Below, piece after piece: positions 1 through 64,000 of a stretch of DNA of 64,000 nt. Positions within the stretch are counted from its first letter, which is position 1; each line of letters starts with the position of its first letter. This DNA comes from a virus. A model generated the notes under the pieces. It was not told the DNA's origin. It saw only the letters and a program-made list of their open reading frames with translations, and searched no databases. The stretch is taken from the IMG/VR virus record IMGVR_UViG_3300031933_000215, positions 62,001 to 126,000 of that record. One strand, given 5' to 3'. The position numbers and the translations under genes are program-made.

Positions 1-161
1 GTTTCCTGTGTTGGGTGGTCGTGGTCTTCAGGCTCGGTGTTCAGAGCCATGTCTTCAGGCTCCGGCTCGCCGAACCGCCCCTGAAACTCTTCGGGAGTGG
101 GTTGGGTATCGGACGACTCGTTGTTGACGTTCGGATTTTCGTTAGAATCGTTCTGATCCAT
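1..161 (-). CDS. Partial hypothetical acidic protein (N-terminus only)
   Basis: Reads leftward from an ATG at 159-161 and leaves the window, so only about 53 residues are seen. The visible part is acidic and disordered-looking, rich in Asp, Glu, Asn and Pro, with a repeated EPED motif. It starts 2 nt after the stop of the 170-residue gene upstream, so the two are probably co-transcribed and translationally coupled. No function can be assigned. Confidence 0.7.
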   Translation of the reverse strand, partial: MDQNDSNENPNVNNESSDTQPTPEEFQGRFGEPEPEDMALNTEPEDHDHPTQE

Positions 162-163
162 TG

Positions 164-676
164 TTAAGCCTCTTCCGTTGCAGGGGTGAGTTCCAGCATG
201 TCACCGTGTTGCTCACGAATGACTTCAATCAGTGAAAGAATCAGCGGGGCAATAACCGTTTCGAAATGCGTTTCCAGGTTACTATATTCCATGCTGATTG
301 AGAACATCACCGGCCAATCTTTCTCAGGCGGTACGCCCGAACGCCCTGCGTGTTTCTGATGGAGCGCGTCCAGGTTTTCTTTGTACTGTTTGATGTCACC
401 AAGCAGTGTGTTGAAGCAACGAGAGAAACCGTCGGGGTCGTCCAGCTTCTCTTTCAGAGTGTCGAGCTGGTTCATGACTGGCAAGGTGAATCCCTGCGTG
501 TGCAGAAGCTTCTTGGCACATTGGTGATACATCTGGTTAAGGACTTCCCAACCGGTTTCCGACTTCAATACAGCGTCGGCAACTACGCGTTGTGTTGCCT
601 CGATATCTTCCTTGGTCAGGTCAACATCTTGTACATCAGCCGGTGCTTCATTAAGGTTCTTTTCGTTGGAAGACAT
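164..676 (-). CDS. Hypothetical protein, 170 aa
   Basis: ATG start at 674-676 with a GGAG ribosome site about 10 nt upstream. The protein looks mostly helical and soluble, with an acidic N-terminal 30 residues and no signal peptide or membrane segment. It heads a leftward pair with the partial gene at 1-161 and diverges from the gene at 846. No recognised domain. Confidence 0.8.
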   Translation of the reverse strand: MSSNEKNLNEAPADVQDVDLTKEDIEATQRVVADAVLKSETGWEVLNQMYHQCAKKLLHTQGFTLPVMNQLDTLKEKLDDPDGFSRCFNTLLGDIKQYKENLDALHQKHAGRSGVPPEKDWPVMFSISMEYSNLETHFETVIAPLILSLIEVIREQHGDMLELTPATEEA

Positions 677-845
677 AAAGCGTTATAACTCCGTTATTAT
701 GAAATCGTGATAAGCCGAGCGGGTGGTGAGACGTCATTCTCGTCATATATTAGCTGCCCCAAGTAGTTTAACCCACATTTAAGTACCACGGGATTTCGTA
801 ACAGTATGTTAAAACTCATTCCCAAACCGACCCGAGGCTGTTGTC
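677..845. promoter_or_regulatory. Divergent intergenic region
   Basis: 169 nt between divergent start codons. It must hold promoters for both directions. On the + strand an RTATG element lies at 805-808, 41 nt before the gene at 846 (see that entry). No leftward consensus was identified. Confidence 0.5.
804..810 (+). promoter_or_regulatory. Candidate RTATG promoter
   Basis: GTATGTT with TATG at 805-808, 41 nt upstream of the start codon at 846. The bases that follow (TAAAACTCA) nearly match those after the element at 28813 (TTAAACTCA). phiKZ late promoters are reported to centre on TATG; transfer of that role here is inference. Confidence 0.45.
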
Positions 846-1697
846 ATGTACGAAGAAATACAGGTGGGGCTAGATGGCGTCGTTACGCCCGAACGCATGG
901 ATGTGCTTCTCGAAACTTACCGTCAATTGACCAAATCAGGATTGGACGCATTGAACGATGAGTTGATTGGCATTTTTAACATGCAAGACGGTATCGCCGA
1001 TAACGCCATGTTTGCCAGTCGGGTGGAAGATTGTCTGATGATCGGGGCAATCGAGGTTCTGCGGACACACGGCATTACCGTGAACCCACAAACCGCCGAA
1101 ATGACAACATTGACCGACACGATCCAGACACTGAATGACTTCGAGCACTACATTGTTCCGGAGGTGTTGGTTGGTCTGGTGGGTCCGGATGAAGAACCCG
1201 ACTTGGCACTGGCGTCGGTCGTTGCTTTGTTTACCGACAGCACTGAGGACGACGTGATTAATGCGGTGGACGCGGTGGAGACCTCGGTCATCGAACGAAT
1301 GCGGGCCGTGGCGGAACGCCAAATGGAATACGAGGCGGAGGCGCAGTCGGTCCCGCCAGACCACAACGAACGGATCGGTCACATCAACACATTGATTCGT
1401 CAGTACGAAGGGCGTCACCCAGCGATCGTAATGGAGATGGCCGAACATGGTATCCCCAGTGGTCAGCGACTGAACAACTTGTTTGAGCAGGTCTTTGAAC
1501 AGATCGACGGATACACCCCCAAAGAGCTGGGGGTTGAGTTCCTCGGGCTGGTACTGTACAGCGACACCCCCTTGTCCGACGTGTATGAAGTTGCCAGCGG
1601 GTTGCCCCAAGAATTCACCGACAGTCATTCAGAACAGTACCGCATCGGTCATGCTCTGGATCAGGCGTTCTCGTATATTAAAGGTGGCTCGTTATGA
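846..1697 (+). CDS. Hypothetical protein, 283 aa, coupled to RNAP beta' fragment
   Basis: ATG start 41 nt after a TATG element. The protein is acidic and predominantly helical, without membrane segments or recognised motifs. Its stop overlaps the start of the RNA polymerase beta'-like gene by the ATGA arrangement (1694-1697), which implies translational coupling. It may therefore be made in step with that subunit, or act with it, but nothing in its own sequence shows a polymerase motif. Confidence 0.85.
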   Translation: MYEEIQVGLDGVVTPERMDVLLETYRQLTKSGLDALNDELIGIFNMQDGIADNAMFASRVEDCLMIGAIEVLRTHGITVNPQTAEMTTLTDTIQTLNDFEHYIVPEVLVGLVGPDEEPDLALASVVALFTDSTEDDVINAVDAVETSVIERMRAVAERQMEYEAEAQSVPPDHNERIGHINTLIRQYEGRHPAIVMEMAEHGIPSGQRLNNLFEQVFEQIDGYTPKELGVEFLGLVLYSDTPLSDVYEVASGLPQEFTDSHSEQYRIGHALDQAFSYIKGGSL

Positions 1698-3016
1698 ACA
1701 AACGGGAATACTTTTTCACCGCCCTGAAAGCCGGGGCCTGCAAAAAGCGGGCCTGGGTGAACAGTGTGTTTGCGGTGGTTGAAGACGAACAGTACCCCAC
1801 ACAACCTTTCCCGTACCAGTTGGTGCGGTTACCGGAACACGACCGGTTGATGTTTGCCGACCCCGAACAAGACATGGACTGGGTAACCATTGAGGACAGC
1901 GATCGGGAGACCGCGCTTTGTGCGTTCAAAGAAAAGGTAACCTTGAACCCGGGCGAGTTGGCCAACTTCCAGGGTGAGGAACCGATCGTTACCGCGTACG
2001 GCAACTTGCTGGTGAACTACCTTTTGTTGGTGATTCCATTCGGCGACGCCATTCCTTTCCAAAACGGCAGTGTGGACATCGGCAAGATCGAGAAAGAAAT
2101 CCTGGAGCGTTTGATCGACGACCCAGAAGACGACGACGGGGTCAGCTTTGCCCCCGACGGTCAGATCTACGTCCGCCAGTATGTGCAGTTCTGTGATTAC
2201 GCGCTGTCCATGGTGGCGTACACGTCACTGGCCGTGGTGTCATCCACCCCGAAAGCCATGCAGTCGCACCCCAAAGCCCGTGAGGTTCGAGAAGCGTTGG
2301 TTGAGCAGTACAAGGACCAACTGACCGACCCGGCGATCGTGGCGAAAATTGCCGACGCTCTGGAAGAGTTGGATCAGGAGTGGTTGGCAGACGACCCCAC
2401 CAAAGACTTCTACGCGGTGAATCCGAAGAAGTCGCGCCCAGCCCGGAAGAAGATGTACTACCTGTTCGGTGGGGAATCGGCATTCCAGGACGGCACCAGT
2501 GTTGAGTTCATTAAGAAATCGCTGGAAGAAGGGATCGACCCCAATCACCTCCCAGCCATGATCAATAGCATCCGGGCCGCTTCGTATAACCGAGGCGCTC
2601 AGACGCAGTTAGGGGGAGAAACCACTAAGACGATCTATCGGATGTTGGGAACCGTCCGTATCGCCGAAGACGACTGCGGTACGAAGTTGGGGATTCCCAT
2701 GCCCATCACCAAACGCAACAAACACCAATACCTTGGTTTTTGGGTCATTGACGGAACCCGAGATATATTGTTGGACAAGGAGAACATTGAGCGTTACGTA
2801 GGTAAATCGCCGTTGCTTCGAGGACCGCTTACCTGTAAGACTGAGGGTAAGAACGTGTGTAAGAAATGCGTGGGTACGAAACTCTCTGAACAACCCAACG
2901 GCATCGCCGCCACTGCTGCTCAGGTGGGTGGTGCCTTCTTGACCGTGTTCTTGAAGAAGATGCACGCGTCCAGCATTTCCACGCATAAGTGGGATTTCAA
3001 ACAGCGCATTGGTTAA
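1694..3016 (+). CDS. Multi-subunit RNA polymerase beta'-like subunit, C-terminal-type fragment
   Basis: 440 aa. Bridge-helix-like sequence (GAQTQLGGETTKTIYR) is followed by AEDDCGT near residue 328, matching the bacterial beta' TEDDCGT. Next come PLTC (C381) and NVCKKC (C389, C392), which complete the four-cysteine zinc site of beta'. Then AAQ and a trigger-helix-like segment ending in KKMH (H424), comparable to the catalytic His of the trigger loop. The protein stops about 15 residues later, so the distal trigger helix and jaw are absent. Split beta/beta' subunits are a hallmark of phiKZ-like phages, where virion (gp80) and non-virion (gp74) beta' C-terminal parts exist; which one this matches cannot be decided here. 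Confidence 0.8.
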   Translation: MNKREYFFTALKAGACKKRAWVNSVFAVVEDEQYPTQPFPYQLVRLPEHDRLMFADPEQDMDWVTIEDSDRETALCAFKEKVTLNPGELANFQGEEPIVTAYGNLLVNYLLLVIPFGDAIPFQNGSVDIGKIEKEILERLIDDPEDDDGVSFAPDGQIYVRQYVQFCDYALSMVAYTSLAVVSSTPKAMQSHPKAREVREALVEQYKDQLTDPAIVAKIADALEELDQEWLADDPTKDFYAVNPKKSRPARKKMYYLFGGESAFQDGTSVEFIKKSLEEGIDPNHLPAMINSIRAASYNRGAQTQLGGETTKTIYRMLGTVRIAEDDCGTKLGIPMPITKRNKHQYLGFWVIDGTRDILLDKENIERYVGKSPLLRGPLTCKTEGKNVCKKCVGTKLSEQPNGIAATAAQVGGAFLTVFLKKMHASSISTHKWDFKQRIG

Positions 3017-3026
3017 GCGCCTGATG

Positions 3027-3034
3027 GTATGTTT
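3027..3034 (+). promoter_or_regulatory. Candidate RTATG promoter
   Basis: GATGGTATGTTT with TATG at 3028-3031, 62 nt upstream of the ATG at 3090. The GATGGTATG core recurs at 28813 and, without the G at position 1, at 7707. No terminator is visible between 3016 and this element. Confidence 0.45.
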
Positions 3035-3089
3035 GTCCGTTTGGGACATGGATTACAACTCGTAAACGTGACGTCACAGGAGACCAGTC

Positions 3090-4184
3090 ATGACTGAAGA
3101 AAACCAAACCCCGGAAACTGAGGGTACTGAAACCGCCCCGGAGACTCAAGGTGAAGCGGTTGAGGAAACCACCGATCAGCAGGGGTCTGAAGATCAGGCG
3201 CCTGAGCCTGAAGTTGCCAAGACCGAAAATGGTGTGGTGATCAATGATCCCCAGCGGGCTCAGAAGAAGCTGGCGGACTGGGAAACGGCGGAACTGACCG
3301 CCTACCTTAAGGGCGAACTGGAGAACGTGCCCAAGAACCTGCAGTCCGGTATCGTGAAGGAATACCGTCGCCGGGTGGAACTGCCGGAAGCGTGGTCTGA
3401 GCAGGAAGTGCTGAACTACTTCCGTCAGGACATCCTGCCGGAGAAGACCGAGAGTGGTCTGTGGGTAAACGACGTTACCCGCGCCAACCGTGCCCCGGCC
3501 GACTGGTCCAACGAAGAACTCGAAGCTTGGGTTCACAATGAGATCAAGCCGGTGGGTAAAGCCAATGCCGGCAAGCTGGCCCACGAAGTGGTCAACCGTT
3601 TCGAACTCTCCGCGTCGCCGAACGACATCAACAAGGTGCGTGCGGAATTTGACCACAAGTTCGCCCAAGAAACCGAAGACGACGAATCCACCGAGCAGGC
3701 CACTCCGGAACCTGCCAAACCCACCGCGCCGAAAGTGGCCGAACCAGTTGGAGCCCTGACTGCAATGAACGTCAGTTTCATCGACACTACCCTGGAAAAC
3801 TACGTCCGTGCGGTAAGCCCGAATGCCCAGGTCGGCGAAGAAGAAGGTGGTAAAGCCCAGCGTTCCCTGGAAAGCCTGTTCCAGTACGTACTGCGCCTGG
3901 AAGGTAAAGCCCTGAAGGATGGCCTGAATCGTGTGAATGCGTTCATCAACAAGCACCGTGATGGCGTGTTCTCTCCGAGCAATGCGTACCGCTTCGTTCA
4001 TCACCTGAAAGGCAACCCGAAACACCAGGTCCAGCACGTCAACATGATTGAGTTGTTCCTGATGACCGGCGATGCCAACCAGGCCCGTCGCCAGCAAGTC
4101 GATATGCGCCATATGCTGAAGGAACTCCCCAACGACAAGATCGAGCTGTTGGTGGACTACTTCAAGAACCACGCTCCAGCGTAA
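3090..4184 (+). CDS. Hypothetical acidic protein, 364 aa, with repeated W-helix motifs
   Basis: ATG preceded by AGGAG. The first 50 residues are Glu/Thr/Pro-rich and disordered-looking. Residues about 60-190 contain three related segments of the type W-x-x-x-E-L/V followed by a short helix (DWETAEL, AWSEQEV, DWSNEEL), suggesting an internally repeated helical domain. A second Pro/Thr linker at about 200-225 leads to a basic helical C-terminal domain. No enzyme motif is seen. It ends at a strong hairpin terminator. A virion or nucleic-acid-binding role is possible but unsupported. Confidence 0.85.
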   Translation: MTEENQTPETEGTETAPETQGEAVEETTDQQGSEDQAPEPEVAKTENGVVINDPQRAQKKLADWETAELTAYLKGELENVPKNLQSGIVKEYRRRVELPEAWSEQEVLNYFRQDILPEKTESGLWVNDVTRANRAPADWSNEELEAWVHNEIKPVGKANAGKLAHEVVNRFELSASPNDINKVRAEFDHKFAQETEDDESTEQATPEPAKPTAPKVAEPVGALTAMNVSFIDTTLENYVRAVSPNAQVGEEEGGKAQRSLESLFQYVLRLEGKALKDGLNRVNAFINKHRDGVFSPSNAYRFVHHLKGNPKHQVQHVNMIELFLMTGDANQARRQQVDMRHMLKELPNDKIELLVDYFKNHAPA

Positions 4185-4190
4185 CACCAT

Positions 4191-4220
4191 AGAGCCCTCC
4201 TACAGGAGGGCTCTATGTCG
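4191..4220. terminator. Hairpin terminator with TATGTCG tag
   Basis: Perfect 10-bp stem AGAGCCCTCC (4191-4200) / GGAGGGCTCT (4205-4214), followed by TATGTCG at 4214-4220. On the - strand the stem is followed by TATGG. It closes the transcript ending at 4184. Confidence 0.8.
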
Positions 4221-4238
4221 ATCGACCAAATTACACAT

Positions 4239-4257
4239 CTATATCACCCAAGTGAAT
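4239..4257 (+). promoter_or_regulatory. Candidate promoter CTATATCAC-N5-TGAAT
   Basis: CTATATCAC at 4239-4247 and TGAAT at 4253-4257, 54 nt before the ATG at 4293 and just after a terminator. One of six elements in the window with exactly the same 5-nt spacing; the others are at 6536, 34596, 35442, 38324 and 45556. Confidence 0.65.
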
Positions 4258-4292
4258 CCCCTACGAAGTAATCACTGTACCGGAGAATAATT

Positions 4293-4877
4293 ATGTTAAC
4301 CATACACACTGGAAAACCACGGTTTGAGATCATGTTCACCAAGACCCACGACAAAGGACACCTGATATGGACGTTAAACTTCCCGTACCTACTGCGGCTA
4401 ATTTATCGCAACCGTCTCATGTTGCTCGACCCGGATACGTTGCCAAAAGCGGTACTGTTTGGACGGGGCGTTACCCTGTTTGACATCGAACTCGGATTAT
4501 TGGGATTTCGCTACAACATCAAATGGCGCGGTCGGAAGTGGGCGAAGACCGTCTCTCTGTTGGACATAATGCTAGGTAAGAAAGAACAACAGGTGTATCC
4601 AGCCAAGAACCCAAAGACCGTACCAATCACCAAATCAAACGGCAATCGGTACCAACTGGTGTGGGGGCGACAGTACACCAAGAGAGCCAGGCTACCGTTT
4701 GGTAGAACCACCAAACGTGGCTGGTTGGTGATCCCCATCAAGGCACCGCATGACCCTGTTTTAAACACGATGGTGTTCGAGGACTCGGTCCATTTTCACG
4801 AGTACCTGAAAACAACCGCCGACTTTAAACAACATTTAGAGCAACTTGCTGAGGAGGGTCGACACGACCACGGTTAG
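4293..4877 (+). CDS. Hypothetical protein, 194 aa
   Basis: ATG start with CGGAG upstream, directly behind a terminator and a CTATATCAC-type promoter, so it is an independent transcription start. The protein is basic, with many Arg and Lys and several aromatic residues, and has no clear membrane segment or known motif. The promoter class and small size suggest an early accessory gene, which is inference. Confidence 0.8.
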   Translation: MLTIHTGKPRFEIMFTKTHDKGHLIWTLNFPYLLRLIYRNRLMLLDPDTLPKAVLFGRGVTLFDIELGLLGFRYNIKWRGRKWAKTVSLLDIMLGKKEQQVYPAKNPKTVPITKSNGNRYQLVWGRQYTKRARLPFGRTTKRGWLVIPIKAPHDPVLNTMVFEDSVHFHEYLKTTADFKQHLEQLAEEGRHDHG

Positions 4878-4993
4878 TCTGGCAGCCGGTAAATCGGATT
4901 GGGACCCGCCGTTCGCACCATCATACACCCCGGATGAGATGTTAGCATCGAAGAACAACAAAAGAAAAAACCACCAACCTTGTGAGCCTGATT

Positions 4994-5566
4994 ATGTTTG
5001 ACTACAAAGCGCAACTGGACGACCTTAAAAAGGAACTGGATATGCTCCAGAAACACATAAAAGATAAACTGAACAGCGGCGATGATCCGACGGAGCTGTG
5101 CCGGGACGTACGACATGTTCTGAAGCGGCTTTCGATGGATCGGGACTTCGTGGTTGAGGACTACCTGGGCATGACCGAAGAGGAGTTTCGTGAAACAGTC
5201 CGGACGCTGTTGACGGAAGTCATCGGAGATAACCTGGTGGCAGATAGCGTCATCCAAGACAGCCAGCGGGTCCTTGATGAAGTCGGACTGGAGTGTCCGA
5301 GCTGGCGCGTTGAACCCTGGGATCAACGGGTGGCGCGAGACGCCGCCAAGATGCTGACCGCACAACAGTTCGTTGAGGGTCTGGTATTAAAGGAAGGTGT
5401 GTTCTACCGTGCCCCATGGACTGCTTCCGAAGGTGAGCACCACCGAACGAACAAGAAGATCGCATCGATCTTAACTCAACCCCCAAAACATCGACGAATT
5501 GTATTGACTGGAATCGAAGTCATCGTCGAAGAACTGAAGAAACCTAAACTCATGCGAGGAGACTGA
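4994..5566 (+). CDS. Hypothetical protein, 190 aa
   Basis: Start chosen at ATG 4994; an in-frame GTG at 4982 is also possible and neither has a strong ribosome site. The N-terminal 45 residues have heptad-like Leu/Lys spacing typical of a short coiled coil. The C-terminal half is mixed helix. Ends 1 nt before the next gene, whose ribosome site (GCGAGGAG) lies within its last codons, so the two are coupled. No function recognised. Confidence 0.75.
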   Translation: MFDYKAQLDDLKKELDMLQKHIKDKLNSGDDPTELCRDVRHVLKRLSMDRDFVVEDYLGMTEEEFRETVRTLLTEVIGDNLVADSVIQDSQRVLDEVGLECPSWRVEPWDQRVARDAAKMLTAQQFVEGLVLKEGVFYRAPWTASEGEHHRTNKKIASILTQPPKHRRIVLTGIEVIVEELKKPKLMRGD

Positions 5567-5567
5567 C

Positions 5568-5945
5568 ATGCAACGCGAAGACTTTACCAAAGAGATGAAC
5601 ACCAAGATCACCGAACTGGTCAGTGATACCAAAATCCACAGCGACATCATCAGTCGCGGTCAGCAGTTGATCGATGGTCTTGAAGGGACCGTAGACGACG
5701 ACAACGAGTGGGACGGGGAATTCGCCGACCTTTACCTCGGTACCATCGACCGCGATTACCTGTTCCGGGGCGCTGAAGTGATTAACGGCGTGGCGGTACC
5801 TGAAAGCAACCCCACTGATGAAGAGTTGGGCGAGGCGATCGAAATGATCAAGGGGCAGGCCCGCTTAATGCCTAACGCCGCTCGCGTGGTGATGTTTGAA
5901 GCGTCCCGTTCGATCCAGAACGTTCTGGCCGCAAACCCCGCGTAA
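5568..5945 (+). CDS. Hypothetical protein, 125 aa, paralog of 6599-6982
   Basis: Clear paralog of the 127-residue protein at 6599. Both share an I-x-RG start, an ND/DDN-W-x-x-EFA block near residue 45, VI-x-x-V-x-x-PE-x-NPT-x-EE near residue 85, and a closing V-x-x-E-x-x-x-x-x-QNV. Acidic and helical, no membrane segment. The transcript ends at the hairpin immediately downstream. The function of the family is unknown; duplication in a small-gene region suggests a host-interaction or accessory role. Confidence 0.8.
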   Translation: MQREDFTKEMNTKITELVSDTKIHSDIISRGQQLIDGLEGTVDDDNEWDGEFADLYLGTIDRDYLFRGAEVINGVAVPESNPTDEELGEAIEMIKGQARLMPNAARVVMFEASRSIQNVLAANPA

Positions 5946-5951
5946 ACCACC

Positions 5952-5983
5952 AAAGGACATGGGTCACCGTGTCCTTTATGTCG
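5952..5983 (+). terminator. Hairpin terminator with TATGTCG tag
   Basis: Stem AAAGGACA (5952-5959) / TGTCCTTT (5970-5977), extended by inner pairs, then TATGTCG at 5977-5983. It lies between genes ending at 5945 and starting at 5998. Confidence 0.65.
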
Positions 5984-5997
5984 ACATGAGGAACAAC

Positions 5998-6318
5998 ATG
6001 ACAACCGGTATTGCTGTTATCAAGAAAACCACACTGGATAAGGCTTTAGAAAAAGCCAAGCGAAAACCAGGACGGTATGAGGGTGCGTTCATGCCCGGGG
6101 AGTGGGTACGAATGAAAGCCAATGTTGATCGTAATAACGAGATGTTTGTGGACGCTCGAATTGTGAGCGTTACGTGGCTACATAATGCGGATGTTCCTGT
6201 CTATTCAGTTGCTTTACCTATTGAAGGTTGTCCGGAACTGTTAGCTCGGACCGAAGCCCGCATTCCACATCCATGGTTGGTACACAAAGATGCCCCCAAC
6301 CTGAAACTCATCACCTAA
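5998..6318 (+). CDS. Hypothetical protein, 106 aa
   Basis: ATG 5998 chosen because GAGGA sits 6 nt upstream; the ATG at 5986 has no ribosome site. Small basic protein, predicted beta-rich in its middle (a run from VRMKANV to VYSVALPI). Lies just after a tagged hairpin terminator and immediately before a 58-residue gene. No known family recognised. Confidence 0.75.
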   Translation: MTTGIAVIKKTTLDKALEKAKRKPGRYEGAFMPGEWVRMKANVDRNNEMFVDARIVSVTWLHNADVPVYSVALPIEGCPELLARTEARIPHPWLVHKDAPNLKLIT

Positions 6319-6334
6319 CATATCGAGGTGACCC

Positions 6335-6511
6335 ATGCCCAGCAAAAGTGAGAAACAGGCCCGTCTGATGCGGGCAGCGGCACACGACAAAGAGTTCGCT
6401 GACCGTGTTGGGATCGATCAAGAAACCGCCAAGGAGTGGGTTGAAGCTGACCAAGCTAAGAAGCGACAAACGACGGGTAACGAAGACCGTCCCCCGTATC
6501 TGGATTGGTAA
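6335..6511 (+). CDS. Small conserved phage protein, MPSKS-type, 58 aa
   Basis: Starts at ATG 6335 with GAGGTG upstream. The opening MPSKSEKQARLMRAAAHD and the later motif A-x-x-VGI...AKEWV-x-AD match a widespread family of tiny phage proteins whose members begin MPSKS-x-KQ and carry AAAHD/AH near residue 15. The family is usually annotated as hypothetical. Lys/Arg-rich start and acidic middle suggest nucleic-acid or protein contacts, but no activity is known. Confidence 0.8.
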   Translation: MPSKSEKQARLMRAAAHDKEFADRVGIDQETAKEWVEADQAKKRQTTGNEDRPPYLDW

Positions 6512-6535
6512 TCTTTAATCAATTGCAATTGACGT

Positions 6536-6554
6536 CTATATCACTTAGATGAAT
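6536..6554 (+). promoter_or_regulatory. Candidate promoter CTATATCAC-N5-TGAAT
   Basis: CTATATCAC at 6536-6544 and TGAAT at 6550-6554, 63 nt before the ATG at 6599. AT-rich upstream sequence with AATTGACGT directly before the element. Confidence 0.65.
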
Positions 6555-6598
6555 CCAGTACTCACTGGAACTAAAACCCAAGTCGCAGGAGACTTATT

Positions 6599-6982
6599 AT
6601 GAACAAAGAACAATTTTCAATTCTAATGACCCACGATGTTGAAGCCATGTTCGCCGACTACCGTTTTTCTGAAACTTTCATCGAACGTGGCGAGAAGGCA
6701 CTTACTGCGTTGCCTCCGGTAAACGATGACTCCTGGAACGAAGAGTTCGCCGAACATGTGCTCACGAAGCTCAAAGAAGAAGACACCGATCGGTTCTTGA
6801 AATGCACTGTGATCAAAGACAATGTCGTTTATCCAGAGAACGAGAACCCCACCACAGAGGAAATCGAAGACGAAATCCTTCACCTCGCGGCGGCCACCGA
6901 TGGCATTCCAGAGGACTGTGTAGCGGTCCTTGTGGAAATAGCTCAAGTGTTCCAAAACGTCATCACGGATCGAGCGGTCTGA
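6599..6982 (+). CDS. Hypothetical protein, 127 aa, paralog of 5568-5945
   Basis: Preceded by GCAGGAG and by its own CTATATCAC-type promoter. Shares with the 5568 gene the RG, ND-x-x-W-x-x-EFA, VI-x-x-x-V-x-PE-x-x-NPT-x-EE and QNV blocks. Acidic, soluble. Because it has a private promoter and strong terminator it forms a single-gene transcription unit. Role unknown. Confidence 0.8.
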   Translation: MNKEQFSILMTHDVEAMFADYRFSETFIERGEKALTALPPVNDDSWNEEFAEHVLTKLKEEDTDRFLKCTVIKDNVVYPENENPTTEEIEDEILHLAAATDGIPEDCVAVLVEIAQVFQNVITDRAV

Positions 6983-6992
6983 AGCGACAAGT

Positions 6993-7034
6993 GGGCGGTG
7001 CTTCGGCACCGCCCAACTTACCTCTTTTTTTTTT
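6993..7034 (+). terminator. Rho-independent terminator
   Basis: Nine-pair stem GGGCGGTGC / GCACCGCCC around a TTCG loop (6993-7014), then AACTTACC and a long T run (7024-7034). Unlike many terminators here it lacks the TATGNCG tag. Confidence 0.85.
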
Positions 7035-7054
7035 ATTTACTCAGGGTGTAATTA

Positions 7055-7190
7055 TATGTGAAGGTACTTGTGTTGCTCAGGTGCCGACTCAGGGGTCTCC
7101 GGGCGGTCATACTCGGAGTTCTCTTTACGGTTCGATTCCTTTTGTTTTGCAGTTAACATCCCTCCCCGTTTTGGGGAGGGCTTTTTTTAC
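7055..7190 (+). ncRNA. Candidate small noncoding RNA
   Basis: A short gene-free interval between two strong terminators. It opens with a TATG element (7055-7058) and contains two possible hairpins: GGTAC (7062-7066)/GTGCC, and CTCCG/CGGAG in 7097-7118. It ends in a canonical terminator at 7160-7188. A GGTTCGATTCC stretch at 7129-7139 resembles a tRNA T-loop, but its flanks do not form the T or acceptor stem, so it is not called as a tRNA. No ribosome site or ORF of its own. Role unknown. Confidence 0.4.
7160..7188 (+). terminator. Rho-independent terminator
   Basis: CCCTCCCC (7160-7167) pairs GGGGAGGG (7173-7180), followed directly by C and seven Ts. Classic intrinsic terminator. Confidence 0.85.
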
Positions 7191-7209
7191 GTCTAACAGG
7201 GTCAGTGCC

Positions 7210-7698
7210 ATGAATACCAAGTTACCGCTGGAGACCATGATTGTGGGTGAGATCCACACCAGTCAGAAATCGATCAAACGTGTTGTTGAACTCACGGAGA
7301 TGTTCAAACCGGACATCTTGCTCCATGAGTTACTGTACGATGACCTCTGTATGACGCCTGATGTCATTAAGGAACGACTCCGTAAGTGTCGGATGGGATC
7401 ACTATGCGACCCACGATTGAACAAGGACATATACGAGTTGGGACACCGGTTGGAGTTACCGTTGGTGGGTATTGACTTGCCAAGAGGTGGGACGTTTCGA
7501 GAGCGGGAGACCCACATGGTGTCGAAAATTGAAAGCTGGTACCGCAGGCATCGCGTCTTGGTGGTAGTTGGCGATACCCACCTTAGGGACCGACCCATCC
7601 CGCGTGTTCCTCACCGTTCGTTGATCCGGGACCGGTTTGACAACGACCCCAAGGTAACGATCAGTCGTGTCCCACAACACCTTCGGGAGGTTCGATAA
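7210..7698 (+). CDS. TraB/TIKI-like mini protein, 162 aa
   Basis: Start chosen at ATG 7210; the open frame extends further upstream but only across terminators. Motifs resemble the TraB/PrgY/TIKI fold in order: GEIHTSQKS (residues 13-21, with E14 and H16), KPDILLHEL (E40), GIDLPRG (near 89), RERETHM (97-103) and VVVGDTHL (118-125). Family members are metal-dependent peptidase-like or pheromone-inhibitor proteins, usually over 200 aa and often membrane-linked; this one is short and has no membrane segment. Assignment is by motif only. A phage copy could degrade or shield a peptide, which is speculation. Confidence 0.45.
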   Translation: MNTKLPLETMIVGEIHTSQKSIKRVVELTEMFKPDILLHELLYDDLCMTPDVIKERLRKCRMGSLCDPRLNKDIYELGHRLELPLVGIDLPRGGTFRERETHMVSKIESWYRRHRVLVVVGDTHLRDRPIPRVPHRSLIRDRFDNDPKVTISRVPQHLREVR

Positions 7699-7705
7699 AA
7701 CAATG

Positions 7706-7713
7706 GTATGTTT
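7706..7713 (+). promoter_or_regulatory. Candidate RTATG promoter
   Basis: AATGGTATGTTT with TATG at 7707-7710, 32 nt before the ATG at 7739 and just after the stop at 7698. Confidence 0.45.
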
Positions 7714-7738
7714 CTAAACCTACTGGAAGGAAAATGGA

Positions 7739-8656
7739 ATGCGGGATCTACTTGAGAAAAACTTCCCCTTGGGCACCACCGAGACCAGCGCTGCGGACAT
7801 TGAACAGTCAATGACTGTCTCGGCTGAAGGTTTTCGGGATGTGTTTAATAAACTGTTTGGTGGTGGTAAGGTCGCGAAAACCGACGACACCAACGGGAAC
7901 ATGGACTGGTACCGCCAGCACGTTATTGACGGTAAGGTAAAGGATCTACAGCTTCGTTCGGCTGGACACGTTCTGTTTGGACCACGGTTTGCGCCGTTTA
8001 TGGGTCGTGGCACCACCCAGGTCGTGGACTTTGTACGTGAGGCCAAAAAAGACCTGGTAATGTATCAAGGGTTGTTCAATAAGTACCAGCCGAAAGCAGC
8101 GGATAACAACCGCAAGCTGCAGAAGATCGAAACCGAGGCAGCGCAGTTCCTGAAACGGGACACCCACCCTGAGGGGCTGGACGAATTCATCAAACTGATG
8201 GAAAAGTGGGACACTTGGATCACACCTCTCAACGGGTTGTTTCGTGATCCGTCTCACGTGTTCTTGGGTTACGGCAAAACCTCGTTTTTGTCGGAAGGTG
8301 GTATGTTCGCAGGCGGGCCCGGTACCCTCGACAAAAAGAAAACCCTTCAGTCCGTTAAGATGTCGCTGTTGAAGGAAGACGAGGTCAACCCATTGGTGGG
8401 CCTCATTGAACAAGCCGCTCTGTTGATGTATCGGTGTTCCGAGGTAACCGAAGACGCCATGGGGATCGATTTGACCGACCCACCGTTCCGAGGTTACTAC
8501 GCCGAAGCGATCGAGGCTCGGGATGAAGGGTTCAAGGCCCAGTTTGCACACCCGGATTATGAGATGATCAACACCGACCTGTTTGTGGACCTCAATACCC
8601 GTGTGGGTGAGTTGATGAATGCGATGGTGGCGTACCTGAAGCATTCAGCGGTGTAA
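7739..8656 (+). CDS. Putative internal virion protein with SAE processing site, 305 aa
   Basis: Begins with ATG 7739 behind a GGAAGG ribosome site. The N-terminal 30 residues are acidic and Ser/Thr-rich and lead into TVSAEGF, then an amphipathic helix (FRDVFNKLF). The same layout, propeptide then S/A-x-E-G/A then helix, occurs in the proteins at 14140, 15375, 23358 and 24800. In phiKZ-like phages the head protease is known to cut after S/A/G-x-E, so this is probably a packaged head protein trimmed during maturation. The C-terminal 200 residues show no enzyme motif. Confidence 0.5.
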   Translation: MRDLLEKNFPLGTTETSAADIEQSMTVSAEGFRDVFNKLFGGGKVAKTDDTNGNMDWYRQHVIDGKVKDLQLRSAGHVLFGPRFAPFMGRGTTQVVDFVREAKKDLVMYQGLFNKYQPKAADNNRKLQKIETEAAQFLKRDTHPEGLDEFIKLMEKWDTWITPLNGLFRDPSHVFLGYGKTSFLSEGGMFAGGPGTLDKKKTLQSVKMSLLKEDEVNPLVGLIEQAALLMYRCSEVTEDAMGIDLTDPPFRGYYAEAIEARDEGFKAQFAHPDYEMINTDLFVDLNTRVGELMNAMVAYLKHSAV

Positions 8657-8694
8657 CGACATAGCTGCCTCCCCAAGGGGAGGCGTCTATGCCG
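8657..8694. terminator. Bidirectional hairpin terminator, TATGNCG on both strands
   Basis: GCCTCCCC (8667-8674) pairs GGGGAGGC (8677-8684). On the + strand it is followed by TATGCCG (8688-8694); on the - strand by TATGTCG (complement of 8657-8663). A long T run at about 8707-8716 follows on the + strand and reads as an A run right after the stop of the leftward gene. It separates convergent genes ending at 8656 and 8716. Confidence 0.8.
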
Positions 8695-8715
8695 ACGATC
8701 GTTTACTTTTTTTTT

Positions 8716-9642
8716 TTATTTCAGGGTGTCGATCACGAAGTTCATGTGGAAGTTGCGCATCTGTTCGTGACAGTACCCGCGTGTGCCAAACTGGGGCGAC
8801 CATTCAAAGAAGCCCAAGTCGCCAGTCTTGGTCCGATACAGATCAACCGACCCCAACCTGATGTCGAACAATTCGATCAGCGCTTCGATCTGTTCGACCT
8901 CGGTAGTGGTGAACAGGTCTTTATAGTCCAACAGCTCAGCAGGTGCACCCGACAACGGGGTGTTCAAATCGAGATTGGCTTGCCGGTATTCCTTTTCTTG
9001 AATCCCACGTTCGAGGGCGAGACGTTGGTGACCACCCACCAGCAGGCGATACTCCGCAGTAATGCCTTCAACGTACTCGGTGATCAGGATTTTGTCATGG
9101 GTGAATGGGCCGGATGCGCTATCTGGGTAGCGGTCTGTGAACACAACGTCGGGGAACCGTTCTTTTAGCGAGTCCATGGATTCGTCACAACACACCCTCA
9201 AGAAGTTATCCAACTGATGCGTCGGTACCACTGCTTGGTCACACCCACGAGCGCCGTTCTCGCGCTTCACAACGACCTTTCCTTTTAATGGGTGTCCGAA
9301 CTCAGACACACCCATGGCAAAGTGACCACGGCCTTCTGTGTGGTACAGTGTCGGGGTTTCCATGATCTGTTGATCGGCCATCAGTAGTCGAGTCATCTGC
9401 AACGACTTGGCTTCCCGTGTAAACGGGATATAATACTCACCCATCAACAACTGAGCCCGTTTGTTCACCTTACTGCTGAAATCAAAGTACCAATCGCAGT
9501 TTGCTTCCACCACGTCCCCGTCCTGTTCAATCACTGGGTTTTGGTGAATGACGTATCGGGTTTTCCCGTGGTAAAACGACGGCGGAAGGTAATGGATGTT
9601 GTCCACCCCTTTGTTATTAATGCCGATCACTACCGTTTTCAT
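8716..9642 (-). CDS. ATP-grasp fold protein, 308 aa
   Basis: Carries an ATP-grasp signature: KVVVKRENGARG (K126, substrate-lid-like loop), ILITEYVEG (E189, E192, hinge and adenine contacts), then GSVDLYR (D267) and FFEWSPQFGTRG (E280), which correspond to the metal-binding acidic residues. ATP-grasp enzymes join a carboxylate, via acyl-phosphate, to an amine or thiol. The N-terminal 80 residues are probably the pre-grasp domain. The substrate is unknown; a peptide or small-molecule ligase is most likely. Last gene of a leftward group with the DNA polymerase fragment. Confidence 0.7.
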   Translation of the reverse strand: MKTVVIGINNKGVDNIHYLPPSFYHGKTRYVIHQNPVIEQDGDVVEANCDWYFDFSSKVNKRAQLLMGEYYIPFTREAKSLQMTRLLMADQQIMETPTLYHTEGRGHFAMGVSEFGHPLKGKVVVKRENGARGCDQAVVPTHQLDNFLRVCCDESMDSLKERFPDVVFTDRYPDSASGPFTHDKILITEYVEGITAEYRLLVGGHQRLALERGIQEKEYRQANLDLNTPLSGAPAELLDYKDLFTTTEVEQIEALIELFDIRLGSVDLYRTKTGDLGFFEWSPQFGTRGYCHEQMRNFHMNFVIDTLK

Positions 9643-9669
9643 GAAATCGATTCCTTTTTCTTTTATGGG

Positions 9670-9966
9670 TTAGGTTTGGTTCAAAATGTCCGCCAGGGCC
9701 CGGGCCTGACTGATGGGGGTGGTGGCAAACCGATCCGACAGTAAATAGTCGTGGTCTTTGGTCAAACCTCTGAGTTCGTCAATGAGGTGTGGGTTTTCAT
9801 TTGCCCACTGTTCCCACAGAGCCCGATAGGCAAGGTACAATTCCTCGCCTTGCCAGTTTCCTCTCGGAGGTTTGCCTTTCCCAACGCGCCAGTCGTCCAC
9901 ACCGAGCACACCGTAGCCTTTTACAGTCAACTGGTAATGCTCTTCAATGGAGTATCCATCCGACAA
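9670..9966 (-). CDS. Hypothetical protein, about 98 aa (TTG start)
   Basis: Open frame of 98 codons between the polymerase fragment (stop at 9975) and the ATP-grasp gene. The only upstream start is a TTG at 9966 without a good ribosome site, so translation may rely on coupling to the polymerase stop 8 nt away. The protein has a Gly/Lys-rich segment (GKGKPPRGNWQGEELY), then an aromatic-rich helical C-terminus ending SQARALADILNQ. Family not recognised. Confidence 0.6.
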   Translation of the reverse strand: MSDGYSIEEHYQLTVKGYGVLGVDDWRVGKGKPPRGNWQGEELYLAYRALWEQWANENPHLIDELRGLTKDHDYLLSDRFATTPISQARALADILNQT

Positions 9967-9974
9967 CCGAGCGA

Positions 9975-11921
9975 CTAAAGCAGAGAAACGTCGGTCGCCT
10001 CGGGTTGAGAGTTCGTATCCGCCGAACCGGGCCCATCGGACTTTTTTCCATGACTGGCCACAAAATCGGTGAGCAGTTCGTCCAGGGTTGGGGCACCCAA
10101 GATCTTCTGGCAGATCTCAACGGAGTTAACACGCCCTCCTGTGAGGTTGACGCCGACTTCTCGCCGATGATGCTCAGTGATACCCTCCATGCGAGAAAAC
10201 TCCATCACGCACGTCTCACGGGCGATGTTGAGCAACTGTGACACGTTGGGGTACGTGGATACGATGTCCAGGTCGGCTACGTGGGCAAACACCAACGTTT
10301 TATAGTCGGGGAACTCCTGCACGCACTTCAGACCGGTCGGTCCAGCCATGTACGATGGCAACGTCACGATCCAGTCGTCATGTCCGATAACGTGTTTGTC
10401 CAGCTCGTCCACCGGTTCGTCTGAGCTGGTGCCGATCACACACGCCGGTTCCCGGTTGAGGTACCAGAAGTGCATGTCGTCACACAGTCGTTTTGGGTTG
10501 GAGTTGAAGTTCTTGTAATCTGAGTTCTTGGCAAACATGGAGATGCTAGACGCCAAATCGTTGGTCTTTTCGTCCAACAATTCCAGCGCGATACTATCGA
10601 AGACGTTGTAGATACCGTATTCGATCTTGTATTTCTCCTGCATGACTTCGTGCCAGCGCAGACCTGAGAGATGGGAGGTCGGTTCAAACTTCAGCTTACC
10701 AAAGTCCACCGCCAGCTCCAACGTGTCCCCCACGACGGCCCCGGCAATACCTTCGCGATCCACCCGTTTCTTGTTGATGGTGTATTTGGGGGTACCGCCC
10801 GGGTTGGTGACCAGCTTTTCGTCGCACTCTTCCAGAAACTTAGTGATGTCCTCCGGTGCAGCGACTTTCTTACTGACCTTAAAGCTGAGTTCTTTGTCCA
10901 AGATGAAATCGAGGGCGTACGAGCTGTCCTTCCCGTTCGCTACCCGCAGGTTGCGGTAAACGGGCATGGAATCGATCGCCTGAAAACTGGCCGGGTGGGT
11001 CAGCCAGTTCCAACGGTCCTCAATGTTGATGGACATGGTCTTACCGGAGGCGGTGACTTTCTGAGCCGGACCCCGACGGTAGTAGCAGTATTTGTACTTG
11101 TCCGGTACCCGGGGGTCAGAGAACACCTGAGCGGGATCGATAGCCGCATCTTCCAATGCAGCGATCATGCGCGTGATATCGAAGTCCATGTTCCAGAAGG
11201 TGAAGAACTCCGGTTGCCATTCGTGTAGTCGGTTCAGGATGGTGATGACAATGTCCGATGGGTTATCCACCACCAACACTTCCAACTTGGTGTTCCGTTT
11301 CCGAAGCAGTGGACCGATGTACTGTTCGGCAAGTGCGTGGGTTTTACCGATGGGATCATCAACGTCCCCAATCCACGATTTAAGGTAAACCAGGGTCGCG
11401 TTTTCCTTACATGTGGCGGACATGCAAATGATTTCGCCGTCCTTGGAGTGGACGTTGGTCTCAATATCGCCAGCGGCGACTTTGTTGAAGGTGATCAGAT
11501 CTGGCCACCGCTGACGGTAGTCGGCTTTAAACAAACAACTGCTGGAAACGTCGGCCCCGTAGAGGTACGGACTACGGGCCAGTCGTTTCAGTGGCGGGTT
11601 CGGCCCGGCGGAAAAGTCCCTAAGGGTTTGGGCAATCCGACGCGGCAATTCAATTTGGGTACTGGAGTATTTCTGGCAATTACTGACGTACTCGTAGTCT
11701 TTCTTATCGCGGTGGGTTTGCCGTCCGGGTTGGGTTACCCAGAACGGACGTTCGTAATCTTCCTTCAGTCGCAGGTTCGGAACCTTGCGTCCGTCTTTTA
11801 GGTGGATGATCTCTTTGGCAACCAACAAATCGTGGTTACTACCGTCTTGGGCTTTAACGTAGGTAATGTGCTTTGGTTCGATGCCCAAAACATCTTCTTT
11901 GGAAAACGAGTTGTTAGCCAT
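9975..11921 (-). CDS. Family B DNA polymerase, N-terminal exonuclease/palm fragment, 648 aa
   Basis: ATG 11921 chosen for the AAGGAG upstream. Exo I is GDIETN (D152, E154); Exo II is FWNMDFD (N244, D246); Exo III is YNVFDS (Y438, D442), so the proofreading exonuclease looks intact. Polymerase motif A is DIVSTYPN (D552), equivalent to D-x-x-S-L-Y-P-S. The protein ends about 90 residues later in a low-complexity tail, so motif B (K-x-x-x-N-S-x-Y-G) and motif C (DTDS) are missing and none is seen elsewhere in the window. Either the palm/fingers half is encoded elsewhere (a split polymerase, as in some T4-like phages) or the protein is an exonuclease only. Confidence 0.8.
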   Translation of the reverse strand: MANNSFSKEDVLGIEPKHITYVKAQDGSNHDLLVAKEIIHLKDGRKVPNLRLKEDYERPFWVTQPGRQTHRDKKDYEYVSNCQKYSSTQIELPRRIAQTLRDFSAGPNPPLKRLARSPYLYGADVSSSCLFKADYRQRWPDLITFNKVAAGDIETNVHSKDGEIICMSATCKENATLVYLKSWIGDVDDPIGKTHALAEQYIGPLLRKRNTKLEVLVVDNPSDIVITILNRLHEWQPEFFTFWNMDFDITRMIAALEDAAIDPAQVFSDPRVPDKYKYCYYRRGPAQKVTASGKTMSINIEDRWNWLTHPASFQAIDSMPVYRNLRVANGKDSSYALDFILDKELSFKVSKKVAAPEDITKFLEECDEKLVTNPGGTPKYTINKKRVDREGIAGAVVGDTLELAVDFGKLKFEPTSHLSGLRWHEVMQEKYKIEYGIYNVFDSIALELLDEKTNDLASSISMFAKNSDYKNFNSNPKRLCDDMHFWYLNREPACVIGTSSDEPVDELDKHVIGHDDWIVTLPSYMAGPTGLKCVQEFPDYKTLVFAHVADLDIVSTYPNVSQLLNIARETCVMEFSRMEGITEHHRREVGVNLTGGRVNSVEICQKILGAPTLDELLTDFVASHGKKSDGPGSADTNSQPEATDVSLL

Positions 11922-12054
11922 ACGGTCAATTGCTCCTTTTGGTCTCTGTAGCATTGACAGAACCGGTAGAGTTTCCAACGGCCTAGTTCTGGAGCACGCA
12001 TTATTTCTATGATTGTGCTTAAGCCTCAACGACCCACGAACAAGGAGTATACCC
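11922..12054. promoter_or_regulatory. Divergent region between polymerase and metallopeptidase genes
   Basis: 133 nt with divergent genes. Rightward candidate element TATTTCTATGA with TATG at 12008-12011, 47 nt before the GTG at 12055. The identical TATTTCTATGA string lies at 41535-41546, also with TATG 47 nt before a start codon (41589). Confidence 0.45.
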
Positions 12055-13359
12055 GTGTCTGAAATTTTACAAGTGTCGCAGGAATTTTTGAAAATCGGCG
12101 GCAACAAACAGCTTGGCGCGTTATTGCTGGCCAAGGTGGAAACCCTGATGGAGCGGTACAAGACCTCCAAGTTTTTGACCCAACCTGAGATGTTCGAACT
12201 GAACGAGATTATCAAGGGCTCTACCAACCTTGATGTTAAAGTGGAATACGTACCAACTCGGGAGTTGGTTTTTGGTATTTTGATACCTGGTTTCAACGGG
12301 CACAGTGGTACCACTGCCCGTCGGGGCGGTGCGCCAATCTCACTGAAAAGTCGTGAGATGCAGGAAAAGGTGTTGAAGTCCACCGTGGATCTGGAAAAGG
12401 CCCAGGTCACTGGAGAATTCACCAAAGTTCCATTTACCATGTTGATTCCGGAAAAGGTGTTCACGGGTCGGTATACGGCCGAGGAAGTTACGGCGGGAAT
12501 CCTTCATGAGATCGGTCACGCGTTCTTCTCACTGGCAACGATCGGCGAGTACACCTGGTTGAACTATTACCTGACCGATGGCATGGAAGTACTACTGGGT
12601 AAGAAACCCAACAAGTACCGGGTGGACATTCTCAACTACGACTACCTAGAAAACCAGATCACCGATCAGAAACAGCGGGAAAAGTTGATCGCCGACCCCA
12701 GTGAGAAGAACCTCCGGCGAGCGATCCTTGAAGTCTGCCACAAGAAACCCCGTAACCACATGACCAACCAGGTCACGCGTGGGGCTTTGAAACGAGACGA
12801 GCAGTTGGCCGACGTCTTTGCCATGCGGATGGGATTCTCGCGCCACCTGGCAACCTTCATTGACAAGATCAGTCGTGAGGGTCCGGAAGGCAAACGGTAC
12901 GCCCGAAAGCGCGGTATGTTCGTTACCATGGAAATCGTCAAGCTACTGAAGAACATCATCGCCGGCACGCTCGGGGCTGTGTTCACGATCCACACACTGG
13001 GCCTCTCAGGGATCTTCGCGTTCTTTTACATCTTCGGTAACAGCGTGGATGGCGACTTCGACAAAGACTACGACAACCCCACAGAGCGGATTGTTAAGAT
13101 GCGCCGGGAGGTGGTGACACAGATCAAAGACGCGGGTACGTCGCCGACTGAAAAGCTGGCACTGGACGAAGACCTCAAGGTGATCGACCAACTGCTGGAC
13201 AAGCGCAACCAGTTCGAGAGCGTCTGGGAGTCTTTGGGATACATGATCGCTCCACGTGCCCGTCGGGAAAAACACCGACTGAAACACGAAGAACTCCTGG
13301 AAAGTTTGCTCGCCAATGATCTGTTCGTGCAAGCCAACCGTTTCAATCAACACACTTAA
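12055..13359 (+). CDS. HEXXH metallopeptidase-like membrane protein, 434 aa
   Basis: GTG start at 12055 chosen because CAAGGAG lies just upstream; the frame is open further back without a ribosome site. Residues 148-157 read GILHEIGHAF, a zinc-metallopeptidase HEXXH (H151, E152, H155), and RDEQLADVFA (E249, D253) supplies the downstream Glu seen in M48-type gluzincins. A hydrophobic stretch at about 290-325 is long enough for one or two membrane passes; a charged helical tail follows. It opens the run containing internal head proteins. Roles could include envelope-protein cleavage or assembly processing; the head maturation protease of phiKZ-like phages is a different, serine-type family. Confidence 0.6.
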   Translation: MSEILQVSQEFLKIGGNKQLGALLLAKVETLMERYKTSKFLTQPEMFELNEIIKGSTNLDVKVEYVPTRELVFGILIPGFNGHSGTTARRGGAPISLKSREMQEKVLKSTVDLEKAQVTGEFTKVPFTMLIPEKVFTGRYTAEEVTAGILHEIGHAFFSLATIGEYTWLNYYLTDGMEVLLGKKPNKYRVDILNYDYLENQITDQKQREKLIADPSEKNLRRAILEVCHKKPRNHMTNQVTRGALKRDEQLADVFAMRMGFSRHLATFIDKISREGPEGKRYARKRGMFVTMEIVKLLKNIIAGTLGAVFTIHTLGLSGIFAFFYIFGNSVDGDFDKDYDNPTERIVKMRREVVTQIKDAGTSPTEKLALDEDLKVIDQLLDKRNQFESVWESLGYMIAPRARREKHRLKHEELLESLLANDLFVQANRFNQHT

Positions 13360-13374
13360 CGATAGGGTACTATC

Positions 13375-13830
13375 ATGAAAGCAGCAACCGCCCTGGCCAA
13401 ACAATTGCGCCAAGCCGATTTTCCGGACTCTCATAAGCGTCAGCTCCGTGCGATGCATGTGGCTCAGGCACTGGCTTACCACTGCAGCATTGAAGGCTGT
13501 GACAACCTGGAAGCGGTTCGGGAAAAATACAACCCGATCATCAAGAAGATGGTCAACGACGTCAACGAGTTCCTGCCGGTTGATACCCGTCTGGTGAACG
13601 AACTGTTTGATCAGATGATCGCCAGCCGTCTGGAACTGCTGTACGGCGTTAAGAAGCCGGCCCTGTTGAACATGGTGCTCAATTCCAGCGCCCTGTCCGA
13701 CCGGGTTTCTGACGACTTCCACACGGTCGTTCGCAGTTACACCACGCAGCCCAACTTCGGGGGCATTCAGCAATCGGTGTGCGAATTGATGGCCAACGAA
13801 CTCACCGTCGAGGCCGGGGACGAGGCATGA
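13375..13830 (+). CDS. Hypothetical protein, 151 aa
   Basis: All-helical looking, soluble, no membrane segment. Its TGA overlaps the ATG of the next gene in an ATGA arrangement (13827-13830), so it is translationally coupled to the gp49-family protein. Codon use favours CTG and GAC as in neighbouring virion genes. No known domain. Confidence 0.8.
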   Translation: MKAATALAKQLRQADFPDSHKRQLRAMHVAQALAYHCSIEGCDNLEAVREKYNPIIKKMVNDVNEFLPVDTRLVNELFDQMIASRLELLYGVKKPALLNMVLNSSALSDRVSDDFHTVVRSYTTQPNFGGIQQSVCELMANELTVEAGDEA

Positions 13831-14123
13831 AACGACCACCCGCACCGGTCGGGCGGTTGGGGTATCCACAACTCACCGATGAGTACCTCGAATCTTTGAT
13901 CGTCCATGAAGACCATCATCATTTTCCCCAAACCGGGGTAACGGTGTATTGTCTGGTGGTCAAGAACGGGTACTCGGTCACTGAGGAGGCGGTGTGTGCT
14001 AACACCGCCAACTTCGACCCGGAAGTGGGAAAACGACGCGCTCGCCGAAAGGCCATCGACGCTCTGTTGAAGCTGGAGTATTACCTCCTGCGACAACGGA
14101 TCTACGAAAACGACAAAACTTGA
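13827..14123 (+). CDS. N4 gp49/Sf6 gp66 family protein, 98 aa
   Basis: Recognised by the family pattern: a start with YPQLTDEYLESLI, then H-x-FP-x-TGVTVYCLVVKNGYSVTEEAVCAN-type sequence, NFDPEVGKRRARRKA and a closing L-x-x-YLL-x-QR. The family is widespread in unrelated phages (N4, Sf6 and many myoviruses) but has no established biochemical function. ATGA overlap with the upstream gene; GAGG ribosome site inside that gene. Confidence 0.85.
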   Translation: MKRPPAPVGRLGYPQLTDEYLESLIVHEDHHHFPQTGVTVYCLVVKNGYSVTEEAVCANTANFDPEVGKRRARRKAIDALLKLEYYLLRQRIYENDKT

Positions 14124-14139
14124 TTGGGAGTCCCTTTCA

Positions 14140-15345
14140 ATGGAACAGACATTTACCGAAGAGCAGGCACGATACCAGTCTGAACTCAAAACCATCAGCA
14201 CGGCCGTTAACTGGCTTCAGGACCTGTACGATCGAATCATCAACGATGGGGTCTCTCGTTACGACATCGAAGCCTTGATGTCCATTCGCAACACCATCAA
14301 CGACGCCGAGGACGTTCAGCTTGACGCAGTCCCGGCACTGGAGAGTTACGGAAGTGGCAGCTTCACCGACGAGCGCTCCAGTGTGAACCTGGACGCCGGC
14401 CTGGAAGGCATTGGTGGAACCATTGTCCAGACCATCAAACGGTGGATCAAGAAGCTGATCGACTACATCCGCAGCATCGTTCGTTGGTTCCGTAAGAACA
14501 TGCGCGATGAGGAATACCTCCAGTCGCGACTAACAATGCACAAGAAGGCCATCGATCGCATGGCCACCGGCAGTAGCGAGATGGCTACCCGTTACGTCAA
14601 GATTGATGAGCGGGAGTTTAAAGTCCAGCTCATGGAGCGTTGGAAGAAACTGCTGGCGGACTCGGGGATGGAATACACCCACGAAAACCTGGCGGTCTTG
14701 GGTCACCCGGACATGGTGAAGGAATTCAACGAACTAGTTCAACACACCAGTGGGTTGACCACCGTGTTCCTGAACATGACCCAAGGTCTCTACCAGTTCT
14801 TGGTTGAAACCGAGACGTCGCCAGATTCGTTTACTGCCGACTTCAACGTGTTTGACGGCATCCATCAGCAGAAGCTGGCGGTGGAGCAACTCAAACAGGT
14901 CCGTCCCGGCAAGACCATCGTGCGACACCATGACGCCAAGCGCAGTTACTTTAACAACGTAACTCCAAGCGGCGGTTTCCGTCTACCTACCGCACTGGTT
15001 GAAATCACCAAGTACGCGTACGTTTACGAAGCCATGGAAAAAGCGTCGGATACCCTGCGTGAGATCGAACGTAAGGTGGACGTGGTGGATGAAACTGGGG
15101 ACGTGGTGCGGATACTGAACAACGCTTCTCAATCGGTCGATGAACTGAACCACGTTGCGGAGTTCTTGTACCAGCACAACAAGGTCAAAATGAAGATGTT
15201 GAAGATGATCGCCGATTACGAGAACTACCGGTTCTCGGTGATCTTCAAGCGGGCCAAGGACAACGCGGTGAACGACTACCAAGAACGGTCGTTGGGTAAG
15301 ATCCGTAAAGAAGTGGAGAAGTTTCTGCGTGAGATCATGCAGTAA
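14140..15345 (+). CDS. Putative internal head protein, 401 aa
   Basis: Helical N-terminal region of about 85 residues, then PALESYGSGSFTDERSS and GLEGI followed by a strongly amphipathic, Trp/Arg-rich helix (about residues 92-125), then a long helical C-terminal domain. The protein is a tandem paralog of the next gene, which has ALEAYPIKSFTSERTT and ALEGI in the same places. Candidate head-protease sites are ALE/GLE. This matches the processed inner-body proteins of phiKZ-like capsids in layout; identity with a specific phiKZ protein cannot be claimed. Confidence 0.55.
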   Translation: MEQTFTEEQARYQSELKTISTAVNWLQDLYDRIINDGVSRYDIEALMSIRNTINDAEDVQLDAVPALESYGSGSFTDERSSVNLDAGLEGIGGTIVQTIKRWIKKLIDYIRSIVRWFRKNMRDEEYLQSRLTMHKKAIDRMATGSSEMATRYVKIDEREFKVQLMERWKKLLADSGMEYTHENLAVLGHPDMVKEFNELVQHTSGLTTVFLNMTQGLYQFLVETETSPDSFTADFNVFDGIHQQKLAVEQLKQVRPGKTIVRHHDAKRSYFNNVTPSGGFRLPTALVEITKYAYVYEAMEKASDTLREIERKVDVVDETGDVVRILNNASQSVDELNHVAEFLYQHNKVKMKMLKMIADYENYRFSVIFKRAKDNAVNDYQERSLGKIRKEVEKFLREIMQ

Positions 15346-15374
15346 CCACTGTTCCGGACATTGTGAGGTAGTGT

Positions 15375-16622
15375 ATGAATACTACAGATGAACAGTCGGT
15401 GTTGCTTCCCAATGAGTACGCAACGACACAAAAGTCGTTGGTGGCGGCGTTGGAATGGTTTTCTGATTTACACCAACAGGTGAGCGATCACGGTGTCAGT
15501 CAGGAGGAGGTGCGTGCTTTGGGTGATATGCTCGGGCACGTACAAAAGCTGCCGGCCCCAGAAATCACCGAAGACGACTTTGAGTTTACGCGCACGGTGC
15601 CTTGGGCCACCCCGGCGCTGGAGGCGTACCCGATCAAGAGCTTTACCTCGGAGCGCACCACGCTCAATCAGGAGGTGGCGCTCGAAGGGATTGCGCAGGC
15701 CATGGTACAGACGCTTCAAAAGCTGTTGCGGACGTTGTCGGCGGTGGTCGGCACCACTATGGATTACCTGAAGAAGGCGATTCGCAGTGAGACCATCAGT
15801 GGGTTCAAGTTGAAGAATCTGTACAACGCAGTACTCAAGGCAGCGGAAGGGGCGACCCAAATTGAAACGAAGTACCTGCACGACACATCGAGGATTGAAA
15901 AGGAATTGGTGAAGTATCGCCACAAGATCCTGGACGACTCCCCGGTCAAACGGACTCCGTTTCAGTTAGCTGCCTTTGGTGATCGTGAGTTTGCTCCGAA
16001 AGTCGAAATGACCATCAAGCAGATCCACGATTCAGCGCCTGCACTGGAACGCTACTTGACCCAGGTCAAACAAGTCCTGGGCCAACGTAACGCAACCAAC
16101 ACCGAGGCGTTATCAAACCACCCGGTGTTTCGCAAGCTGAAGGAACTGCGGTGGGACGTGGAGAACCTCTCGGAGAAATCCTCCAGTAAAGATTACGTCA
16201 GTACTCGACGGGGGTTGACGTATCTGACCGACGGACCCAAGCCCCGGGCTCGGTTCCCAGAGAAAGCAGGTAAGCTGGTGCAGTATAAGAAACAACTGTC
16301 CATGTTCGAACAGTTGGATCGACAACTCAACCAGATCTGGAAACAGAACCTGGTGGGGGACGGTGAGGATTTGAAACCGGTCTTGGAAGGTTTGCGAAAA
16401 GCCTCCCGGGCGGTGGAAAACCTTCAATCTGTAACGGAGTTCCTGTTCCGTTACAACCAAGCAAAACGCTCAGCACTGAAGGTGGCCTACAAACTGGAGA
16501 ACAAACGGTTTTCCATGATGTACGGTGCCGCTAAGGAAGCGGCGATTACCGAGCCTCAGAAAGAAGGGCTCCGTGAACTCAAAGACGAGTACACGCAGGT
16601 GATTGCAACGCTGTTGAGTTAA
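15375..16622 (+). CDS. Putative internal head protein, 415 aa, paralog of 14140-15345
   Basis: Same order of elements as the preceding gene: helical propeptide-like N-terminus, ALEAYPIKSFTSERTT, ALEGIAQAMVQTLQKLL amphipathic helix, then a helical body ending in matching sequence (N-x-RFS/RFSMM near the C-terminus in both). The two genes probably arose by tandem duplication. TGAGG ribosome site upstream of ATG 15375. The transcript ends at the bidirectional terminator that follows. Confidence 0.55.
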   Translation: MNTTDEQSVLLPNEYATTQKSLVAALEWFSDLHQQVSDHGVSQEEVRALGDMLGHVQKLPAPEITEDDFEFTRTVPWATPALEAYPIKSFTSERTTLNQEVALEGIAQAMVQTLQKLLRTLSAVVGTTMDYLKKAIRSETISGFKLKNLYNAVLKAAEGATQIETKYLHDTSRIEKELVKYRHKILDDSPVKRTPFQLAAFGDREFAPKVEMTIKQIHDSAPALERYLTQVKQVLGQRNATNTEALSNHPVFRKLKELRWDVENLSEKSSSKDYVSTRRGLTYLTDGPKPRARFPEKAGKLVQYKKQLSMFEQLDRQLNQIWKQNLVGDGEDLKPVLEGLRKASRAVENLQSVTEFLFRYNQAKRSALKVAYKLENKRFSMMYGAAKEAAITEPQKEGLRELKDEYTQVIATLLS

Positions 16623-16660
16623 GGCATAACTGGCGGCCCCGAAGGGCCGCCACTATGTCC
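16623..16660. terminator. Bidirectional hairpin terminator, TATGNC on both strands
   Basis: GGCGGCCC (16632-16639) pairs GGGCCGCC (16644-16651) around CGAA. + strand tail ACTATGTCC (TATG at 16654-16657); - strand tail AGTTATGCC (complement of 16623-16631). Lies between convergent genes ending at 16622 and 16662; this one lacks the long T run. Confidence 0.8.
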
Positions 16661-16661
16661 G

Positions 16662-19559
16662 TTACTTGGTGTGTTTCATGAACCCGATGTCGATGTCGTC
16701 CTGTACCGTCAACAACTGGTTGGAGAGGATGGTCAACCGTTTACGCAGTGACATCCGAACCGCGTCGTCCTGTATGGTTACCACACTGAACTCGCCGTTC
16801 TTGTTCCCCAAACCACCCGCTTCGATGTTGATCACATCGTCACCGGCGTTGGCTTTCAGTCGGGCAATGATGTCCGACACTGCCACGGTCTTACGGCCCA
16901 ACATCTCGTTGACAATGGTTCGGGTGCTGCGACTGAGCGCGTCACGCAAACTGGCATTGCCAAACGCCGAGTCCCGGAGGTAGTAGTTCACGTAGAACTT
17001 CTGTTCCAACGGGATGGTGGTTTCGTCGCCGTCACGTACCAGGGCCAGCGTATCACCCAGGGTTACCGTTGGGTGCAGGTACAGTTCACTCTGTTCCAGC
17101 AGACGGTCTCGGATGGTGTCCAAATCGTTCCGCAGCCACCCGACGATCTGAAGCGGCACTTCTTCACGGTACGCCAAGGTCTGTTGTTCTTCAGCAAAGT
17201 AATACTTTCCGTCAAACAACAACAGGGTGAACTCCCGAAGAATCTTTCGGGGCGCAACCAGTTCCGGATGACCGTCACTACCCAAGACCACGTCGCCTTT
17301 GACGTGACGATAAACCACGTTACCGTCGCTGTCGTACTTGACGTCACCCACCGCGTGTTCCACCTCGTACGTGATGTTGCCATCGGCGTCCTGACCCAGA
17401 ATCAACTGGCCGTTCTCATCACGTTTGTAGACAGTTTGCTGGTAAGTGTACGGTACGTTGCTGTTGTAACGCTTGTAGCTGGCCTCGCTGATCAAGCTTC
17501 GGTTCCGACGCCACAATCCAGACAGGTCATAGCCCAAACGCAAACGCAGACGTTCACGGCCGACGACCATGAAGTTTTCCGGCAGTAGGTGAGTCTGCAC
17601 CAACGCGTCCAACTCACCGTGTTGGTAGCCTACGGTGGCGCGACTGCTGGCAATGAAGCTGATGTCGAAGTCGGCTTCCAGTGGGACAAAGAACTCATTC
17701 TGGACTTCGTTGTACATGGTGAAGTTCTCAGTACGCAACTCACCCCGTTCATTGATGTCGTAATTGGTTTCGATGTCAAACTGGTAAACCCGCTCGTCAC
17801 CATCCTTACCTACCAGCGTCCCGTTCAAGCTGGCGTAGTTGTTCTCACCTCCCGGCCGGTAACCCAACTGAATGTGGACCTTATCATCCTTGATTTCTTT
17901 GAACTGGTCACTGGAGACCAATTTCACCAACAGCCGGTAACCGGTTGCCGTGCGTTCCAGTCGGTGTTGATCCACTGAGACCTGCATTGCCGAGGTTTCG
18001 TTTTCACCGACAAACACCTTGCGAAGCACTTCGGGCTGGTCCAGGTAATACGGGCGCACGTCGAACCGTTCGTCGGTAGCTTCCAGAACGTAATGGAACG
18101 GGGTATAGAGGAACCGCCGCTCGTTGATCTGACGGGTTTTGATATCGCCCTGAACGGTGTTCAGCTGGTTCAGATCGTAGTCCGAGACCACCGACACCAC
18201 CCCGTCCTTGTACTCGTACAGCAGGTCGGGCGTCAGCGTGATGCGTTGGCCGTTGTCGTACACGTACTGAGACTTGCCCAGTTGTTCCAGGGTTTGCTGA
18301 ACCTGACCCATGGTGCAGCCAATCGCACTGGCGGTGAGGTTGTTGTTCGTAGTCGGCAAATTACGCGACGCCAGGAACTGTCGGTTGGTGATGTTGTCGA
18401 TGTTGGTCACGACCGAGAACCCAAGCGTTTGCAGTTCGGTCTCCAGCTGCGCGTGTGTGATGGGCACACGCATACCACCAAGGCTGTTATTGATCACCCG
18501 GTCACGCAGGGTTTCGAAACTCACCGCCGGACTGCCACCACTGAACCGTTCCGGGCTGATCGCCTGCAGTCGGTTAAACGTGTGCAGCGGTGCGGTGAAC
18601 CGATCATCGTTGTCCAACTCACTCATCTGCATGACAAACTGACTGGCTTGGTAACTACCCAGGTCCATCTCCAGTCGACCCTTGGTCGTGTAGATATCGA
18701 CTCGAACCTCACCGTCGATACTGCCAGTGGTGTTGTAAATCAACGGCAGTTTCACTTTTAGTGTGTTACCAACGACCTGTAGTACCGCCGTCAACTGCGT
18801 GGGATCGTACACCTGTTCAGTGTGGGTCGTTTTGATTTCCTGCCAGGTTCCGTCGTCTTGCGAGACATACACCCGGGCGTAATAGAACGAGTCTTGGAAA
18901 CTGTATTCGGAGGAGTACCCCGATGTGGCGTTGAGCGTTTCGGTGAACGTTTCGATTTTGAATTGCCCCACCGGCACGCGGAGCACCAGCAGCTCATCGC
19001 GGTCGATGTTAACCACGTCCCAATCCACGATGTTCGATTCCAACGTTTGCACCGGAGATGGCCGATCGACGTCGTACACAATTTGCAGACCACCATGGGA
19101 CATCACCCGCAGTTCGATGGGGTACTGCATGGTGAACGTCGTTTCGGCAACGGTAAAGCTGGTGGCGCGTGGGATGGTCAGTTTCCGAACACCGTGACCC
19201 ACACCGGTCGTGACGGCCTTGGCCATCACTTCGGCTTTACTCAGGTAAATCTCAAAGGTGGTCCAAGCCGGGCTGGCAAACCGCCCGAGGTAATCGACGT
19301 CGGCCATGTGCAGGTACAGCTCGTCAGGGGTCAGCGCCATGCTCGGGTAAATGCGACGCAGCAATGCCTCGCCCTCGGTAATGGCCATGCTGGTATTCAA
19401 GATGCCGGCTTCCATCAAAAATGGAAACGGACTGCTGGCGTCAGGAACGTCGTAATCGCCCTGACCACTCAGCTGCGATTCAAGCTCTCCATAAACAACG
19501 TCCTGCATCAAACTGGGGTTGAAGCGAACGTCCTGAAGACGCTTCTTAAAATCACTCAT
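16662..19559 (-). CDS. Putative baseplate wedge-like virion protein, 965 aa
   Basis: Large protein, start ATG 19559 with AAGGA upstream. The N-terminus (KKRLQDVRFNPSLMQDVV, then TEGEALLRRIYPSMALTPDELYLHM) leads into an extended beta-rich body with many short Val/Thr strands and two repeats of GKYYF or GNVVYRH type. The order, N-terminal helices plus a large beta-rich region, resembles T4 gp6/baseplate-J-type wedge proteins, but no diagnostic residue is visible, so the call rests on size, composition and position beside another structural gene. Transcribed with the gene at 19587. Confidence 0.4.
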   Translation of the reverse strand: MSDFKKRLQDVRFNPSLMQDVVYGELESQLSGQGDYDVPDASSPFPFLMEAGILNTSMAITEGEALLRRIYPSMALTPDELYLHMADVDYLGRFASPAWTTFEIYLSKAEVMAKAVTTGVGHGVRKLTIPRATSFTVAETTFTMQYPIELRVMSHGGLQIVYDVDRPSPVQTLESNIVDWDVVNIDRDELLVLRVPVGQFKIETFTETLNATSGYSSEYSFQDSFYYARVYVSQDDGTWQEIKTTHTEQVYDPTQLTAVLQVVGNTLKVKLPLIYNTTGSIDGEVRVDIYTTKGRLEMDLGSYQASQFVMQMSELDNDDRFTAPLHTFNRLQAISPERFSGGSPAVSFETLRDRVINNSLGGMRVPITHAQLETELQTLGFSVVTNIDNITNRQFLASRNLPTTNNNLTASAIGCTMGQVQQTLEQLGKSQYVYDNGQRITLTPDLLYEYKDGVVSVVSDYDLNQLNTVQGDIKTRQINERRFLYTPFHYVLEATDERFDVRPYYLDQPEVLRKVFVGENETSAMQVSVDQHRLERTATGYRLLVKLVSSDQFKEIKDDKVHIQLGYRPGGENNYASLNGTLVGKDGDERVYQFDIETNYDINERGELRTENFTMYNEVQNEFFVPLEADFDISFIASSRATVGYQHGELDALVQTHLLPENFMVVGRERLRLRLGYDLSGLWRRNRSLISEASYKRYNSNVPYTYQQTVYKRDENGQLILGQDADGNITYEVEHAVGDVKYDSDGNVVYRHVKGDVVLGSDGHPELVAPRKILREFTLLLFDGKYYFAEEQQTLAYREEVPLQIVGWLRNDLDTIRDRLLEQSELYLHPTVTLGDTLALVRDGDETTIPLEQKFYVNYYLRDSAFGNASLRDALSRSTRTIVNEMLGRKTVAVSDIIARLKANAGDDVINIEAGGLGNKNGEFSVVTIQDDAVRMSLRKRLTILSNQLLTVQDDIDIGFMKHTK

Positions 19560-19586
19560 CGGAACGGTCCTTTTGGTTTAATGTGC

Positions 19587-20627
19587 TCAGTCTCGTGGAA
19601 TCGTGCTATTGCGAATGATGTTGTCGCGTTCGTCTTCGTACACGTGTTTAAACACCCACCATTCGAGTTCCATGGTCATCTCGTTAATCCGGGGATACGC
19701 GTGGTAATTGAAGAACTCTTTCTCAAACGGGGAGAGCTTGTGCATCTTTTCCTCTCGGAGCTCTTCTCGCATGTTTGGGTTGCGCATTTCACCCAAGGTG
19801 TTGAACTCGTAAATCAAAATGTGATCGTAATAGGTGAAGCCCATGCATTGGAAGGACATGGAAATCTGATCGTTCACGGTGGTAAACGGTGACTCCGCCC
19901 CATCCCCTTCGAAGTTGAAGATGTTACCGATGGGGGCCACCACGGGGAACGACGCACCGGTGGCACCGATGCGTGTCACGTACGTTCGCGATTTGTCCAT
20001 GATCAAACGGTAGATCCGGGTCTGGTAATCGATCTCATTGTTCATGACCATTTCCGGGTAGGGCATGATCCGACCTTCGTACACCAGCCCCATATACCAA
20101 CCCCACATCAAAAACATGAATGATATAGGGTCTCCCAAGATATTGCGGAAATTCGCTTGCAGGCTATACACCTCGTAGTTGTAAGGAACATCGTCAATGT
20201 ACGAGTAGGATTCCCGGTACAAACCTGGCGCCGTGCTCTGAGTTTGCAGGGTAAAATCCGGCCAGCCGGACAGCGACACCAAGTTGTTGGACAACAGTGG
20301 AATGAATGGATTCATGTTATCCACGCCGGGGGATTCGATCCCTTCTTTCTCCAACCACGGGTCCAGGTACAAACGGATCATCCGTTGGACACTGTATCGG
20401 TTTTCCTGTAAGAGGTTTGACAGTACTCGGTCCACCACCAAGTTATCGTATGACATATTCATGGCAGGTCGAGTGAAGAACGTGTACCCGTGGTTCTCGG
20501 TATTGCCTGGAATCGGGGCATTACGTCCGACAATGTTCAGACCGTAAAACGAATTGGATATGGACTGATCCATGGGCATCTGCCCAATGTTTCGAGTTAT
20601 CCGCGATATGTAATCATCAACTGCCAT
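19587..20627 (-). CDS. Putative virion structural protein, 346 aa
   Basis: ATG 20627 with GGAG upstream. Aromatic- and Asn/Tyr-rich sequence with short strands and helices; one hydrophobic stretch (residues about 160-180, MFLMWGWYMGLVY) may be buried or membrane-contacting. First gene of a two-gene leftward unit with the 965-residue baseplate-like protein, 27 nt apart. Probably tail or baseplate; no family recognised. Confidence 0.5.
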   Translation of the reverse strand: MAVDDYISRITRNIGQMPMDQSISNSFYGLNIVGRNAPIPGNTENHGYTFFTRPAMNMSYDNLVVDRVLSNLLQENRYSVQRMIRLYLDPWLEKEGIESPGVDNMNPFIPLLSNNLVSLSGWPDFTLQTQSTAPGLYRESYSYIDDVPYNYEVYSLQANFRNILGDPISFMFLMWGWYMGLVYEGRIMPYPEMVMNNEIDYQTRIYRLIMDKSRTYVTRIGATGASFPVVAPIGNIFNFEGDGAESPFTTVNDQISMSFQCMGFTYYDHILIYEFNTLGEMRNPNMREELREEKMHKLSPFEKEFFNYHAYPRINEMTMELEWWVFKHVYEDERDNIIRNSTIPRD

Positions 20628-20663
20628 ACATGCTCCAGAAACTTTAGAAAAGGAAGTGTTACC
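20628..20663. promoter_or_regulatory. Compact divergent start region
   Basis: Only 36 nt separate two divergent start codons, so each gene's ribosome site lies in this stretch (GGAG for the leftward gene, AAGGAAG for the rightward). Any promoter must overlap the opposite gene. Confidence 0.4.
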
Positions 20664-21809
20664 ATGCCTATAATGACACCAGCTGCCGTCACTGCTGCAG
20701 TAACCGGTGCAGCAGTAAAACTCGGCAGTACGCTGCTGGGAAAACTTGCCAAAGCTGTGACTAAAGGACAGAAAGTATCATCGCTGTCCGACCTGGCTCG
20801 TCCTGCGCGAGTCGAGCCTTTGGTGATCATTGACAAACCATTGGCCGAACAACCGTACATGGAAGACGTCATGAAGATGGCTCTCACCACGTTTGCAGGT
20901 TATTACATGCAGGCGGTGGCCATGGTACTGAACGTTGGACGTGTTGAAACACTGAAAGTTCTTGACTCGTTGAACCCCCACCGCAGCCAGGGGGACCTCG
21001 GTGACGTGAAGAATGCGGTGTGGTCAAAAGAGAGTTACGCGCAGGGTCTTCCATCGATGGAATCGTTTAACCAGCCCATGGAAAAGAACTTGATCGTTTC
21101 TATGGAGGCCGGTGAGGTTGATCGTAGCGACCAGAGCCTGGCCGTAACCGACGAATCGGTTAAGAAACTGTACGAGGTAGAAAACCTGGCGGTTGGTAAA
21201 TTGATCAACGTTGAACTCAAGGATGGTGAGAACCAAGCCAAAATGCCGATCCTGCTGCGTCTGATCCCCACGAAGGTGGCCCCGCAGGTATTGACTCATA
21301 TCTTTACCGCAACCGCTAAAAATTCCACGTGGAAAGAACGCTATCACCTGTGGCGTGCCGGTCAAATCCGTCTGGTGCGGGACCTGATTTTCTCGGTTGA
21401 TCTGATCGATGAGCATCGTAAGGCGTTGGTGAACGACACCAGCAACGTTTACATGACCATGAACGATCGTCGTCGCAACAACAGCATGAAGGCGGCTTAT
21501 ACCGACGTGCCCAGCATGGCGGACGCTTCCAACATTGCGGTGATCTCCAAGGAAACCGCCAAGGACATTGGTCGGGCCATGCACGGCAAGATCGAGAGCG
21601 CGAAGGTTCGGAAGAAACTGTTCGACGCATCTTACCTCATCCTGTTGGTCGTGGTTGACGAACAATGGGAACGGGTGACCGTGTACCATCGTGGCCTGGA
21701 GATGCCGACCGAAATGAGCTTCCGGGAAATCAAAGCTCAGGAAAAAGGCAAAGGTCCGGACATCACCGAGATCCTCAAAGCCTACCAGCTCGGCTCCACA
21801 CCCATTTAA
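20664..21809 (+). CDS. Putative virion protein, 381 aa
   Basis: ATG 20664 preferred because AAGGAAG precedes it; the frame is open upstream over the divergent gene. Ala/Gly/Thr-rich amphipathic N-terminus (about residues 1-30) that could contact membrane, then S-rich linker sites SMESF and SMEAG near residues 130-150 that fit S-x-E processing. The C-terminal domain has hydrophobic strands such as ASYLILLVVVDEQW. Lies among head genes; no specific family recognised. Confidence 0.5.
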   Translation: MPIMTPAAVTAAVTGAAVKLGSTLLGKLAKAVTKGQKVSSLSDLARPARVEPLVIIDKPLAEQPYMEDVMKMALTTFAGYYMQAVAMVLNVGRVETLKVLDSLNPHRSQGDLGDVKNAVWSKESYAQGLPSMESFNQPMEKNLIVSMEAGEVDRSDQSLAVTDESVKKLYEVENLAVGKLINVELKDGENQAKMPILLRLIPTKVAPQVLTHIFTATAKNSTWKERYHLWRAGQIRLVRDLIFSVDLIDEHRKALVNDTSNVYMTMNDRRRNNSMKAAYTDVPSMADASNIAVISKETAKDIGRAMHGKIESAKVRKKLFDASYLILLVVVDEQWERVTVYHRGLEMPTEMSFREIKAQEKGKGPDITEILKAYQLGSTPI

Positions 21810-21875
21810 CTTCGAATGGTGGGCACGCCCCACCGTTCCTTTCATTTTTTGTCGCAACGTCGTGAGGTTTCCTTC

Positions 21876-22772
21876 ATGAACATTTTGAACTATGTGCGGT
21901 CGCTGGCGCCAGTATACGAGCGCAAGGAACTGCTTTCCACGGTGAGCCAACTCCAGGAAGAACTTCGGGACTACACCCTGCCGGTAGCCCGAGACATCCA
22001 GGAAGTCTTTGCCGACCAAACCCTGAAGTCTCGTTACGCTGGGGAACTGACCAAGGCCCTGCGTAAGCGGATCATGTTTCAGGGCAATGGCATTGATATC
22101 CTGATCCAGTCGCTGGAGCAGTTGGACAACAACATCCCGCTGATCGAGAAAGAAATCAAACGTCTGTTCTCGTTCCAGTTCACGCCGGAGAAACTGACGT
22201 ACAACCGCGCCAACCTGATGCGGTACATTGAGTCCGCCAGCTTCTACGTAAGGTACTTCCGCAAAATGTCCCTACGGTTGGTGGCCGAAGAAGCCCTGGC
22301 CCGTGGCAGTGCTACCCCGATGAGCTGGGCCCGTGCTGAGCGGGAGTGGTTGGACGAAGGCCTGCGCAGTTTTGTAGGTCTGTACAAGTCCATTGCCCAA
22401 TCCGAAAGCAACCTCAAGCAAATGCTGGCGAAAACCTCCAGTGCTGAGATTGACGAAGAAACGCATGAAATGGCCGAGAAGTCCATTGGTCTGAGCAAAC
22501 TCGACCCGATGAGCTTCAGTCAATTCGCACCGAATCGCAACCCACTGTTCTCCCTGGGCAAAGCCATGGCCGAGATGAAGGTCAAGCGGTTCCAGGCCAG
22601 TAAGGAAGAGCATCAGGCTCTGCAATTGCGCCTGCAAGAAATGCGGGAGATGGAACAGGAAGGTAAAACCAACCCGAAACTCCAGAAGCTGATCAAGCAC
22701 ACCGAACAGCGGATCGAGCAGTTGGATTACCGGATCACCAAGATCGAAGAAGAAAACCAGATGGATTATTAA
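21876..22772 (+). CDS. Hypothetical virion-associated protein, 298 aa, coiled-coil C-terminus
   Basis: ATG 21876 with GTGAGG upstream. Helical throughout; the last 70 residues (from about 230) have strong heptad character rich in Glu, Gln and Lys, indicating a coiled coil and oligomer formation. No membrane segment. Ends 10 nt before the next gene, whose ribosome site AAGGAG overlaps the stop region, so they form an operon. Function not recognised. Confidence 0.6.
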   Translation: MNILNYVRSLAPVYERKELLSTVSQLQEELRDYTLPVARDIQEVFADQTLKSRYAGELTKALRKRIMFQGNGIDILIQSLEQLDNNIPLIEKEIKRLFSFQFTPEKLTYNRANLMRYIESASFYVRYFRKMSLRLVAEEALARGSATPMSWARAEREWLDEGLRSFVGLYKSIAQSESNLKQMLAKTSSAEIDEETHEMAEKSIGLSKLDPMSFSQFAPNRNPLFSLGKAMAEMKVKRFQASKEEHQALQLRLQEMREMEQEGKTNPKLQKLIKHTEQRIEQLDYRITKIEEENQMDY

Positions 22773-22782
22773 GGAGACCACC

Positions 22783-23316
22783 ATGGCAATGCCAAATCGT
22801 GTGAAGGTCTTCCCACGAGGCTACAGCGGTGGTCAATCCACACGCCCGGACAAACACAAGAACCGTTCGGGCGATGAGGAAATCAACGCACTGTGGGAAA
22901 AGTACAACGAGCCGGTGAACCAGTCCACGGCTTGGTCGTTCCGCAAGCAGGTCATCCAGGCCGCGAAACGGTTGCTGGGCGGTCGCCCCAACTGGTTCAT
23001 GGCACAGGATCACAACCCGCTGTTGTTTGAGTACAACTATCAGTTCGTCATCGACACCCTGCGGTTCATCGCTACCGGTAAACGTCGCGTCAGCATTCAC
23101 GCGTGGCCCGACCTGGTAACGAACTACCCCGAGGGTGAACTCAGCGACGTCAGCACCCGGCATGACGTCGCGGACCTTTTTGAGTCCTACGCCATGTCCA
23201 CGTCGGTGGATCGTTTGATTCAGTTGTGGTGTCAACGGCACGGCGGGTTCGACGACATGATATGTACCTTGTATATCCTCTTCGGGGATATCCCGTTGAA
23301 AATCGAAAACCGCTGA
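22783..23316 (+). CDS. Hypothetical protein, 177 aa
   Basis: AAGGAGACCACC ribosome site just before ATG 22783. Basic, Gly/Arg-rich N-terminal 35 residues, then a compact mixed domain with several Trp and Tyr. Sits between a coiled-coil protein and an internal head protein, suggesting a virion role. No known motif. Confidence 0.65.
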   Translation: MAMPNRVKVFPRGYSGGQSTRPDKHKNRSGDEEINALWEKYNEPVNQSTAWSFRKQVIQAAKRLLGGRPNWFMAQDHNPLLFEYNYQFVIDTLRFIATGKRRVSIHAWPDLVTNYPEGELSDVSTRHDVADLFESYAMSTSVDRLIQLWCQRHGGFDDMICTLYILFGDIPLKIENR

Positions 23317-23357
23317 TCCGGTTATCCCTTTCTACCCAGCACATGGAGTAATAACAC

Positions 23358-24737
23358 ATGTCTAAAGCACATCTTAAAGAATTCCTGGCTCAGTCCGGTG
23401 CCCTGAGCACAGGAATGGAAGAGTTCAGCGATGGCGAACAGAAACTGGACGTTGTGACTTCCAGCGAACCCAGTGTGGATCACGAAGTCGCTGAAATGGT
23501 GGAGTCCAAGATCGAACAGGACGAAATCAGCCGCGACACCGATACCCTGGTTGAAGCTCAGGAATCCCTCGAAGCCTACATGGACCTATTGTCCGAAGGC
23601 ATGGAAAACGGTGGCATCTCTGCTCAGTCCGCCGCGTTCATGCGCTTGGGCATGGAGCGGTTCGAAGAAATGTTCGGTCTGGAGCAGCCCCTGACCCCGT
23701 CCGTGGAAGCCTTCGGCGGCAGCGCCTCTCAGATGCATTCTACGACCGTTTCCCTGGAAGCCCTGTCTGACACACTGAAGAAGGGTTGGGAGGCGCTCAA
23801 GCGTGCCCTGAACGCTCTGATCAAAGCCGTGCAGGACGTTTACGCCAAAGCCACCAAGGCCAGCGCCAAACTCGAAGACCGCGCTTCCAAGATTCGCAGC
23901 GCCGCCAGTGGCCTGGCCGGTAAGAAGCCGTCCAGCGACACCATCGAAATCAAAGGCGCCAAGCGTCTGTTCGCCGACGGCGAGTGGGTTGGTGAGAACG
24001 TGGACCTGGTTCGCGGTCTGATGGAAATGATGTCCAAGAAGTACCCCGAAGCGGTACTGCGTTACGTCAACGACGTGGCCAACGCGGTGTCCAAGTTCGA
24101 CCCCACCGCTGAGAACGCCGACGCTCAGATCCAAACCATCCTGGATTTGGACGGCGTGTTCAATCAGTTCCCGGGTAGCAACATCCCATCCAACGACACC
24201 CGTTTCGGTGGCAAGGTTGACGCCAAGCGCACCAAGATCATGCCGGGTAACCAGGCCCTGTACATCGCTCGTCCCAACCTGACCGAGAAGGGTGACCTGG
24301 AAGGCCTGAAGAGCCTGAATGGTAAGCTGATCGTGGCGCTGATGGAAGCACCGGATGCGAAGAAAGCACCGGAGTCCTACGAACTGAAAGTGGGCAAGCC
24401 CCTGGACCTGGTTCAGAGCGCCTCCAAGATCGCCTCCTGTGCGGCCCTCATCGGTAAGATGGGTAAAGACCGTGAGAAGATCGACAAGGCCATTGACGAG
24501 CTGCTCAAAGCCGGCGATGCTCTGAAAGAGAAAGCCGACAAGGCCGAACTCAACGAAGAGCAGAAGAAGACTGTCAATGCCATGCTGCGCGGTCTGGTGG
24601 CGGTTCAGAAGCTCCTGGGTACTGGCCTGAACGGTGCGGTGTCTTACGGTGTCTCTACGCTCAACGCTCAGTTGACTGTGGTTGAACGTCAAATCGCGGC
24701 GTACGGTGAGAGCAAGTCCGACGACGACGGTGAGTAA
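23358..24737 (+). CDS. Putative internal head protein, 459 aa
   Basis: Acidic N-terminal propeptide-like region of about 125 residues (with SLEAYMDLLSEGM and SVEAFGGSA), then STTVSLEAL at about 130-138 and an amphipathic Lys/Ala-rich helix (LKKGWEALKRALNALIKAV). The body is Lys-rich and helical. Codon use is strongly biased to CTG, GCC, AAG and GAC, as expected of an abundant protein. SLE or VSLE is the likely head-protease site. Architecture is shared with proteins at 14140, 15375, 24800, 25978 and 27385. Confidence 0.6.
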   Translation: MSKAHLKEFLAQSGALSTGMEEFSDGEQKLDVVTSSEPSVDHEVAEMVESKIEQDEISRDTDTLVEAQESLEAYMDLLSEGMENGGISAQSAAFMRLGMERFEEMFGLEQPLTPSVEAFGGSASQMHSTTVSLEALSDTLKKGWEALKRALNALIKAVQDVYAKATKASAKLEDRASKIRSAASGLAGKKPSSDTIEIKGAKRLFADGEWVGENVDLVRGLMEMMSKKYPEAVLRYVNDVANAVSKFDPTAENADAQIQTILDLDGVFNQFPGSNIPSNDTRFGGKVDAKRTKIMPGNQALYIARPNLTEKGDLEGLKSLNGKLIVALMEAPDAKKAPESYELKVGKPLDLVQSASKIASCAALIGKMGKDREKIDKAIDELLKAGDALKEKADKAELNEEQKKTVNAMLRGLVAVQKLLGTGLNGAVSYGVSTLNAQLTVVERQIAAYGESKSDDDGE

Positions 24738-24757
24738 ACACCTTTCGACCATCACAC

Positions 24758-24786
24758 AAAAGGAGCCCTTTGGGGCTCCTTTTATT
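24758..24786 (+). terminator. Rho-independent terminator
   Basis: AAAAGGAGCCC (24758-24768) pairs the GGGCTCCTTTT that follows, then TTTTATTTT. It closes the transcript of the abundant head protein. Here the tail reads TATTTTG rather than TATGNCG. Confidence 0.8.
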
Positions 24787-24799
24787 TTGGAGTACGATC

Positions 24800-25963
24800 A
24801 TGGGTAGACTTAAAGAATTCTTCCATGACCAGATCGAAACCGAGGTTGAGGCCGGGGATGCACCGCAGACCGAACCTGAATGGCTGGCGGAACAGTTGGA
24901 AGGGGATACCGACGAGGTCCAAAAAGCGTTGATGTTGATGGACGGTACTGAAACCTTCTCGATACCGGAACCGGACATGGACGAGGGCTACCTACTTCCA
25001 CGTGTGTCAACGGAAGGGTTTGGGGAACGCTTGGATCAGATCTGGCGAACCATTCAGCGGTTCATTCGGTACTTGGTGGAATCTTTCACCAACGATAACA
25101 AGGCTGCATTGGTGGCTTGTCGCGTACTGTCCTTCCAAGCGGAAAACCTGAAGATGGAAGCCCGGGGGGCGTTGATGAAACCCAGACGCAAAAACGATCG
25201 TTTGGTGATTCAGTCCCACATCACGGCACTGTCGGTCTTTTATCGTCCACCGGGTAAAATCGGTGACATCATTGCCGGTATGAAAACGTTGGAGTCCATA
25301 CTGAACGATTACTACAGTTACGTGGACCGTACCCTGACCCCCGGACTGGGACGCATCACCACCATGGTGCGCAGCATTGACCCAACCGCCGAAAGCTTCC
25401 AAGAGGACGCCCTGCGGATCGGTCAGGAACTTCAACGACTGTCGCCGACCACGGTACTGAATCGGTACATGGAAGGCAACAACCCGAAAAACCTATTGGG
25501 TCCGCACATTCTGGGGAACCAACGGTTAGCGGGTGTGGGGGTGCCCAACAACCCAACGTTGAATGAGATCACACAGAGTCGTCTGACGCTGCGTCATTCG
25601 GAGCTCACCCCACGTCGGATGCCGAATCAGATCTACTTGCCCCGGTTTAACATGCTGAACACGGATCAGTGCATCGATCAGGTTCTGCGTATGACCAAAA
25701 CGATCAAGGCAACCCTGGAGGGTAGTGCCGCCGCCAAACGCGAACGGGCATTGAGCGACCTGACCACGGCGGTGAATCGGTTTGTCGAACGGGCAGGTGA
25801 GTTGGAAGACGGTCAACGGCAGGAGAAAGAAGACGCTCAGGCCATTGCTCAGATGGTTCGGGTGGCCGGTCAGTGGATGCATAACCCCTACCACGGTTTA
25901 ACAACGAACGCACTGCGCTCCATGCGCGGGGCAATCATGGTTTGTCGTAAAAACATTGAATGA
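24800..25963 (+). CDS. Putative internal head protein, 387 aa
   Basis: ATG 24800 chosen for the TTGGAG upstream; the frame opens at 24770 inside the terminator. Acidic N-terminal 75 residues, then RVSTEGFGERLDQIWRTIQRFIRYLVE, a VS-x-EG site followed by an amphipathic helix as in the other head proteins. C-terminal region helical, Arg-rich, with Met-rich turns. Stop TGA overlaps the GAGGAG ribosome site of the next gene. Confidence 0.55.
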   Translation: MGRLKEFFHDQIETEVEAGDAPQTEPEWLAEQLEGDTDEVQKALMLMDGTETFSIPEPDMDEGYLLPRVSTEGFGERLDQIWRTIQRFIRYLVESFTNDNKAALVACRVLSFQAENLKMEARGALMKPRRKNDRLVIQSHITALSVFYRPPGKIGDIIAGMKTLESILNDYYSYVDRTLTPGLGRITTMVRSIDPTAESFQEDALRIGQELQRLSPTTVLNRYMEGNNPKNLLGPHILGNQRLAGVGVPNNPTLNEITQSRLTLRHSELTPRRMPNQIYLPRFNMLNTDQCIDQVLRMTKTIKATLEGSAAAKRERALSDLTTAVNRFVERAGELEDGQRQEKEDAQAIAQMVRVAGQWMHNPYHGLTTNALRSMRGAIMVCRKNIE

Positions 25964-25977
25964 GGAGTAACCTTGCC

Positions 25978-27291
25978 ATGCGGCATTTGAAACATATTTT
26001 GGGAATGGAAGGGATTGACACGGTGTCCGACGAGCCGGTGAGTCCCGAACAGGAAGCCGAAGCGGAAGCGGTGCTGGAGGAAGAGCACCTGCAAGATGAC
26101 GCGGACTACCAGAAACAGCAGGCCGAGTTTGACGACAGTCAGGCCGCTCGGGAAGAAGCGGAAGCGCTGGAAGATTTCTGTGGCATTCTGGGTCACGGTT
26201 TGGAAACACAAGACTATCAGCCACAGCTGGCCGCTGCGGTCAACGCCTACGCCCGCCGGTATGGGAACCTAGGATTGGAAGGCAGTGACCAACTGTCTCT
26301 GGAACATTACGATCCGGCCGATCTGGAGCAGTTCTACACGGTGTCCCAGGAGTTCTTTGGGAAGGTGTGGCAGAAGATGAAGAAAGGGTTCAAAGACCGT
26401 TTCGAGCTGTCGGTGTCGAATTACCGGGAAGCCGATCGGGACGACCGTCGTCAAGCACGTGCCCGTGCGATGAAAACCAAAGCCACGGCGTTGCAGCAGC
26501 GCCTGAACGAATTGCCGAACGGTAAGGTCACCATCGAACTGGGCGATGCTTTCCGGGTGTTTACGTCTCAAGGTTCCTTGGTCAAGAACATGGACAAGGC
26601 CCTGGAACGCGACGCCAAATCTGTGGAGTTCATTCTTCGCAATTACGTGCCGTCCACTTTGAAGTGGTTGGAAGGCATGCGGGCAGTGTCGGTTCAGGCG
26701 CTGGGCGCAGCATCGATCTCCAGTGACGGCAGCATTGGTCAGGCCAAAGAAGAAGTGGAGAAGTTCTTCAAGAACCGTCCGTACCCAGGCACGTTACTCA
26801 CCCGCGAACTCCTCGACGGTAGCGGCTTTGTCAACAACGAGCGTATGCGTTACGATCCGGAGCCTCGCCGTGGGTCGGATACCGCTGACATCATCAACAG
26901 TCAGGTTAACACTATCCCGCCGTACATGGGCGACTGCGCAGTCAAGGCGCCGAAGAAAGGAACCGTCACGGTCACTAAGGCGGAACTGTCGGGCATGTTG
27001 AAAGTGATCCACCAGTACGCCAAGCTGTTGTCCCTGTCCAGCTCCGAGACCCGGGGTGTGATGAAGAACCTGCAGGCGGATGTCAAGCTCCATTACCCGG
27101 AAGGTCAGAACGCACCTTGGATGGGTGCCGATCAGTACGTGGTTGAACGTCTGTTGAGTCTGCTCATGTTTGCGCCAGAGTTCATCGATTACGCCATGAC
27201 AGGCACCTATCGCCACATCGGTAAAGTCACCGATGGGGTCTTCTGTGCGGTCGAATGTGCGTTGGCGCAAGTCAACTCCGACGAAGAGTAA
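25978..27291 (+). CDS. Putative internal head protein, 437 aa
   Basis: ATG 25978 chosen because GAGGAG lies 10 nt before it; ATG 25960 overlaps the previous stop and lacks a ribosome site. The acidic N-terminus (about 1-120) contains DFCGILGHGLETQDYQPQLAA and LEQFYTVSQEFFGKVW, which align with LENFHDILSHGLENNQYSP and LEEFYTVALEATTEAA in the next gene. The likely cut is at VSQE. A helical basic domain follows. Clear tandem paralog of 27385-28746. Confidence 0.6.
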   Translation: MRHLKHILGMEGIDTVSDEPVSPEQEAEAEAVLEEEHLQDDADYQKQQAEFDDSQAAREEAEALEDFCGILGHGLETQDYQPQLAAAVNAYARRYGNLGLEGSDQLSLEHYDPADLEQFYTVSQEFFGKVWQKMKKGFKDRFELSVSNYREADRDDRRQARARAMKTKATALQQRLNELPNGKVTIELGDAFRVFTSQGSLVKNMDKALERDAKSVEFILRNYVPSTLKWLEGMRAVSVQALGAASISSDGSIGQAKEEVEKFFKNRPYPGTLLTRELLDGSGFVNNERMRYDPEPRRGSDTADIINSQVNTIPPYMGDCAVKAPKKGTVTVTKAELSGMLKVIHQYAKLLSLSSSETRGVMKNLQADVKLHYPEGQNAPWMGADQYVVERLLSLLMFAPEFIDYAMTGTYRHIGKVTDGVFCAVECALAQVNSDEE

Positions 27292-27298
27292 TCCCAAC

Positions 27299-27345
27299 AA
27301 CCCGGAAACAGTGCTTTACACTATGAGCAGAAATTCCGGGTTTTT
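27299..27345 (+). terminator. Long-loop hairpin terminator
   Basis: AACCCGGAA (27299-27307) pairs TTCCGGGTT (27334-27342), followed by a T run (27341-27345). The loop contains a small AGTG/CACT hairpin and the string CTATGAG (TATG at 27322-27325). Confidence 0.6.
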
Positions 27346-27384
27346 GCTGCCCTTTAACAATCACGTGATTTTGGAGTAACACTC

Positions 27385-28746
27385 ATGAGTCTACTGAAAC
27401 AATACCTGTCCATGGAACAGCACAGCGAAGCGCCGGCGGACAGCGAAGACCAGCCCATCGAAGTTCCTGAAGTGGAGCCGGTGACTGAAGAAGAAGAGTA
27501 CGAGGCGGAAGAAGTGCTCGAAGAAGTCGAACATGATCAGCGTACTGAAGATCATGAAAGCAGTCGTCGTGAAGCGTTCATTGAGGAAGCCGAAGAGGCA
27601 ATGGAATCTCTGGAAAACTTCCACGACATTCTGAGTCATGGTCTGGAGAACAACCAGTATTCCCCGCAATTTGCGGCCGTGGTCAGTTCTTCTTTGGAAA
27701 GCTACAAGGATGTTCTGGGCCTTGAACATTTTGAACTCGGTCTGGAAAACTACAACAGTGGTAACTTGGAAGAGTTTTACACCGTGGCGCTGGAAGCAAC
27801 CACCGAAGCGGCGTACCGCATCGGCCATGCCCCCGAGCAGATTATCAGTGCGCTGGTCGACAAGTTCATGGGCGACAAGGCCATCAACAAACGCCGGAAC
27901 GCTGCCAAAGCGATCAACAAGAAAGCTGACGCGGTCTTGGAGAAACTGTCCGGCGCCGGTTCTTCTGAGACAGTAACTATCTCAATCAAAGGGGTTAATA
28001 AGAAATTGTCTCAAGGCGGTTCCTTCCCCGGGAACCTGGTCAACGCAGTTAAGCAAGACCAGAAGTCCGTTGAATTCCTCCTGGGTAAGTATGCACCCGC
28101 CTCCATTACTCGCCAGCAGGAAATCGTCAAAGCGATGATGGAAGGGGTTAAAGACATCCGTTCCAAGAAGGGCGAAGAAGCATCCAAGCGCGCGTCGAAA
28201 TTTGCAACCGAACCAACTCCTGAGTCGAAGATCCCGGCTGGTATTAAGGACGGTTCCACATTGTTGGGTGGCGTCAAGCTTGCAGTTCCGTCGGTCGAGA
28301 AAGGCGAAGATACCGCTGCGACACTTCTTGCCGAAGCCAAAGCAGGCAAGATCAAGTTTGAAAGCATCGGTAAGGTCGGCGATCTCCCTACGGAAGTTGA
28401 GCTGAAGGTGAGTGAAGTCCGGACCCTCCTCACTACCGCCAAGGCGTACGCGGTTATTATTGAGAAATCCGGAGATGATCTCGGTGCGAAACTGAAATCT
28501 GGTGTTAAAGCCAGCTCCATGCAAAAGCGCTACACCAAGCATGAGGGTGACTGGTTCGTCAAGGTGTTCCGTAAGAACAAGGACATCCAGGCACTCCGTA
28601 AACTATCGATCAGCTACGGCAAGGTCGGCATCGGTGTGGCTAACGAGACGTTCGGTCACGCACATGACGTGGCCAAGTCACTCATCAAAATTGGTGAACG
28701 GGCTGCCAAGAAAGCGGGTAAGAAAGAAGAGAAGTCTGAAGATTAA
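27385..28746 (+). CDS. Putative internal head protein, 453 aa, paralog of 25978-27291
   Basis: TTGGAG ribosome site. Very acidic N-terminus (E-rich, about 1-75), then the paired motifs described for the upstream paralog, with YTVALEA at about 130 as candidate processing site. The C-terminal half is Lys/Ala-rich, basic and helical, ending in a Lys/Glu tail. A high net positive charge after removal of the acidic propeptide would suit packing with DNA in the head; this is inference. Confidence 0.6.
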   Translation: MSLLKQYLSMEQHSEAPADSEDQPIEVPEVEPVTEEEEYEAEEVLEEVEHDQRTEDHESSRREAFIEEAEEAMESLENFHDILSHGLENNQYSPQFAAVVSSSLESYKDVLGLEHFELGLENYNSGNLEEFYTVALEATTEAAYRIGHAPEQIISALVDKFMGDKAINKRRNAAKAINKKADAVLEKLSGAGSSETVTISIKGVNKKLSQGGSFPGNLVNAVKQDQKSVEFLLGKYAPASITRQQEIVKAMMEGVKDIRSKKGEEASKRASKFATEPTPESKIPAGIKDGSTLLGGVKLAVPSVEKGEDTAATLLAEAKAGKIKFESIGKVGDLPTEVELKVSEVRTLLTTAKAYAVIIEKSGDDLGAKLKSGVKASSMQKRYTKHEGDWFVKVFRKNKDIQALRKLSISYGKVGIGVANETFGHAHDVAKSLIKIGERAAKKAGKKEEKSED

Positions 28747-28770
28747 TCGACTTTCTTGAACGCTGATTAG

Positions 28771-28798
28771 AGGGCGCCTTCGGGCGCCCTTTATGACG
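28771..28798 (+). terminator. Hairpin terminator with TATGACG tag
   Basis: AGGGCGCC (28771-28778), TTCG loop, GGCGCCCT (28783-28790), then TTATGACG with TATG at 28792-28795. Confidence 0.8.
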
Positions 28799-28811
28799 CG
28801 TCTGGCCGATG

Positions 28812-28819
28812 GTATGATT
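28812..28819 (+). promoter_or_regulatory. Candidate RTATG promoter
   Basis: GATGGTATGATTAAA with TATG at 28813-28816, 33 nt before ATG 28846 and 14 nt after the tagged terminator. Shares GATGGTATG with 3028. Confidence 0.5.
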
Positions 28820-28845
28820 AAACTCACCAGCCAATGAGGTGGCCC

Positions 28846-30540
28846 ATGCCCCACGCATTGATCGCAATCCCAGACGTGTACGAATCGGTCACCCGGCGGG
28901 TGGCGGTCGCCGTCACCGAACAACTCGCACGCATTATGCGCCTTCCTGGGGAGACTCAGGTTTATTTACCCGGCAACACCGAATCGGTTCCGATGAACGG
29001 CGGTAGCTTTGGGAACTGCACCGACACGGGGGTTCGTTTCCCAGCCGAATCGCGACTGGTGGTTCGGTTTAATGAAGAGGTGGACGAAAACACCACGCTC
29101 TTGACGCAAGTGAACAAACCCGAGTACCCGCCCCTGTTTCACGACCAAGAACGAGACATTGTGTTCCGACCGGTGTATCGGTACGTGTCGCTGATCGTGT
29201 CATTGGAGTACAACGCCCCGAACGTGACGTTGGCTCAGCGGTGGGTGGATGAGATGCGTTCCCGGATCTCCATGGGACGCGCTGAGCTCTATCAGGACCT
29301 CGAATACCACTACGCCTTCCCAGTCCCCGTCTTGCACCTGTTATCCCACCTACACGAGACGAGAGAGACGTCTGAGGTACCCACCGGACAATCGTTCGAG
29401 GATTACCTTAAAGAACACCTGATGGTGCCCACGACCGTGGCGGACACACTGACCAATACCTCGCCGACTCGGGTGGTTCAGGAACACCAGCACGAAGTGT
29501 TGGGGTGGTTCGATTTCACCACCACTCCACCAACGCCTGAAGCGCAAGAACAGGGAAACTACCAAAGCACGATCACCTACACCTTACAGTACAACCGTCC
29601 CATGCAGGTGTACTGCCGATGGCCCATGCTGGTACACAACAAGGCCATCGGGAAAAAGTACCGCCCGGAAGTGCCGTACCAAACGTTCCGTCGGTTGGAT
29701 CGGAAAGTCAGTACCACCAAAGGCAGTTTCGATGGCCTGCTGGACTTGATTCGTCGAGACAACATTCCGTACATTCAGTATCCGGAAATCGATGACTGGG
29801 TGCCGGCAACCCAACCCAAGGGCCGACTGACGTTCTTTACCGGGCTGCTGCAATTGAAGAAGAAAGACCGGACGACGTTGTTGGATTTGTCCAACATGGG
29901 GAACATGGCGTTCACGCCGTACTTCCTGGAGTACTTCTACCACATGGGCGATCGCCTGTTCGAGCGGAATCAGGTGTTTGAGTTCCGACTGTACGAAAAC
30001 CACCGCTGGCGGACCGACGTTCAACTGAAGATGAAACCCGGCACGGTTACAATTGAAACCGACCGACCGCTGGACTTGGAAAAGTATTACCACATCCAGA
30101 TCTCCATTGTAAGAAATTGGCTGCTATTGCCGTACGAAAACATCGAACATCTGAGAAGATACCCTACTGTCCTGTACAATACGTTGAAGGCACTTGGGGT
30201 TCCATTGGCGAATCGGGAGTATGACAAACTCCCGGTGGTCGGCAGTGGGTCCAAGCGGTATGACAACCCCGACTACCCTGGCGAAGGCACCACCCTGAAA
30301 GACCCGTCCGAAGGGGGTGAATGGCCATGGCCGTGGCTGAACACTGAGTGGGGTGAGATTCCGTGGGAAGGTGGTGACTGGGAAAGCCCATACCACACCG
30401 GGGTCGTCAAGACCAACGACCTGCGTGATGCGGTTGAGTTGACCGATAACCGGGCGGGTGAACCGATCGACCGGGAGCGTATTGGCCCACTGACGGTTCT
30501 CTACGGTGAGATACTGGCATTAAAAGCGAACAAGAGGTAA
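28846..30540 (+). CDS. Putative tail/baseplate structural protein, 564 aa
   Basis: ATG 28846 preferred over 28834 because GAGGTG is correctly spaced before it. Beta-rich protein with many Tyr, Pro and Trp, a Pro/Gly/Trp-rich tract at about 490-530, and no membrane segment. It starts a tightly packed run of four genes (6 nt, 3 nt and an overlap between them) ending in a hub-like protein, so it is probably a tail or baseplate component. Family not recognised. Confidence 0.5.
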   Translation: MPHALIAIPDVYESVTRRVAVAVTEQLARIMRLPGETQVYLPGNTESVPMNGGSFGNCTDTGVRFPAESRLVVRFNEEVDENTTLLTQVNKPEYPPLFHDQERDIVFRPVYRYVSLIVSLEYNAPNVTLAQRWVDEMRSRISMGRAELYQDLEYHYAFPVPVLHLLSHLHETRETSEVPTGQSFEDYLKEHLMVPTTVADTLTNTSPTRVVQEHQHEVLGWFDFTTTPPTPEAQEQGNYQSTITYTLQYNRPMQVYCRWPMLVHNKAIGKKYRPEVPYQTFRRLDRKVSTTKGSFDGLLDLIRRDNIPYIQYPEIDDWVPATQPKGRLTFFTGLLQLKKKDRTTLLDLSNMGNMAFTPYFLEYFYHMGDRLFERNQVFEFRLYENHRWRTDVQLKMKPGTVTIETDRPLDLEKYYHIQISIVRNWLLLPYENIEHLRRYPTVLYNTLKALGVPLANREYDKLPVVGSGSKRYDNPDYPGEGTTLKDPSEGGEWPWPWLNTEWGEIPWEGGDWESPYHTGVVKTNDLRDAVELTDNRAGEPIDRERIGPLTVLYGEILALKANKR

Positions 30541-30546
30541 TGACCC

Positions 30547-31947
30547 ATGGCATTGTTTGATGACGAGCAGGAGCCATCGACTCCGGCTCCACCACCAACC
30601 GTGAAACCCAAGATCGAGCCCAAGACGTTCGATGGGATCACGGTGGATACCAAGTACACACCCAGCTCAGCCCTGTTGACGTGGGTGGAAGGGTCCAACT
30701 GGACCGTGGATTATTTCTCACAGGTACTGGGGGCGGACAACGAACCGACCGCTCAGGACCTGCATCGTGAACCGATCTACCAACAGTACCGTCGCCTCAA
30801 AGCGATGGACCTGAAGGTCACCACCCCCTTGAGTTTCAGTCAAGACCCCAGCCTGAAAACTATGGACGTGCGGGGCAGTGGTATCACCTACCCGTTCTTG
30901 GTTCCGAACAAAGGGGACATGTTCGTTGCGGACATTGGTGATGGACGCATTGGTGCGTTCACGGTCACCGAAGCGACCCGCGCCACCATCTTGAAAGACT
31001 CGGTGTACAACATCGAGTACGCCTTGGTGGCTGAACTGGACAACCAGCGACTGGCGGATCTGGAACGCAAAACCATTGAGACGTACCACTACTCACAGGC
31101 GTCGTTGATCAGTGGGTGCGGACCGTTCGTTACGGGGGAAGAGAAAGCCCGGTCAGAACGGTACCATGAAATTTACCGGGAGTTGATCAAGCGGTATTTG
31201 ACGGATTTCTTCAGCACTGAACACAGTACTTTGTTGGTTCCTGACCAGTTGCGTAAGACGTACGACCACTTTGTCACCCGGGCGGTGTTGCAGTCCGTGG
31301 ACACGTCACTGGATTCTCGCCTGCGTCGAGTACGGGAGATGAACGTCTCAGCTGAGCCGGTGATGAAACAACCCACGGTGTGGGATGCGATCCTGCGCAT
31401 GGACGACACCCGTTTGTACGGCGCTACCCAGAAGGCCGACCTGGTCACCACCACGTACTTTAAAGGCCGTCCGACGCTACAGGCGTTGGGGTACACGGGC
31501 ATTGATCGACTGGTCTTCCCGATTGACGTGGCCACCGACGTGGACACGCAGTACGACACCCGATACGAAGACCGCGCGGGGTTGCCGTTCCGGGAAGGCC
31601 GTCCCCGTCGTCCGTTACCGGGTGAGCCCAAGACGCAAGCGGAACGCAAGCTACGGTACTTTGAACCCACCCCCATGATGGAAGGCGTGGACCCGTGGCG
31701 CTTACCGCCGGATATTCACCCGGTGGTGAAAGACGAGTACTACGTATTCAGTGAAGCCTTCTACGAGGACGATCGGGACCAACAATCCAAATTGGAACTG
31801 TTGGTTGGTCAGGCGATCCGACGCGAGGCCCTCAACCTCGAAGCCTTGGATGGTCTACTGACCCACATTTACGATTGGGACAACCTGGAACGGTTCTACT
31901 ACTACCCGGCGGTGTGGTGTCTACTGAAACGCGCGGGAGCGAGGTAA
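30547..31947 (+). CDS. Putative tail/baseplate structural protein, 466 aa
   Basis: Pro-rich first 30 residues, then a mixed domain with repeated aromatic and Asp residues. The segment at about 345-375 is Arg/Pro-rich (FREGRPRRPLPGEPK). No catalytic motif. Starts 6 nt after the previous stop and ends 3 nt before the next start, so it belongs to the same unit as the baseplate hub-like gene. Confidence 0.5.
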   Translation: MALFDDEQEPSTPAPPPTVKPKIEPKTFDGITVDTKYTPSSALLTWVEGSNWTVDYFSQVLGADNEPTAQDLHREPIYQQYRRLKAMDLKVTTPLSFSQDPSLKTMDVRGSGITYPFLVPNKGDMFVADIGDGRIGAFTVTEATRATILKDSVYNIEYALVAELDNQRLADLERKTIETYHYSQASLISGCGPFVTGEEKARSERYHEIYRELIKRYLTDFFSTEHSTLLVPDQLRKTYDHFVTRAVLQSVDTSLDSRLRRVREMNVSAEPVMKQPTVWDAILRMDDTRLYGATQKADLVTTTYFKGRPTLQALGYTGIDRLVFPIDVATDVDTQYDTRYEDRAGLPFREGRPRRPLPGEPKTQAERKLRYFEPTPMMEGVDPWRLPPDIHPVVKDEYYVFSEAFYEDDRDQQSKLELLVGQAIRREALNLEALDGLLTHIYDWDNLERFYYYPAVWCLLKRAGAR

Positions 31948-31950
31948 ACT

Positions 31951-32538
31951 ATGGCACGGGAAAAGAAACCCAAGACGGCCGCGTACCGGCTGTTCCATTT
32001 CAAATACGAAATGCGGATTCCGCAGATCTTCATGTACGGCATGGATTACCTGGAGAAGAACGGGTACCATGTCAGTGGGGACGTGGCGCTGGACCGACAA
32101 CGGTTGATGGAGCCGTCGGTGATGCGCCAAACCGCCGCTGGTTTGGCCATGTTGCACGACGAAGGGGCACCCATCGACTTTGTGAATGAGCGGGACGCAG
32201 TGGATGTGTACGAAGACATTCAGGAGCACCTACATGACTGGGAGCGGGTCGCGGTTCAGGGCATTCACCCGGACGACGCGCCATCCATTGAAGAATTCCG
32301 CCAGCTCGAAGCGGTGGCCTCGGCGTTGTACACCACGTCCAAGTTCTACGAGCCGGACGAGTCTTCCGGTGACCCGCTGCGCGATCGTTTGATGATGATG
32401 AACCGCCGACGCAACCCGGTCCGCACCGAGCGGTACCTTCGTGACAAGATCACCACGGAGAAAGGGGAATTGAAACCCTACGTCTCGATCGTGGATCGAA
32501 TTGAGCGGGCCTTGGTGGAGAATAACCCATGGGCGTAG
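31951..32538 (+). CDS. Hypothetical tail-module protein, 195 aa
   Basis: Basic start (MAREKKPKTAAYRLFHFKYEMRI), then a helical acidic middle. Its last 10 nt overlap the start of the next gene, so translation is coupled to the hub-like protein. Position suggests a baseplate chaperone or small structural part; not shown by sequence. Confidence 0.6.
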   Translation: MAREKKPKTAAYRLFHFKYEMRIPQIFMYGMDYLEKNGYHVSGDVALDRQRLMEPSVMRQTAAGLAMLHDEGAPIDFVNERDAVDVYEDIQEHLHDWERVAVQGIHPDDAPSIEEFRQLEAVASALYTTSKFYEPDESSGDPLRDRLMMMNRRRNPVRTERYLRDKITTEKGELKPYVSIVDRIERALVENNPWA

Positions 32539-33887
32539 ATGCAACCTTATTGATGCGGGAGGTTCAGGCCATTGCCGATAAGGGCGATGGCTTGCAACAC
32601 TACCGACTGACCTGTCGGATTCGGGCGGGGAACCATTGGATGTCCCCCATGCGACTGACACATTTCTCACTGGAACGGGACTACGAGTCCGCCAATGGCG
32701 ACGGTGTCAGTTTGGAACTCCAAATGGGTCGCGGGGAATACACGTACCGTATCGTGCCTAACCGGGACGAGCTGTGGGTGGATCTGACCGCCACACCCCT
32801 GTACGAGAACTCCGACATTCAGCGTGGTGATAAAGGCAGTAACACCCGCCGCTACCGAGCGATTCTCGTGGACCAAGAAGACGACGCCGTGACGGGTCGC
32901 TCGCCTCAAGCCGGCTCGGAGGAAGACCTCAATCGATCCAGCCCTAAGGTAGTCCACTTGCAGTTGATGGACGAAGGGTTCTACCAATCACGTATGGTGA
33001 GTGTGGGTCGGAACTACCGGAAGATTCCACCGGCACAGGCACTCCGTTCATTGTTGACCGAAACCCGGAGTCTGGTGACTGGGAAGGACCAGCAAAAGAT
33101 CCGAGGGGCGGATCTGGTGGAGGGGTTCAACACCAAACCCCGAGAACAGATCGTCATACCCCATGGGACGCCGCTGCTGAAGGTTCCCAAGTTACTGCAA
33201 GAAGAGGAAGGGGGTATCTACCCCACTGGGTTGGGGTGTTATCTACAGGACGGTCTGTGGTACATCTACCCGTTGTATAACCTGGAACGGCATAAGAAGG
33301 ACCCCCGGGTCCTGACGGTGTTGAATGTCCCTCCCAACCGGTACCACGGTGCCGAGCGAACCTTTCGGAAAACCAAGAACCAAGTGGTGGTGGTGGCTAC
33401 TGGGAACATGGCGGGCTACGACACAGGTCTGTACGGTCAGTTGAACGAAGGCAACGCCATGCGGTTCATGGACGCGGACCAGCTACTGAACCCGGTGGAG
33501 CATGGCGACAACAAAGCCATTGCTCGTCGTCAGGACAACATGTTCGAATTCGAAGGGGCAAAGCTGAAGTCCGGTTTCTCCAACGCGCGTTGGGCACCGG
33601 AGCGGGCGACCTCCAACCCGTTCAAGTACTACAGCAAACTGGCCCACCGGAAAGGTCGTTACGTGTTGGTTCAGTGGCAGCACGGGGATTCGTCGCTGTT
33701 GTACCCTGGAATGCCTGTGAAATTTTTAACTAACGCCAACAATGAGTTGAAGACACTCCACGGTGTGTTGGTTGGGGTCCATGAACAACGGATGGCCCAA
33801 GAGCCCGGTCCGGTCAACAGTCGGTACCCGGCGATCATCACGCTGAAACTCTTTTTGGAACGCGAGGAAACGCGACCACAACAGTAA
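32529..33887 (+). CDS. Putative baseplate hub protein, 452 aa
   Basis: The N-terminal half has the beta-strand pattern of tail hub proteins (a run from YRLTCRIRAGNHWMSPMRL to LELQMGRGEYTYRIV). It continues through an alpha segment (RSLLTETRSLVTG) and a second beta domain ending with the oligosaccharide-binding-like pattern VLVQWQHGDSSLLYPGMPV and GVLVGVHEQ. This is the layout of the T4 gp27/gpD hub fold, but no diagnostic catalytic residue exists for the family and the call is by pattern and position. Last gene of the four-gene module. Confidence 0.45.
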   Translation: MGVDATLLMREVQAIADKGDGLQHYRLTCRIRAGNHWMSPMRLTHFSLERDYESANGDGVSLELQMGRGEYTYRIVPNRDELWVDLTATPLYENSDIQRGDKGSNTRRYRAILVDQEDDAVTGRSPQAGSEEDLNRSSPKVVHLQLMDEGFYQSRMVSVGRNYRKIPPAQALRSLLTETRSLVTGKDQQKIRGADLVEGFNTKPREQIVIPHGTPLLKVPKLLQEEEGGIYPTGLGCYLQDGLWYIYPLYNLERHKKDPRVLTVLNVPPNRYHGAERTFRKTKNQVVVVATGNMAGYDTGLYGQLNEGNAMRFMDADQLLNPVEHGDNKAIARRQDNMFEFEGAKLKSGFSNARWAPERATSNPFKYYSKLAHRKGRYVLVQWQHGDSSLLYPGMPVKFLTNANNELKTLHGVLVGVHEQRMAQEPGPVNSRYPAIITLKLFLEREETRPQQ

Positions 33888-33897
33888 GGTGCGGTAG

Positions 33898-34170
33898 ATG
33901 TTCAATAAAAAACAACGAATCATTGACCAGCTTCGGATGGAGCTGTCCATGTCCGAACAGTCCTTGAGTGCCCTGCGGGAGCAACGGGACAAAATGGTAG
34001 CGGAGATGTTCCAGAAAGATAAGAAAGTGGAATACCTGCAAGGCGAGTTGGTCAGTGCTCGGCGTGACGTGGATTCCCTGCGTGGCCGCATTGGTCAACT
34101 GCAGGACCGTCGTTGGTTCAAGAAACCCCAGTTGTCCGGATTGAAACGGTTGATCGGTCGTCAACACTAA
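33898..34170 (+). CDS. Small coiled-coil protein, 90 aa
   Basis: Heptad-patterned helix over residues 5-70 (IIDQLRMEL, LSALREQRDKM, VEYLQGELVSARRD), then a basic tail. No membrane segment. Probably an oligomeric scaffold or adaptor; follows the hub-like gene by 10 nt. Confidence 0.7.
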   Translation: MFNKKQRIIDQLRMELSMSEQSLSALREQRDKMVAEMFQKDKKVEYLQGELVSARRDVDSLRGRIGQLQDRRWFKKPQLSGLKRLIGRQH

Positions 34171-34179
34171 GGAGGGTGC

Positions 34180-34545
34180 ATGCGTTGCTTCATTGCCAAC
34201 GAACGCACCGCCTTGGACGACATGTGGCAACGGCTTTCTAAGGACTACTACATCGACCCCGACTTGACCCTCATGCTGGTGGAGTCACTCGGGTCGTATT
34301 TGTACATCCGGTGGTATTTGGAACAACGCAACGAGGCGCACCACATCGACGTCTATCTGGACGACCTGATGGAAGCGGCGTTGTTGACTCATATTCCAAG
34401 GAATCAGATCCTGGCGTGTTGGGACCAAATCTACCGAGCGGTTCATTCGTCATTGTGGGAGTTCCACCAGAAAGCGGGAACGATACGTGGCGTGAACCCC
34501 CTCTTGGAAAACCACCACTTGTTGGGGTTAATGGTGTTCTCATAG
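34180..34545 (+). CDS. Hypothetical protein, 121 aa, possible relative of the next two genes
   Basis: AAGGAGG ribosome site. The protein resembles, distantly, the two that follow (34637, 35045): M-R-x-F-I start, W near residue 16, an aromatic YIRW motif in place of FR, and an L-x-x-L-x-x-x-I/LY-x-x-x-H-S/P segment toward the end. Acidic, helical, no known domain. Confidence 0.65.
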   Translation: MRCFIANERTALDDMWQRLSKDYYIDPDLTLMLVESLGSYLYIRWYLEQRNEAHHIDVYLDDLMEAALLTHIPRNQILACWDQIYRAVHSSLWEFHQKAGTIRGVNPLLENHHLLGLMVFS

Positions 34546-34547
34546 AT

Positions 34548-34576
34548 GGGGTCCCCAAGGGACCTCGTTTATGACG
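34548..34576 (+). terminator. Hairpin terminator with TATGACG tag
   Basis: GGGGTCCC (34548-34555) pairs GGGACCTC (34559-34566) with one G-T pair, then GTTTATGACG (TATG at 34570-34573). Confidence 0.65.
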
Positions 34577-34595
34577 AATCCAGTGTCCGTTACAT

Positions 34596-34614
34596 CTATA
34601 TCACCCTAATGAAT
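34596..34614 (+). promoter_or_regulatory. Candidate promoter CTATATCAC-N5-TGAAT
   Basis: CTATATCAC at 34596-34604, TGAAT at 34610-34614, 41 nt before ATG 34637 and 20 nt after the tagged terminator. Confidence 0.65.
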
Positions 34615-34636
34615 CGACCCACAGTAAGGCAGAGTC

Positions 34637-35035
34637 ATGCGCACGTTTTTCATTCATGTTGATCCAGTCATGTGGACCAACCACTTCCTTCCGGCGTTTT
34701 GTGAACAACTGGAGGATGCTCCGGATACCGTGGACTGTTTGATCGGGATCGTCCGGGAATACGTCTTGTTCCGTCACGAGACCACCAACAACATCTTAGA
34801 GGGCGTTGTCGATGGGGCTCAGGAAACGCCCGAGGAAATCACAACGTTGGTCTTGGACAACGAGAACATCACGTACGTGGACATCCCACATTTCGCCACA
34901 CTGTTGGAAGATCTGTATCGATCCATTTACACATCCCTGGCACAGGCTGGCCCTGCGGAAGGTTTCCGGAACTTCCAGACCCATCAAAGCGACACGGTCT
35001 TGACGGGGTTCAGCGGGTGTCAGGTATTACAGTGA
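34637..35035 (+). CDS. Hypothetical protein, 132 aa, paralog of 35045-35458
   Basis: Shares with the next gene FFIH-x-D, W-x-x-H-x-LP-x-F, L-x-x-x-PD-x-x-DC, a Y-x-x-FR element, I-x-YVD or L-I-DVD-x-x-x-F, and a C-terminal TGF/IGF-x-G. Small, acidic, soluble. Driven by its own CTATATCAC-type promoter. The family appears as two clear tandem copies plus a weaker one upstream; function unknown. Confidence 0.8.
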   Translation: MRTFFIHVDPVMWTNHFLPAFCEQLEDAPDTVDCLIGIVREYVLFRHETTNNILEGVVDGAQETPEEITTLVLDNENITYVDIPHFATLLEDLYRSIYTSLAQAGPAEGFRNFQTHQSDTVLTGFSGCQVLQ

Positions 35036-35044
35036 GGTAACCCC

Positions 35045-35458
35045 ATGAATCGGTTTTTCATTCACGCCGACCGGCGGTTGTGGGAGGATCATTTGCTCCC
35101 CGGCTTCTTCACCCATTTGGAGTTGTCTCCGGATTTCATTGATTGTGTCATGGCGGCAATCGAGCATTACATCAACTTCCGGTTTTCACCGGACAATCTG
35201 GACATCATCGACAACCCCGAAGTCCGACACGCGTTGGTGTGTTCGATTCTCAACGACGAAGGTCTGATCGACGTGGACACTCACACGTTCACGGACCTGA
35301 TGGAATTGTTGTACTGCTCCATCCACCCCGATTTGAAAGACGTCCAACAGCGACACAATGTGTACTTTGTGGAGACTGAGTACGCAGGGACATCCTTGAT
35401 TGGATTCACCGGGGAAATCTTCAATAGAACCCAAATGACACCTATATCACCTACATGA
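35045..35458 (+). CDS. Hypothetical protein, 137 aa, paralog of 34637-35035
   Basis: Tandem paralog of the previous gene (FFIHADRRLW start, PDFIDC, INFRF, DVDTHTFTDL, LIGFTGE). GAGGT ribosome site 10 nt after the preceding stop. Its last codons contain the CTATATCAC promoter element of the following gene, so the promoter is embedded in coding sequence. Confidence 0.8.
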   Translation: MNRFFIHADRRLWEDHLLPGFFTHLELSPDFIDCVMAAIEHYINFRFSPDNLDIIDNPEVRHALVCSILNDEGLIDVDTHTFTDLMELLYCSIHPDLKDVQQRHNVYFVETEYAGTSLIGFTGEIFNRTQMTPISPT

Positions 35459-35460
35459 AC
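35442..35460 (+). promoter_or_regulatory. Candidate promoter CTATATCAC-N5-TGAAC
   Basis: CTATATCAC at 35442-35450 and TGAAC at 35456-35460, 51 nt before ATG 35493. Overlaps the stop codon of the upstream gene. Confidence 0.6.
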
Positions 35461-35492
35461 AAAGCCACCTATATCCGAAGGAGGGTATCATC

Positions 35493-35912
35493 ATGGCTGC
35501 TTTCTTAATAGTACTGTTCATCTTTGTCATCATCGCCTTAGGGATGGCCAAACTGGTCGCGCCGTTCATGCGCCGACCGGAAGCCAAACCCAAAGCCGAA
35601 AAGCTCCCCACGAACCCTGAGATGCGGGCGTTGATTCTAACGCTGCGCAACGAAGGGTATTACGGTCGAACCCGGATGCGGGATGAAGACATCATCTACG
35701 TGGATAACCCGATCATCACCGAGATGCTTGAGGAGTTGGCCACCAAGTACGATCTACGGTGGAAACTTCCCATGTACCGACTCCGTGTACGGAAAGTGGG
35801 TAAACACATGCCTGAGTGGATCACAGAGCGTTTCACGCACGTTCTGATGACCCCCACCCATGCCATTGGCTTTACCCCAAAACCCAAAGAAGAAGAACCG
35901 GTCTATAGCTAG
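35493..35912 (+). CDS. Small membrane-anchored protein, 139 aa
   Basis: AAGGAGG ribosome site. Residues 3-24 form a hydrophobic segment (FLIVLFIFVIIALGMAKLV) with Arg-Arg-Pro following, giving a single N-terminal membrane anchor with the rest probably cytoplasmic. The soluble part has an IIYVDNPIITEMLEEL helix and a basic region. An early envelope-directed protein is a reasonable guess from its promoter; not shown. Confidence 0.75.
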   Translation: MAAFLIVLFIFVIIALGMAKLVAPFMRRPEAKPKAEKLPTNPEMRALILTLRNEGYYGRTRMRDEDIIYVDNPIITEMLEELATKYDLRWKLPMYRLRVRKVGKHMPEWITERFTHVLMTPTHAIGFTPKPKEEEPVYS

Positions 35913-35936
35913 TGGGGCAAACGCCCCACTATGCCG
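35911..35936 (+). terminator. Hairpin terminator with TATGCCG tag
   Basis: AGTGGGGC (35911-35918) pairs GCCCCACT (35923-35930), then ATGCCG, giving TATGCCG at 35930-35936. The stop codon of the upstream gene is part of the stem. Confidence 0.7.
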
Positions 35937-35940
35937 TCTG

Positions 35941-35958
35941 CATAAATCGAAAGAATAA
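35941..35958 (+). promoter_or_regulatory. Shared leader motif CATAAATCGAAAGAATAA
   Basis: Starts 31 nt before ATG 35972. The same CATAAAYYGAAAGAA block occurs 30 nt before ATG 37691 and 28 nt before ATG 38398. Possibly a leader or translation-enhancing element of genes in this cluster. Confidence 0.5.
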
Positions 35959-35971
35959 CGAGGAAAGAACC

Positions 35972-36391
35972 ATGTTGACTATTCAAACTACCGACACCGC
36001 CAAGACCCTTGTTGAAGCCATGAAAAACGGTCGGTTCATGGACTGGGCGTTCAGCAAAGAAATCGAATTCTCCGGCATCACCGTCGAGGTGGATCACGAT
36101 ACCTTCTCGGGCGAGTACAAGCTCAAGCTGGTTAAGATGAACCGCCAGCGCATTCGTCCAGACGCGGACTTTATCCGCTCCAATGAAAGTCTGGTCGCAG
36201 CAACCATGATGTACCTGGAAATCCCAATCATGAAAGTGGGCCGGGAAATGGTGGTGTTGAACGAATCAACTCAAGAGCCGCGTTCCGAGGACGTAATCCA
36301 TAGCGGTCATCGCGAACGCGATTTCCGCTTTGTCTTCTCATTTGGTAAGAAGACCCCATGGCAGAATCTGGCCGACGAACTGACACAATAA
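35972..36391 (+). CDS. Hypothetical protein, 139 aa
   Basis: ATG 35972 chosen over upstream in-frame starts because GAGGAAAG precedes it and a tagged terminator and leader motif lie before. Mixed alpha/beta, with a VEVDHDTFSGEYKLKLV beta hairpin region and a basic centre. No recognised domain or membrane segment. Confidence 0.75.
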   Translation: MLTIQTTDTAKTLVEAMKNGRFMDWAFSKEIEFSGITVEVDHDTFSGEYKLKLVKMNRQRIRPDADFIRSNESLVAATMMYLEIPIMKVGREMVVLNESTQEPRSEDVIHSGHRERDFRFVFSFGKKTPWQNLADELTQ

Positions 36392-36428
36392 ACTAAAAAA
36401 AAACGAAAGAACGAAAAAGGAAAGGACG

Positions 36429-37649
36429 ATGAACAAGCAACGCAATGACGACAAACGAGAACTGTCCCCCAACGAATTGTTGCACCGCTTTGAACGCAGT
36501 AAGGTGGTGAAACAGTTGACCGAACGACTGGTGGTTAATGGCCTTTATTCTTCGGACGCTAAGGACCCAAAAAACCGGAGGGTCGTGGACATCACCCAGT
36601 TGGCGAAAGCTGGCGAAGACGTCGATCACGAAGTCTTGGGTAAAGAACTTCGCCACGTGTTTAATAACAACGATCGCATACGGCGGTTGGCGCGGGTCGG
36701 GATCGTTTACTTCAGACACTCCGACAAGATCGTCACCCCGGGAGCGTTCATACATTTAAAACCAGCCGGTGCTACCGTGCACACCACACTTGGCCTGATG
36801 ACGCGAATCAAAGAAACCGGTGAGGACGGATTCACCCATGCATTTTTGATGGAGCAGTTCTCCAAGATACCGAAGACCCAGACGGTGATCAGTTTCATCG
36901 TCAATAACAACCTGTACCACCTGGAATACCCAGGTGATCGGAAACTCATTCGACTCACAAACCTACAGTCAATCAGCTCGACGCGGTTTGCCCACGAAGA
37001 ACTGGTCGATGAGCTGAAGAATACGTTTGGAGATACTTACTACCGCGAATGTTTGGAAGCGGTTGGTATCACCTACTGTTCTGAAACCGGTTGGTTAACC
37101 ACCCCGGGCTGGCACATTGATTGTGAGGAACACCTGCTGGGTAAAACGACGTCGGAAAAACAGGCGGAACAAACGTCAGACGACGAGTCGTCAGAGCCCA
37201 CCGTCATGGATCTTCTCTCAAATAAAGGCGGTTACATTCAACGCCGCTGGGGCACCCGCCGTGTGTTCGCCCCCAACCGGGATGCACAGTCCTCCTTGGA
37301 TGACTCGACGCCCGCATCGATCGAACATACCGACACGTGTGCTCAATTCATTCGTGACATGATGCTTAAGAAATGGAAAATAAAATACGGTTCGGCGAAC
37401 GTGTACACACAGTGTTACCCTTTGGACGGCCCTCACCATGACTTAGTGCTGAGTGATCTACTGGAACAATTTTCCACCTTTCCAAACTATGCCCACACAT
37501 TGCTCGATTACGACATTGTTATTGGGTATGGTGGTCGAGCTGATGGTGGTGCGTATCGACTCATTGCTACCCTGATGTGCCCTGAAGGGAACGTCCAAGC
37601 CGAGTTCACTGCCAGCACGGTCTCGGCGTACGACCTCGACGCCCTGTAA
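36429..37649 (+). CDS. Hypothetical protein, 406 aa
   Basis: AAAGGAAAGG ribosome region following an A-rich leader. Soluble, with a Ser/Glu/Gln-rich linker at about 240-262 (TTSEKQAEQTSDDESSEP) separating an N-terminal domain of about 235 residues from a C-terminal domain of about 145. No catalytic motif recognised. Largest gene of the small accessory cluster 33898-39872. Confidence 0.75.
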   Translation: MNKQRNDDKRELSPNELLHRFERSKVVKQLTERLVVNGLYSSDAKDPKNRRVVDITQLAKAGEDVDHEVLGKELRHVFNNNDRIRRLARVGIVYFRHSDKIVTPGAFIHLKPAGATVHTTLGLMTRIKETGEDGFTHAFLMEQFSKIPKTQTVISFIVNNNLYHLEYPGDRKLIRLTNLQSISSTRFAHEELVDELKNTFGDTYYRECLEAVGITYCSETGWLTTPGWHIDCEEHLLGKTTSEKQAEQTSDDESSEPTVMDLLSNKGGYIQRRWGTRRVFAPNRDAQSSLDDSTPASIEHTDTCAQFIRDMMLKKWKIKYGSANVYTQCYPLDGPHHDLVLSDLLEQFSTFPNYAHTLLDYDIVIGYGGRADGGAYRLIATLMCPEGNVQAEFTASTVSAYDLDAL

Positions 37650-37660
37650 CACACCAACCC

Positions 37661-37678
37661 CATAAATTGAAAGAATAA
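37661..37678 (+). promoter_or_regulatory. Shared leader motif CATAAATTGAAAGAATAA
   Basis: 30 nt before ATG 37691; differs by one base from the copy at 35941. Confidence 0.5.
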
Positions 37679-37690
37679 AAGGTGACCATT

Positions 37691-38305
37691 ATGACCCTCA
37701 TTGTTGTAGATCAATTTCGTACCACAGTTGATTCCCACGCCCTCGTTACCGACGAACGAACCGGTGATAAGAGCCACGAACCTTACATGAAACTCCGTCG
37801 TCTGGTGGCCCCGATCCGCCATGAGTTTGGACGCACGTTCCAGACCATCACCGTGGCGGGCGATGCCGGTGGGTTTGAGTTGTTCCTGCACAAACTCAAC
37901 AAGGAACTGACGATGGCGGAAGAAGCCGATAGTGGTGTAACTGACACGGACCTGGTGCGTATTGCCAGCGAAGTGAAAAGCCCTCGGCCGACGATCGCCA
38001 TCATTCCATCCCCTTGCGCTGTTCTGGTGGTGACGTTTGGTGGTGGCAAACCGGTGGAAGTGGAATACCGTCCAGGTGCGGTTCACGGGTTTGGGTCGGA
38101 TTACGAACCCATTCCCGGTGAGGAAGAGGAAACCCGAGCATGGTTCTCCATCTTCATCGATGCCAAGCGGGCGGGTAAACTCAAAGACGACACCATCCAC
38201 TTCATGGCCCATGACAGCGACACCGTACACACGGACACGTTGAAACCGGCCCACAAAGCGAAGAAATTTCGCAGTCGGTTTCCGTTCCGTCGCCGTTTGG
38301 GTTGA
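37691..38305 (+). CDS. Hypothetical protein, 204 aa
   Basis: ATG 37691 chosen because AAAAGG lies at proper distance; the GTG at 37682 overlaps it. Basic N-terminal half with RRLVAPIRHEFGRTFQ, hydrophobic strands in the middle (TIAIIPSPCAVLVVTF) and an Arg/Lys-rich C-terminus (KKFRSRFPFRRRLG). Such a charged end could bind nucleic acid. No family recognised. Confidence 0.75.
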   Translation: MTLIVVDQFRTTVDSHALVTDERTGDKSHEPYMKLRRLVAPIRHEFGRTFQTITVAGDAGGFELFLHKLNKELTMAEEADSGVTDTDLVRIASEVKSPRPTIAIIPSPCAVLVVTFGGGKPVEVEYRPGAVHGFGSDYEPIPGEEEETRAWFSIFIDAKRAGKLKDDTIHFMAHDSDTVHTDTLKPAHKAKKFRSRFPFRRRLG

Positions 38306-38323
38306 TTGAAACAAATTTGAAGA

Positions 38324-38342
38324 CTATATAACCCTTGTGAGT
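38324..38342 (+). promoter_or_regulatory. Candidate promoter, variant CTATATAAC-N5-TGAGT
   Basis: CTATATAAC at 38324-38332 and TGAGT at 38338-38342; same 5-nt spacing as the five CTATATCAC elements. Located 74 nt before ATG 38398. Confidence 0.55.
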
Positions 38343-38369
38343 AAACCCAAGAAAGGTTGCTCACATCAA

Positions 38370-38389
38370 CATAAACTGAAAGAAGAAGG
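38370..38389 (+). promoter_or_regulatory. Shared leader motif CATAAACTGAAAGAA
   Basis: 28 nt before ATG 38398 and running into its GAAGG ribosome site. Confidence 0.5.
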
Positions 38390-38397
38390 TGATTATC

Positions 38398-38640
38398 ATG
38401 ACCGAAGCAAACAACACTCAGGCTACCGAAGTTGCAAACAAGAACATCAACACTGAAGAATCTAAAGTAAAAGGATTCTTCCGTCGCCACGGTAAGAAGA
38501 TGGCGATCGGTTTTGGTGTTGGGCTCGTCGGCGGTGGTGTCTACGCTGGTGTTCGTCGCTATATGGAAGGTGGTGTCGGCACCGCCAGCGAAGCTGTTGG
38601 CGACAAGGTCGAAGAAGTCATCAGCAACCTGATGAAGTAA
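38398..38640 (+). CDS. Small Gly-rich membrane protein, 80 aa
   Basis: Basic segment (KVKGFFRRHGKK, about residues 24-35) followed by a Gly-rich hydrophobic stretch (IGFGVGLVGGGVYAGV, about 38-53) and an amphipathic acidic tail. One short membrane span is likely. Has its own promoter-like element and leader motif. Holin-like size but with a single weak span, so lysis function is not claimed. Confidence 0.7.
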   Translation: MTEANNTQATEVANKNINTEESKVKGFFRRHGKKMAIGFGVGLVGGGVYAGVRRYMEGGVGTASEAVGDKVEEVISNLMK

Positions 38641-38648
38641 TCGACCGA

Positions 38649-38685
38649 CTGGGGGAGTATTGCTCCCCCAGATCTTTATTTTTTA
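38649..38685 (+). terminator. Hairpin terminator with T-rich tail
   Basis: CTGGGGGAG (38649-38657) pairs CTCCCCCAG (38663-38671), then ATCTTTATTTTTTATT. Confidence 0.8.
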
Positions 38686-38715
38686 TTCCCCATACTGTCC
38701 GAAGGAGGACTGAGC

Positions 38716-39159
38716 ATGACCATCGTTAACAAAGCAGCGGACCTGAACGAATACACCAAGGCGTTCGACGCCCACATGACCAAAGCCCAGCAGCAACATT
38801 TCGGCACCCCCGAGCGAGTGATTGAAGTCGTGGAAGGTCGCATCGGCGAGCGTCGCTTTGGGAACTTCGGCGTCTACCACGCGGTCCTGACCGCCGAAGA
38901 CCATCGTTACATCATCGTTGGCGGCGTTCATGGAACAGTCGTGTTCGACGAAGATGGTAACATCCACGTCAACGGTGGTTTCGCTGACCCAGAAAGCGAC
39001 GCCTTCCGGCCGGAGTACCATCACGCGTTGATGAAACTCTTTCTGGGCGGCTACCCCATGCATCTGTTGATTGATGTCATGGATTACGACCACGCCTGCC
39101 AACCGCTCCCAACTCGGGAATTCGCGGATCGGTTCATTGCCCTGGTGGGAGAACTGTGA
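38716..39159 (+). CDS. Hypothetical protein, 147 aa
   Basis: AAGGAGG ribosome site. Mixed alpha/beta: a helical N-terminal 50 residues, then alternating strands (YHAVLTAEDHRYIIVGGVHGTVVF) and a His/Asp-containing region. No metal-binding pattern that I can name. Followed within 10 nt by the next gene. Confidence 0.75.
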   Translation: MTIVNKAADLNEYTKAFDAHMTKAQQQHFGTPERVIEVVEGRIGERRFGNFGVYHAVLTAEDHRYIIVGGVHGTVVFDEDGNIHVNGGFADPESDAFRPEYHHALMKLFLGGYPMHLLIDVMDYDHACQPLPTREFADRFIALVGEL

Positions 39160-39167
39160 GGTGTCCA

Positions 39168-39569
39168 ATGTCTAATGAAAGACCTGAAGGTGATTGGTAC
39201 GAAGACTTCTGGTCGGACGGTACCCGGACGTTCCACGCGCATGAAGGTACTGTCTTCATTCGCAAGGCACACAACAGCGATCAGTACTACATCGACATTG
39301 AAACCGATCGCGGGTTGTACGAAGACGTCCGGGCCGGTGTGATGGGAATTGAGACCAATGCATTCTCAAACGCGCTGGTGCGTCGTAAGGGTCGCGCTGA
39401 GGGGTTCTTCACAGGCTACGTGTATTACCCCCTTCCCCTGATCTTCGCCTCACCAGAGGAGCGTAGGATCGCCGCAGAAGCTCTTGGTAAACGTCCTCCA
39501 CCGGAACGCTGGGCACGGCGTCGTCGGGAGGAGATCGAAAAACTATTCAATATGAAAAAGCGAGCGTAA
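39168..39569 (+). CDS. Hypothetical protein, 133 aa
   Basis: ATG 39168 chosen because GAGGTG precedes it; the GTG at 39156 overlaps the previous stop. N-terminal half beta-rich and acidic, C-terminal 40 residues basic and helical with an Arg-rich run (ERWARRRREEIEKLF). Ends 2 nt before a tiny membrane-protein gene, so it is the first of three coupled genes. Confidence 0.75.
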   Translation: MSNERPEGDWYEDFWSDGTRTFHAHEGTVFIRKAHNSDQYYIDIETDRGLYEDVRAGVMGIETNAFSNALVRRKGRAEGFFTGYVYYPLPLIFASPEERRIAAEALGKRPPPERWARRRREEIEKLFNMKKRA

Positions 39570-39571
39570 TC

Positions 39572-39745
39572 ATGACCGAAGAAACTAAGAATCAGGAACC
39601 CCAACCGAAGATGTTTAAAACCTCATGCTTCAAACGTGTTGTTAGTGCTGCATGTGCCGGGGCATCAGTGGGGATTGTATCCGGGTTAATGGTTGGCGCA
39701 ACCGTAGTTGTGTCCCGTGCACTCACCGGTCAAATAAGAGGGTAA
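39572..39745 (+). CDS. Tiny membrane protein, 57 aa
   Basis: MTEETKNQEP start, then VVSAACAGASVGIVSGLMVG (about 24-43), a small-residue-rich hydrophobic span. Starts 2 nt after the preceding stop. Resembles the next gene in layout (charged N-terminus, one Ala/Gly-rich span with Cys), though sequences differ. Function unknown. Confidence 0.65.
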   Translation: MTEETKNQEPQPKMFKTSCFKRVVSAACAGASVGIVSGLMVGATVVVSRALTGQIRG

Positions 39746-39749
39746 GTCC

Positions 39750-39872
39750 ATGTGTGAAGAAATCAAGAAAGCCGAACGTAAAGAACAAATTTGTCACCGC
39801 GTATGTGTTGGAGCATTCTTCGGCACCATGGTCGCCACCTACGTGTGGGTGGTCAGTCGCTGCACTAAGTAA
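39750..39872 (+). CDS. Tiny membrane protein, 40 aa
   Basis: Begins MCEEIKKAERKEQ and continues into one hydrophobic span (VGAFFGTMVATYVWVVS, about 20-36), ending with a Cys. Ribosome site GAGGG overlaps the preceding stop region. Very short but preceded closely by coupled genes and followed by a bidirectional terminator, which supports it as real. Confidence 0.55.
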   Translation: MCEEIKKAERKEQICHRVCVGAFFGTMVATYVWVVSRCTK

Positions 39873-39875
39873 CGA

Positions 39876-39908
39876 CGACATAAAGCCCTCCCACACGGGA
39901 GGGCTTTT
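39876..39908. terminator. Bidirectional hairpin terminator
   Basis: AAAGCCCTCCC (from 39882) pairs GGGAGGGCTTTT (39897 onward). On the - strand the stem is followed by TATGTCG (complement of 39876-39882). On the + strand the tail is TATTCCG, a variant of the tag, then a T run (39919-39928). Separates convergent genes ending at 39872 and 39928. Confidence 0.8.
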
Positions 39909-39927
39909 TATTCCGCTTCTTTTTTTT

Positions 39928-41466
39928 TTATTCGGCCCACCATGCCACTTCGTTATCGCTGCCCAGCGGACCACCGCCTGGCATTGCCAGCGAGATCTCT
40001 TCGTCTTTATCGACGTCCCATGGGATGGTGCCCACTTCTTTAAAGGGTAGGCAAACGTAGAGGTCTTTCTCGGGCGTTACCGTGTTCCGGTGTTTACCAC
40101 GCTGGACCGTCAGGTAACTGGCGCCATTGACTTTGAGAATGTGAATGAAGATCTCCAAGTCAGGCTCCTGACCCAGACGACGACAACCGTCGTAGTAACC
40201 TTTGTTGGCCACCACCTTAACGAAGTCCTCGACGTTCTCCCGAGTCAACTGCAACGCATCCGAGGAGAGCTGGTGTGGGGTGATGCACGCAATACCGCGC
40301 GGTGCACAGTAGTTACGGACGCGACGGAACAACAGACGAATGTCATCACCGGCCACCTTAGCATCAATGCCAGACTTGGACATCATGTTCAGGTAGTCGA
40401 TGAACAGACCAACGATCTCATACCCATCGGCGTAGATACCATCCAAGAACCCGATCAACGACGCCACGGTAAAATCACTGGGGTCAAACCGATGCATTCG
40501 AACTTCGAACCCGGTTTCACGCAGACGCTCGGAGACATACGCGGATGCTTCTTCGACGTTGACCTCAGAGACCACCACCGGTTCGCCCGTATCGTTCTCC
40601 TTCAGATACTGGTAGATCCACATCAGGTTGTCTGGGATCTCGTTTTCGTAGGTGATGAACAACAGCAGTGGCGTTCGGGTCTCATCGCGCAGTTGCGGTT
40701 TATTGAACAGGGCAGCTTGAGTGAACAGAGACAGCATAAAGCCGGACTTAAAGTTGTGTTGCAAACCACCGACGGTACAAAATTCACCACGACGTACCGC
40801 GCCAACTTTACCCAGCATCCGGTTGAACCCTTTCCAACCGAACTTCAACGCACCCTCGGTGGACAACGCCACCTTGACGTCTTTAAAGTGTTGCGTCAGT
40901 CCTTCCGGATCGCCAAAATCCATGGACCCCATCATCGCTGGGTGTTTTTGTTTGGTCCGGGCTTCCAGATACGGTTCCAGCTTGGAACCCATCTCCGTCA
41001 CCTCGGCGGCAATGTCGTGAATGGCGTTGCGTTTGAACGTGAACTTGTGACTGTATTCTTTCAGGATAGAGAGGATGCGTTCGTCGTTCAGGTGTTGGTT
41101 CAGATTGGCCCGGTACGATTGGATGACCTTGACGACACTTTTCACGTCCGGATACTTTTCCATCAGTGCGTTCATCAACGCTTCGTACAAGAAGTTCTCT
41201 TCCCGACACGCGACTTGGATCTGTTGCAACACCTCAGCATCGGTGGGGAAGTTATCTTCGGTGCGGGTGTTCAACCACATGACCGCCGAGCGTAATTCCA
41301 GGAACGTTTGACGACCATGGTCGTGATCAATGGTGGACTCGGGAATCGGAAGACTGTTTAGGATGTTCGACACCAGCTCGTTGGAAGGAGACGTCGCAAC
41401 ACCCTCACGGTGCTCCAAACACAAGAGAGTCGCACAGTTGATCAGCAGTTGTTTGGGTGAAAACAT
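39928..41466 (-). CDS. DnaB-like replicative helicase, RecA-fold, 512 aa
   Basis: ATG 41466 with AGGAT upstream. The RecA-like domain starts near residue 205 (GWKGFNRMLG). The P-loop reads GGLQHNFKSG (K240), in which the Gly before Lys is replaced by Phe; similar deviant P-loops are known to me from phiKZ-group helicases. Next are TYENE (E274, catalytic glutamate position), GLFIDYLNMM (D357, Walker B), and TPHQLSSDA (about 397-405, H3/sensor). The N-terminal 200 residues are helical, fitting a DnaB N-domain. It should unwind DNA ahead of the phage replisome. Single-gene leftward unit facing the capsid genes. Confidence 0.8.
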   Translation of the reverse strand: MFSPKQLLINCATLLCLEHREGVATSPSNELVSNILNSLPIPESTIDHDHGRQTFLELRSAVMWLNTRTEDNFPTDAEVLQQIQVACREENFLYEALMNALMEKYPDVKSVVKVIQSYRANLNQHLNDERILSILKEYSHKFTFKRNAIHDIAAEVTEMGSKLEPYLEARTKQKHPAMMGSMDFGDPEGLTQHFKDVKVALSTEGALKFGWKGFNRMLGKVGAVRRGEFCTVGGLQHNFKSGFMLSLFTQAALFNKPQLRDETRTPLLLFITYENEIPDNLMWIYQYLKENDTGEPVVVSEVNVEEASAYVSERLRETGFEVRMHRFDPSDFTVASLIGFLDGIYADGYEIVGLFIDYLNMMSKSGIDAKVAGDDIRLLFRRVRNYCAPRGIACITPHQLSSDALQLTRENVEDFVKVVANKGYYDGCRRLGQEPDLEIFIHILKVNGASYLTVQRGKHRNTVTPEKDLYVCLPFKEVGTIPWDVDKDEEISLAMPGGGPLGSDNEVAWWAE

Positions 41467-41588
41467 GGTTGAGTATCCTAAGCGCATTTATGAAATTGTC
41501 GTATTATCTTATCATTGCGTAGTTTTTGGTGTCCCTATTTCTATGAGACTCACCGTATTCCCTTTCTTTCATGCTATAGGTAATCGCT
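41467..41588. promoter_or_regulatory. Divergent region between helicase and capsid operon
   Basis: 122 nt. Rightward candidate TATTTCTATGA with TATG at 41542-41545, 47 nt before ATG 41589. The identical string occurs at 12001-12012 with the same 47-nt spacing to its start codon. Confidence 0.5.
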
Positions 41589-42119
41589 ATGCCAGTCTTG
41601 TATGTGACGTCACCGGAGACGGTGGCCATGCTGGAAGCCGAAGGGTTGTCGCTGAAAACACTCGCCGATACCGATACTATGGCTCAACAGCTTTCGCCGT
41701 TGGACCTAGCGGAAATGGAGCGAGCGTTTCACGCCTTCCCTTTCAAAATGGATGCCGATCTCGGGATTGAATTGGCACCACCCCCATTGCAGCGCCTTGC
41801 TGTGAGCGGGGAACATGAAGATGTAATGTCCCGTGTTCGTGAGCGTGTGGAGACCGAAAAACTCAAGGAGTCGGTCGATGGAGGAAAGTTTACTCCTGTA
41901 TACACCCTCAATCCTGTAGACGAGAATACTTGGGTCGCGGTGCAGCAGAGGTTGCACGATTCTGGTACCGATCCTTCAAACTCGCTGCTCTCGTCTAATC
42001 AGGGTTTCTTTGATTCCCTGATTGCCCAAGCGTTGCACGCACACTCCTTTGAAAAGGTAAGTGCCAGCAACATTTTCCGTTATTATCTGGAATCACTCCC
42101 GCAGCGTAAGTCTGCGTGA
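41589..42119 (+). CDS. Hypothetical protein upstream of capsid gene, 176 aa
   Basis: Helical, acidic N-terminus rich in Leu and Glu; C-terminal region with Ser/Asn turns and F-x-x-YL-x-SLPQR end. Lies directly upstream of the major capsid protein gene, the usual place for scaffold or capsid-assembly factors, but its short length and sequence show no scaffold signature. Separated from the capsid gene by a TATG element, so it is probably expressed separately. Confidence 0.75.
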   Translation: MPVLYVTSPETVAMLEAEGLSLKTLADTDTMAQQLSPLDLAEMERAFHAFPFKMDADLGIELAPPPLQRLAVSGEHEDVMSRVRERVETEKLKESVDGGKFTPVYTLNPVDENTWVAVQQRLHDSGTDPSNSLLSSNQGFFDSLIAQALHAHSFEKVSASNIFRYYLESLPQRKSA

Positions 42120-42133
42120 GTGTGTACCTGATG

Positions 42134-42141
42134 ATATGCTT
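42134..42141 (+). promoter_or_regulatory. Candidate late promoter of the capsid gene
   Basis: CTGATGATATGCTTA with TATG at 42135-42138, 49 nt before ATG 42184. Being in front of the most codon-biased gene of the window, it supports the idea that RTATG elements are late promoters. Confidence 0.5.
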
Positions 42142-42183
42142 ACATAGCAACCAATTCCGTTTCTCCTACGTAGGGTATTTCAA

Positions 42184-44463
42184 ATGGATAATCTGAAGAA
42201 ACTGTTTTCCGATCGCCACGACGCAATGAAAGGCGATTTCGAACTGACTGAATTTGTGGCCTCCCTGGAATCTGCTGGCGACGTCGTCGGTGGTCCCATG
42301 GCCGTATCTCGTGAGCTGGCTGCTCGTGTTTCCACCGAGTCTTTCGGTGAGATGGACCAGGAGTCCATGCACAGCTGTCGCGAACTGTACTCTTCTCTGG
42401 AAGACACCCTGGAGCGTCTGGGCTTTGAAAGCTTCAACGCCAAGCGCGGTGCCGACGCTTCCCGTATCGGCGAGAACCAGGTTCTGGCGGCAACCGTTGC
42501 CAACATCGCTTCCGGCGACGAAGTTCGCTACAAGAAAGCCCTGCGCGGCATGACCAGCGCTCCTCAGTCCAACAACCCGAACGTGGTTAACTTCAACCCG
42601 ATGGTTGAAGGTCCCAACGGTAACATGCCGGTACTGGCCGAAGGTCAAGGCCTGGAAAACTACAACGAGAAGTCCCAGCGTGATTTCCGTGTGGTTTCCG
42701 TTGCCTACAACCTGGCTGCTGCTCGTCAGGACGCGTTTGGCGAAGCCATCTACCCGACTGTGGTTGTGAACCCGACTGAAGGTGGTGTTACCCAGAACCT
42801 GACCTACGCTGCCGTTCTGAAGGACGTGTTCCACGAAGTTACTGGTGCCCTGTTCGACACCCGTGAAGTGAACATGGTTGAAGCCTTCCGTGACCCGGCC
42901 GTTCTGGAAGACGCCAGCACCAAGCTGGTTCCGGTAGTTGACGAGAAAGGCACCAACTCTGACGTATTCGTTGCCGACACCATTGTGGCTCCGAAGACCA
43001 TCGAACTGGACCGTGGCGGTTCTGTTGAAACTGCACCGCTGAAAGTGGGCCACAAGTTCGACCTGATCGGCGTTTCCAACCGTCAGCAGCTGATCGCTGG
43101 CAACCTGCTGGACAGCTCCGACACCATCGATCCGGCCATGCGTCTGAAGAACCTGTACGTTCAGACTGGCGGCACCAACAAGAAGGTTATCCGCTTCACT
43201 GTTGAGCGCATGCCGACTGCTGTGTTCCAGCCGAGCCTGACCAACGACACCCGTATCGCTCAGCTGAACTTCACCACCGAAGACATGGTTGTGAAGGCCG
43301 GCACCAAGGCGGTTGACGGTTCCACTGGCGCTGAGCTGGACGAAATCGCTTCCCGCGAATGGACCCTGCGCCTGAGCGTTGGCGTATCCGGTTCCGTGAG
43401 CCTGTCCAAAGGTGACACCTGGATCAACGCTACTCCGGTAGTGGTTGAGAAAGTACTGGACGCTGAAGGTACTGCTCTGAGCAAGAAAGACGGCGACGTT
43501 GCCACTCTGCTGAACGCCCTGGGCGATCTGACTGTTGTGGGTTACGACCTCGACGCACGCTTCACCAACACCAACCGTCGTGAGCGCGGCCAGCTGGTAC
43601 AGACTCGTACCCTGCAGTTCCGCTACCCGGTTCCGATGCACAGCCCGATCACTCTGCCGATGTCCACCATGGACGAGAACGGCCCGGGCGACGTGGTGAA
43701 GACGCTGACTGTTGCGACCAACATCCGCAACTCCAACAACGCTGTAACTCGCCTGCTGAACTACCTGTCTCAGCTGCGTGAAGTGACTTCTTCCGGTTAC
43801 GACCGTCCGAAGTTCGGTGCTGTTGAAGGTGCTCTGTCTGCCCTGATCCGTCCGACGTACCGTCACGCCAACCTGGACCTGCGTGAAGTCATCGACTCCA
43901 CTCGCAGCGGCGAGCGTTGGGAAGACGTGTGCCAGGCCATCCTGAACACTGTGAAGAGCATGCTGTTCCCGGCCTACCGCGACTCCAACATCGAAGCGGC
44001 TTACCAGACTGTAACTGGTAACGCAGATGAGCGTCCGAAGTTCATCATCGCGACCGACAAGGAAATCGCGCACTACCTGATGCTGAAAGGCGACGACCGG
44101 ACTCTGGGTGCTTACCTGAAGTACGACATCGTCTCCACCAACAACGAGCGTTTCGATGGCAAGATCGTCATCATCCCGACTCGTGAGAACCCGGTTGAGA
44201 ACGACATCCTCAACTTCGGTCAGTTCTACTACGTACCGACCATCGTTGCGGACCTACCGATCAGCCGTAACGGCCAGATCTCTCGTGAGATCGCTGCCGT
44301 ACCGTTCAACCTGCACGTTAACAACATTCCGTTTGCGATCGAAATCGACGTATCCGGTCTGCGTGACGTCATGGGTGAGTCTGTATTCATCAACAAGATC
44401 GGCTCTGCGGCCGACGCTGGTGATACTACAGCTGACAGCGGTGGCACCACTACTACTCCGTAA
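42184..44463 (+). CDS. Major capsid protein, phiKZ gp120-like, 759 aa
   Basis: Size is close to the phiKZ capsid protein (about 747 aa). An N-terminal region of about 95 residues with several S-x-E sites (SLE, STE, SLE) and FESF is the probable cleaved propeptide. The mature part shows the HK97-like order: an N-arm, E-loop-like strands, then the A-domain with FIIATDKEIAHYLM near 620 and strands such as GKIVIIPTREN. It ends in a Thr/Gly/Ser tail. Codon use is strikingly biased (CTG, GTT, AAC, GAC dominant, few rare codons), unlike neighbours, consistent with very high expression. A strong terminator follows. Confidence 0.8.
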   Translation: MDNLKKLFSDRHDAMKGDFELTEFVASLESAGDVVGGPMAVSRELAARVSTESFGEMDQESMHSCRELYSSLEDTLERLGFESFNAKRGADASRIGENQVLAATVANIASGDEVRYKKALRGMTSAPQSNNPNVVNFNPMVEGPNGNMPVLAEGQGLENYNEKSQRDFRVVSVAYNLAAARQDAFGEAIYPTVVVNPTEGGVTQNLTYAAVLKDVFHEVTGALFDTREVNMVEAFRDPAVLEDASTKLVPVVDEKGTNSDVFVADTIVAPKTIELDRGGSVETAPLKVGHKFDLIGVSNRQQLIAGNLLDSSDTIDPAMRLKNLYVQTGGTNKKVIRFTVERMPTAVFQPSLTNDTRIAQLNFTTEDMVVKAGTKAVDGSTGAELDEIASREWTLRLSVGVSGSVSLSKGDTWINATPVVVEKVLDAEGTALSKKDGDVATLLNALGDLTVVGYDLDARFTNTNRRERGQLVQTRTLQFRYPVPMHSPITLPMSTMDENGPGDVVKTLTVATNIRNSNNAVTRLLNYLSQLREVTSSGYDRPKFGAVEGALSALIRPTYRHANLDLREVIDSTRSGERWEDVCQAILNTVKSMLFPAYRDSNIEAAYQTVTGNADERPKFIIATDKEIAHYLMLKGDDRTLGAYLKYDIVSTNNERFDGKIVIIPTRENPVENDILNFGQFYYVPTIVADLPISRNGQISREIAAVPFNLHVNNIPFAIEIDVSGLRDVMGESVFINKIGSAADAGDTTADSGGTTTTP

Positions 44464-44490
44464 GCTTTGACTTACCGTAGCTAGTGCACA

Positions 44491-44524
44491 AAAAGGCGCC
44501 CTTCGGGGCGCCTTTTTTATGTCG
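44491..44524 (+). terminator. Hairpin terminator with TATGTCG tag
   Basis: AAAAGGCGCCC (44491-44501), TTCG loop, matching arm ending in TTTTTT (to 44518), then TATGTCG (44518-44524). Terminates the capsid transcript. Confidence 0.9.
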
Positions 44525-44583
44525 TTCAAGGAATTACTCATGGTGGTGATACTATACACCCAAGCAAACACAAGGAACGAATC

Positions 44584-45234
44584 ATGACCGAACAAGATTG
44601 TACTGTTGAAGCCCATGTCCCGACTTTGAAAGAACGCTTCAGTGATTGGTGCCGCCGTACCTTCTCCCGACGGGACAATGACTCCGAAATGACGTCCCAC
44701 GCCATGCGGGAATTGACCCAAGCAGGCTTCTTTGATATCGACAGCGACTACGTTGGCATGTTGGGTCCTGCGGTACTGCGTTTGATCCAAACTCACGCCA
44801 AAGAGAACCACAGTGGTTTCTCCTCGTCGATTGCAGTGTCGCTGTTTGACCGGCTGGTGCAAGGTGAACCACTGTCGCCCCTAACGGGTGAAGAGAAAGA
44901 ATGGAGCGAATGGTACGAGGGCGAACTCCGACAAAACCTGCGTTGCAGTAAGATCTTCCAACGTAAAGATGGAACCGCCTACACGCTGGATGCGGTGATC
45001 TTCATTGACCCCAATGGCGCGTCGTTTACTTCCAAGGACAGTATTCGTGACATCCAGTTCCCGTACATGCCTCCGGCTCGACCGGAGTACCAACACAACC
45101 CACCCAAGGAAGTGATTCCGGAGAATCCGGTTAAAGGTACCGAGTTCATGTATAAAGGAGAACACTGGATCTACGATGGCGAATACTGGGTCGATGCTGA
45201 CGACTACCACGGACCCACGGTGATCAGGAGTTAA
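44584..45234 (+). CDS. Conserved hypothetical phage protein, 216 aa
   Basis: The centre (SSSIAVSLFDRLVQGEPLSPL, then GEEKEWSEW, QNLRCSKIFQRKDGTAYTLD, FPYMPP) resembles a family of uncharacterised phage proteins that share L-x-PL-TGE-x-x-EW and RCS-x-x-F...Y. I cannot name it with certainty. The C-terminal 60 residues contain an aromatic repeat (FMYKGEHWIYDGEYW). Starts behind the tagged terminator of the capsid gene and ends before the RNA interval. Confidence 0.7.
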   Translation: MTEQDCTVEAHVPTLKERFSDWCRRTFSRRDNDSEMTSHAMRELTQAGFFDIDSDYVGMLGPAVLRLIQTHAKENHSGFSSSIAVSLFDRLVQGEPLSPLTGEEKEWSEWYEGELRQNLRCSKIFQRKDGTAYTLDAVIFIDPNGASFTSKDSIRDIQFPYMPPARPEYQHNPPKEVIPENPVKGTEFMYKGEHWIYDGEYWVDADDYHGPTVIRS

Positions 45235-45254
45235 CTTTTACTCGGTGGGTTATA

Positions 45255-45262
45255 GTATGCCA
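45255..45262 (+). promoter_or_regulatory. Candidate RTATG promoter of noncoding RNA
   Basis: GTTATAGTATGCC with TATG at 45256-45259, 21 nt after the end of the upstream gene and directly before the first stem of the structured interval. Confidence 0.45.
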
Positions 45263-45530
45263 GTAACGGGTTTGCCTGCCCTGCATCGTTGACCTCGCCC
45301 GTTACTGAGACCCCTGTGATCCAGTCACAGCTTTACGACAAACGGTGGAAGCACTGGAGTACCACCAAAAGGCAATGTTGGCTTTTCATAAATGTCCTCT
45401 TCACTATAGGACTGCCGATAACTGCCCCGTGAGTTGGGAGCCTGACCCAATGCCTTCGAGCAATCGAAGTGCAAACCCTGCACGGGGCAACCTATTCCAA
45501 ACTCCCCTCCCCAAGTGGGAGGGGTTTATG
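45261..45530 (+). ncRNA. Candidate structured noncoding RNA, about 270 nt
   Basis: Gene-free interval with unusual density of perfect inverted repeats. (1) CAGTAACGGG (45261-45270)/CCCGTTACTG (45298-45307), 10 bp. (2) CTGTGA (45314-45319)/TCACAG (45325-45330). (3) GGTGG (45344-45348)/CCACC (45362-45366). (4) GTCCT (45394-45398)/AGGAC (45408-45412). (5) a cloverleaf-like unit: GCCCC (45424-45428)/GGGGC (45484-45488) enclosing TTGGG/CCCAA, CTTCGA-GCAA-TCGAAG (GNRA loop) and GTGC/GCAC. It begins after a TATG element and ends at a hairpin terminator. No tRNA anticodon or T-loop signature. A 75-codon frame at 45345 lacks a ribosome site. Function unknown; could be a regulatory or antihost RNA. Confidence 0.55.
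45504..45530 (+). terminator. Hairpin terminator with TTTATG tail
   Basis: CCCCTCCC (45504-45511) pairs GGGAGGGG (45517-45524), then TTTATG (45525-45530). Closes the noncoding RNA interval. Confidence 0.8.
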
Positions 45531-45555
45531 TTTCCCATCCCACGCAATTTAACCT

Positions 45556-45574
45556 CTATATCACTTAGTTGAAT
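45556..45574 (+). promoter_or_regulatory. Candidate promoter CTATATCAC-N5-TGAAT
   Basis: CTATATCAC at 45556-45564, TGAAT at 45570-45574, 52 nt before ATG 45608 and after the terminator. Confidence 0.65.
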
Positions 45575-45607
45575 CAAACCAACCCAATCCAACAAAAGGA
45601 TGACACA

Positions 45608-46057
45608 ATGATCAAAGTTACTTCAGTTGACCCAGTGATCGGTACCAACGAACTGACCAAAGACGACATCATGTACGTCGATACACATTGGTCAGAAATC
45701 GACGGCATTCGCTTCGTGGGCAATCGGTCCGATCTTGAACGGGCCAGTCTGCCTGTTCTGGAGCCGGTAAAGGTCGGCGATCGGTTCTACGGTGTGACAG
45801 TGCAGGTCCATTGGTCCGGTATGGTCGAATTCTGGTTCCATGCGGCGGATAAAGAAAACACACTGCATCTGGCCAAAGCCCTGGCGACTCAAAAGAAGTT
45901 GATTACAACGGTCACACACTTGGCCCGCATCTTGGTCCGTTTCGACCGTGACGGTTCAAGAGTGGGTGAAGTCGATACCTTGGATCGGTTCTATGAGAAC
46001 TTGGACCCGAAACAGCTCGACTACTCCACGTTCACTGGTGATATGATTCCGACATAG
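45608..46057 (+). CDS. Hypothetical protein, 149 aa
   Basis: ATG 45608 preferred for the AAAAGGA upstream and because the promoter element lies just before; the longer frame from 45569 would overlap it. Mixed alpha/beta, soluble. The stop codon lies in the loop and stem base of a hairpin (46046-46064), followed by a strong terminator. Single-gene unit of the CTATATCAC class. Confidence 0.75.
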   Translation: MIKVTSVDPVIGTNELTKDDIMYVDTHWSEIDGIRFVGNRSDLERASLPVLEPVKVGDRFYGVTVQVHWSGMVEFWFHAADKENTLHLAKALATQKKLITTVTHLARILVRFDRDGSRVGEVDTLDRFYENLDPKQLDYSTFTGDMIPT

Positions 46058-46064
46058 TCGGAAT
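46046..46064 (+). repeat. Inverted repeat over a stop codon
   Basis: ATTCCGAC (46046-46053), ATA, GTCGGAAT (46057-46064): perfect 8-bp stem containing the stop codon TAG at 46055-46057. A second hairpin, the terminator, lies 5 nt downstream. Confidence 0.5.
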
Positions 46065-46068
46065 ACCG

Positions 46069-46099
46069 GGGAGGGCTACGGCCCTCCCTTTTTTTTTTT
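46069..46099 (+). terminator. Rho-independent terminator
   Basis: GGGAGGGC (46069-46076), TACG loop, GCCCTCCC (46081-46088), then a run of 11 Ts. Confidence 0.9.
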
Positions 46100-46163
46100 C
46101 ATCCCATTTTATTTCAAATCTACATTATAAAGGAGAGTAACGACCCACGTGGAGTACCTCCTT

Positions 46164-46805
46164 ATGTTTGACATCGAAGAGTTGGGCCGACGGGCCTACC
46201 TTCAGGAGCTTCAGTTTCCTGAAGTGCATCGTAAAACCAAAACCAAACGCAGTGGTCGGTATGTTGTAACTACGACCACCTACACCGCAACGTTCAACGA
46301 TCACGAGACCGCCGACATTCTGGTGGACAACATGCCCGACGTTCCGGACTGGGTGAAAGAAGACTGGTTCAGTCAAGACCATCCGGTCCGGGTGGCTGTG
46401 AAGGTCGAAGAAGAAGTAGCCGAAGGCGAGGAGATGCTCGCCCTCTTAGACCAAATGAAAAGCGGTGGTGCCGCTGATCTACTCTTGGGCTTTTACAGTC
46501 ACCGAAACGTGCAGTGTACGCACGAAGACAAAGGCGACAATCCAGAGGTCACGGCACTTCGAAAGGCATTGCAGGACGCCATGGCACCAAAAGGAGCGCC
46601 CCGACAAAAATTGTCCCGGCGGGCAGGGAGTGAAGCAACCCCCAAAGCCTGTCCGCCGGAGCAACACCATTCGGGGGGAACGCAGTGTCAACGGAAAGGT
46701 CCGGAGAACCGGACGTCAAAAAGGTCGGGTGGTCATACGCCCGGGAAAGCGATACCACACGTGAGTCTGAGTGTGGTGTCGGTGGAGACTCAATCAATGC
46801 AATAG
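46164..46805 (+). CDS. Hypothetical protein, 213 aa, uncertain C-terminus
   Basis: ATG 46164 has GGAG 9 nt upstream; a GTG at 46149 is also possible. The N-terminal 145 residues look like a normal acidic protein (MFDIEELGRRAYLQEL, AVKVEEEVAEGEEML). The last 65 residues are Pro/Arg/Ser/His-rich and unlike the rest. Two other frames are open across 46465-46764 and 46685-46924, the latter with GTG start behind GGGGGG. A frameshift or programmed overlap is possible, so the true end is uncertain. Confidence 0.55.
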   Translation: MFDIEELGRRAYLQELQFPEVHRKTKTKRSGRYVVTTTTYTATFNDHETADILVDNMPDVPDWVKEDWFSQDHPVRVAVKVEEEVAEGEEMLALLDQMKSGGAADLLLGFYSHRNVQCTHEDKGDNPEVTALRKALQDAMAPKGAPRQKLSRRAGSEATPKACPPEQHHSGGTQCQRKGPENRTSKRSGGHTPGKAIPHVSLSVVSVETQSMQ

Positions 46806-46814
46806 GGGATAAGA

Positions 46815-48029
46815 ATGGGACGGTTGAACCACATCTTCCCGTCGCTAGTGTCAGATGTGGTGCCACGACCAGCCACAACCAAGCCTGGGTTGAAGCATAC
46901 CTGTGTGCAGTACAGCATGCATAGTACCATGCGCTCGCCGATCTTCTGGCGGAACGCACTAGGGATTGTGGTATGCGAACCCGGAGCCTTATCGACAACA
47001 GCGGACGAGTATTTTTACATTACGATCGAGTACGAATTCGACCCCGGTGTAAAAATTGACTCGCGGGAGTTATTGTCTGAGTTAGAATTGCCGGACGATC
47101 ACGTTGAGCGAAAAGGTATTGTCGATGCGCTATCCACATTGGAGCGCGAACCTACCTGGTATAACCAGCGTAAATTCTCCTACACTCTGGGCATCTCCAG
47201 AGAGACGCTGGAACACATGGGTGGGGTTGTATACCTAAACGACGTAGACTTGGTGGTTGGGTTCGAGAAGCACCGAGACGCCGCAATCCATCCCTTCAGT
47301 CAACCGGGTCAGCGACAGCGCTTGAACGAAACGTTCCAAATGAACGACGGTTTAACGCAACGCTACCTCATGGTGGACAACTCGGGGATCAATGGAACAC
47401 GTTGGGTGAACACTGGATACGGTGTATTTGAGATACACAGTGTGCAGGACCCCCAATTGCGAGACGGTGTTTATGTCACTACCCGAAACACAGCAAACGC
47501 GGAACCGGAAACGGTTTTCTACGACTTCACCAATGCTGATAAAGCATTGGGCTTATACCGCAACCGCACGGAGGCGGAATCGTTCGGATCACCGGACGCA
47601 CGATTCAAGGCTGAGCTGAAAGAAGCTGAGCAGGATCTGACGCGAGAAAAGATGGATCTTCAACGCAACAAACAGGAGATCGAACGTGAACAACACGAAC
47701 TGGACCTCGAACGCCGCCGTTGGGACGACTACTACAAAGAAGAAGAAGCCCGACGAAAACGAGAACAAGATCAGCTAGACCTGGAAGTAAAACGACACAA
47801 AGAGGACATGGATAGACAGCGCGAGCGACTGAAGATGGAACGTGACCGCATGGAGTTTGAACGACAGACGTACTCGGAACGTCAGAAGTTTGAATACGAC
47901 ATGCGCAGCCGCGATCGGAAGGACCAAACCGATCAGTGGAAGTCCGCCGTCGAAGTTGGCAAGTTGTTTATTAGTGTCGTAGGGGTCGGTCTAGGCTTAG
48001 CGGCCTTGATCGTAAAACGACAAAAGTAG
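46815..48029 (+). CDS. Coiled-coil membrane-anchored protein, about 404 aa
   Basis: ATG 46815 follows GGGGAT; a later ATG at 46929 (MRSPIFWRNALG) is an alternative because the first 38 residues look atypical. The domain up to about 250 is alpha/beta. From about 258 to 370 there is a long, highly charged coiled coil rich in Arg, Glu, Lys and Asp. The C-terminus (VGKLFISVVGVGLGLAALIVKRQK) is a membrane span. Topology suggests a tail-anchored protein with a rod-like stalk, attached to a membrane; host target unknown. Confidence 0.6.
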   Translation: MGRLNHIFPSLVSDVVPRPATTKPGLKHTCVQYSMHSTMRSPIFWRNALGIVVCEPGALSTTADEYFYITIEYEFDPGVKIDSRELLSELELPDDHVERKGIVDALSTLEREPTWYNQRKFSYTLGISRETLEHMGGVVYLNDVDLVVGFEKHRDAAIHPFSQPGQRQRLNETFQMNDGLTQRYLMVDNSGINGTRWVNTGYGVFEIHSVQDPQLRDGVYVTTRNTANAEPETVFYDFTNADKALGLYRNRTEAESFGSPDARFKAELKEAEQDLTREKMDLQRNKQEIEREQHELDLERRRWDDYYKEEEARRKREQDQLDLEVKRHKEDMDRQRERLKMERDRMEFERQTYSERQKFEYDMRSRDRKDQTDQWKSAVEVGKLFISVVGVGLGLAALIVKRQK

Positions 48030-48030
48030 T

Positions 48031-48054
48031 CAATGACTCTGGTGTAAGTCATTG
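48031..48054 (+). promoter_or_regulatory. Inverted repeat in the leader of the RNAP beta gene
   Basis: CAATGACT (48031-48038) and AGTCATTG (48047-48054), perfect 8 bp with an 8-nt loop, 2 nt after the preceding stop and 21 nt before ATG 48076. No U tract, so it could be an operator-like site, weak terminator or translational control hairpin. Confidence 0.4.
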
Positions 48055-48075
48055 GCGGCAACAGCGAGAGTTTGG

Positions 48076-49701
48076 ATGGATAACGTACTGTTAGAGAGGA
48101 TCAAAGAGCGAACGCCTGCGTTCAACCGCACGATCACCAACGGTCTGGCGGTGGAACACATGATGTCAGTCAACTCCGATACCGGGGTGAACAGCACCAT
48201 GGCGTACATCGATCGACTGATCCGCATCAACCAGGAGTTGTTCCCGGAAGGGTTGACCTACGATGGCAGTCAGGTGTGCTCTCCAGTAAAACATTTTGAA
48301 GAGCTGACACGCGAGTACAACTCAAAAAGAATAGCCAACATCGCACAGTTCGATACTTACCTGGTCAAGTACCAGTTCTCGTACCATGGCGAAGCATTAA
48401 TGCCACGTTTCATTCAGCTACCGTTCGTACGGGATGGTGGGTTGATGACACTCAATGGCGCGACCTACAACGTCTCCCCGGTATTGACCGACGTGGGGTT
48501 CTCAGTGCTGAACGGTGGGATCTTCATCCCATTCCGACGGACTCGATTGAACTTCAAACGCACGGACCATCACTTCCTGGCCAACGGCCATCGGTGCATT
48601 GTGTACGTGATCTGGTCGATGATCCATAACGAGATGAGTAATCGCGGCAACCGTGATCTGGACAACCGCAAACCCATCCACTCGTCCTTGGCGCAATACT
48701 TCTTCTGCCGTTTCGGGGTGACCGGAACGTTTGAGAAGTGGGCCAATACGAAGGTGTGGTTGAAGTGGCGTGGCGAGGTGAACAAGAAGGAGTTCCCCAG
48801 CAACCAGTTCACGATCTTCGAATCGTTGACCCTGAAAGGAAAACACCCCACAGGCGACCTGTGCCTGATTGTCCCCAAAGAAGCCGACACGGACTTTGTG
48901 CGGATGCTGGTGGGTGGTTTCTTTTACGTGGTTGACACTTTCCCCGACCGTTTCCAGGAGGTGAGTTACGCCGATGACATCAGCCAATGGCGCATCATCC
49001 TTGGACACATGGTGTTCGGGGATTACGAACACGCCGGCAAGGTCTTGGAGAACATTGACACGCACATGCGTTCGCAAGAAGTGTCGCTGGATGAGATGAC
49101 CCGGGAGGAGCTGCGTTCGCGGCAAATCTACGTGGACAACATCTGGGACCTGTTCCACAAGATCATGACAGACCTCTCCCATCACTTCTACCAAACCAAC
49201 ACCGAAGAGACTTCGATGTACAACAAGAAGCTGATGGTCCTGCGCTACATCACTGAGGAATTCAACTCAGCGATCTCATTGTTTGGTTACGGCTTCCAGA
49301 GCCGGCATGACAAGCAGTGGACCGCCGACGAGTTGAACGACGCACTGAAGCGCTTGTTTAAACTCAATACCTGCACCAAACGCCTGACCGTGGATCACGG
49401 TGAGGTGAACACCGTCAGCTACCCCGGTGATAACAAGATCTTCCGGATCACTTCCATGTTGATCCCACAAGACAAAGCCCGGCGCGGACGTGGTTTTGGT
49501 AAAGGTCTCATTTCCGATACCAGTCGATTGCTGCACGCATCGATTGCGGAAGTTGGTCAGTTCAACAACCAACCGAAGAACAACCCGGATGGTCGAGCGC
49601 GAATCAATCCCAACATTCGCACTGAGGTCGATGGAACCATTCATCGCAACCCCGAACGGGAAGAACTGATCGATCGGACGCAAGCACGGTATCAACGTTA
49701 A
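48076..49701 (+). CDS. Multi-subunit RNA polymerase beta-like subunit, N-terminal-type fragment
   Basis: 541 aa from ATG 48076. LPFVRDGGLMTLNG (about residues 120-135) matches the beta pattern IPLMT-x-x-GTF-x-NG; GIFIPFRRTRLNF, then CIVYVIWSMI, match the beta IPYRGSWLDFE and lobe strands. Near the C-terminus, DTSRLLHASIAEVGQ (about 478-492) corresponds to the beta H-P-x-H-x-G-R fork region, where the protein then ends. This is the N-terminal beta half. In phiKZ the non-virion polymerase beta N-part is gp123, just after the capsid gene gp120, and here too it follows the capsid region. Which of the two polymerases it belongs to is not proven. Confidence 0.75.
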   Translation: MDNVLLERIKERTPAFNRTITNGLAVEHMMSVNSDTGVNSTMAYIDRLIRINQELFPEGLTYDGSQVCSPVKHFEELTREYNSKRIANIAQFDTYLVKYQFSYHGEALMPRFIQLPFVRDGGLMTLNGATYNVSPVLTDVGFSVLNGGIFIPFRRTRLNFKRTDHHFLANGHRCIVYVIWSMIHNEMSNRGNRDLDNRKPIHSSLAQYFFCRFGVTGTFEKWANTKVWLKWRGEVNKKEFPSNQFTIFESLTLKGKHPTGDLCLIVPKEADTDFVRMLVGGFFYVVDTFPDRFQEVSYADDISQWRIILGHMVFGDYEHAGKVLENIDTHMRSQEVSLDEMTREELRSRQIYVDNIWDLFHKIMTDLSHHFYQTNTEETSMYNKKLMVLRYITEEFNSAISLFGYGFQSRHDKQWTADELNDALKRLFKLNTCTKRLTVDHGEVNTVSYPGDNKIFRITSMLIPQDKARRGRGFGKGLISDTSRLLHASIAEVGQFNNQPKNNPDGRARINPNIRTEVDGTIHRNPEREELIDRTQARYQR

Positions 49702-49728
49702 ATCGAACCCAAAAGAAGGACGAAGGTT

Positions 49729-51855
49729 ATGTATCAATCCCAGGCCCAACAACCCCCAGTACCTTTTGATCAAGTTGATCAGAACACGTTCAACCACAAC
49801 CTCCCACAAGGCAACGACGTTTGGCCCCAATTGAACGTCCCTCAGCCGCTGGGTGGTCCAATCGTCGGACGGATCATCAGTGAGTTCCGTGCCTTGGCTC
49901 AAAGCCGAGTGATGACACACAATGCCACACCCTTGCACATGCTGGCTTACAACTTGATGAGCCAGAACTACTTCAACAACCAGCTGTTCTCTGATTGGTG
50001 TCAGCGTGCAGTGGACTTTGCCGAGTTCTTGGTTGTCGTGCAGCGCAACTCCCCGGATGTTGCCGTGCAGAAAGCGGTGATGAAGATCTACCGCAGCTTT
50101 CTAGCGGTGACTGCGGCCGAATACACCGTGGTGGCCCAACAGCTGGATCAGCGCACGTACAACGATCTGCTGGAAGCGAGTCGTGAGTTCCAAGACATCA
50201 TGAACGACATCAAGGCGTTCCACGCGAACGGTCGTCAAGCGCAACCGCCGGGTTACGGTGGTGGTCAGCCGTATGGCGGCGGTTACGGCGGCCAACCCGC
50301 CCAACCGTATGGCATGCCTCAGGGCGGTGGCTACGGCATGGGCGGTGGCTACGGTCAAGGTGGTGCCGGTCAACTCCCACCCGTCGGTGCCGCACCACGG
50401 CCCGCTCCGGCCCCGGCACCTGCGCCAGCCGGTTACGGTCAAACCGGTCAGACCGTTCAGCCTGGTACCGTAGGACGTGGCAGTCCGTCTGCCGGTCGTT
50501 ACGTTGACGACGTGGAACCGGTCAAGCCTCAGTCCTGGTCGTCTGGCACAGGTATGGGCCAAGGTCATACCCCAACCCAAACAACCGCGCCGGCTCAGCC
50601 AGAACCGGTTGTGCAGGACGAACCGGAAGGTATCCCACCGGCGAACTTGGATGCCGTGGTCATGGACCCGTACGCGTTCGTGCCCAAAGGGAAAACCATC
50701 GACCGCGAACGTCCGTACGATCACTTCTACAACCCAGGCGGTGTGGAAATCGTACCGGCTCACCTGTCGAAGTGGAAGCGGACCAAAGGCTCTGAGACAC
50801 CGTACGCCATTGGACACGATCCAGAGGAGTACGTGTTGTTCCACGTCCGTTGGCCCGATGGGGTGGTGCAGGAAAAAATCGTCACATGGGACATTGAAAT
50901 GGATTACCTCAAACACGAAATCAACGACAAACTGCGTGGACTGAAGATCAAGCCGGAAGGTAAGGTCATCGCCAGTCAGCACATGATCACTGACTACGAC
51001 GCACTGGATACCACCACGGAAGTGTTGGAAACGAAAGTGGAAGGCCCGCTCGACGTTCAGTCCGAACTGAACCCGGTTCAGATTGCCACGTTGTTCAGTG
51101 CCTCCAGTGATCTGGAAAACGAGCTGATGGCACGCAGTCAGCTGATCGAAGACCTGGAACTGCCGGCCGACACCAAGAAGCTCCCAGCGTACGAGTACAC
51201 CAGCGGTTGTCTGTTCCCCATCGACCTGCCCAAAGAGGTCGAGCAGAAACTGTTTGCGGTGACTGAGTCCAAGGGCATGGTGGGTGTTGCCAAACGCCTG
51301 CAGAACTTGGTTGAGTCCGGTGAACTCCCAGTGCGGTACTACCGCTTCTTCAATGAACGACTGACCAAAGCACTGAACACCGTGCTGGCCGACAACCTGG
51401 CACTCCCGAATCTGAAGATGGACAGCTTTGTGGACGACGTGGAAGAACTCTACGACGTGTTCAAGCACAGCAGCAAATACGATTCGGATCTGGTGACGGT
51501 ACTGGACAGCCAAACCCCGATGTTCTTGAAGCGCTGGTTCAACCTGGCGTACGAGCAAACGGAAGGGGACGGCGACGGTCAGCTGAGCCTGTTCGAGGAA
51601 GTGGTGAACCTTCAGACCCGTTGGGCCACTGAGGAAATCGCTTCGCTGAACCTCACGCCGGAGCAGCCGGTGCTGATCAGTCAAACCACTCACGCCAAAC
51701 TCTACGAGGTACTGCTTAGCATGGTTCGTCGGAACACCGATAAAGGTAATCTGCCGAACTGTCGCCTGCGCATCGTCTCGTCCGACGGTCACTACTACGA
51801 AGTGATTCGCGGTTGGCTCGTTGAAGGCTCCATCCTGTTGAAGGATCTGGGGTAA
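49729..51855 (+). CDS. Virion-type protein with Gly/Tyr/Pro-rich disordered linker, 708 aa
   Basis: Three parts: an N-terminal helical domain (about 1-160), a low-complexity linker (about 165-310) with GGGYG, GGQPY and PAPAPA repeats, and a C-terminal alpha/beta domain (about 325-708) with LNPVQIATLF, YEYTSGCLFPIDLP and VSSDGHYYEVIRGWL. GGY-rich linkers can drive self-association. Followed by a structured 3' region and terminators. No enzymatic motif recognised. Confidence 0.6.
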   Translation: MYQSQAQQPPVPFDQVDQNTFNHNLPQGNDVWPQLNVPQPLGGPIVGRIISEFRALAQSRVMTHNATPLHMLAYNLMSQNYFNNQLFSDWCQRAVDFAEFLVVVQRNSPDVAVQKAVMKIYRSFLAVTAAEYTVVAQQLDQRTYNDLLEASREFQDIMNDIKAFHANGRQAQPPGYGGGQPYGGGYGGQPAQPYGMPQGGGYGMGGGYGQGGAGQLPPVGAAPRPAPAPAPAPAGYGQTGQTVQPGTVGRGSPSAGRYVDDVEPVKPQSWSSGTGMGQGHTPTQTTAPAQPEPVVQDEPEGIPPANLDAVVMDPYAFVPKGKTIDRERPYDHFYNPGGVEIVPAHLSKWKRTKGSETPYAIGHDPEEYVLFHVRWPDGVVQEKIVTWDIEMDYLKHEINDKLRGLKIKPEGKVIASQHMITDYDALDTTTEVLETKVEGPLDVQSELNPVQIATLFSASSDLENELMARSQLIEDLELPADTKKLPAYEYTSGCLFPIDLPKEVEQKLFAVTESKGMVGVAKRLQNLVESGELPVRYYRFFNERLTKALNTVLADNLALPNLKMDSFVDDVEELYDVFKHSSKYDSDLVTVLDSQTPMFLKRWFNLAYEQTEGDGDGQLSLFEEVVNLQTRWATEEIASLNLTPEQPVLISQTTHAKLYEVLLSMVRRNTDKGNLPNCRLRIVSSDGHYYEVIRGWLVEGSILLKDLG

Positions 51856-51869
51856 CAAACACCCTTGGG

Positions 51870-51972
51870 GTAGGACTGGCCTGGGACTGCCCCAAGCTGG
51901 CCGGACCTGTAGGGTGTGAACCCTGTAGACCTACGGCACGCCTCTGGGTACTTTGCCCAGAGGTTCTTTCTT
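51870..51972 (+). ncRNA. Candidate structured 3'-region RNA
   Basis: Closing stem GTAGG (51870-51874)/CCTAC (51930-51934) encloses a two-part hairpin (GGCC 51878-51881 with GGCC 51899-51902, TGGG with CCCA) and AGGGT-GTGA-ACCCT (51911-51924, GNRA loop). A terminator follows. A three-way junction of this kind after the stop at 51855 could be a small RNA or a 3' UTR element. No tRNA T-loop or anticodon pattern. Confidence 0.4.
51941..51972 (+). terminator. Rho-independent terminator
   Basis: CCTCTGGG (51941-51948) pairs CCCAGAGG (51956-51963), then TTCTTTCTT. Confidence 0.8.
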
Positions 51973-52023
51973 ACAACAACGATAATGGTCACGCATAGTG
52001 TCGACCAATCGTTTCGCAACCAG

Positions 52024-52063
52024 CGGCATAAGACAGCTCCCTTCGGGGAGCTGCTTTATGTCG
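52024..52063. terminator. Bidirectional hairpin terminator, TATGNCG on both strands
   Basis: CAGCTCCC (52034-52041), TTCG loop, GGGAGCTG (52046-52053). + strand tail CTTTATGTCG; - strand tail TCTTATGCCG (complement of 52024-52033). On the + side a T run at 52070-52078 follows, which is an A run after the stop of the leftward gene. Confidence 0.85.
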
Positions 52064-52077
52064 TCTTTCTTTTTTTT

Positions 52078-52512
52078 TTATCCCCGGTAGTATAGCCGGG
52101 TTTCTCCAAACACCGCCAGAGAGCCTGTGGTGGCCCTGAAGACCAATCGATTGTCACCCGCCCCGATGGGTAGGTTAACGACGTCACTGGTGGTCAGAGG
52201 CAACTTGAAGTGCTCTATCAGGACCGTCAGTGCCTCGTGGGTGTTGCGGTACTGTCCGATCACGCCCGGGACGGTCAATCGGTACAACAACTTTTCGATG
52301 TCCCAGCGATTGTACTTCACCCGCACGGAACCTGAGTGAACGGGATGACTCTGGGAAACCAGTATGTCAACTTCGGTGTTGTGGTCCGGGTCGGTGGCTC
52401 GTGCTTGAGGCAGCCCGAAGGCTACCTCATCGGGTTGGAGGGGTGGTTGTAAGTCTGGGTTTTCTGAGTTCAGTGCTTTCACCAACTGAACTTCGGGACG
52501 CTCGTAAAACAT
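52078..52512 (-). CDS. Tail-type paralog family member, 144 aa (short copy)
   Basis: Start at ATG 52512 (AAGG 7 nt upstream), which gives MFYERPEVQLVKALNSENPD, aligning with MFFYDKTPKQMLVDLINEANPD of the gene at 62016. Contains V-x-YNRWDIEKLLY, the family's Y-x-RLDL-x-x-L motif, and ends in LYYRG. At 144 aa it is about half the usual length (about 270-320), so it looks truncated or domain-only. Confidence 0.65.
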   Translation of the reverse strand: MFYERPEVQLVKALNSENPDLQPPLQPDEVAFGLPQARATDPDHNTEVDILVSQSHPVHSGSVRVKYNRWDIEKLLYRLTVPGVIGQYRNTHEALTVLIEHFKLPLTTSDVVNLPIGAGDNRLVFRATTGSLAVFGETRLYYRG

Positions 52513-52524
52513 AACCATGCCTTG

Positions 52525-53409
52525 TTAGTTGTAATGTAACAGCACCATGCCGGAAAGGTTCAAGCAGTATTCTGGGGACAATGCCAACACCAAGACATAC
52601 CGCTTATCCTTGACCGGCGTCCACTCGCTCTTAACGCGACCGTTATAGAGCACCTTGTACAAGGGATAGACCACCCCAGTGTCGTTGCTGACAACCTCCC
52701 ACGTAAGGTTGAACACCGAAGGCGTGTTGGTCATCTGCCAACTGGCTTGGTGATTCCGACGGAGAATGTCCACCAATCGATCGACTGGCAAGCGGTCGTC
52801 GTCGCGCTCCAACCAGATCAAATCGTCCCGGTCACCGGTGAAGTCCACGTCCATCAGTTGGTACGCAGCGATGTTCTTAGGCGAGTCAGACAACCACAAC
52901 GCAGGCAGCTCTGTCTGAACAATGGAATCGGCGATATCGGCTTTGTTGTGATCGAAGGAAACCACAAAGCTACCAGCCCACCGCAAAGACAGTGGGTGGG
53001 CCCGGACCACGTAGGTGTTGTCCGATCGGTAGTCGGTCCAATACATGGGTTCGATATCGTCGTGTGTCAAATGAATGCCTGTGCTCTCGGAGATGTGATG
53101 TAGGAAGTCGTCAGCTGAGAACGGCGGCGTTAGGCTTTTGACCAAGAACGGCCCGGACGCATTGAGGTAGTCCGCCAGCCACAGACGTTGTAGGGTGAAC
53201 GCTTTACGGCTGGGTTCTTCGAGTCGGTTTTGGTCACTGCTGCTGATGTGGGTTTTCAGACGGAGATTAATCCGTGTTGGGTCAGTGTCGTCGATTTCCA
53301 GATGGTCCAACTGGGTCCGTTGGGGGTGGTAGTCGAACGAGTATTGGGCGTTGATCGCTTGCAATATCCCCTCGAAAGGGGACAGGTGCAGGTAGTCACT
53401 CAGTGTCAT
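52525..53409 (-). CDS. Tail-type paralog family member, 294 aa
   Basis: AGGTGATT ribosome site before ATG 53409. Same family as the array after the portal gene: an N-terminal helix, the strand and turn segments, D-x-x-RVKS, and the C-terminal MVLLHYN corresponding to YFHYN/YLHYN. Inverted relative to the main array, with the portal gene region between them. Confidence 0.6.
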   Translation of the reverse strand: MTLSDYLHLSPFEGILQAINAQYSFDYHPQRTQLDHLEIDDTDPTRINLRLKTHISSSDQNRLEEPSRKAFTLQRLWLADYLNASGPFLVKSLTPPFSADDFLHHISESTGIHLTHDDIEPMYWTDYRSDNTYVVRAHPLSLRWAGSFVVSFDHNKADIADSIVQTELPALWLSDSPKNIAAYQLMDVDFTGDRDDLIWLERDDDRLPVDRLVDILRRNHQASWQMTNTPSVFNLTWEVVSNDTGVVYPLYKVLYNGRVKSEWTPVKDKRYVLVLALSPEYCLNLSGMVLLHYN

Positions 53410-53429
53410 GTGTAATCACCTAGGTCTGT

Positions 53430-55553
53430 TTACGTGACGTTACCGTCCGTTGGTGGGGTATTGTCGAGCTCAACCGAAACCTTCTGAACACGAACCGTTG
53501 CCATATCCACCGGAACGTACGCGATGGTTTGCGGTTTAATCGCAACGCCGACATTGACCGGGATGTGTAAACGCACTTTCTCACGAACGTCCACGTCCAC
53601 CGGTGGGTTGTGGTGTGTCTTATCAATCAGGTAGTTGATCCGATCCTTTCCATGAATATGTAGGATGGTGGTTCGGCCTTGATTGATCGTCATACCGTCC
53701 CGAGATTCACCGCCGATGTCGCCCAAACGAATGGCGGGGGTGCCAACGTAGACGAAGTCCGAGTTGTTGATGGTTCTCAGATACTGAACGCTGTACGAAC
53801 TCATTTGTTGCATGAGTTGGAGCATCGCCTTCTGGATCTCAGCAAACGACATCTGGTTCTTCAGATTGATACCAGTGGCGGCGTTCACACAGTCCAGCAT
53901 CAATTGCTCCTGGTCCAACGTGGACATCTGGGCCATGTCCAGTCCAAAGTCGTCCATCCACTCGTCGTATGTGGTTGGTTCGTCCGTCAATGAACACCAG
54001 TCGTGCTTGAAGTGCCGACGCACAACCTGTTCGGTCATGCCACGAGTGAGGTAATTTTCCTGGAACGAGTACAGCTCCCACAACTTCAGGTACTCGCGGT
54101 GCAGGTTGCCACAGGCGTTGTTGAACCGCTCCACCGTGATGTACTCGCCTAGCGGTGAGATGCGATCCATCACGGCCGTGATCAGTCGATCCGGAACGTA
54201 GCGAGAATCAACGATGCTTTGCAGTTCGTTGAAATTCGGTAACCGTTCCCGCAGTACTGTGTACACTAAGACGCGGGGTATTTCGACGACTTCCAGTCCC
54301 CGAGCTTTATGGAACAAATAGTAGGCCAAAATGAACGCGTCTTTCACTGACAGGCTGATGAGTTCGTCTGTGACTGGATGTGTGACTGTAATGTACGACC
54401 GGTACCGACCCGTACTCGCCATGTGTACCCATTGGTTTAAGAGAACATTCATCAATGAGCGGACGGAAGCGTTGCTTCGGTCCACGACTGTCGACTCCAG
54501 GACTTTTGTGGGCAACTGACTGTACTGACCACTTTTCACCGCGTCCGTTACTGCAATTTCGGTTTCGCGCTCTACCGTATAGTTATCCCGGGCGATCCCA
54601 CGTTCTTTCTCAAGTATCGTATGAACAGTGCTGTAGTCCCGCTCCACCTGTGCCAACGGGTGGTTTACTGGGTATTGCACCGCATCCACGTCCGGGTAGA
54701 TCTCGTTGGGGAGTTCGCTATTGTTATGCTCCAGCTTATACCAGTTGAGCGGTATCCCTCGGGGCGTGAGCAGTTTGCCGACGAGCGTATCGAAAATGGC
54801 CTGCTTGCCCAGGTTCCGCTTCATGTACCGAAGGTTGCGATACAAGAACAGCTGCTGTTCTTTCGTCAGGTACGGCAGGAACTCGTCCAACGCCCCGTTT
54901 GAAGCCAGATACTCACGTACATGGAAACTATGTGCTTCGGGGGTTTTCACCCGACGGAGTCGAAGGTTCTGGATCACCAACGGAAGCTGTAGGTACAGGG
55001 TACCTAAGAAGCTGGATAGGTAAAGGTCATCGGTCAGTAGATACTGTGAGTTGTGCCAGCGGGCAAAAAACGCAGTTAACCAATACTGTAGATCATTGAC
55101 AAGTGACAACTCGTTGCTTTCAATGTGGTTGTGGTCGTAATACAACAACGTACCGTCTTCCGCATCGATGGCCGTTTGTTTGTCAACGGGGAACAGAATC
55201 CCACGAATGAGTGGTGTTTTGTCAGGATGGGCGTTCATGAGGGAATCATGAAAGACCCCACCAGGTTTGTACTCACGAGCAGTGGCCCGGTGAATGGCCA
55301 GGTTTTCTTTGGTGAAGGCAATGTCTTCGAGGGTATCGAGCGACCGAACGTAGATCAACTCGTCCGTTTCGTGATACTCCCCGGCCAGGTTCATGTAATA
55401 CTTCCAAGTGTCAGGTCGATCTGGATTGACGGGCACACCACGCGCCGAGAGTTCGTGGTTGATTGTTTCGGCAACGCCTGCACATTTGATGACTAGGGTT
55501 TTGGCAAACACCAAAACACTATCGCGATAAAGTTTGTAATAGACGTTACTCAT
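53430..55553 (-). CDS. Putative large virion protein, 707 aa
   Basis: ATG 55553. Mostly helical with many Tyr and Leu, a C-terminal beta-rich domain from about 600 (strand-like AIRLGDIGGESRDG, then THHNPPVDVDVREKVRLHIPVNVGVAIK), and no membrane segment. First gene of a leftward three-gene unit that ends in two tail-type paralogs, diverging from the portal gene. Size and context indicate a tail or neck protein; no family recognised. Confidence 0.5.
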   Translation of the reverse strand: MSNVYYKLYRDSVLVFAKTLVIKCAGVAETINHELSARGVPVNPDRPDTWKYYMNLAGEYHETDELIYVRSLDTLEDIAFTKENLAIHRATAREYKPGGVFHDSLMNAHPDKTPLIRGILFPVDKQTAIDAEDGTLLYYDHNHIESNELSLVNDLQYWLTAFFARWHNSQYLLTDDLYLSSFLGTLYLQLPLVIQNLRLRRVKTPEAHSFHVREYLASNGALDEFLPYLTKEQQLFLYRNLRYMKRNLGKQAIFDTLVGKLLTPRGIPLNWYKLEHNNSELPNEIYPDVDAVQYPVNHPLAQVERDYSTVHTILEKERGIARDNYTVERETEIAVTDAVKSGQYSQLPTKVLESTVVDRSNASVRSLMNVLLNQWVHMASTGRYRSYITVTHPVTDELISLSVKDAFILAYYLFHKARGLEVVEIPRVLVYTVLRERLPNFNELQSIVDSRYVPDRLITAVMDRISPLGEYITVERFNNACGNLHREYLKLWELYSFQENYLTRGMTEQVVRRHFKHDWCSLTDEPTTYDEWMDDFGLDMAQMSTLDQEQLMLDCVNAATGINLKNQMSFAEIQKAMLQLMQQMSSYSVQYLRTINNSDFVYVGTPAIRLGDIGGESRDGMTINQGRTTILHIHGKDRINYLIDKTHHNPPVDVDVREKVRLHIPVNVGVAIKPQTIAYVPVDMATVRVQKVSVELDNTPPTDGNVT

Positions 55554-55606
55554 TGTTTGACCTTCTATTGTTTACTGTTTAACACACCTAAAAAGGAGGG
55601 CGGCCC
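55554..55606. promoter_or_regulatory. Divergent start region before the portal gene
   Basis: 53 nt between divergent start codons. AAAAAGGAGGG ribosome site for the portal gene at about 55591-55600. No TATG or CTATATCAC element seen. Confidence 0.3.
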
Positions 55607-58330
55607 ATGGCTGTTCAAGACGGGAATCGACGATACCCGAAGTTGGCGTACACGCGGAACGCGTCCGATTCGGTCAACGCAATACTGTCCAAGCTGGTCC
55701 GTGACCAGAGTCAAGTTGGGGATCGCCCCAGTGATCCACGTAACATCACGGTCTCACGTGATCTGTTTGAACAAATCTCACAGGCCACCAGTCAGGATGC
55801 CATCGATGCCGATTCGGTGTTCCAACTGCTGCCAGATGTGGAGTTGACCGAGCAGATTCTGGTTGGCAGTATCTTGTCACCCAAAGACATGTCATCGGTG
55901 GACCTGAACTTCACCGTCGATGAACGGTTATTCGACAGTGAGCTGGCCCGCCCACTCCTAGGTGTGATCCAGGATTATTTCAAAAACGACTATAAGATTG
56001 ACGACCGCTTGGACGGCATGCTCGAAGAGATGCTGTTTACCAAGGGCGCTCACATTCTGGCGGTCCTACCCGAAAACAACCTGGACATGATCATCAATGG
56101 CGAAGAACGCCTGTCCATGGAAAGTTACAACCGGGTGGTGCAGCGCATCAACCAAGGTCGACCCATGGGCTTTTTGGGACACCCACGTGAGCCCCGGGTA
56201 TCCATGGAAACCTTCCGAGGCGGTCTGGAACAAGCCACGGGCATCCACGGTGAAATCAATGACGATCGCGGTCGGAAGAAGCCACTGTCCGTCCCAGGCG
56301 TTACCGTGACCGATAACTTCGACGTTCTGAAGAACACCGGTGTGCGTCATCGGGGGCGTCAGCTGAAGATCAACTCCCTGTTGAACCGTCATAAGGTGTC
56401 CATGGAGGCGGCCAGCCAAGGGCTGTCGCCGGAAGACATTGACGCGCTGTATAACAAGCGCGGTCAACAGCCGGCGCAACACACGCAGGTGCTCCCCACT
56501 CAGGAATACATGAATCGTCCTTCCAAAGGTCATCCTTTGGTGATGAAGCTGCCGGTGGAAAGCGTGATCCCGGTCCACGTTCCGGGACAACCGGAAGAGC
56601 ACGTTGGGTATTTCGTCATGATCGACCAGAACGGTCGTCCGGTTGTTCGTGAGGAAGGGAAGGATTATTACGGCGAACTGCGCAGTAATTTCAAAGGCAA
56701 TACCAAGGACAACACCTCTGAGCTGGTCAAGCGCACCAAAGAAGCCATGGGCATGGCCAGCAACGAAAACGGGTTGGAGTTTGATCAAATCCAACAAGCC
56801 TACACTGGGATCATTGAAAACGACCTGGTGAACCGTTTGCGCAATGGCCTGTACGGCGAGGAATTCGAACTGGGTGCAGCCACTGACATCTATCGGATCA
56901 TGTTGTACCGGTCACTGAAGAACCAGAACACTCAACTGCTGTACATCCCCTCCGAACTGGTGGTGTATATGGCGTTCGATTACAACAAGCACGGCATTGG
57001 CCAAACCCTGTTGACGCAGTCGAAGATCCTGTCTTCCATGCGCAGTGTGTTGTTGTTTGCTGAGACCATGTCGGGAGTGCGCAATGCGGTCGGTCGGAAA
57101 CGGGCCAACATCAGTGTCGATCCCGAAGACCCCGATCCGGAGAAAACCATCTCGGACGTTCAGGCGGCCATTCTGGAAAGTTCCCACCGAGGGTTCCCTC
57201 TGGCCTCACCCGATCCCGGTCAGACGCTGGACTACCTCAACCGGGCTGGGTTTGATTTCTCCATCAACGTTGAGTCGGACAACTACCCCACCACCAAGGT
57301 GGAATTTGACGACTACAATAGCAACGTTCAGGCGGGCAGTCCCGAACTGCAAGACCGTCTGCGTCGGATGCACATCTCTGGTTTTGGGATGAACCCCGAA
57401 TTGGTGGACCCGCAATCCAGTCCTGATTTTGCTACCAGTGTGGTGAACAACAACCTGATCATGACCCGTCGGGTCATTCGGTATCAGAAACGGTTCACTC
57501 GGATGGTGTCCAAGTTCACGCAGTTGGTGTCCAATCACTCGGCCAATATCCGTGCCAAATTGGCGGAGGTTATGGAAGAACAGAAGGCCAAACTGACCAC
57601 GGAACAGAAGCGGGAAGATACCGAGGCGCTCATCGACCAATTCGTCGAGGCGATCACGGTCACACTGCCCGCGCCGGACACCACTCGCATTGACCAACAG
57701 CTGCAAGCGTACGACCAGTACTCACAATTGTTGGAGCGGGCATTGGAAGCGTACATCACCCAAGACCTGTTCCCGCCCGAGGTACTGGCTCGGGAACCGA
57801 ACACGGTCGATCACGTGATTGCGGTCATCAAAGCGTACTACCAGCGGATGTGGTTGGATCGCAACAACGTCATGCCGGAACTGGACAAACTGACGGAGAT
57901 GGAGGACGACAAACACGCCTTCAATCTGTTCGATGTCCAAGAAGGTCAGATCTCGTCGCTGGGTAAGGCCATTCAGGAATACCTGGATCAGATCGAAGAT
58001 CACCGTAAGGTCTGGGAAGAGCGCAACCAACCCGACGAGGAAGAGGAAGAATCCACAGACGGTGGTGACGAATACGGCGCGGACGAGACTGGCGGTGACG
58101 ACACCGGCGGTGAGGAAACCGAGACCGGTGGGGATGACGACCTCGACTTCGGTTTAGACGAAGAGGAGTCTGAAAGCACGGAAGAAGAGGAGGAAGCCTC
58201 TGAGGACACTGAGACCGAAGAAGAGGTTGAGGAAGAGCCTGAGGAGGAAGAAGAAACCCCTGAGGAAGAGGAAGAACCGGAAGAGGAGGAAGAGCCCGGT
58301 GAGGAAGATGAGGACGAGAACAAGTCTTAA
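55607..58330 (+). CDS. Portal protein, phiKZ gp129-like, 907 aa
   Basis: The central segment LLYIPSELVVYMAFDYNKHGIGQTLLTQSKILSSMRSVLLFAETMSG (positions about 445-490, read here in pieces: IPSELVVYMAFDYN, GIGQTLL, MRSVLLFAETM) matches the pattern of large phiKZ-type portal proteins. Helical stem regions with Gln-rich coiled segments follow. The last 100 residues are an unusually acidic Glu/Asp run broken by Gly-rich spacers. Length is close to the phiKZ portal (about 870 aa). It should form the dodecameric channel at the head vertex. Promoter not identified. Confidence 0.65.
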   Translation: MAVQDGNRRYPKLAYTRNASDSVNAILSKLVRDQSQVGDRPSDPRNITVSRDLFEQISQATSQDAIDADSVFQLLPDVELTEQILVGSILSPKDMSSVDLNFTVDERLFDSELARPLLGVIQDYFKNDYKIDDRLDGMLEEMLFTKGAHILAVLPENNLDMIINGEERLSMESYNRVVQRINQGRPMGFLGHPREPRVSMETFRGGLEQATGIHGEINDDRGRKKPLSVPGVTVTDNFDVLKNTGVRHRGRQLKINSLLNRHKVSMEAASQGLSPEDIDALYNKRGQQPAQHTQVLPTQEYMNRPSKGHPLVMKLPVESVIPVHVPGQPEEHVGYFVMIDQNGRPVVREEGKDYYGELRSNFKGNTKDNTSELVKRTKEAMGMASNENGLEFDQIQQAYTGIIENDLVNRLRNGLYGEEFELGAATDIYRIMLYRSLKNQNTQLLYIPSELVVYMAFDYNKHGIGQTLLTQSKILSSMRSVLLFAETMSGVRNAVGRKRANISVDPEDPDPEKTISDVQAAILESSHRGFPLASPDPGQTLDYLNRAGFDFSINVESDNYPTTKVEFDDYNSNVQAGSPELQDRLRRMHISGFGMNPELVDPQSSPDFATSVVNNNLIMTRRVIRYQKRFTRMVSKFTQLVSNHSANIRAKLAEVMEEQKAKLTTEQKREDTEALIDQFVEAITVTLPAPDTTRIDQQLQAYDQYSQLLERALEAYITQDLFPPEVLAREPNTVDHVIAVIKAYYQRMWLDRNNVMPELDKLTEMEDDKHAFNLFDVQEGQISSLGKAIQEYLDQIEDHRKVWEERNQPDEEEEESTDGGDEYGADETGGDDTGGEETETGGDDDLDFGLDEEESESTEEEEEASEDTETEEEVEEEPEEEEETPEEEEEPEEEEEPGEEDEDENKS

Positions 58331-58342
58331 TCGGAGCTTGGT

Positions 58343-58789
58343 ATGATCGTGGAGTACTGCGGCAATTTGTTGGACAGTCGCCAACAAACGTTGGTTTGCA
58401 CCACCAATTGTCGCGGTGCCATGGGTGCGGGTCTGGCACTGGCGTTTAAAAAACGCTACCCAGACACGTACCGCGCCTACCGAGAGTTTTACCGGAACGA
58501 ATGGTTGGCGGTGGATCGACTTTTGACCGCGCCGCTGAACGACGGGTCGGGTCGACAGGTGCTGTTCTTTCCCACCAAAGACGACTGGCGTCAACCCAGT
58601 CGAATGGAATGGGTGGAACACAACTTACACACACTGGCCAGTCAGTACCATCAGTTGGACATCACCAGTTTGGCCTTGCCCATGTTGGGAACCCTGAATG
58701 GGAAATTGCCGAGCGAGCCGGTGTATCAGTTGATCCATAAAACCTTCGCCAACCATCCCCTTTACGTGGAACTTTACGTGCCTTTCTAA
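58343..58789 (+). CDS. Macrodomain protein, DarG/TARG1-type, 148 aa
   Basis: Macro-domain motifs in order: GNLLD (7-11), VCTTNCRGAMGAGLALAFKKRYP (about 18-40, the ADP-ribose-binding loop), FFPTKDDWRQPSRMEW (75-90) and SLALPMLGTLNGKL (109-122, second loop). FPTK-x-x-WR-x-x-S is typical of DarG/TARG1-like ADP-ribosyl glycohydrolases, which remove ADP-ribose from DNA bases or glutamates. A phage copy could undo host defence such as DarT-type DNA ADP-ribosylation; that use is inference. GGAG ribosome site; placed just after the portal gene with a tagged terminator behind it. Confidence 0.75.
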   Translation: MIVEYCGNLLDSRQQTLVCTTNCRGAMGAGLALAFKKRYPDTYRAYREFYRNEWLAVDRLLTAPLNDGSGRQVLFFPTKDDWRQPSRMEWVEHNLHTLASQYHQLDITSLALPMLGTLNGKLPSEPVYQLIHKTFANHPLYVELYVPF

Positions 58790-58790
58790 C

Positions 58791-58818
58791 GGTGCCCTTC
58801 GGGGCACCTTTTATGTCG
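58791..58818 (+). terminator. Hairpin terminator with TATGTCG tag
   Basis: GGTGCCC (58791-58797), TTCG loop, GGGCACC (58802-58808), TTTTATGTCG (TATGTCG at 58812-58818). Confidence 0.85.
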
Positions 58819-58907
58819 ATAAACGGCGCCGGCCTCGTAATTCTATGTACTTTCGGGACGAGACAACCCCAAAGGTGCATCCTCAAAGACAGTTGGAGAA
58901 CCCCAAA

Positions 58908-59447
58908 ATGGCTTACGATATTTCCATGACATCCAAGGACCAGGTCCTTGAGTTGTTGAACCAGAGCGCTGGGTTGTCGCTGACGTGGGAACAGATTGAG
59001 TTCGACGTTCCGGCGATTAACACCAACCCGGCTTACGACCGGAACACCGAACTGGTCATCACCGGTATTCCAGATTTCGGTTACAAAGGCACTGCGTCCA
59101 TTTACTACAACCGGATCGATCTGGCGGAGTTTGTCAACATTGCCCGTAACCCGTTTGTGGTTCAGGTGGATGTGGACCCGGACACCGGTACCTTGACCCT
59201 CCAGGACATCCTGGACGGTTTCAATAACTACTTCGGTTCGGCCCTGGCCCTCGAAGACATCGCCGACTCCTACGTACTGCCCACCAACTGGGCGGACGGT
59301 GAGTCGTTCACCATGGAAGCCAACGCTTGGTCCTACGCGTACCGGGGCAACGTGAGCTTCATCGTACGTCCGTTGGACGTTGACATTGACGTTGCGGTTG
59401 AGAACAAACTCCTCGACGGCCTGGTACTGACTGAACCGACACCTTAA
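58908..59447 (+). CDS. Tail-type paralog family member, 179 aa
   Basis: ATG 58908 has GGAG 8 nt upstream; the frame opens upstream without a ribosome site. Family features: KDQVLELLNQ start, ASIYYNRIDLAEF (the Y-x-RxDL element) and beta-rich C-terminus. Shorter than its relatives and lacking the terminal YFHYN, ending instead in an acidic stretch. First gene of the tandem array after the portal/macrodomain genes. Confidence 0.6.
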   Translation: MAYDISMTSKDQVLELLNQSAGLSLTWEQIEFDVPAINTNPAYDRNTELVITGIPDFGYKGTASIYYNRIDLAEFVNIARNPFVVQVDVDPDTGTLTLQDILDGFNNYFGSALALEDIADSYVLPTNWADGESFTMEANAWSYAYRGNVSFIVRPLDVDIDVAVENKLLDGLVLTEPTP

Positions 59448-59465
59448 TAAATCGGGATATTCATT

Positions 59466-60302
59466 ATGGATGCGTTTTACAAAGACACCAAAAAACAGTT
59501 ACTGGATACAATCAACGCCCTGAATGACCTACCCATTCCGCTGGGAGAAGAAACTGTTCTTTTGGGCAGCGCAACCCCTAATGAAGAAACCGGTTTGGTG
59601 GAAGTGGGTGTGCGTGGCGTGCATGGACAGGGGTACCGTAAGGACCCCGTCCGTGTCTCGTACAGTCGGCTGGAATTGGGACGTCTGTTCGGCGGGGTAG
59701 CTAATCCCTCGATCCGGACTCTGAGTCAATCGACGTTACATCGACTACTGCCCCGGCTCAACAAGATCCTGGGGACACGTTTTACCGTGGATGACGTTGA
59801 GGACGTGGATTTCAGTGTTCACGGTCAAGACGCCACCGTAGAGTTCATCGTGGCGGCTAAGCCCGACTCCCGATTCTATTCCGGTTCGTTCACTCTGACG
59901 TTCAATCGTCACTGGTTGCTGCTGGAAGAGGTGGTCGATCCCTTGGTCGCGGCGTTTGTGCACCCCGACCCCTTGCTGGAAAACAAAACTTCAGCGGGGA
60001 TGTTGACGTGGGGGTTGGACTTTACCCCAATCGCTCATCTTTTGACGATCGACCCCACCGCTGCGGATTACCGAGGGGACTACACTAACGTGGGTGCGTT
60101 ACAGCAAGCGTTGGCGGATCAGTACCGCATTGACCTGTGGCCGTCCAATGCCGAGGCCTTGGTCACCACCGCGTCGGTGAAGGATTACCCCACCTCCGAG
60201 GTGGAACGAGCCAACCGTGACTTCCAACGGGTGGTGGTGCAGACCAACATCGACGCACGGGGCTACATTGGCACCGCCTACTTCCATTACAATCTGACGT
60301 AA
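59466..60302 (+). CDS. Tail-type paralog family member, 278 aa
   Basis: Contains the family blocks: FYKDTKKQLLDTINALNDLPIPLG start, RVSYSRLELGRLFGG, D-x-x-DVD-FS, WGLDFTP and the ending AYFHYNLT. The segment before the end has a Leu/Asp-rich repeat of about 40 residues. Ribosome site poor (ATATTC), so translation may be coupled to the gene upstream 18 nt away. Confidence 0.65.
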   Translation: MDAFYKDTKKQLLDTINALNDLPIPLGEETVLLGSATPNEETGLVEVGVRGVHGQGYRKDPVRVSYSRLELGRLFGGVANPSIRTLSQSTLHRLLPRLNKILGTRFTVDDVEDVDFSVHGQDATVEFIVAAKPDSRFYSGSFTLTFNRHWLLLEEVVDPLVAAFVHPDPLLENKTSAGMLTWGLDFTPIAHLLTIDPTAADYRGDYTNVGALQQALADQYRIDLWPSNAEALVTTASVKDYPTSEVERANRDFQRVVVQTNIDARGYIGTAYFHYNLT

Positions 60303-60311
60303 GAGGTCAAC

Positions 60312-61163
60312 ATGTCACTGTATAAAGACCCCCGACTTACCTTGCTGGGCTTGGTCGAGTCGGAAAACAACATTCAGCTGGACCCGGCTGACTACGACTT
60401 TGAAAACCCAACACCTGCCACGCCGCCGGAAGGGTCAACGGCCAGCTACAACACCAAGGTGACACTCAAGGCCAATAACCCTGCCGCGCCCTACGTCGGG
60501 TCTGTGGACATCTTCTACAACCGACTCAACGTGGCGGATTTGGATGTGTTGGCCGACATCTACGTCCAGACCCCTGCACTGACCACCACCCATGACGTCA
60601 TTGATTCCCTGAACCGTCGGTACGGGTTGAACTTTGAAACCACCGATCTGGTGAACCACCCCACGGTGGATCACGGCACGTATAAGACGGTGACGCTGGA
60701 AGCCGAACCGACCAGTTTGGGCTGGATTGGTACGTTGGACATCAGTGCCACCGAAGGCGACTTGGTGTTGGAAGAGCATGTCCTGAACACCGGTTTGGGT
60801 GGGTTGAATTACCCGACCGAATCCACGGATCGGACGTTCGCCCACTTCTACAGCTATTGGCGGGATTTCAGCGACCACCACGATACCCTGAAGACCCTCA
60901 GTGCCGGTGACGCCATTGGACTGGAGTTGGTGACTATTCTGGACACCGTCACCGGCGACCCATGGCAAGGCTCTGGGGTGTCGGACTACTCACTGGGGAA
61001 CGCGGAGATCATCTACGCCGGCCCCACCGACGGGTACCCGAACACCAACGACGACTACGACATGGTCATGATCGTCCGTTTGGACCCCACACAGTGTTTG
61101 GCGCTCGATGGGGACTTGGTGATCCACCACGGTCCGGACGCACTCGCGACACTGGGCTTTTAA
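60312..61163 (+). CDS. Tail-type paralog family member, 283 aa
   Basis: GAGGT ribosome site. Start MSLYKDPRLTLLGLVESEN, VDIFYNRLNVADLDVL (Y-x-RL element), W-x-x-F-x-D in the middle (YSYWRDFSDH), ending in DLVIHHG. Ser/Thr/Asp-rich and probably beta-structured, like the other copies. Confidence 0.65.
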   Translation: MSLYKDPRLTLLGLVESENNIQLDPADYDFENPTPATPPEGSTASYNTKVTLKANNPAAPYVGSVDIFYNRLNVADLDVLADIYVQTPALTTTHDVIDSLNRRYGLNFETTDLVNHPTVDHGTYKTVTLEAEPTSLGWIGTLDISATEGDLVLEEHVLNTGLGGLNYPTESTDRTFAHFYSYWRDFSDHHDTLKTLSAGDAIGLELVTILDTVTGDPWQGSGVSDYSLGNAEIIYAGPTDGYPNTNDDYDMVMIVRLDPTQCLALDGDLVIHHGPDALATLGF

Positions 61164-61175
61164 GGGAGGTGAGCG

Positions 61176-61994
61176 ATGATTAATGGCTTGGACGAATTGA
61201 TCGACCTGGTCAATACGCAAAACGACCTGCCCCGGGTAATCACCGAAGAGAACGTGGTCTTTGAATACCCACGCACGCTTTTGCCGTACAGCGTGGCCGA
61301 TCAAGGCAGTCGGAACACGGCGGTGACGTTGAAGGGGATTCCCTACAAAGGCTACGACGGTCAAACGGATGTGTATTACAAGCGGGGTGATCTGAACAGC
61401 CTGTTTGAGGGGATGAACCCCAACATCCGGGAAAACGACCTGACCGTGGAGAAGGTCTTGGCGGCGGTGAATCGCAAGTACGGGTTAAAGCTCGAACTGC
61501 GGGACGTGGACCCCATTGACCTGAGTGTGTTCGATGACGCGTCACTGGAAACCACCGAGCCGGTGGAGTTGCGGGTGATTGATAACTCCTACCGCTGGCT
61601 GGGGACAGTGTCCATCGCCACCACGTACGGTAACCCACTGCTGACCAGCATTGTGTTTGTGCAACTCTTACCACTGTTGGAACACCCGGACGACGTAGAG
61701 CTTCTCAACGGCCGTCTGTCGGGCAAAATGCAGACCTGGGGGGTTGACTTCACTGCGTGGAAAGATCGCCTTCAGATCGATCCTGACAGCGGTGAGTGGC
61801 GCAACTTCGCCGACGTCCAGAACATCGGTCAGGACGTAGCAGGTCTGTCGTATTGGTACAACTCCACCGTGGTGGATCTCCCCACCGATTCGGTTCCCGG
61901 TGCGAACCCCGCGTTTGAACGCGTGATGGTGCAGAATACCCCCCTGGGGACGGTCAAAGGTCCGTTGTATTTCCATTACGACGTCAACTGGTAA
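61176..61994 (+). CDS. Tail-type paralog family member, 272 aa
   Basis: GGGAGGTGAG ribosome site. Start MINGLDELIDLVNTQNDLP, VYYKRGDLNSLFEG, NRKYGLKLELRDVDPIDLSV (equivalent to the RLNKILG...DVD block of the 59466 protein), WGVDFTAW, ending LYFHYDVNW. Confidence 0.65.
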   Translation: MINGLDELIDLVNTQNDLPRVITEENVVFEYPRTLLPYSVADQGSRNTAVTLKGIPYKGYDGQTDVYYKRGDLNSLFEGMNPNIRENDLTVEKVLAAVNRKYGLKLELRDVDPIDLSVFDDASLETTEPVELRVIDNSYRWLGTVSIATTYGNPLLTSIVFVQLLPLLEHPDDVELLNGRLSGKMQTWGVDFTAWKDRLQIDPDSGEWRNFADVQNIGQDVAGLSYWYNSTVVDLPTDSVPGANPAFERVMVQNTPLGTVKGPLYFHYDVNW

Positions 61995-62015
61995 TTCTTT
62001 AACGAAGGACATGAC

Positions 62016-62978
62016 ATGTTTTTCTACGACAAAACACCCAAGCAAATGCTCGTTGACTTGATCAACGAAGCAAACCCGGATCTGCCGTTCCCGATCAATG
62101 TGACGGACTACGAGTTCCTCGATCCGGTCACCATCGAAGAAACCCCGGAAGGTCACAACACCCAGATCCGTCTGTACGCCCATCCCGAGGCCCCGTACTT
62201 TGGTAACATCGTTCTGACGTACCGTCGGTTGGACCTGGCCCGCCTGTTCTGGGGCATTACCCCGCGCATTCAGAAGTGGTTCCCAGGCAGTGATGACGTT
62301 GGGGACAACGGCGAGGTCATCGCCACCCTGTACGATATTCTTCCGTTGTTCTCGAAACAGTACGGTCTGTTATTGGACTCGTCCCAGATTCAGAACCAGA
62401 ACATGACTGCGTACTACGGTGCCGAGGAAGGGCGTCTGTACACCATGCGGGCCCGTACGGACTCGTACATTTACGTGGGCAGTGTGAACTACAACTGGAT
62501 GTCCGGTCGTCGGGGTCTGGAAGACGTGGTGACCAACGATGAAACCGTGGGCATTTACTACCCTGGCGGGAACGACTTCACCGACCCGGCAGCGCGTAAG
62601 CGTTACCTAACTCCACTGACGTACGACTACGATTTCTCCCTGATGTATTTCAACAACTCGTATGAGTGGGATCAGACGTACCGTTACTATATCGGTCATA
62701 GTTCCGAAGACGACCATCACCGGAACTTCGTGGAACAAATTGCCGATGTGATCGAAGCTGCCACCGGTATTCGCCCACCCCAGGTGATTTACAGCAACGG
62801 TACTGAATACCGAAACACCGAATTCAGTCTGAACGGTTTCGACATCACACATACCTCACTGCCGAATGCGGCCTTCCCAGAAGCCAACGCGGAGTTCTTC
62901 AACCGCGCCATCATTCTGGAATGTCCGGCAGATTGCCCATGGGGTGTTGGTAACCTCTACTTCCACTACAACAAGTAA
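62016..62978 (+). CDS. Tail-type paralog family member, 320 aa
   Basis: Start MFFYDKTPKQMLVDLIN in the frame with GAAGGAC upstream (an ATG at 62011 is out of frame). LTYRRLDLARLFWG is a clean copy of the family motif; ends NLYFHYNK. Longest member, with an extra Tyr/Asn-rich insertion around residues 200-245. Confidence 0.65.
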   Translation: MFFYDKTPKQMLVDLINEANPDLPFPINVTDYEFLDPVTIEETPEGHNTQIRLYAHPEAPYFGNIVLTYRRLDLARLFWGITPRIQKWFPGSDDVGDNGEVIATLYDILPLFSKQYGLLLDSSQIQNQNMTAYYGAEEGRLYTMRARTDSYIYVGSVNYNWMSGRRGLEDVVTNDETVGIYYPGGNDFTDPAARKRYLTPLTYDYDFSLMYFNNSYEWDQTYRYYIGHSSEDDHHRNFVEQIADVIEAATGIRPPQVIYSNGTEYRNTEFSLNGFDITHTSLPNAAFPEANAEFFNRAIILECPADCPWGVGNLYFHYNK

Positions 62979-62989
62979 CAGGTGCATTC

Positions 62990-63913
62990 ATGAACCTTGA
63001 TCAGTTTACAAACTTGGCTGCGCTTCATCGGACCTCGCACGAAGCGCTGGTGGAATTCATTGCGCAGACCAACAACGTGGCCTTGAACCCCGACTACGTG
63101 TTCTTCTCGCCCCCGGCGCGGGTGGAGGACACTTGGCGGGCCGGGACCACCGATAAGAACACCATTATTCGGATGACCACCACCGAAGACAACCCAGACT
63201 ACCAAGGGACTGTCATCGTTGTTTACGACCGACTGAACTTAGCCGACCTGGGCAAGTTGGTGGAACCGGTGTTGGAGGTCTACCAACCCCAAACGACCCA
63301 CGATCTGATTCGCCCGTTTTTCTTGAAGTACGGCATTGTGTTGGATCAGGCCGATCTGGTGGACGAGCCGCTGGTGCGCATCAATGACAACGAGCTGGAA
63401 GACCCGATCTACGAGATCAACGCAGCTCCTACCTCTCTGCGATGGTACGGTACTTTGCAGGTGACGCACAAAGAAGGTCGAGGTGAGTTTAAGGATTACA
63501 TGACCGAAGACGTCCTGCCAGGCCTGAACTACCCGGTTGAGAACGATGACGGTACTCGGGGCTCGGCCATCGTGTACATGTACTCTCTGGATTTCACCGA
63601 CGTGAAAGACGTACTGGAGACCTACCCGGTAGAGTATGTGGTGGACGAAACCGACACGGCCCTGCTGGACGCGATTCAACAGATCGACACTGGCAACGGT
63701 AAGATGCTCTGGAACCTGGACCCGGCGGCGACCGCGTGGAGTCTGCATGGTGCTGAGATCATCGCCAGTGGTATCAACGACGAATCACTGCCGACCAACA
63801 AGTCGTACAAATATGTGTTGGGTATCCGCCTGCGGGCTGACGTGGACACCCCACCGGGTGACATGTACCTGCATTACAACGACGTGTTCGATCCGACGAA
63901 GTTGGTTCAGTAA
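62990..63913 (+). CDS. Tail-type paralog family member, 307 aa
   Basis: Start MNLDQFTNLAALHRTSHEAL, VYDRLNLADLGKL, KYGIVLDQADLVDEP, ending DMYLHYNDVFDPTKLVQ. Same order of blocks as the preceding copies. Followed by a hairpin, then the next copy. Confidence 0.65.
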   Translation: MNLDQFTNLAALHRTSHEALVEFIAQTNNVALNPDYVFFSPPARVEDTWRAGTTDKNTIIRMTTTEDNPDYQGTVIVVYDRLNLADLGKLVEPVLEVYQPQTTHDLIRPFFLKYGIVLDQADLVDEPLVRINDNELEDPIYEINAAPTSLRWYGTLQVTHKEGRGEFKDYMTEDVLPGLNYPVENDDGTRGSAIVYMYSLDFTDVKDVLETYPVEYVVDETDTALLDAIQQIDTGNGKMLWNLDPAATAWSLHGAEIIASGINDESLPTNKSYKYVLGIRLRADVDTPPGDMYLHYNDVFDPTKLVQ

Positions 63914-63920
63914 TTCACAC

Positions 63921-63940
63921 GGGGGTGGGTCACCACCCCC
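63921..63940 (+). terminator. Hairpin, possible terminator
   Basis: GGGGGTGG (63921-63928), GTCA loop, CCACCCCC (63933-63940). No TATGNCG tag or T run, so function is uncertain. Confidence 0.4.
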
Positions 63941-63961
63941 ATGAATGCAAGGGTATTAGGC

Positions 63962-64000
63962 ATGGCCTTTTATGAAAAGAAACCCAATCAACTGTTGATC
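63962..64000 (+). CDS. Partial tail-type paralog (N-terminus)
   Basis: ATG 63962 begins MAFYEKKPNQLLI, matching the starts at 59466 and 62016 (FYKDTKKQLLD, FFYDKTPKQMLV). The array therefore continues beyond the window. Confidence 0.55.
   Translation, partial: MAFYEKKPNQLLI

Follow-up and report, generated by a model that had tools for sequence, protein, structure and literature searches.

GOLLD RNAs are large, ornate and phage-encoded, with a conserved 3' region, a variable 5' region, nearby tRNA genes and loop-loop contacts (PMC12286853). ROOL RNAs, found in phages and prophages near tRNA islands, also possess kissing loops (PMC12286853). Both are established examples of large structured phage RNAs, and their function is still open. 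Here we describe an RNA element of a phiKZ-like phage that apparently represents an independent class. The window, meaning the whole 64-kb stretch of DNA analysed, is part of a 231,818-bp IMG/VR virus record. Positions 45240-45530 of this window encode a real, strand-specific and structurally constrained RNA element, which has its own boundaries and is independent of the neighbouring genes. We have little doubt that it is a functional, trans-acting RNA, while noting that there are no expression data. Our preferred reading, which we consider likely, is that of a structured RNA about 270 nt long, discrete and trans-acting, from a previously uncatalogued class of phiKZ-related phages; transcription, partner and role are inferred. 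It matches no catalogued family and probably represents a phage RNA of a new kind, with an unknown job.

A comparison with Rfam 15 gave no match over the RNA at the gathering threshold and nothing credible at relaxed thresholds. Weak Rfam matches to FTX_2, serC and mir-1249 had below-gathering scores and were rejected. The GOLLD covariance model (RF02032) had no match at the RNA loci of 8 records, with a best score elsewhere of 7.1 bits, and cmscan was also negative. The ROOL model (RF03087) likewise returned no match; no control genome gave a match in the model search either, so this negative rests mainly on cmscan. Membership of GOLLD or ROOL was rejected because the covariance models do not match. 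We found no description of the window RNA in the literature searched, which was limited to open-licence papers.

Like GOLLD, the class has a conserved 3' region, differing 5' parts and loop-loop contacts, but the window form is only about 270 nt long, resides in a genome in which ARAGORN detects no tRNA, and is not matched by the covariance model. The tRNA proximity typical of GOLLD is seen in the relatives L006, L007 and G028; no tRNA was found in the window genome. Relative to ROOL, the class again lacks a model match and has other core elements. The best reading of these comparisons is a class that is GOLLD-like in architecture, with no detectable relationship to GOLLD. Its setting resembles that of GOLLD and ROOL, yet by the tests made it is a member of neither family.

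Distribution and length forms

At least six further phiKZ-like genomes carry relatives of the window RNA, namely environmental phages, a presumed Ralstonia phage RP12 and a close relative of RP12. This wider family had been missed by the first-pass annotation, as had the longer forms, the loop-loop interaction and the anti-defence and tRNA setting. In the IMG/VR phages L002 (=L009), L005, L006 and L007 (=L012), the RNA occupies the same locus behind the capsid gene; L001 is a near-identical record. A hairpin-consensus scan over all viral contigs, using the invariant hairpin as bait, retrieved two added genomes, L036 and L037. The L036 record (279,845 bp) is presumed to be that of RP12 (PMC5468394). 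A covariance model built from five sequences recovered RP12 and its relative with E about 1e-4, and junction model matches were present in the records of L002, L005, L006, L007, L012, L036 and L037. With a looser hairpin pattern, 4 of 12 stretches failed the model and were counted as chance; the hairpin consensus alone also arises by chance.

A strict pattern applied to one genome per GTDB species gave 0 matches. No model match was found in phiKZ, PhiPA3, the presumed 201phi2-1, OBP, EL, SPN3US or Ea35-70, nor in Noxifer, FLC6, FLC9, LucasX, FBKp24 and others; one of these searches used a stricter filter. DNA similarity searches against annotated phages returned nothing for the window interval and only chance short matches for the RP12-type RNA. 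The RNA is accessory, being missing from L027 and L008 (capsid protein 78% and 64% identical, respectively), both of which also lack Tad3.

The RNA occurs in forms of different length. The window, L002 and L005 carry a short form of about 270-290 nt (about 270 nt in the window), in which a simple stem takes the place of the 5' domain. The form in L006 and L007 extends over about 720-800 nt between tRNA-Leu and the terminator, and that of RP12 and G028 over about 750-770 nt. In RP12 it corresponds to a gene-free region of the minus strand, at about 129,700-130,450 of the record. Two-sequence consensus folds contained 31 compensatory pairs for L006/L007 and 16 for RP12/G028. Hairpin A, hairpin B and the junction are common to the window, L002, L005, L006 and L007, while the 5' parts differ; the long forms keep the same 3' core as the window short form. 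Outside the junction, kinship between the window-type and RP12-type RNAs may be argued by analogy only.

In our model, the 3' core of the class would comprise two hairpins with complementary, co-varying loops, followed by a three-way junction with a near-invariant UUGGG-AGC(C)UGA-CCCAA. The core of the window group would additionally carry a GNRA-capped variable stem. The remainder of the RNA would be variable, ranging from the 10-bp 5' stem of the window to several hundred more structured nucleotides in relatives.

Parts of the window RNA and their pairing constraint

All parts of the RNA lie on the plus strand. A promoter-like element, TATAGTATG (motif TATNNTATG), spans 45251-45259, with its TATG at 45256-45259 just ahead of the first stem, where the first-pass annotation had placed it. 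It is the sole intergenic copy in the window. The TATNNTATG element also precedes the first stem in L002 (TATCATATG) and L005 (TATCTTATG), with the same spacing in the alignment. TATG is the motif of phiKZ late promoters, and by this analogy a late-promoter role of the TATNNTATG element is plausible but unproven. The first stem, P1 (45261-45270/45298-45307), is the perfect 10-bp inverted repeat that had been reported; with its 27-nt apical loop (45261-45307 overall) it forms the 5' domain of the short form.

Three further hairpins had been described, and each is present. Hairpin A (45314-45330; CUGUG-AUCCAGU-CACAG) was 100% paired in 5 sequences, with 2 pairs changed on both sides. Hairpin B (45344-45366; GGUGG ... 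CCACC) was assigned from sequence, and its stem is swapped for a different 8-bp stem in L006 and L007, with the loop kept the same. An optional hairpin (45376-45420; UGUUGGC/GCCGAUA) with an inner stem (GUCCU/AGGAC) stands between hairpin B and the junction. Different hairpins occupy this site in L002 and RP12, and none is found there in L007. The multibranch fold with a GNRA loop proved to be a three-way junction at 45423-45489, supported by covariance models and pair counts. Its outer stem (45423-45431/45481-45489) encloses a hairpin with the near-invariant loop AGCCUGA (45434-45438/45446-45450) and a GNRA hairpin (45452-45472) with a GCAA loop at 45460-45463.

The RNA is closed by a terminator-like hairpin (45504-45524) followed by UUUAUG. 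The proposed closing terminator hairpin is thus present; its tail is TTTATG with no long U run. In L002, L006, L007, RP12 and G028 the RNA likewise ends in a hairpin with a (U)UUAUG-type tail, and in L005 the closing hairpin is followed by CUCUAUU. The conserved TATNNTATG element and closing hairpin fit a discrete transcript, although transcription has not been shown. Such a transcript would start at or just after the TATG (about 45259) and end by the closing hairpin (about 45530). As a separate observation, three intergenic sites in the window (28786, 44509 and 45521) combine a G+C-rich stretch with a short run of T and an ATG after it (TTTATG type); they perhaps signal termination to the phage RNA polymerase.

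Folding energies and covariation support a structured RNA. The minimum free energy of 45255-45535 was -97.1, whereas shuffles averaged -80.7 (z -2.97; 0 of 200 as good). For the junction region alone, z was -3.21, with 1 of 200 shuffles as good. Across five sequences, 97.1% of junction cells were paired and 12 of 21 pairs were changed on both sides, yielding a covariation score of 0.652 (0.304 for shuffled and at most 0.145 for slid controls). With seven sequences, 97% of cells were paired and 13 of 21 pairs were changed on both sides; the score of 0.637 was reached by 0 of 500 shuffles (0.211 shuffled, at most 0.124 slid). These values come from only seven distinct sequences, and for the RP12 type (L036/L037) the junction was aligned by fitting it to the model.

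The outer stem illustrates these changes, pairing GCCCCGUG/CACGGGGC in the window, GUCUCGCG/CGCGAGAC in L005 and AACGGUG/CACCGUU in L007. The RP12-type stems pair CCGACAUUG/CAGUGUCGG in RP12 and CCUUCAUUG/CAAUGAGGG in G028; both are 9 bp long and lie outside the search pattern. P1 showed compensatory changes among three sequences aligned by hand, with CAGTAAACGC/GCGTTTACTG in L002 and GTCCTG/CAGGAC plus bulged outer pairs in L005. By the same hand alignment, P1 co-varies between the window (CAGUAACGGG/CCCGUUACUG) and L002 (CAGUAAACGC/GCGUUUACUG). Compensatory changes in relatives, which had been put forward as a check, were thus obtained for the junction (7 sequences), P1 (3, by hand) and hairpin A (5). 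A conserved coding frame would have refuted the RNA, and in the window, L002 and L005 the interval contains no frame that stays open along its whole length. Together with folding beyond shuffles, the compensatory changes support the earlier inference of one functional structured RNA, its transcription still to be shown.

The nine G-U cells among the junction pairs point to pairing in RNA rather than DNA. This bears on whether the repeats could instead form hairpins at the DNA level, as in a packaging, origin or partition site. In the window group, a position behind the major capsid gene would suit such a site, but in RP12 and G028 the RNA lies 23-25 kb away from the capsid gene, and it is missing from phiKZ and PhiPA3. 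Conservation of single-stranded features (loops, GNRA, junction strands) alongside the G-U pairs also argues against it, and we regard a DNA element as highly improbable.

The junction resembles a tRNA in being a multi-branch fold of about 67 nt, and in L006 and L007 tRNA-Leu genes immediately precede the RNA, which raises the idea of a decayed tRNA array or tRNA relic. However, the fold is a three-way junction without T-loop, anticodon arm or other tRNA signature. Neither ARAGORN nor Rfam gave a match, in line with the first-pass view that this is not a tRNA. In L006 the RNA exists alongside an intact tRNA-Leu. A relic is disfavoured already by the pairing constraint in the junction, evident in both the 5- and 7-sequence tests, and is scarcely credible.

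Loop-loop complementarity and the invariant hairpin

The preferred reading of a discrete structured RNA gains further support from the loops of hairpins A and B. The loop A segment UCCAGU (45320-45325) is complementary to the loop B segment ACUGGA (45353-45358), its putative kissing partner. Complementarity held in 5 of 5 window-type relatives (UCCAGU/ACUGGA, UCCAAC/GUUGGA, UCCAAU/AUUGGA and, twice, UCCAG/CUGGA), and at two positions the loop A/loop B pair was changed on both sides. RP12 and G028 also have two hairpins 5' of the junction with complementary loops (CCGAG/CUCGG and CCAAG/CUUGG), and the single change in one loop between these phages is matched by a change in the other. Tested alone, the five-base match of the RP12 type was reached by 6-8% of shuffled loops. 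Being weak when taken alone, it can be considered supportive only. By analogy, the RP12-type pair may be an independent counterpart of the window-type pair. The loop-loop contacts may form within or between molecules.

The junction hairpin UUGGG-AGC(C)UGA-CCCAA hardly varies across relatives. This suggests that the sequence itself is what is conserved, as it would be in a binding site, an inference for which no partner is known. The kissing loops and junction could form a rigid scaffold that presents this invariant stem-loop to a partner, which might be a second RNA copy or a protein of phage or host origin.

Genomic setting and possible roles

The RNA interval lies in the gene-free stretch between a Tad3-family gene (44584-45234, plus strand) and the next gene (45608-46057). 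Described earlier as the only gene-free stretch over 300 nt, it roughly fits that description; a crude ORF map shows two gaps that are nominally longer, and these contain overlapping or short ORFs. The RNA does sit between the capsid and RNA polymerase regions, as had been stated, with the Tad3 gene additionally between the capsid gene and the RNA. The capsid gene (42184-44463, plus strand) encodes a phiKZ gp120-like major head protein by PHROG, 53-55% identical to the phiKZ and PhiPA3 homologues. The polymerase gene (48052-49701, plus strand) encodes a phage RNA polymerase subunit (PHROG 2943, E 4e-182). The 216-aa Tad3 product scores above the curated cut-off of Pfam PF25185, a family of type I Thoeris inhibitors (E 5.2e-31), and its gene is directly 5' of the RNA, adjoining the capsid gene of a phiKZ-like phage.

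The RNA is directly upstream of the gene at 45608-46057 on the same strand, as a 5' leader or riboregulator would be. However, this gene, present in the window and L005, is absent from L002, and the RNA is kept in all three. Other genes flank the RNA in L006, L007 and RP12, and the upstream gene may be Tad3, tRNA-Leu or others. The linkage to one downstream gene expected of a cis-regulatory leader is therefore not met. Because the neighbouring gene changes or vanishes while the RNA persists, a leader is disfavoured. The terminator-like hairpin that closes the RNA and the downstream gene's own upstream CTATATCAC element also argue against a leader, which we consider very unlikely. Separately, motifs like ACATCTATATYA resemble the phiKZ early promoter and occur as 4 copies in the window (4235, 34592, 45552 and 46116), all intergenic and on the plus strand; they probably start the genes after them.

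The same slot has varied contents in the relatives. L002 carries Tad3 upstream, as in the window, and L005 a Tad3 homologue. The L006 slot contains tRNA-Leu and an Acb3-family CBASS inhibitor (9636-10409; PF25187, E 7e-50). A polysaccharide lyase 14 domain protein is also encoded in this slot (L006 8360-9562). The capsid-adjacent slot is possibly a general anti-defence or accessory slot. For an accessory RNA in such an anti-defence/tRNA slot, we infer that the most likely roles would be an assembled ornate RNA, as for GOLLD and ROOL, or a counter-defence RNA, each a narrower form of our preferred reading.

As a counter-defence RNA, the element would bind, by decoy or mimicry, either a defence enzyme of the host or an effector that cleaves or senses tRNA. 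The inhibitors and tRNA-Leu in the slot, the absence of the RNA from L027 and L008 and the fast evolution of its 5' parts are consistent with this role. The case is guilt by association only, with no known target, and no anti-defence gene is recognised next to the RP12-type RNA; we judge this role doubtful. As an ornate RNA functionally like GOLLD or ROOL, it would assemble through loop contacts between copies into a multimer or cage late in infection. Its conserved 3' and variable 5' regions, large relatives, phage origin, complementary loops and tRNA genes, which adjoin the RNA in L006 and L007 and are near it in G028, are traits common to GOLLD and ROOL (PMC12286853). Against assembly, the window form is small, neither family's model matches, and loops A and B are near enough for intramolecular pairing. 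Assembly remains possible, if unlikely.

A bolder possibility, which we rate as less likely than not, is a new class of accessory RNA that serves phiKZ-like giant phages in counter-defence or by self-assembly. Such RNAs would be swapped into and out of a capsid-adjacent slot along with Thoeris and CBASS inhibitors, and their forms, between about 270 and about 800 nt long, would be built on one conserved kissing-loop and three-way-junction core. One member of the class is very small and another is carried by an isolated phage (RP12), so the class can be tested in a culturable system. Given the adjacency to Tad3 and Acb3, the counter-defence slots of phages may include structured RNAs, and such membership would render a long-open question on ornate phage RNAs testable.

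Other gene-poor or structured stretches were noted in these phages. In L010, about 1.5 kb behind the capsid gene (9460-11030) holds short ORFs only and several terminator-like hairpins; considered as a relative of the window RNA, it was rejected as unrelated. Group I introns (RF00028) are also large structured phage RNAs, but no group I match overlaps the RNA of the window or that of L007. Directly upstream of the L007 RNA, a tRNA-Leu (L007 9205-9830) missed by ARAGORN is apparently split by one such intron (52.7 bits over L052 168-731). Another group I intron (72.6 bits) lies on the minus strand of the phiKZ-like contig L005 (2325-2670), upstream of the capsid gene.
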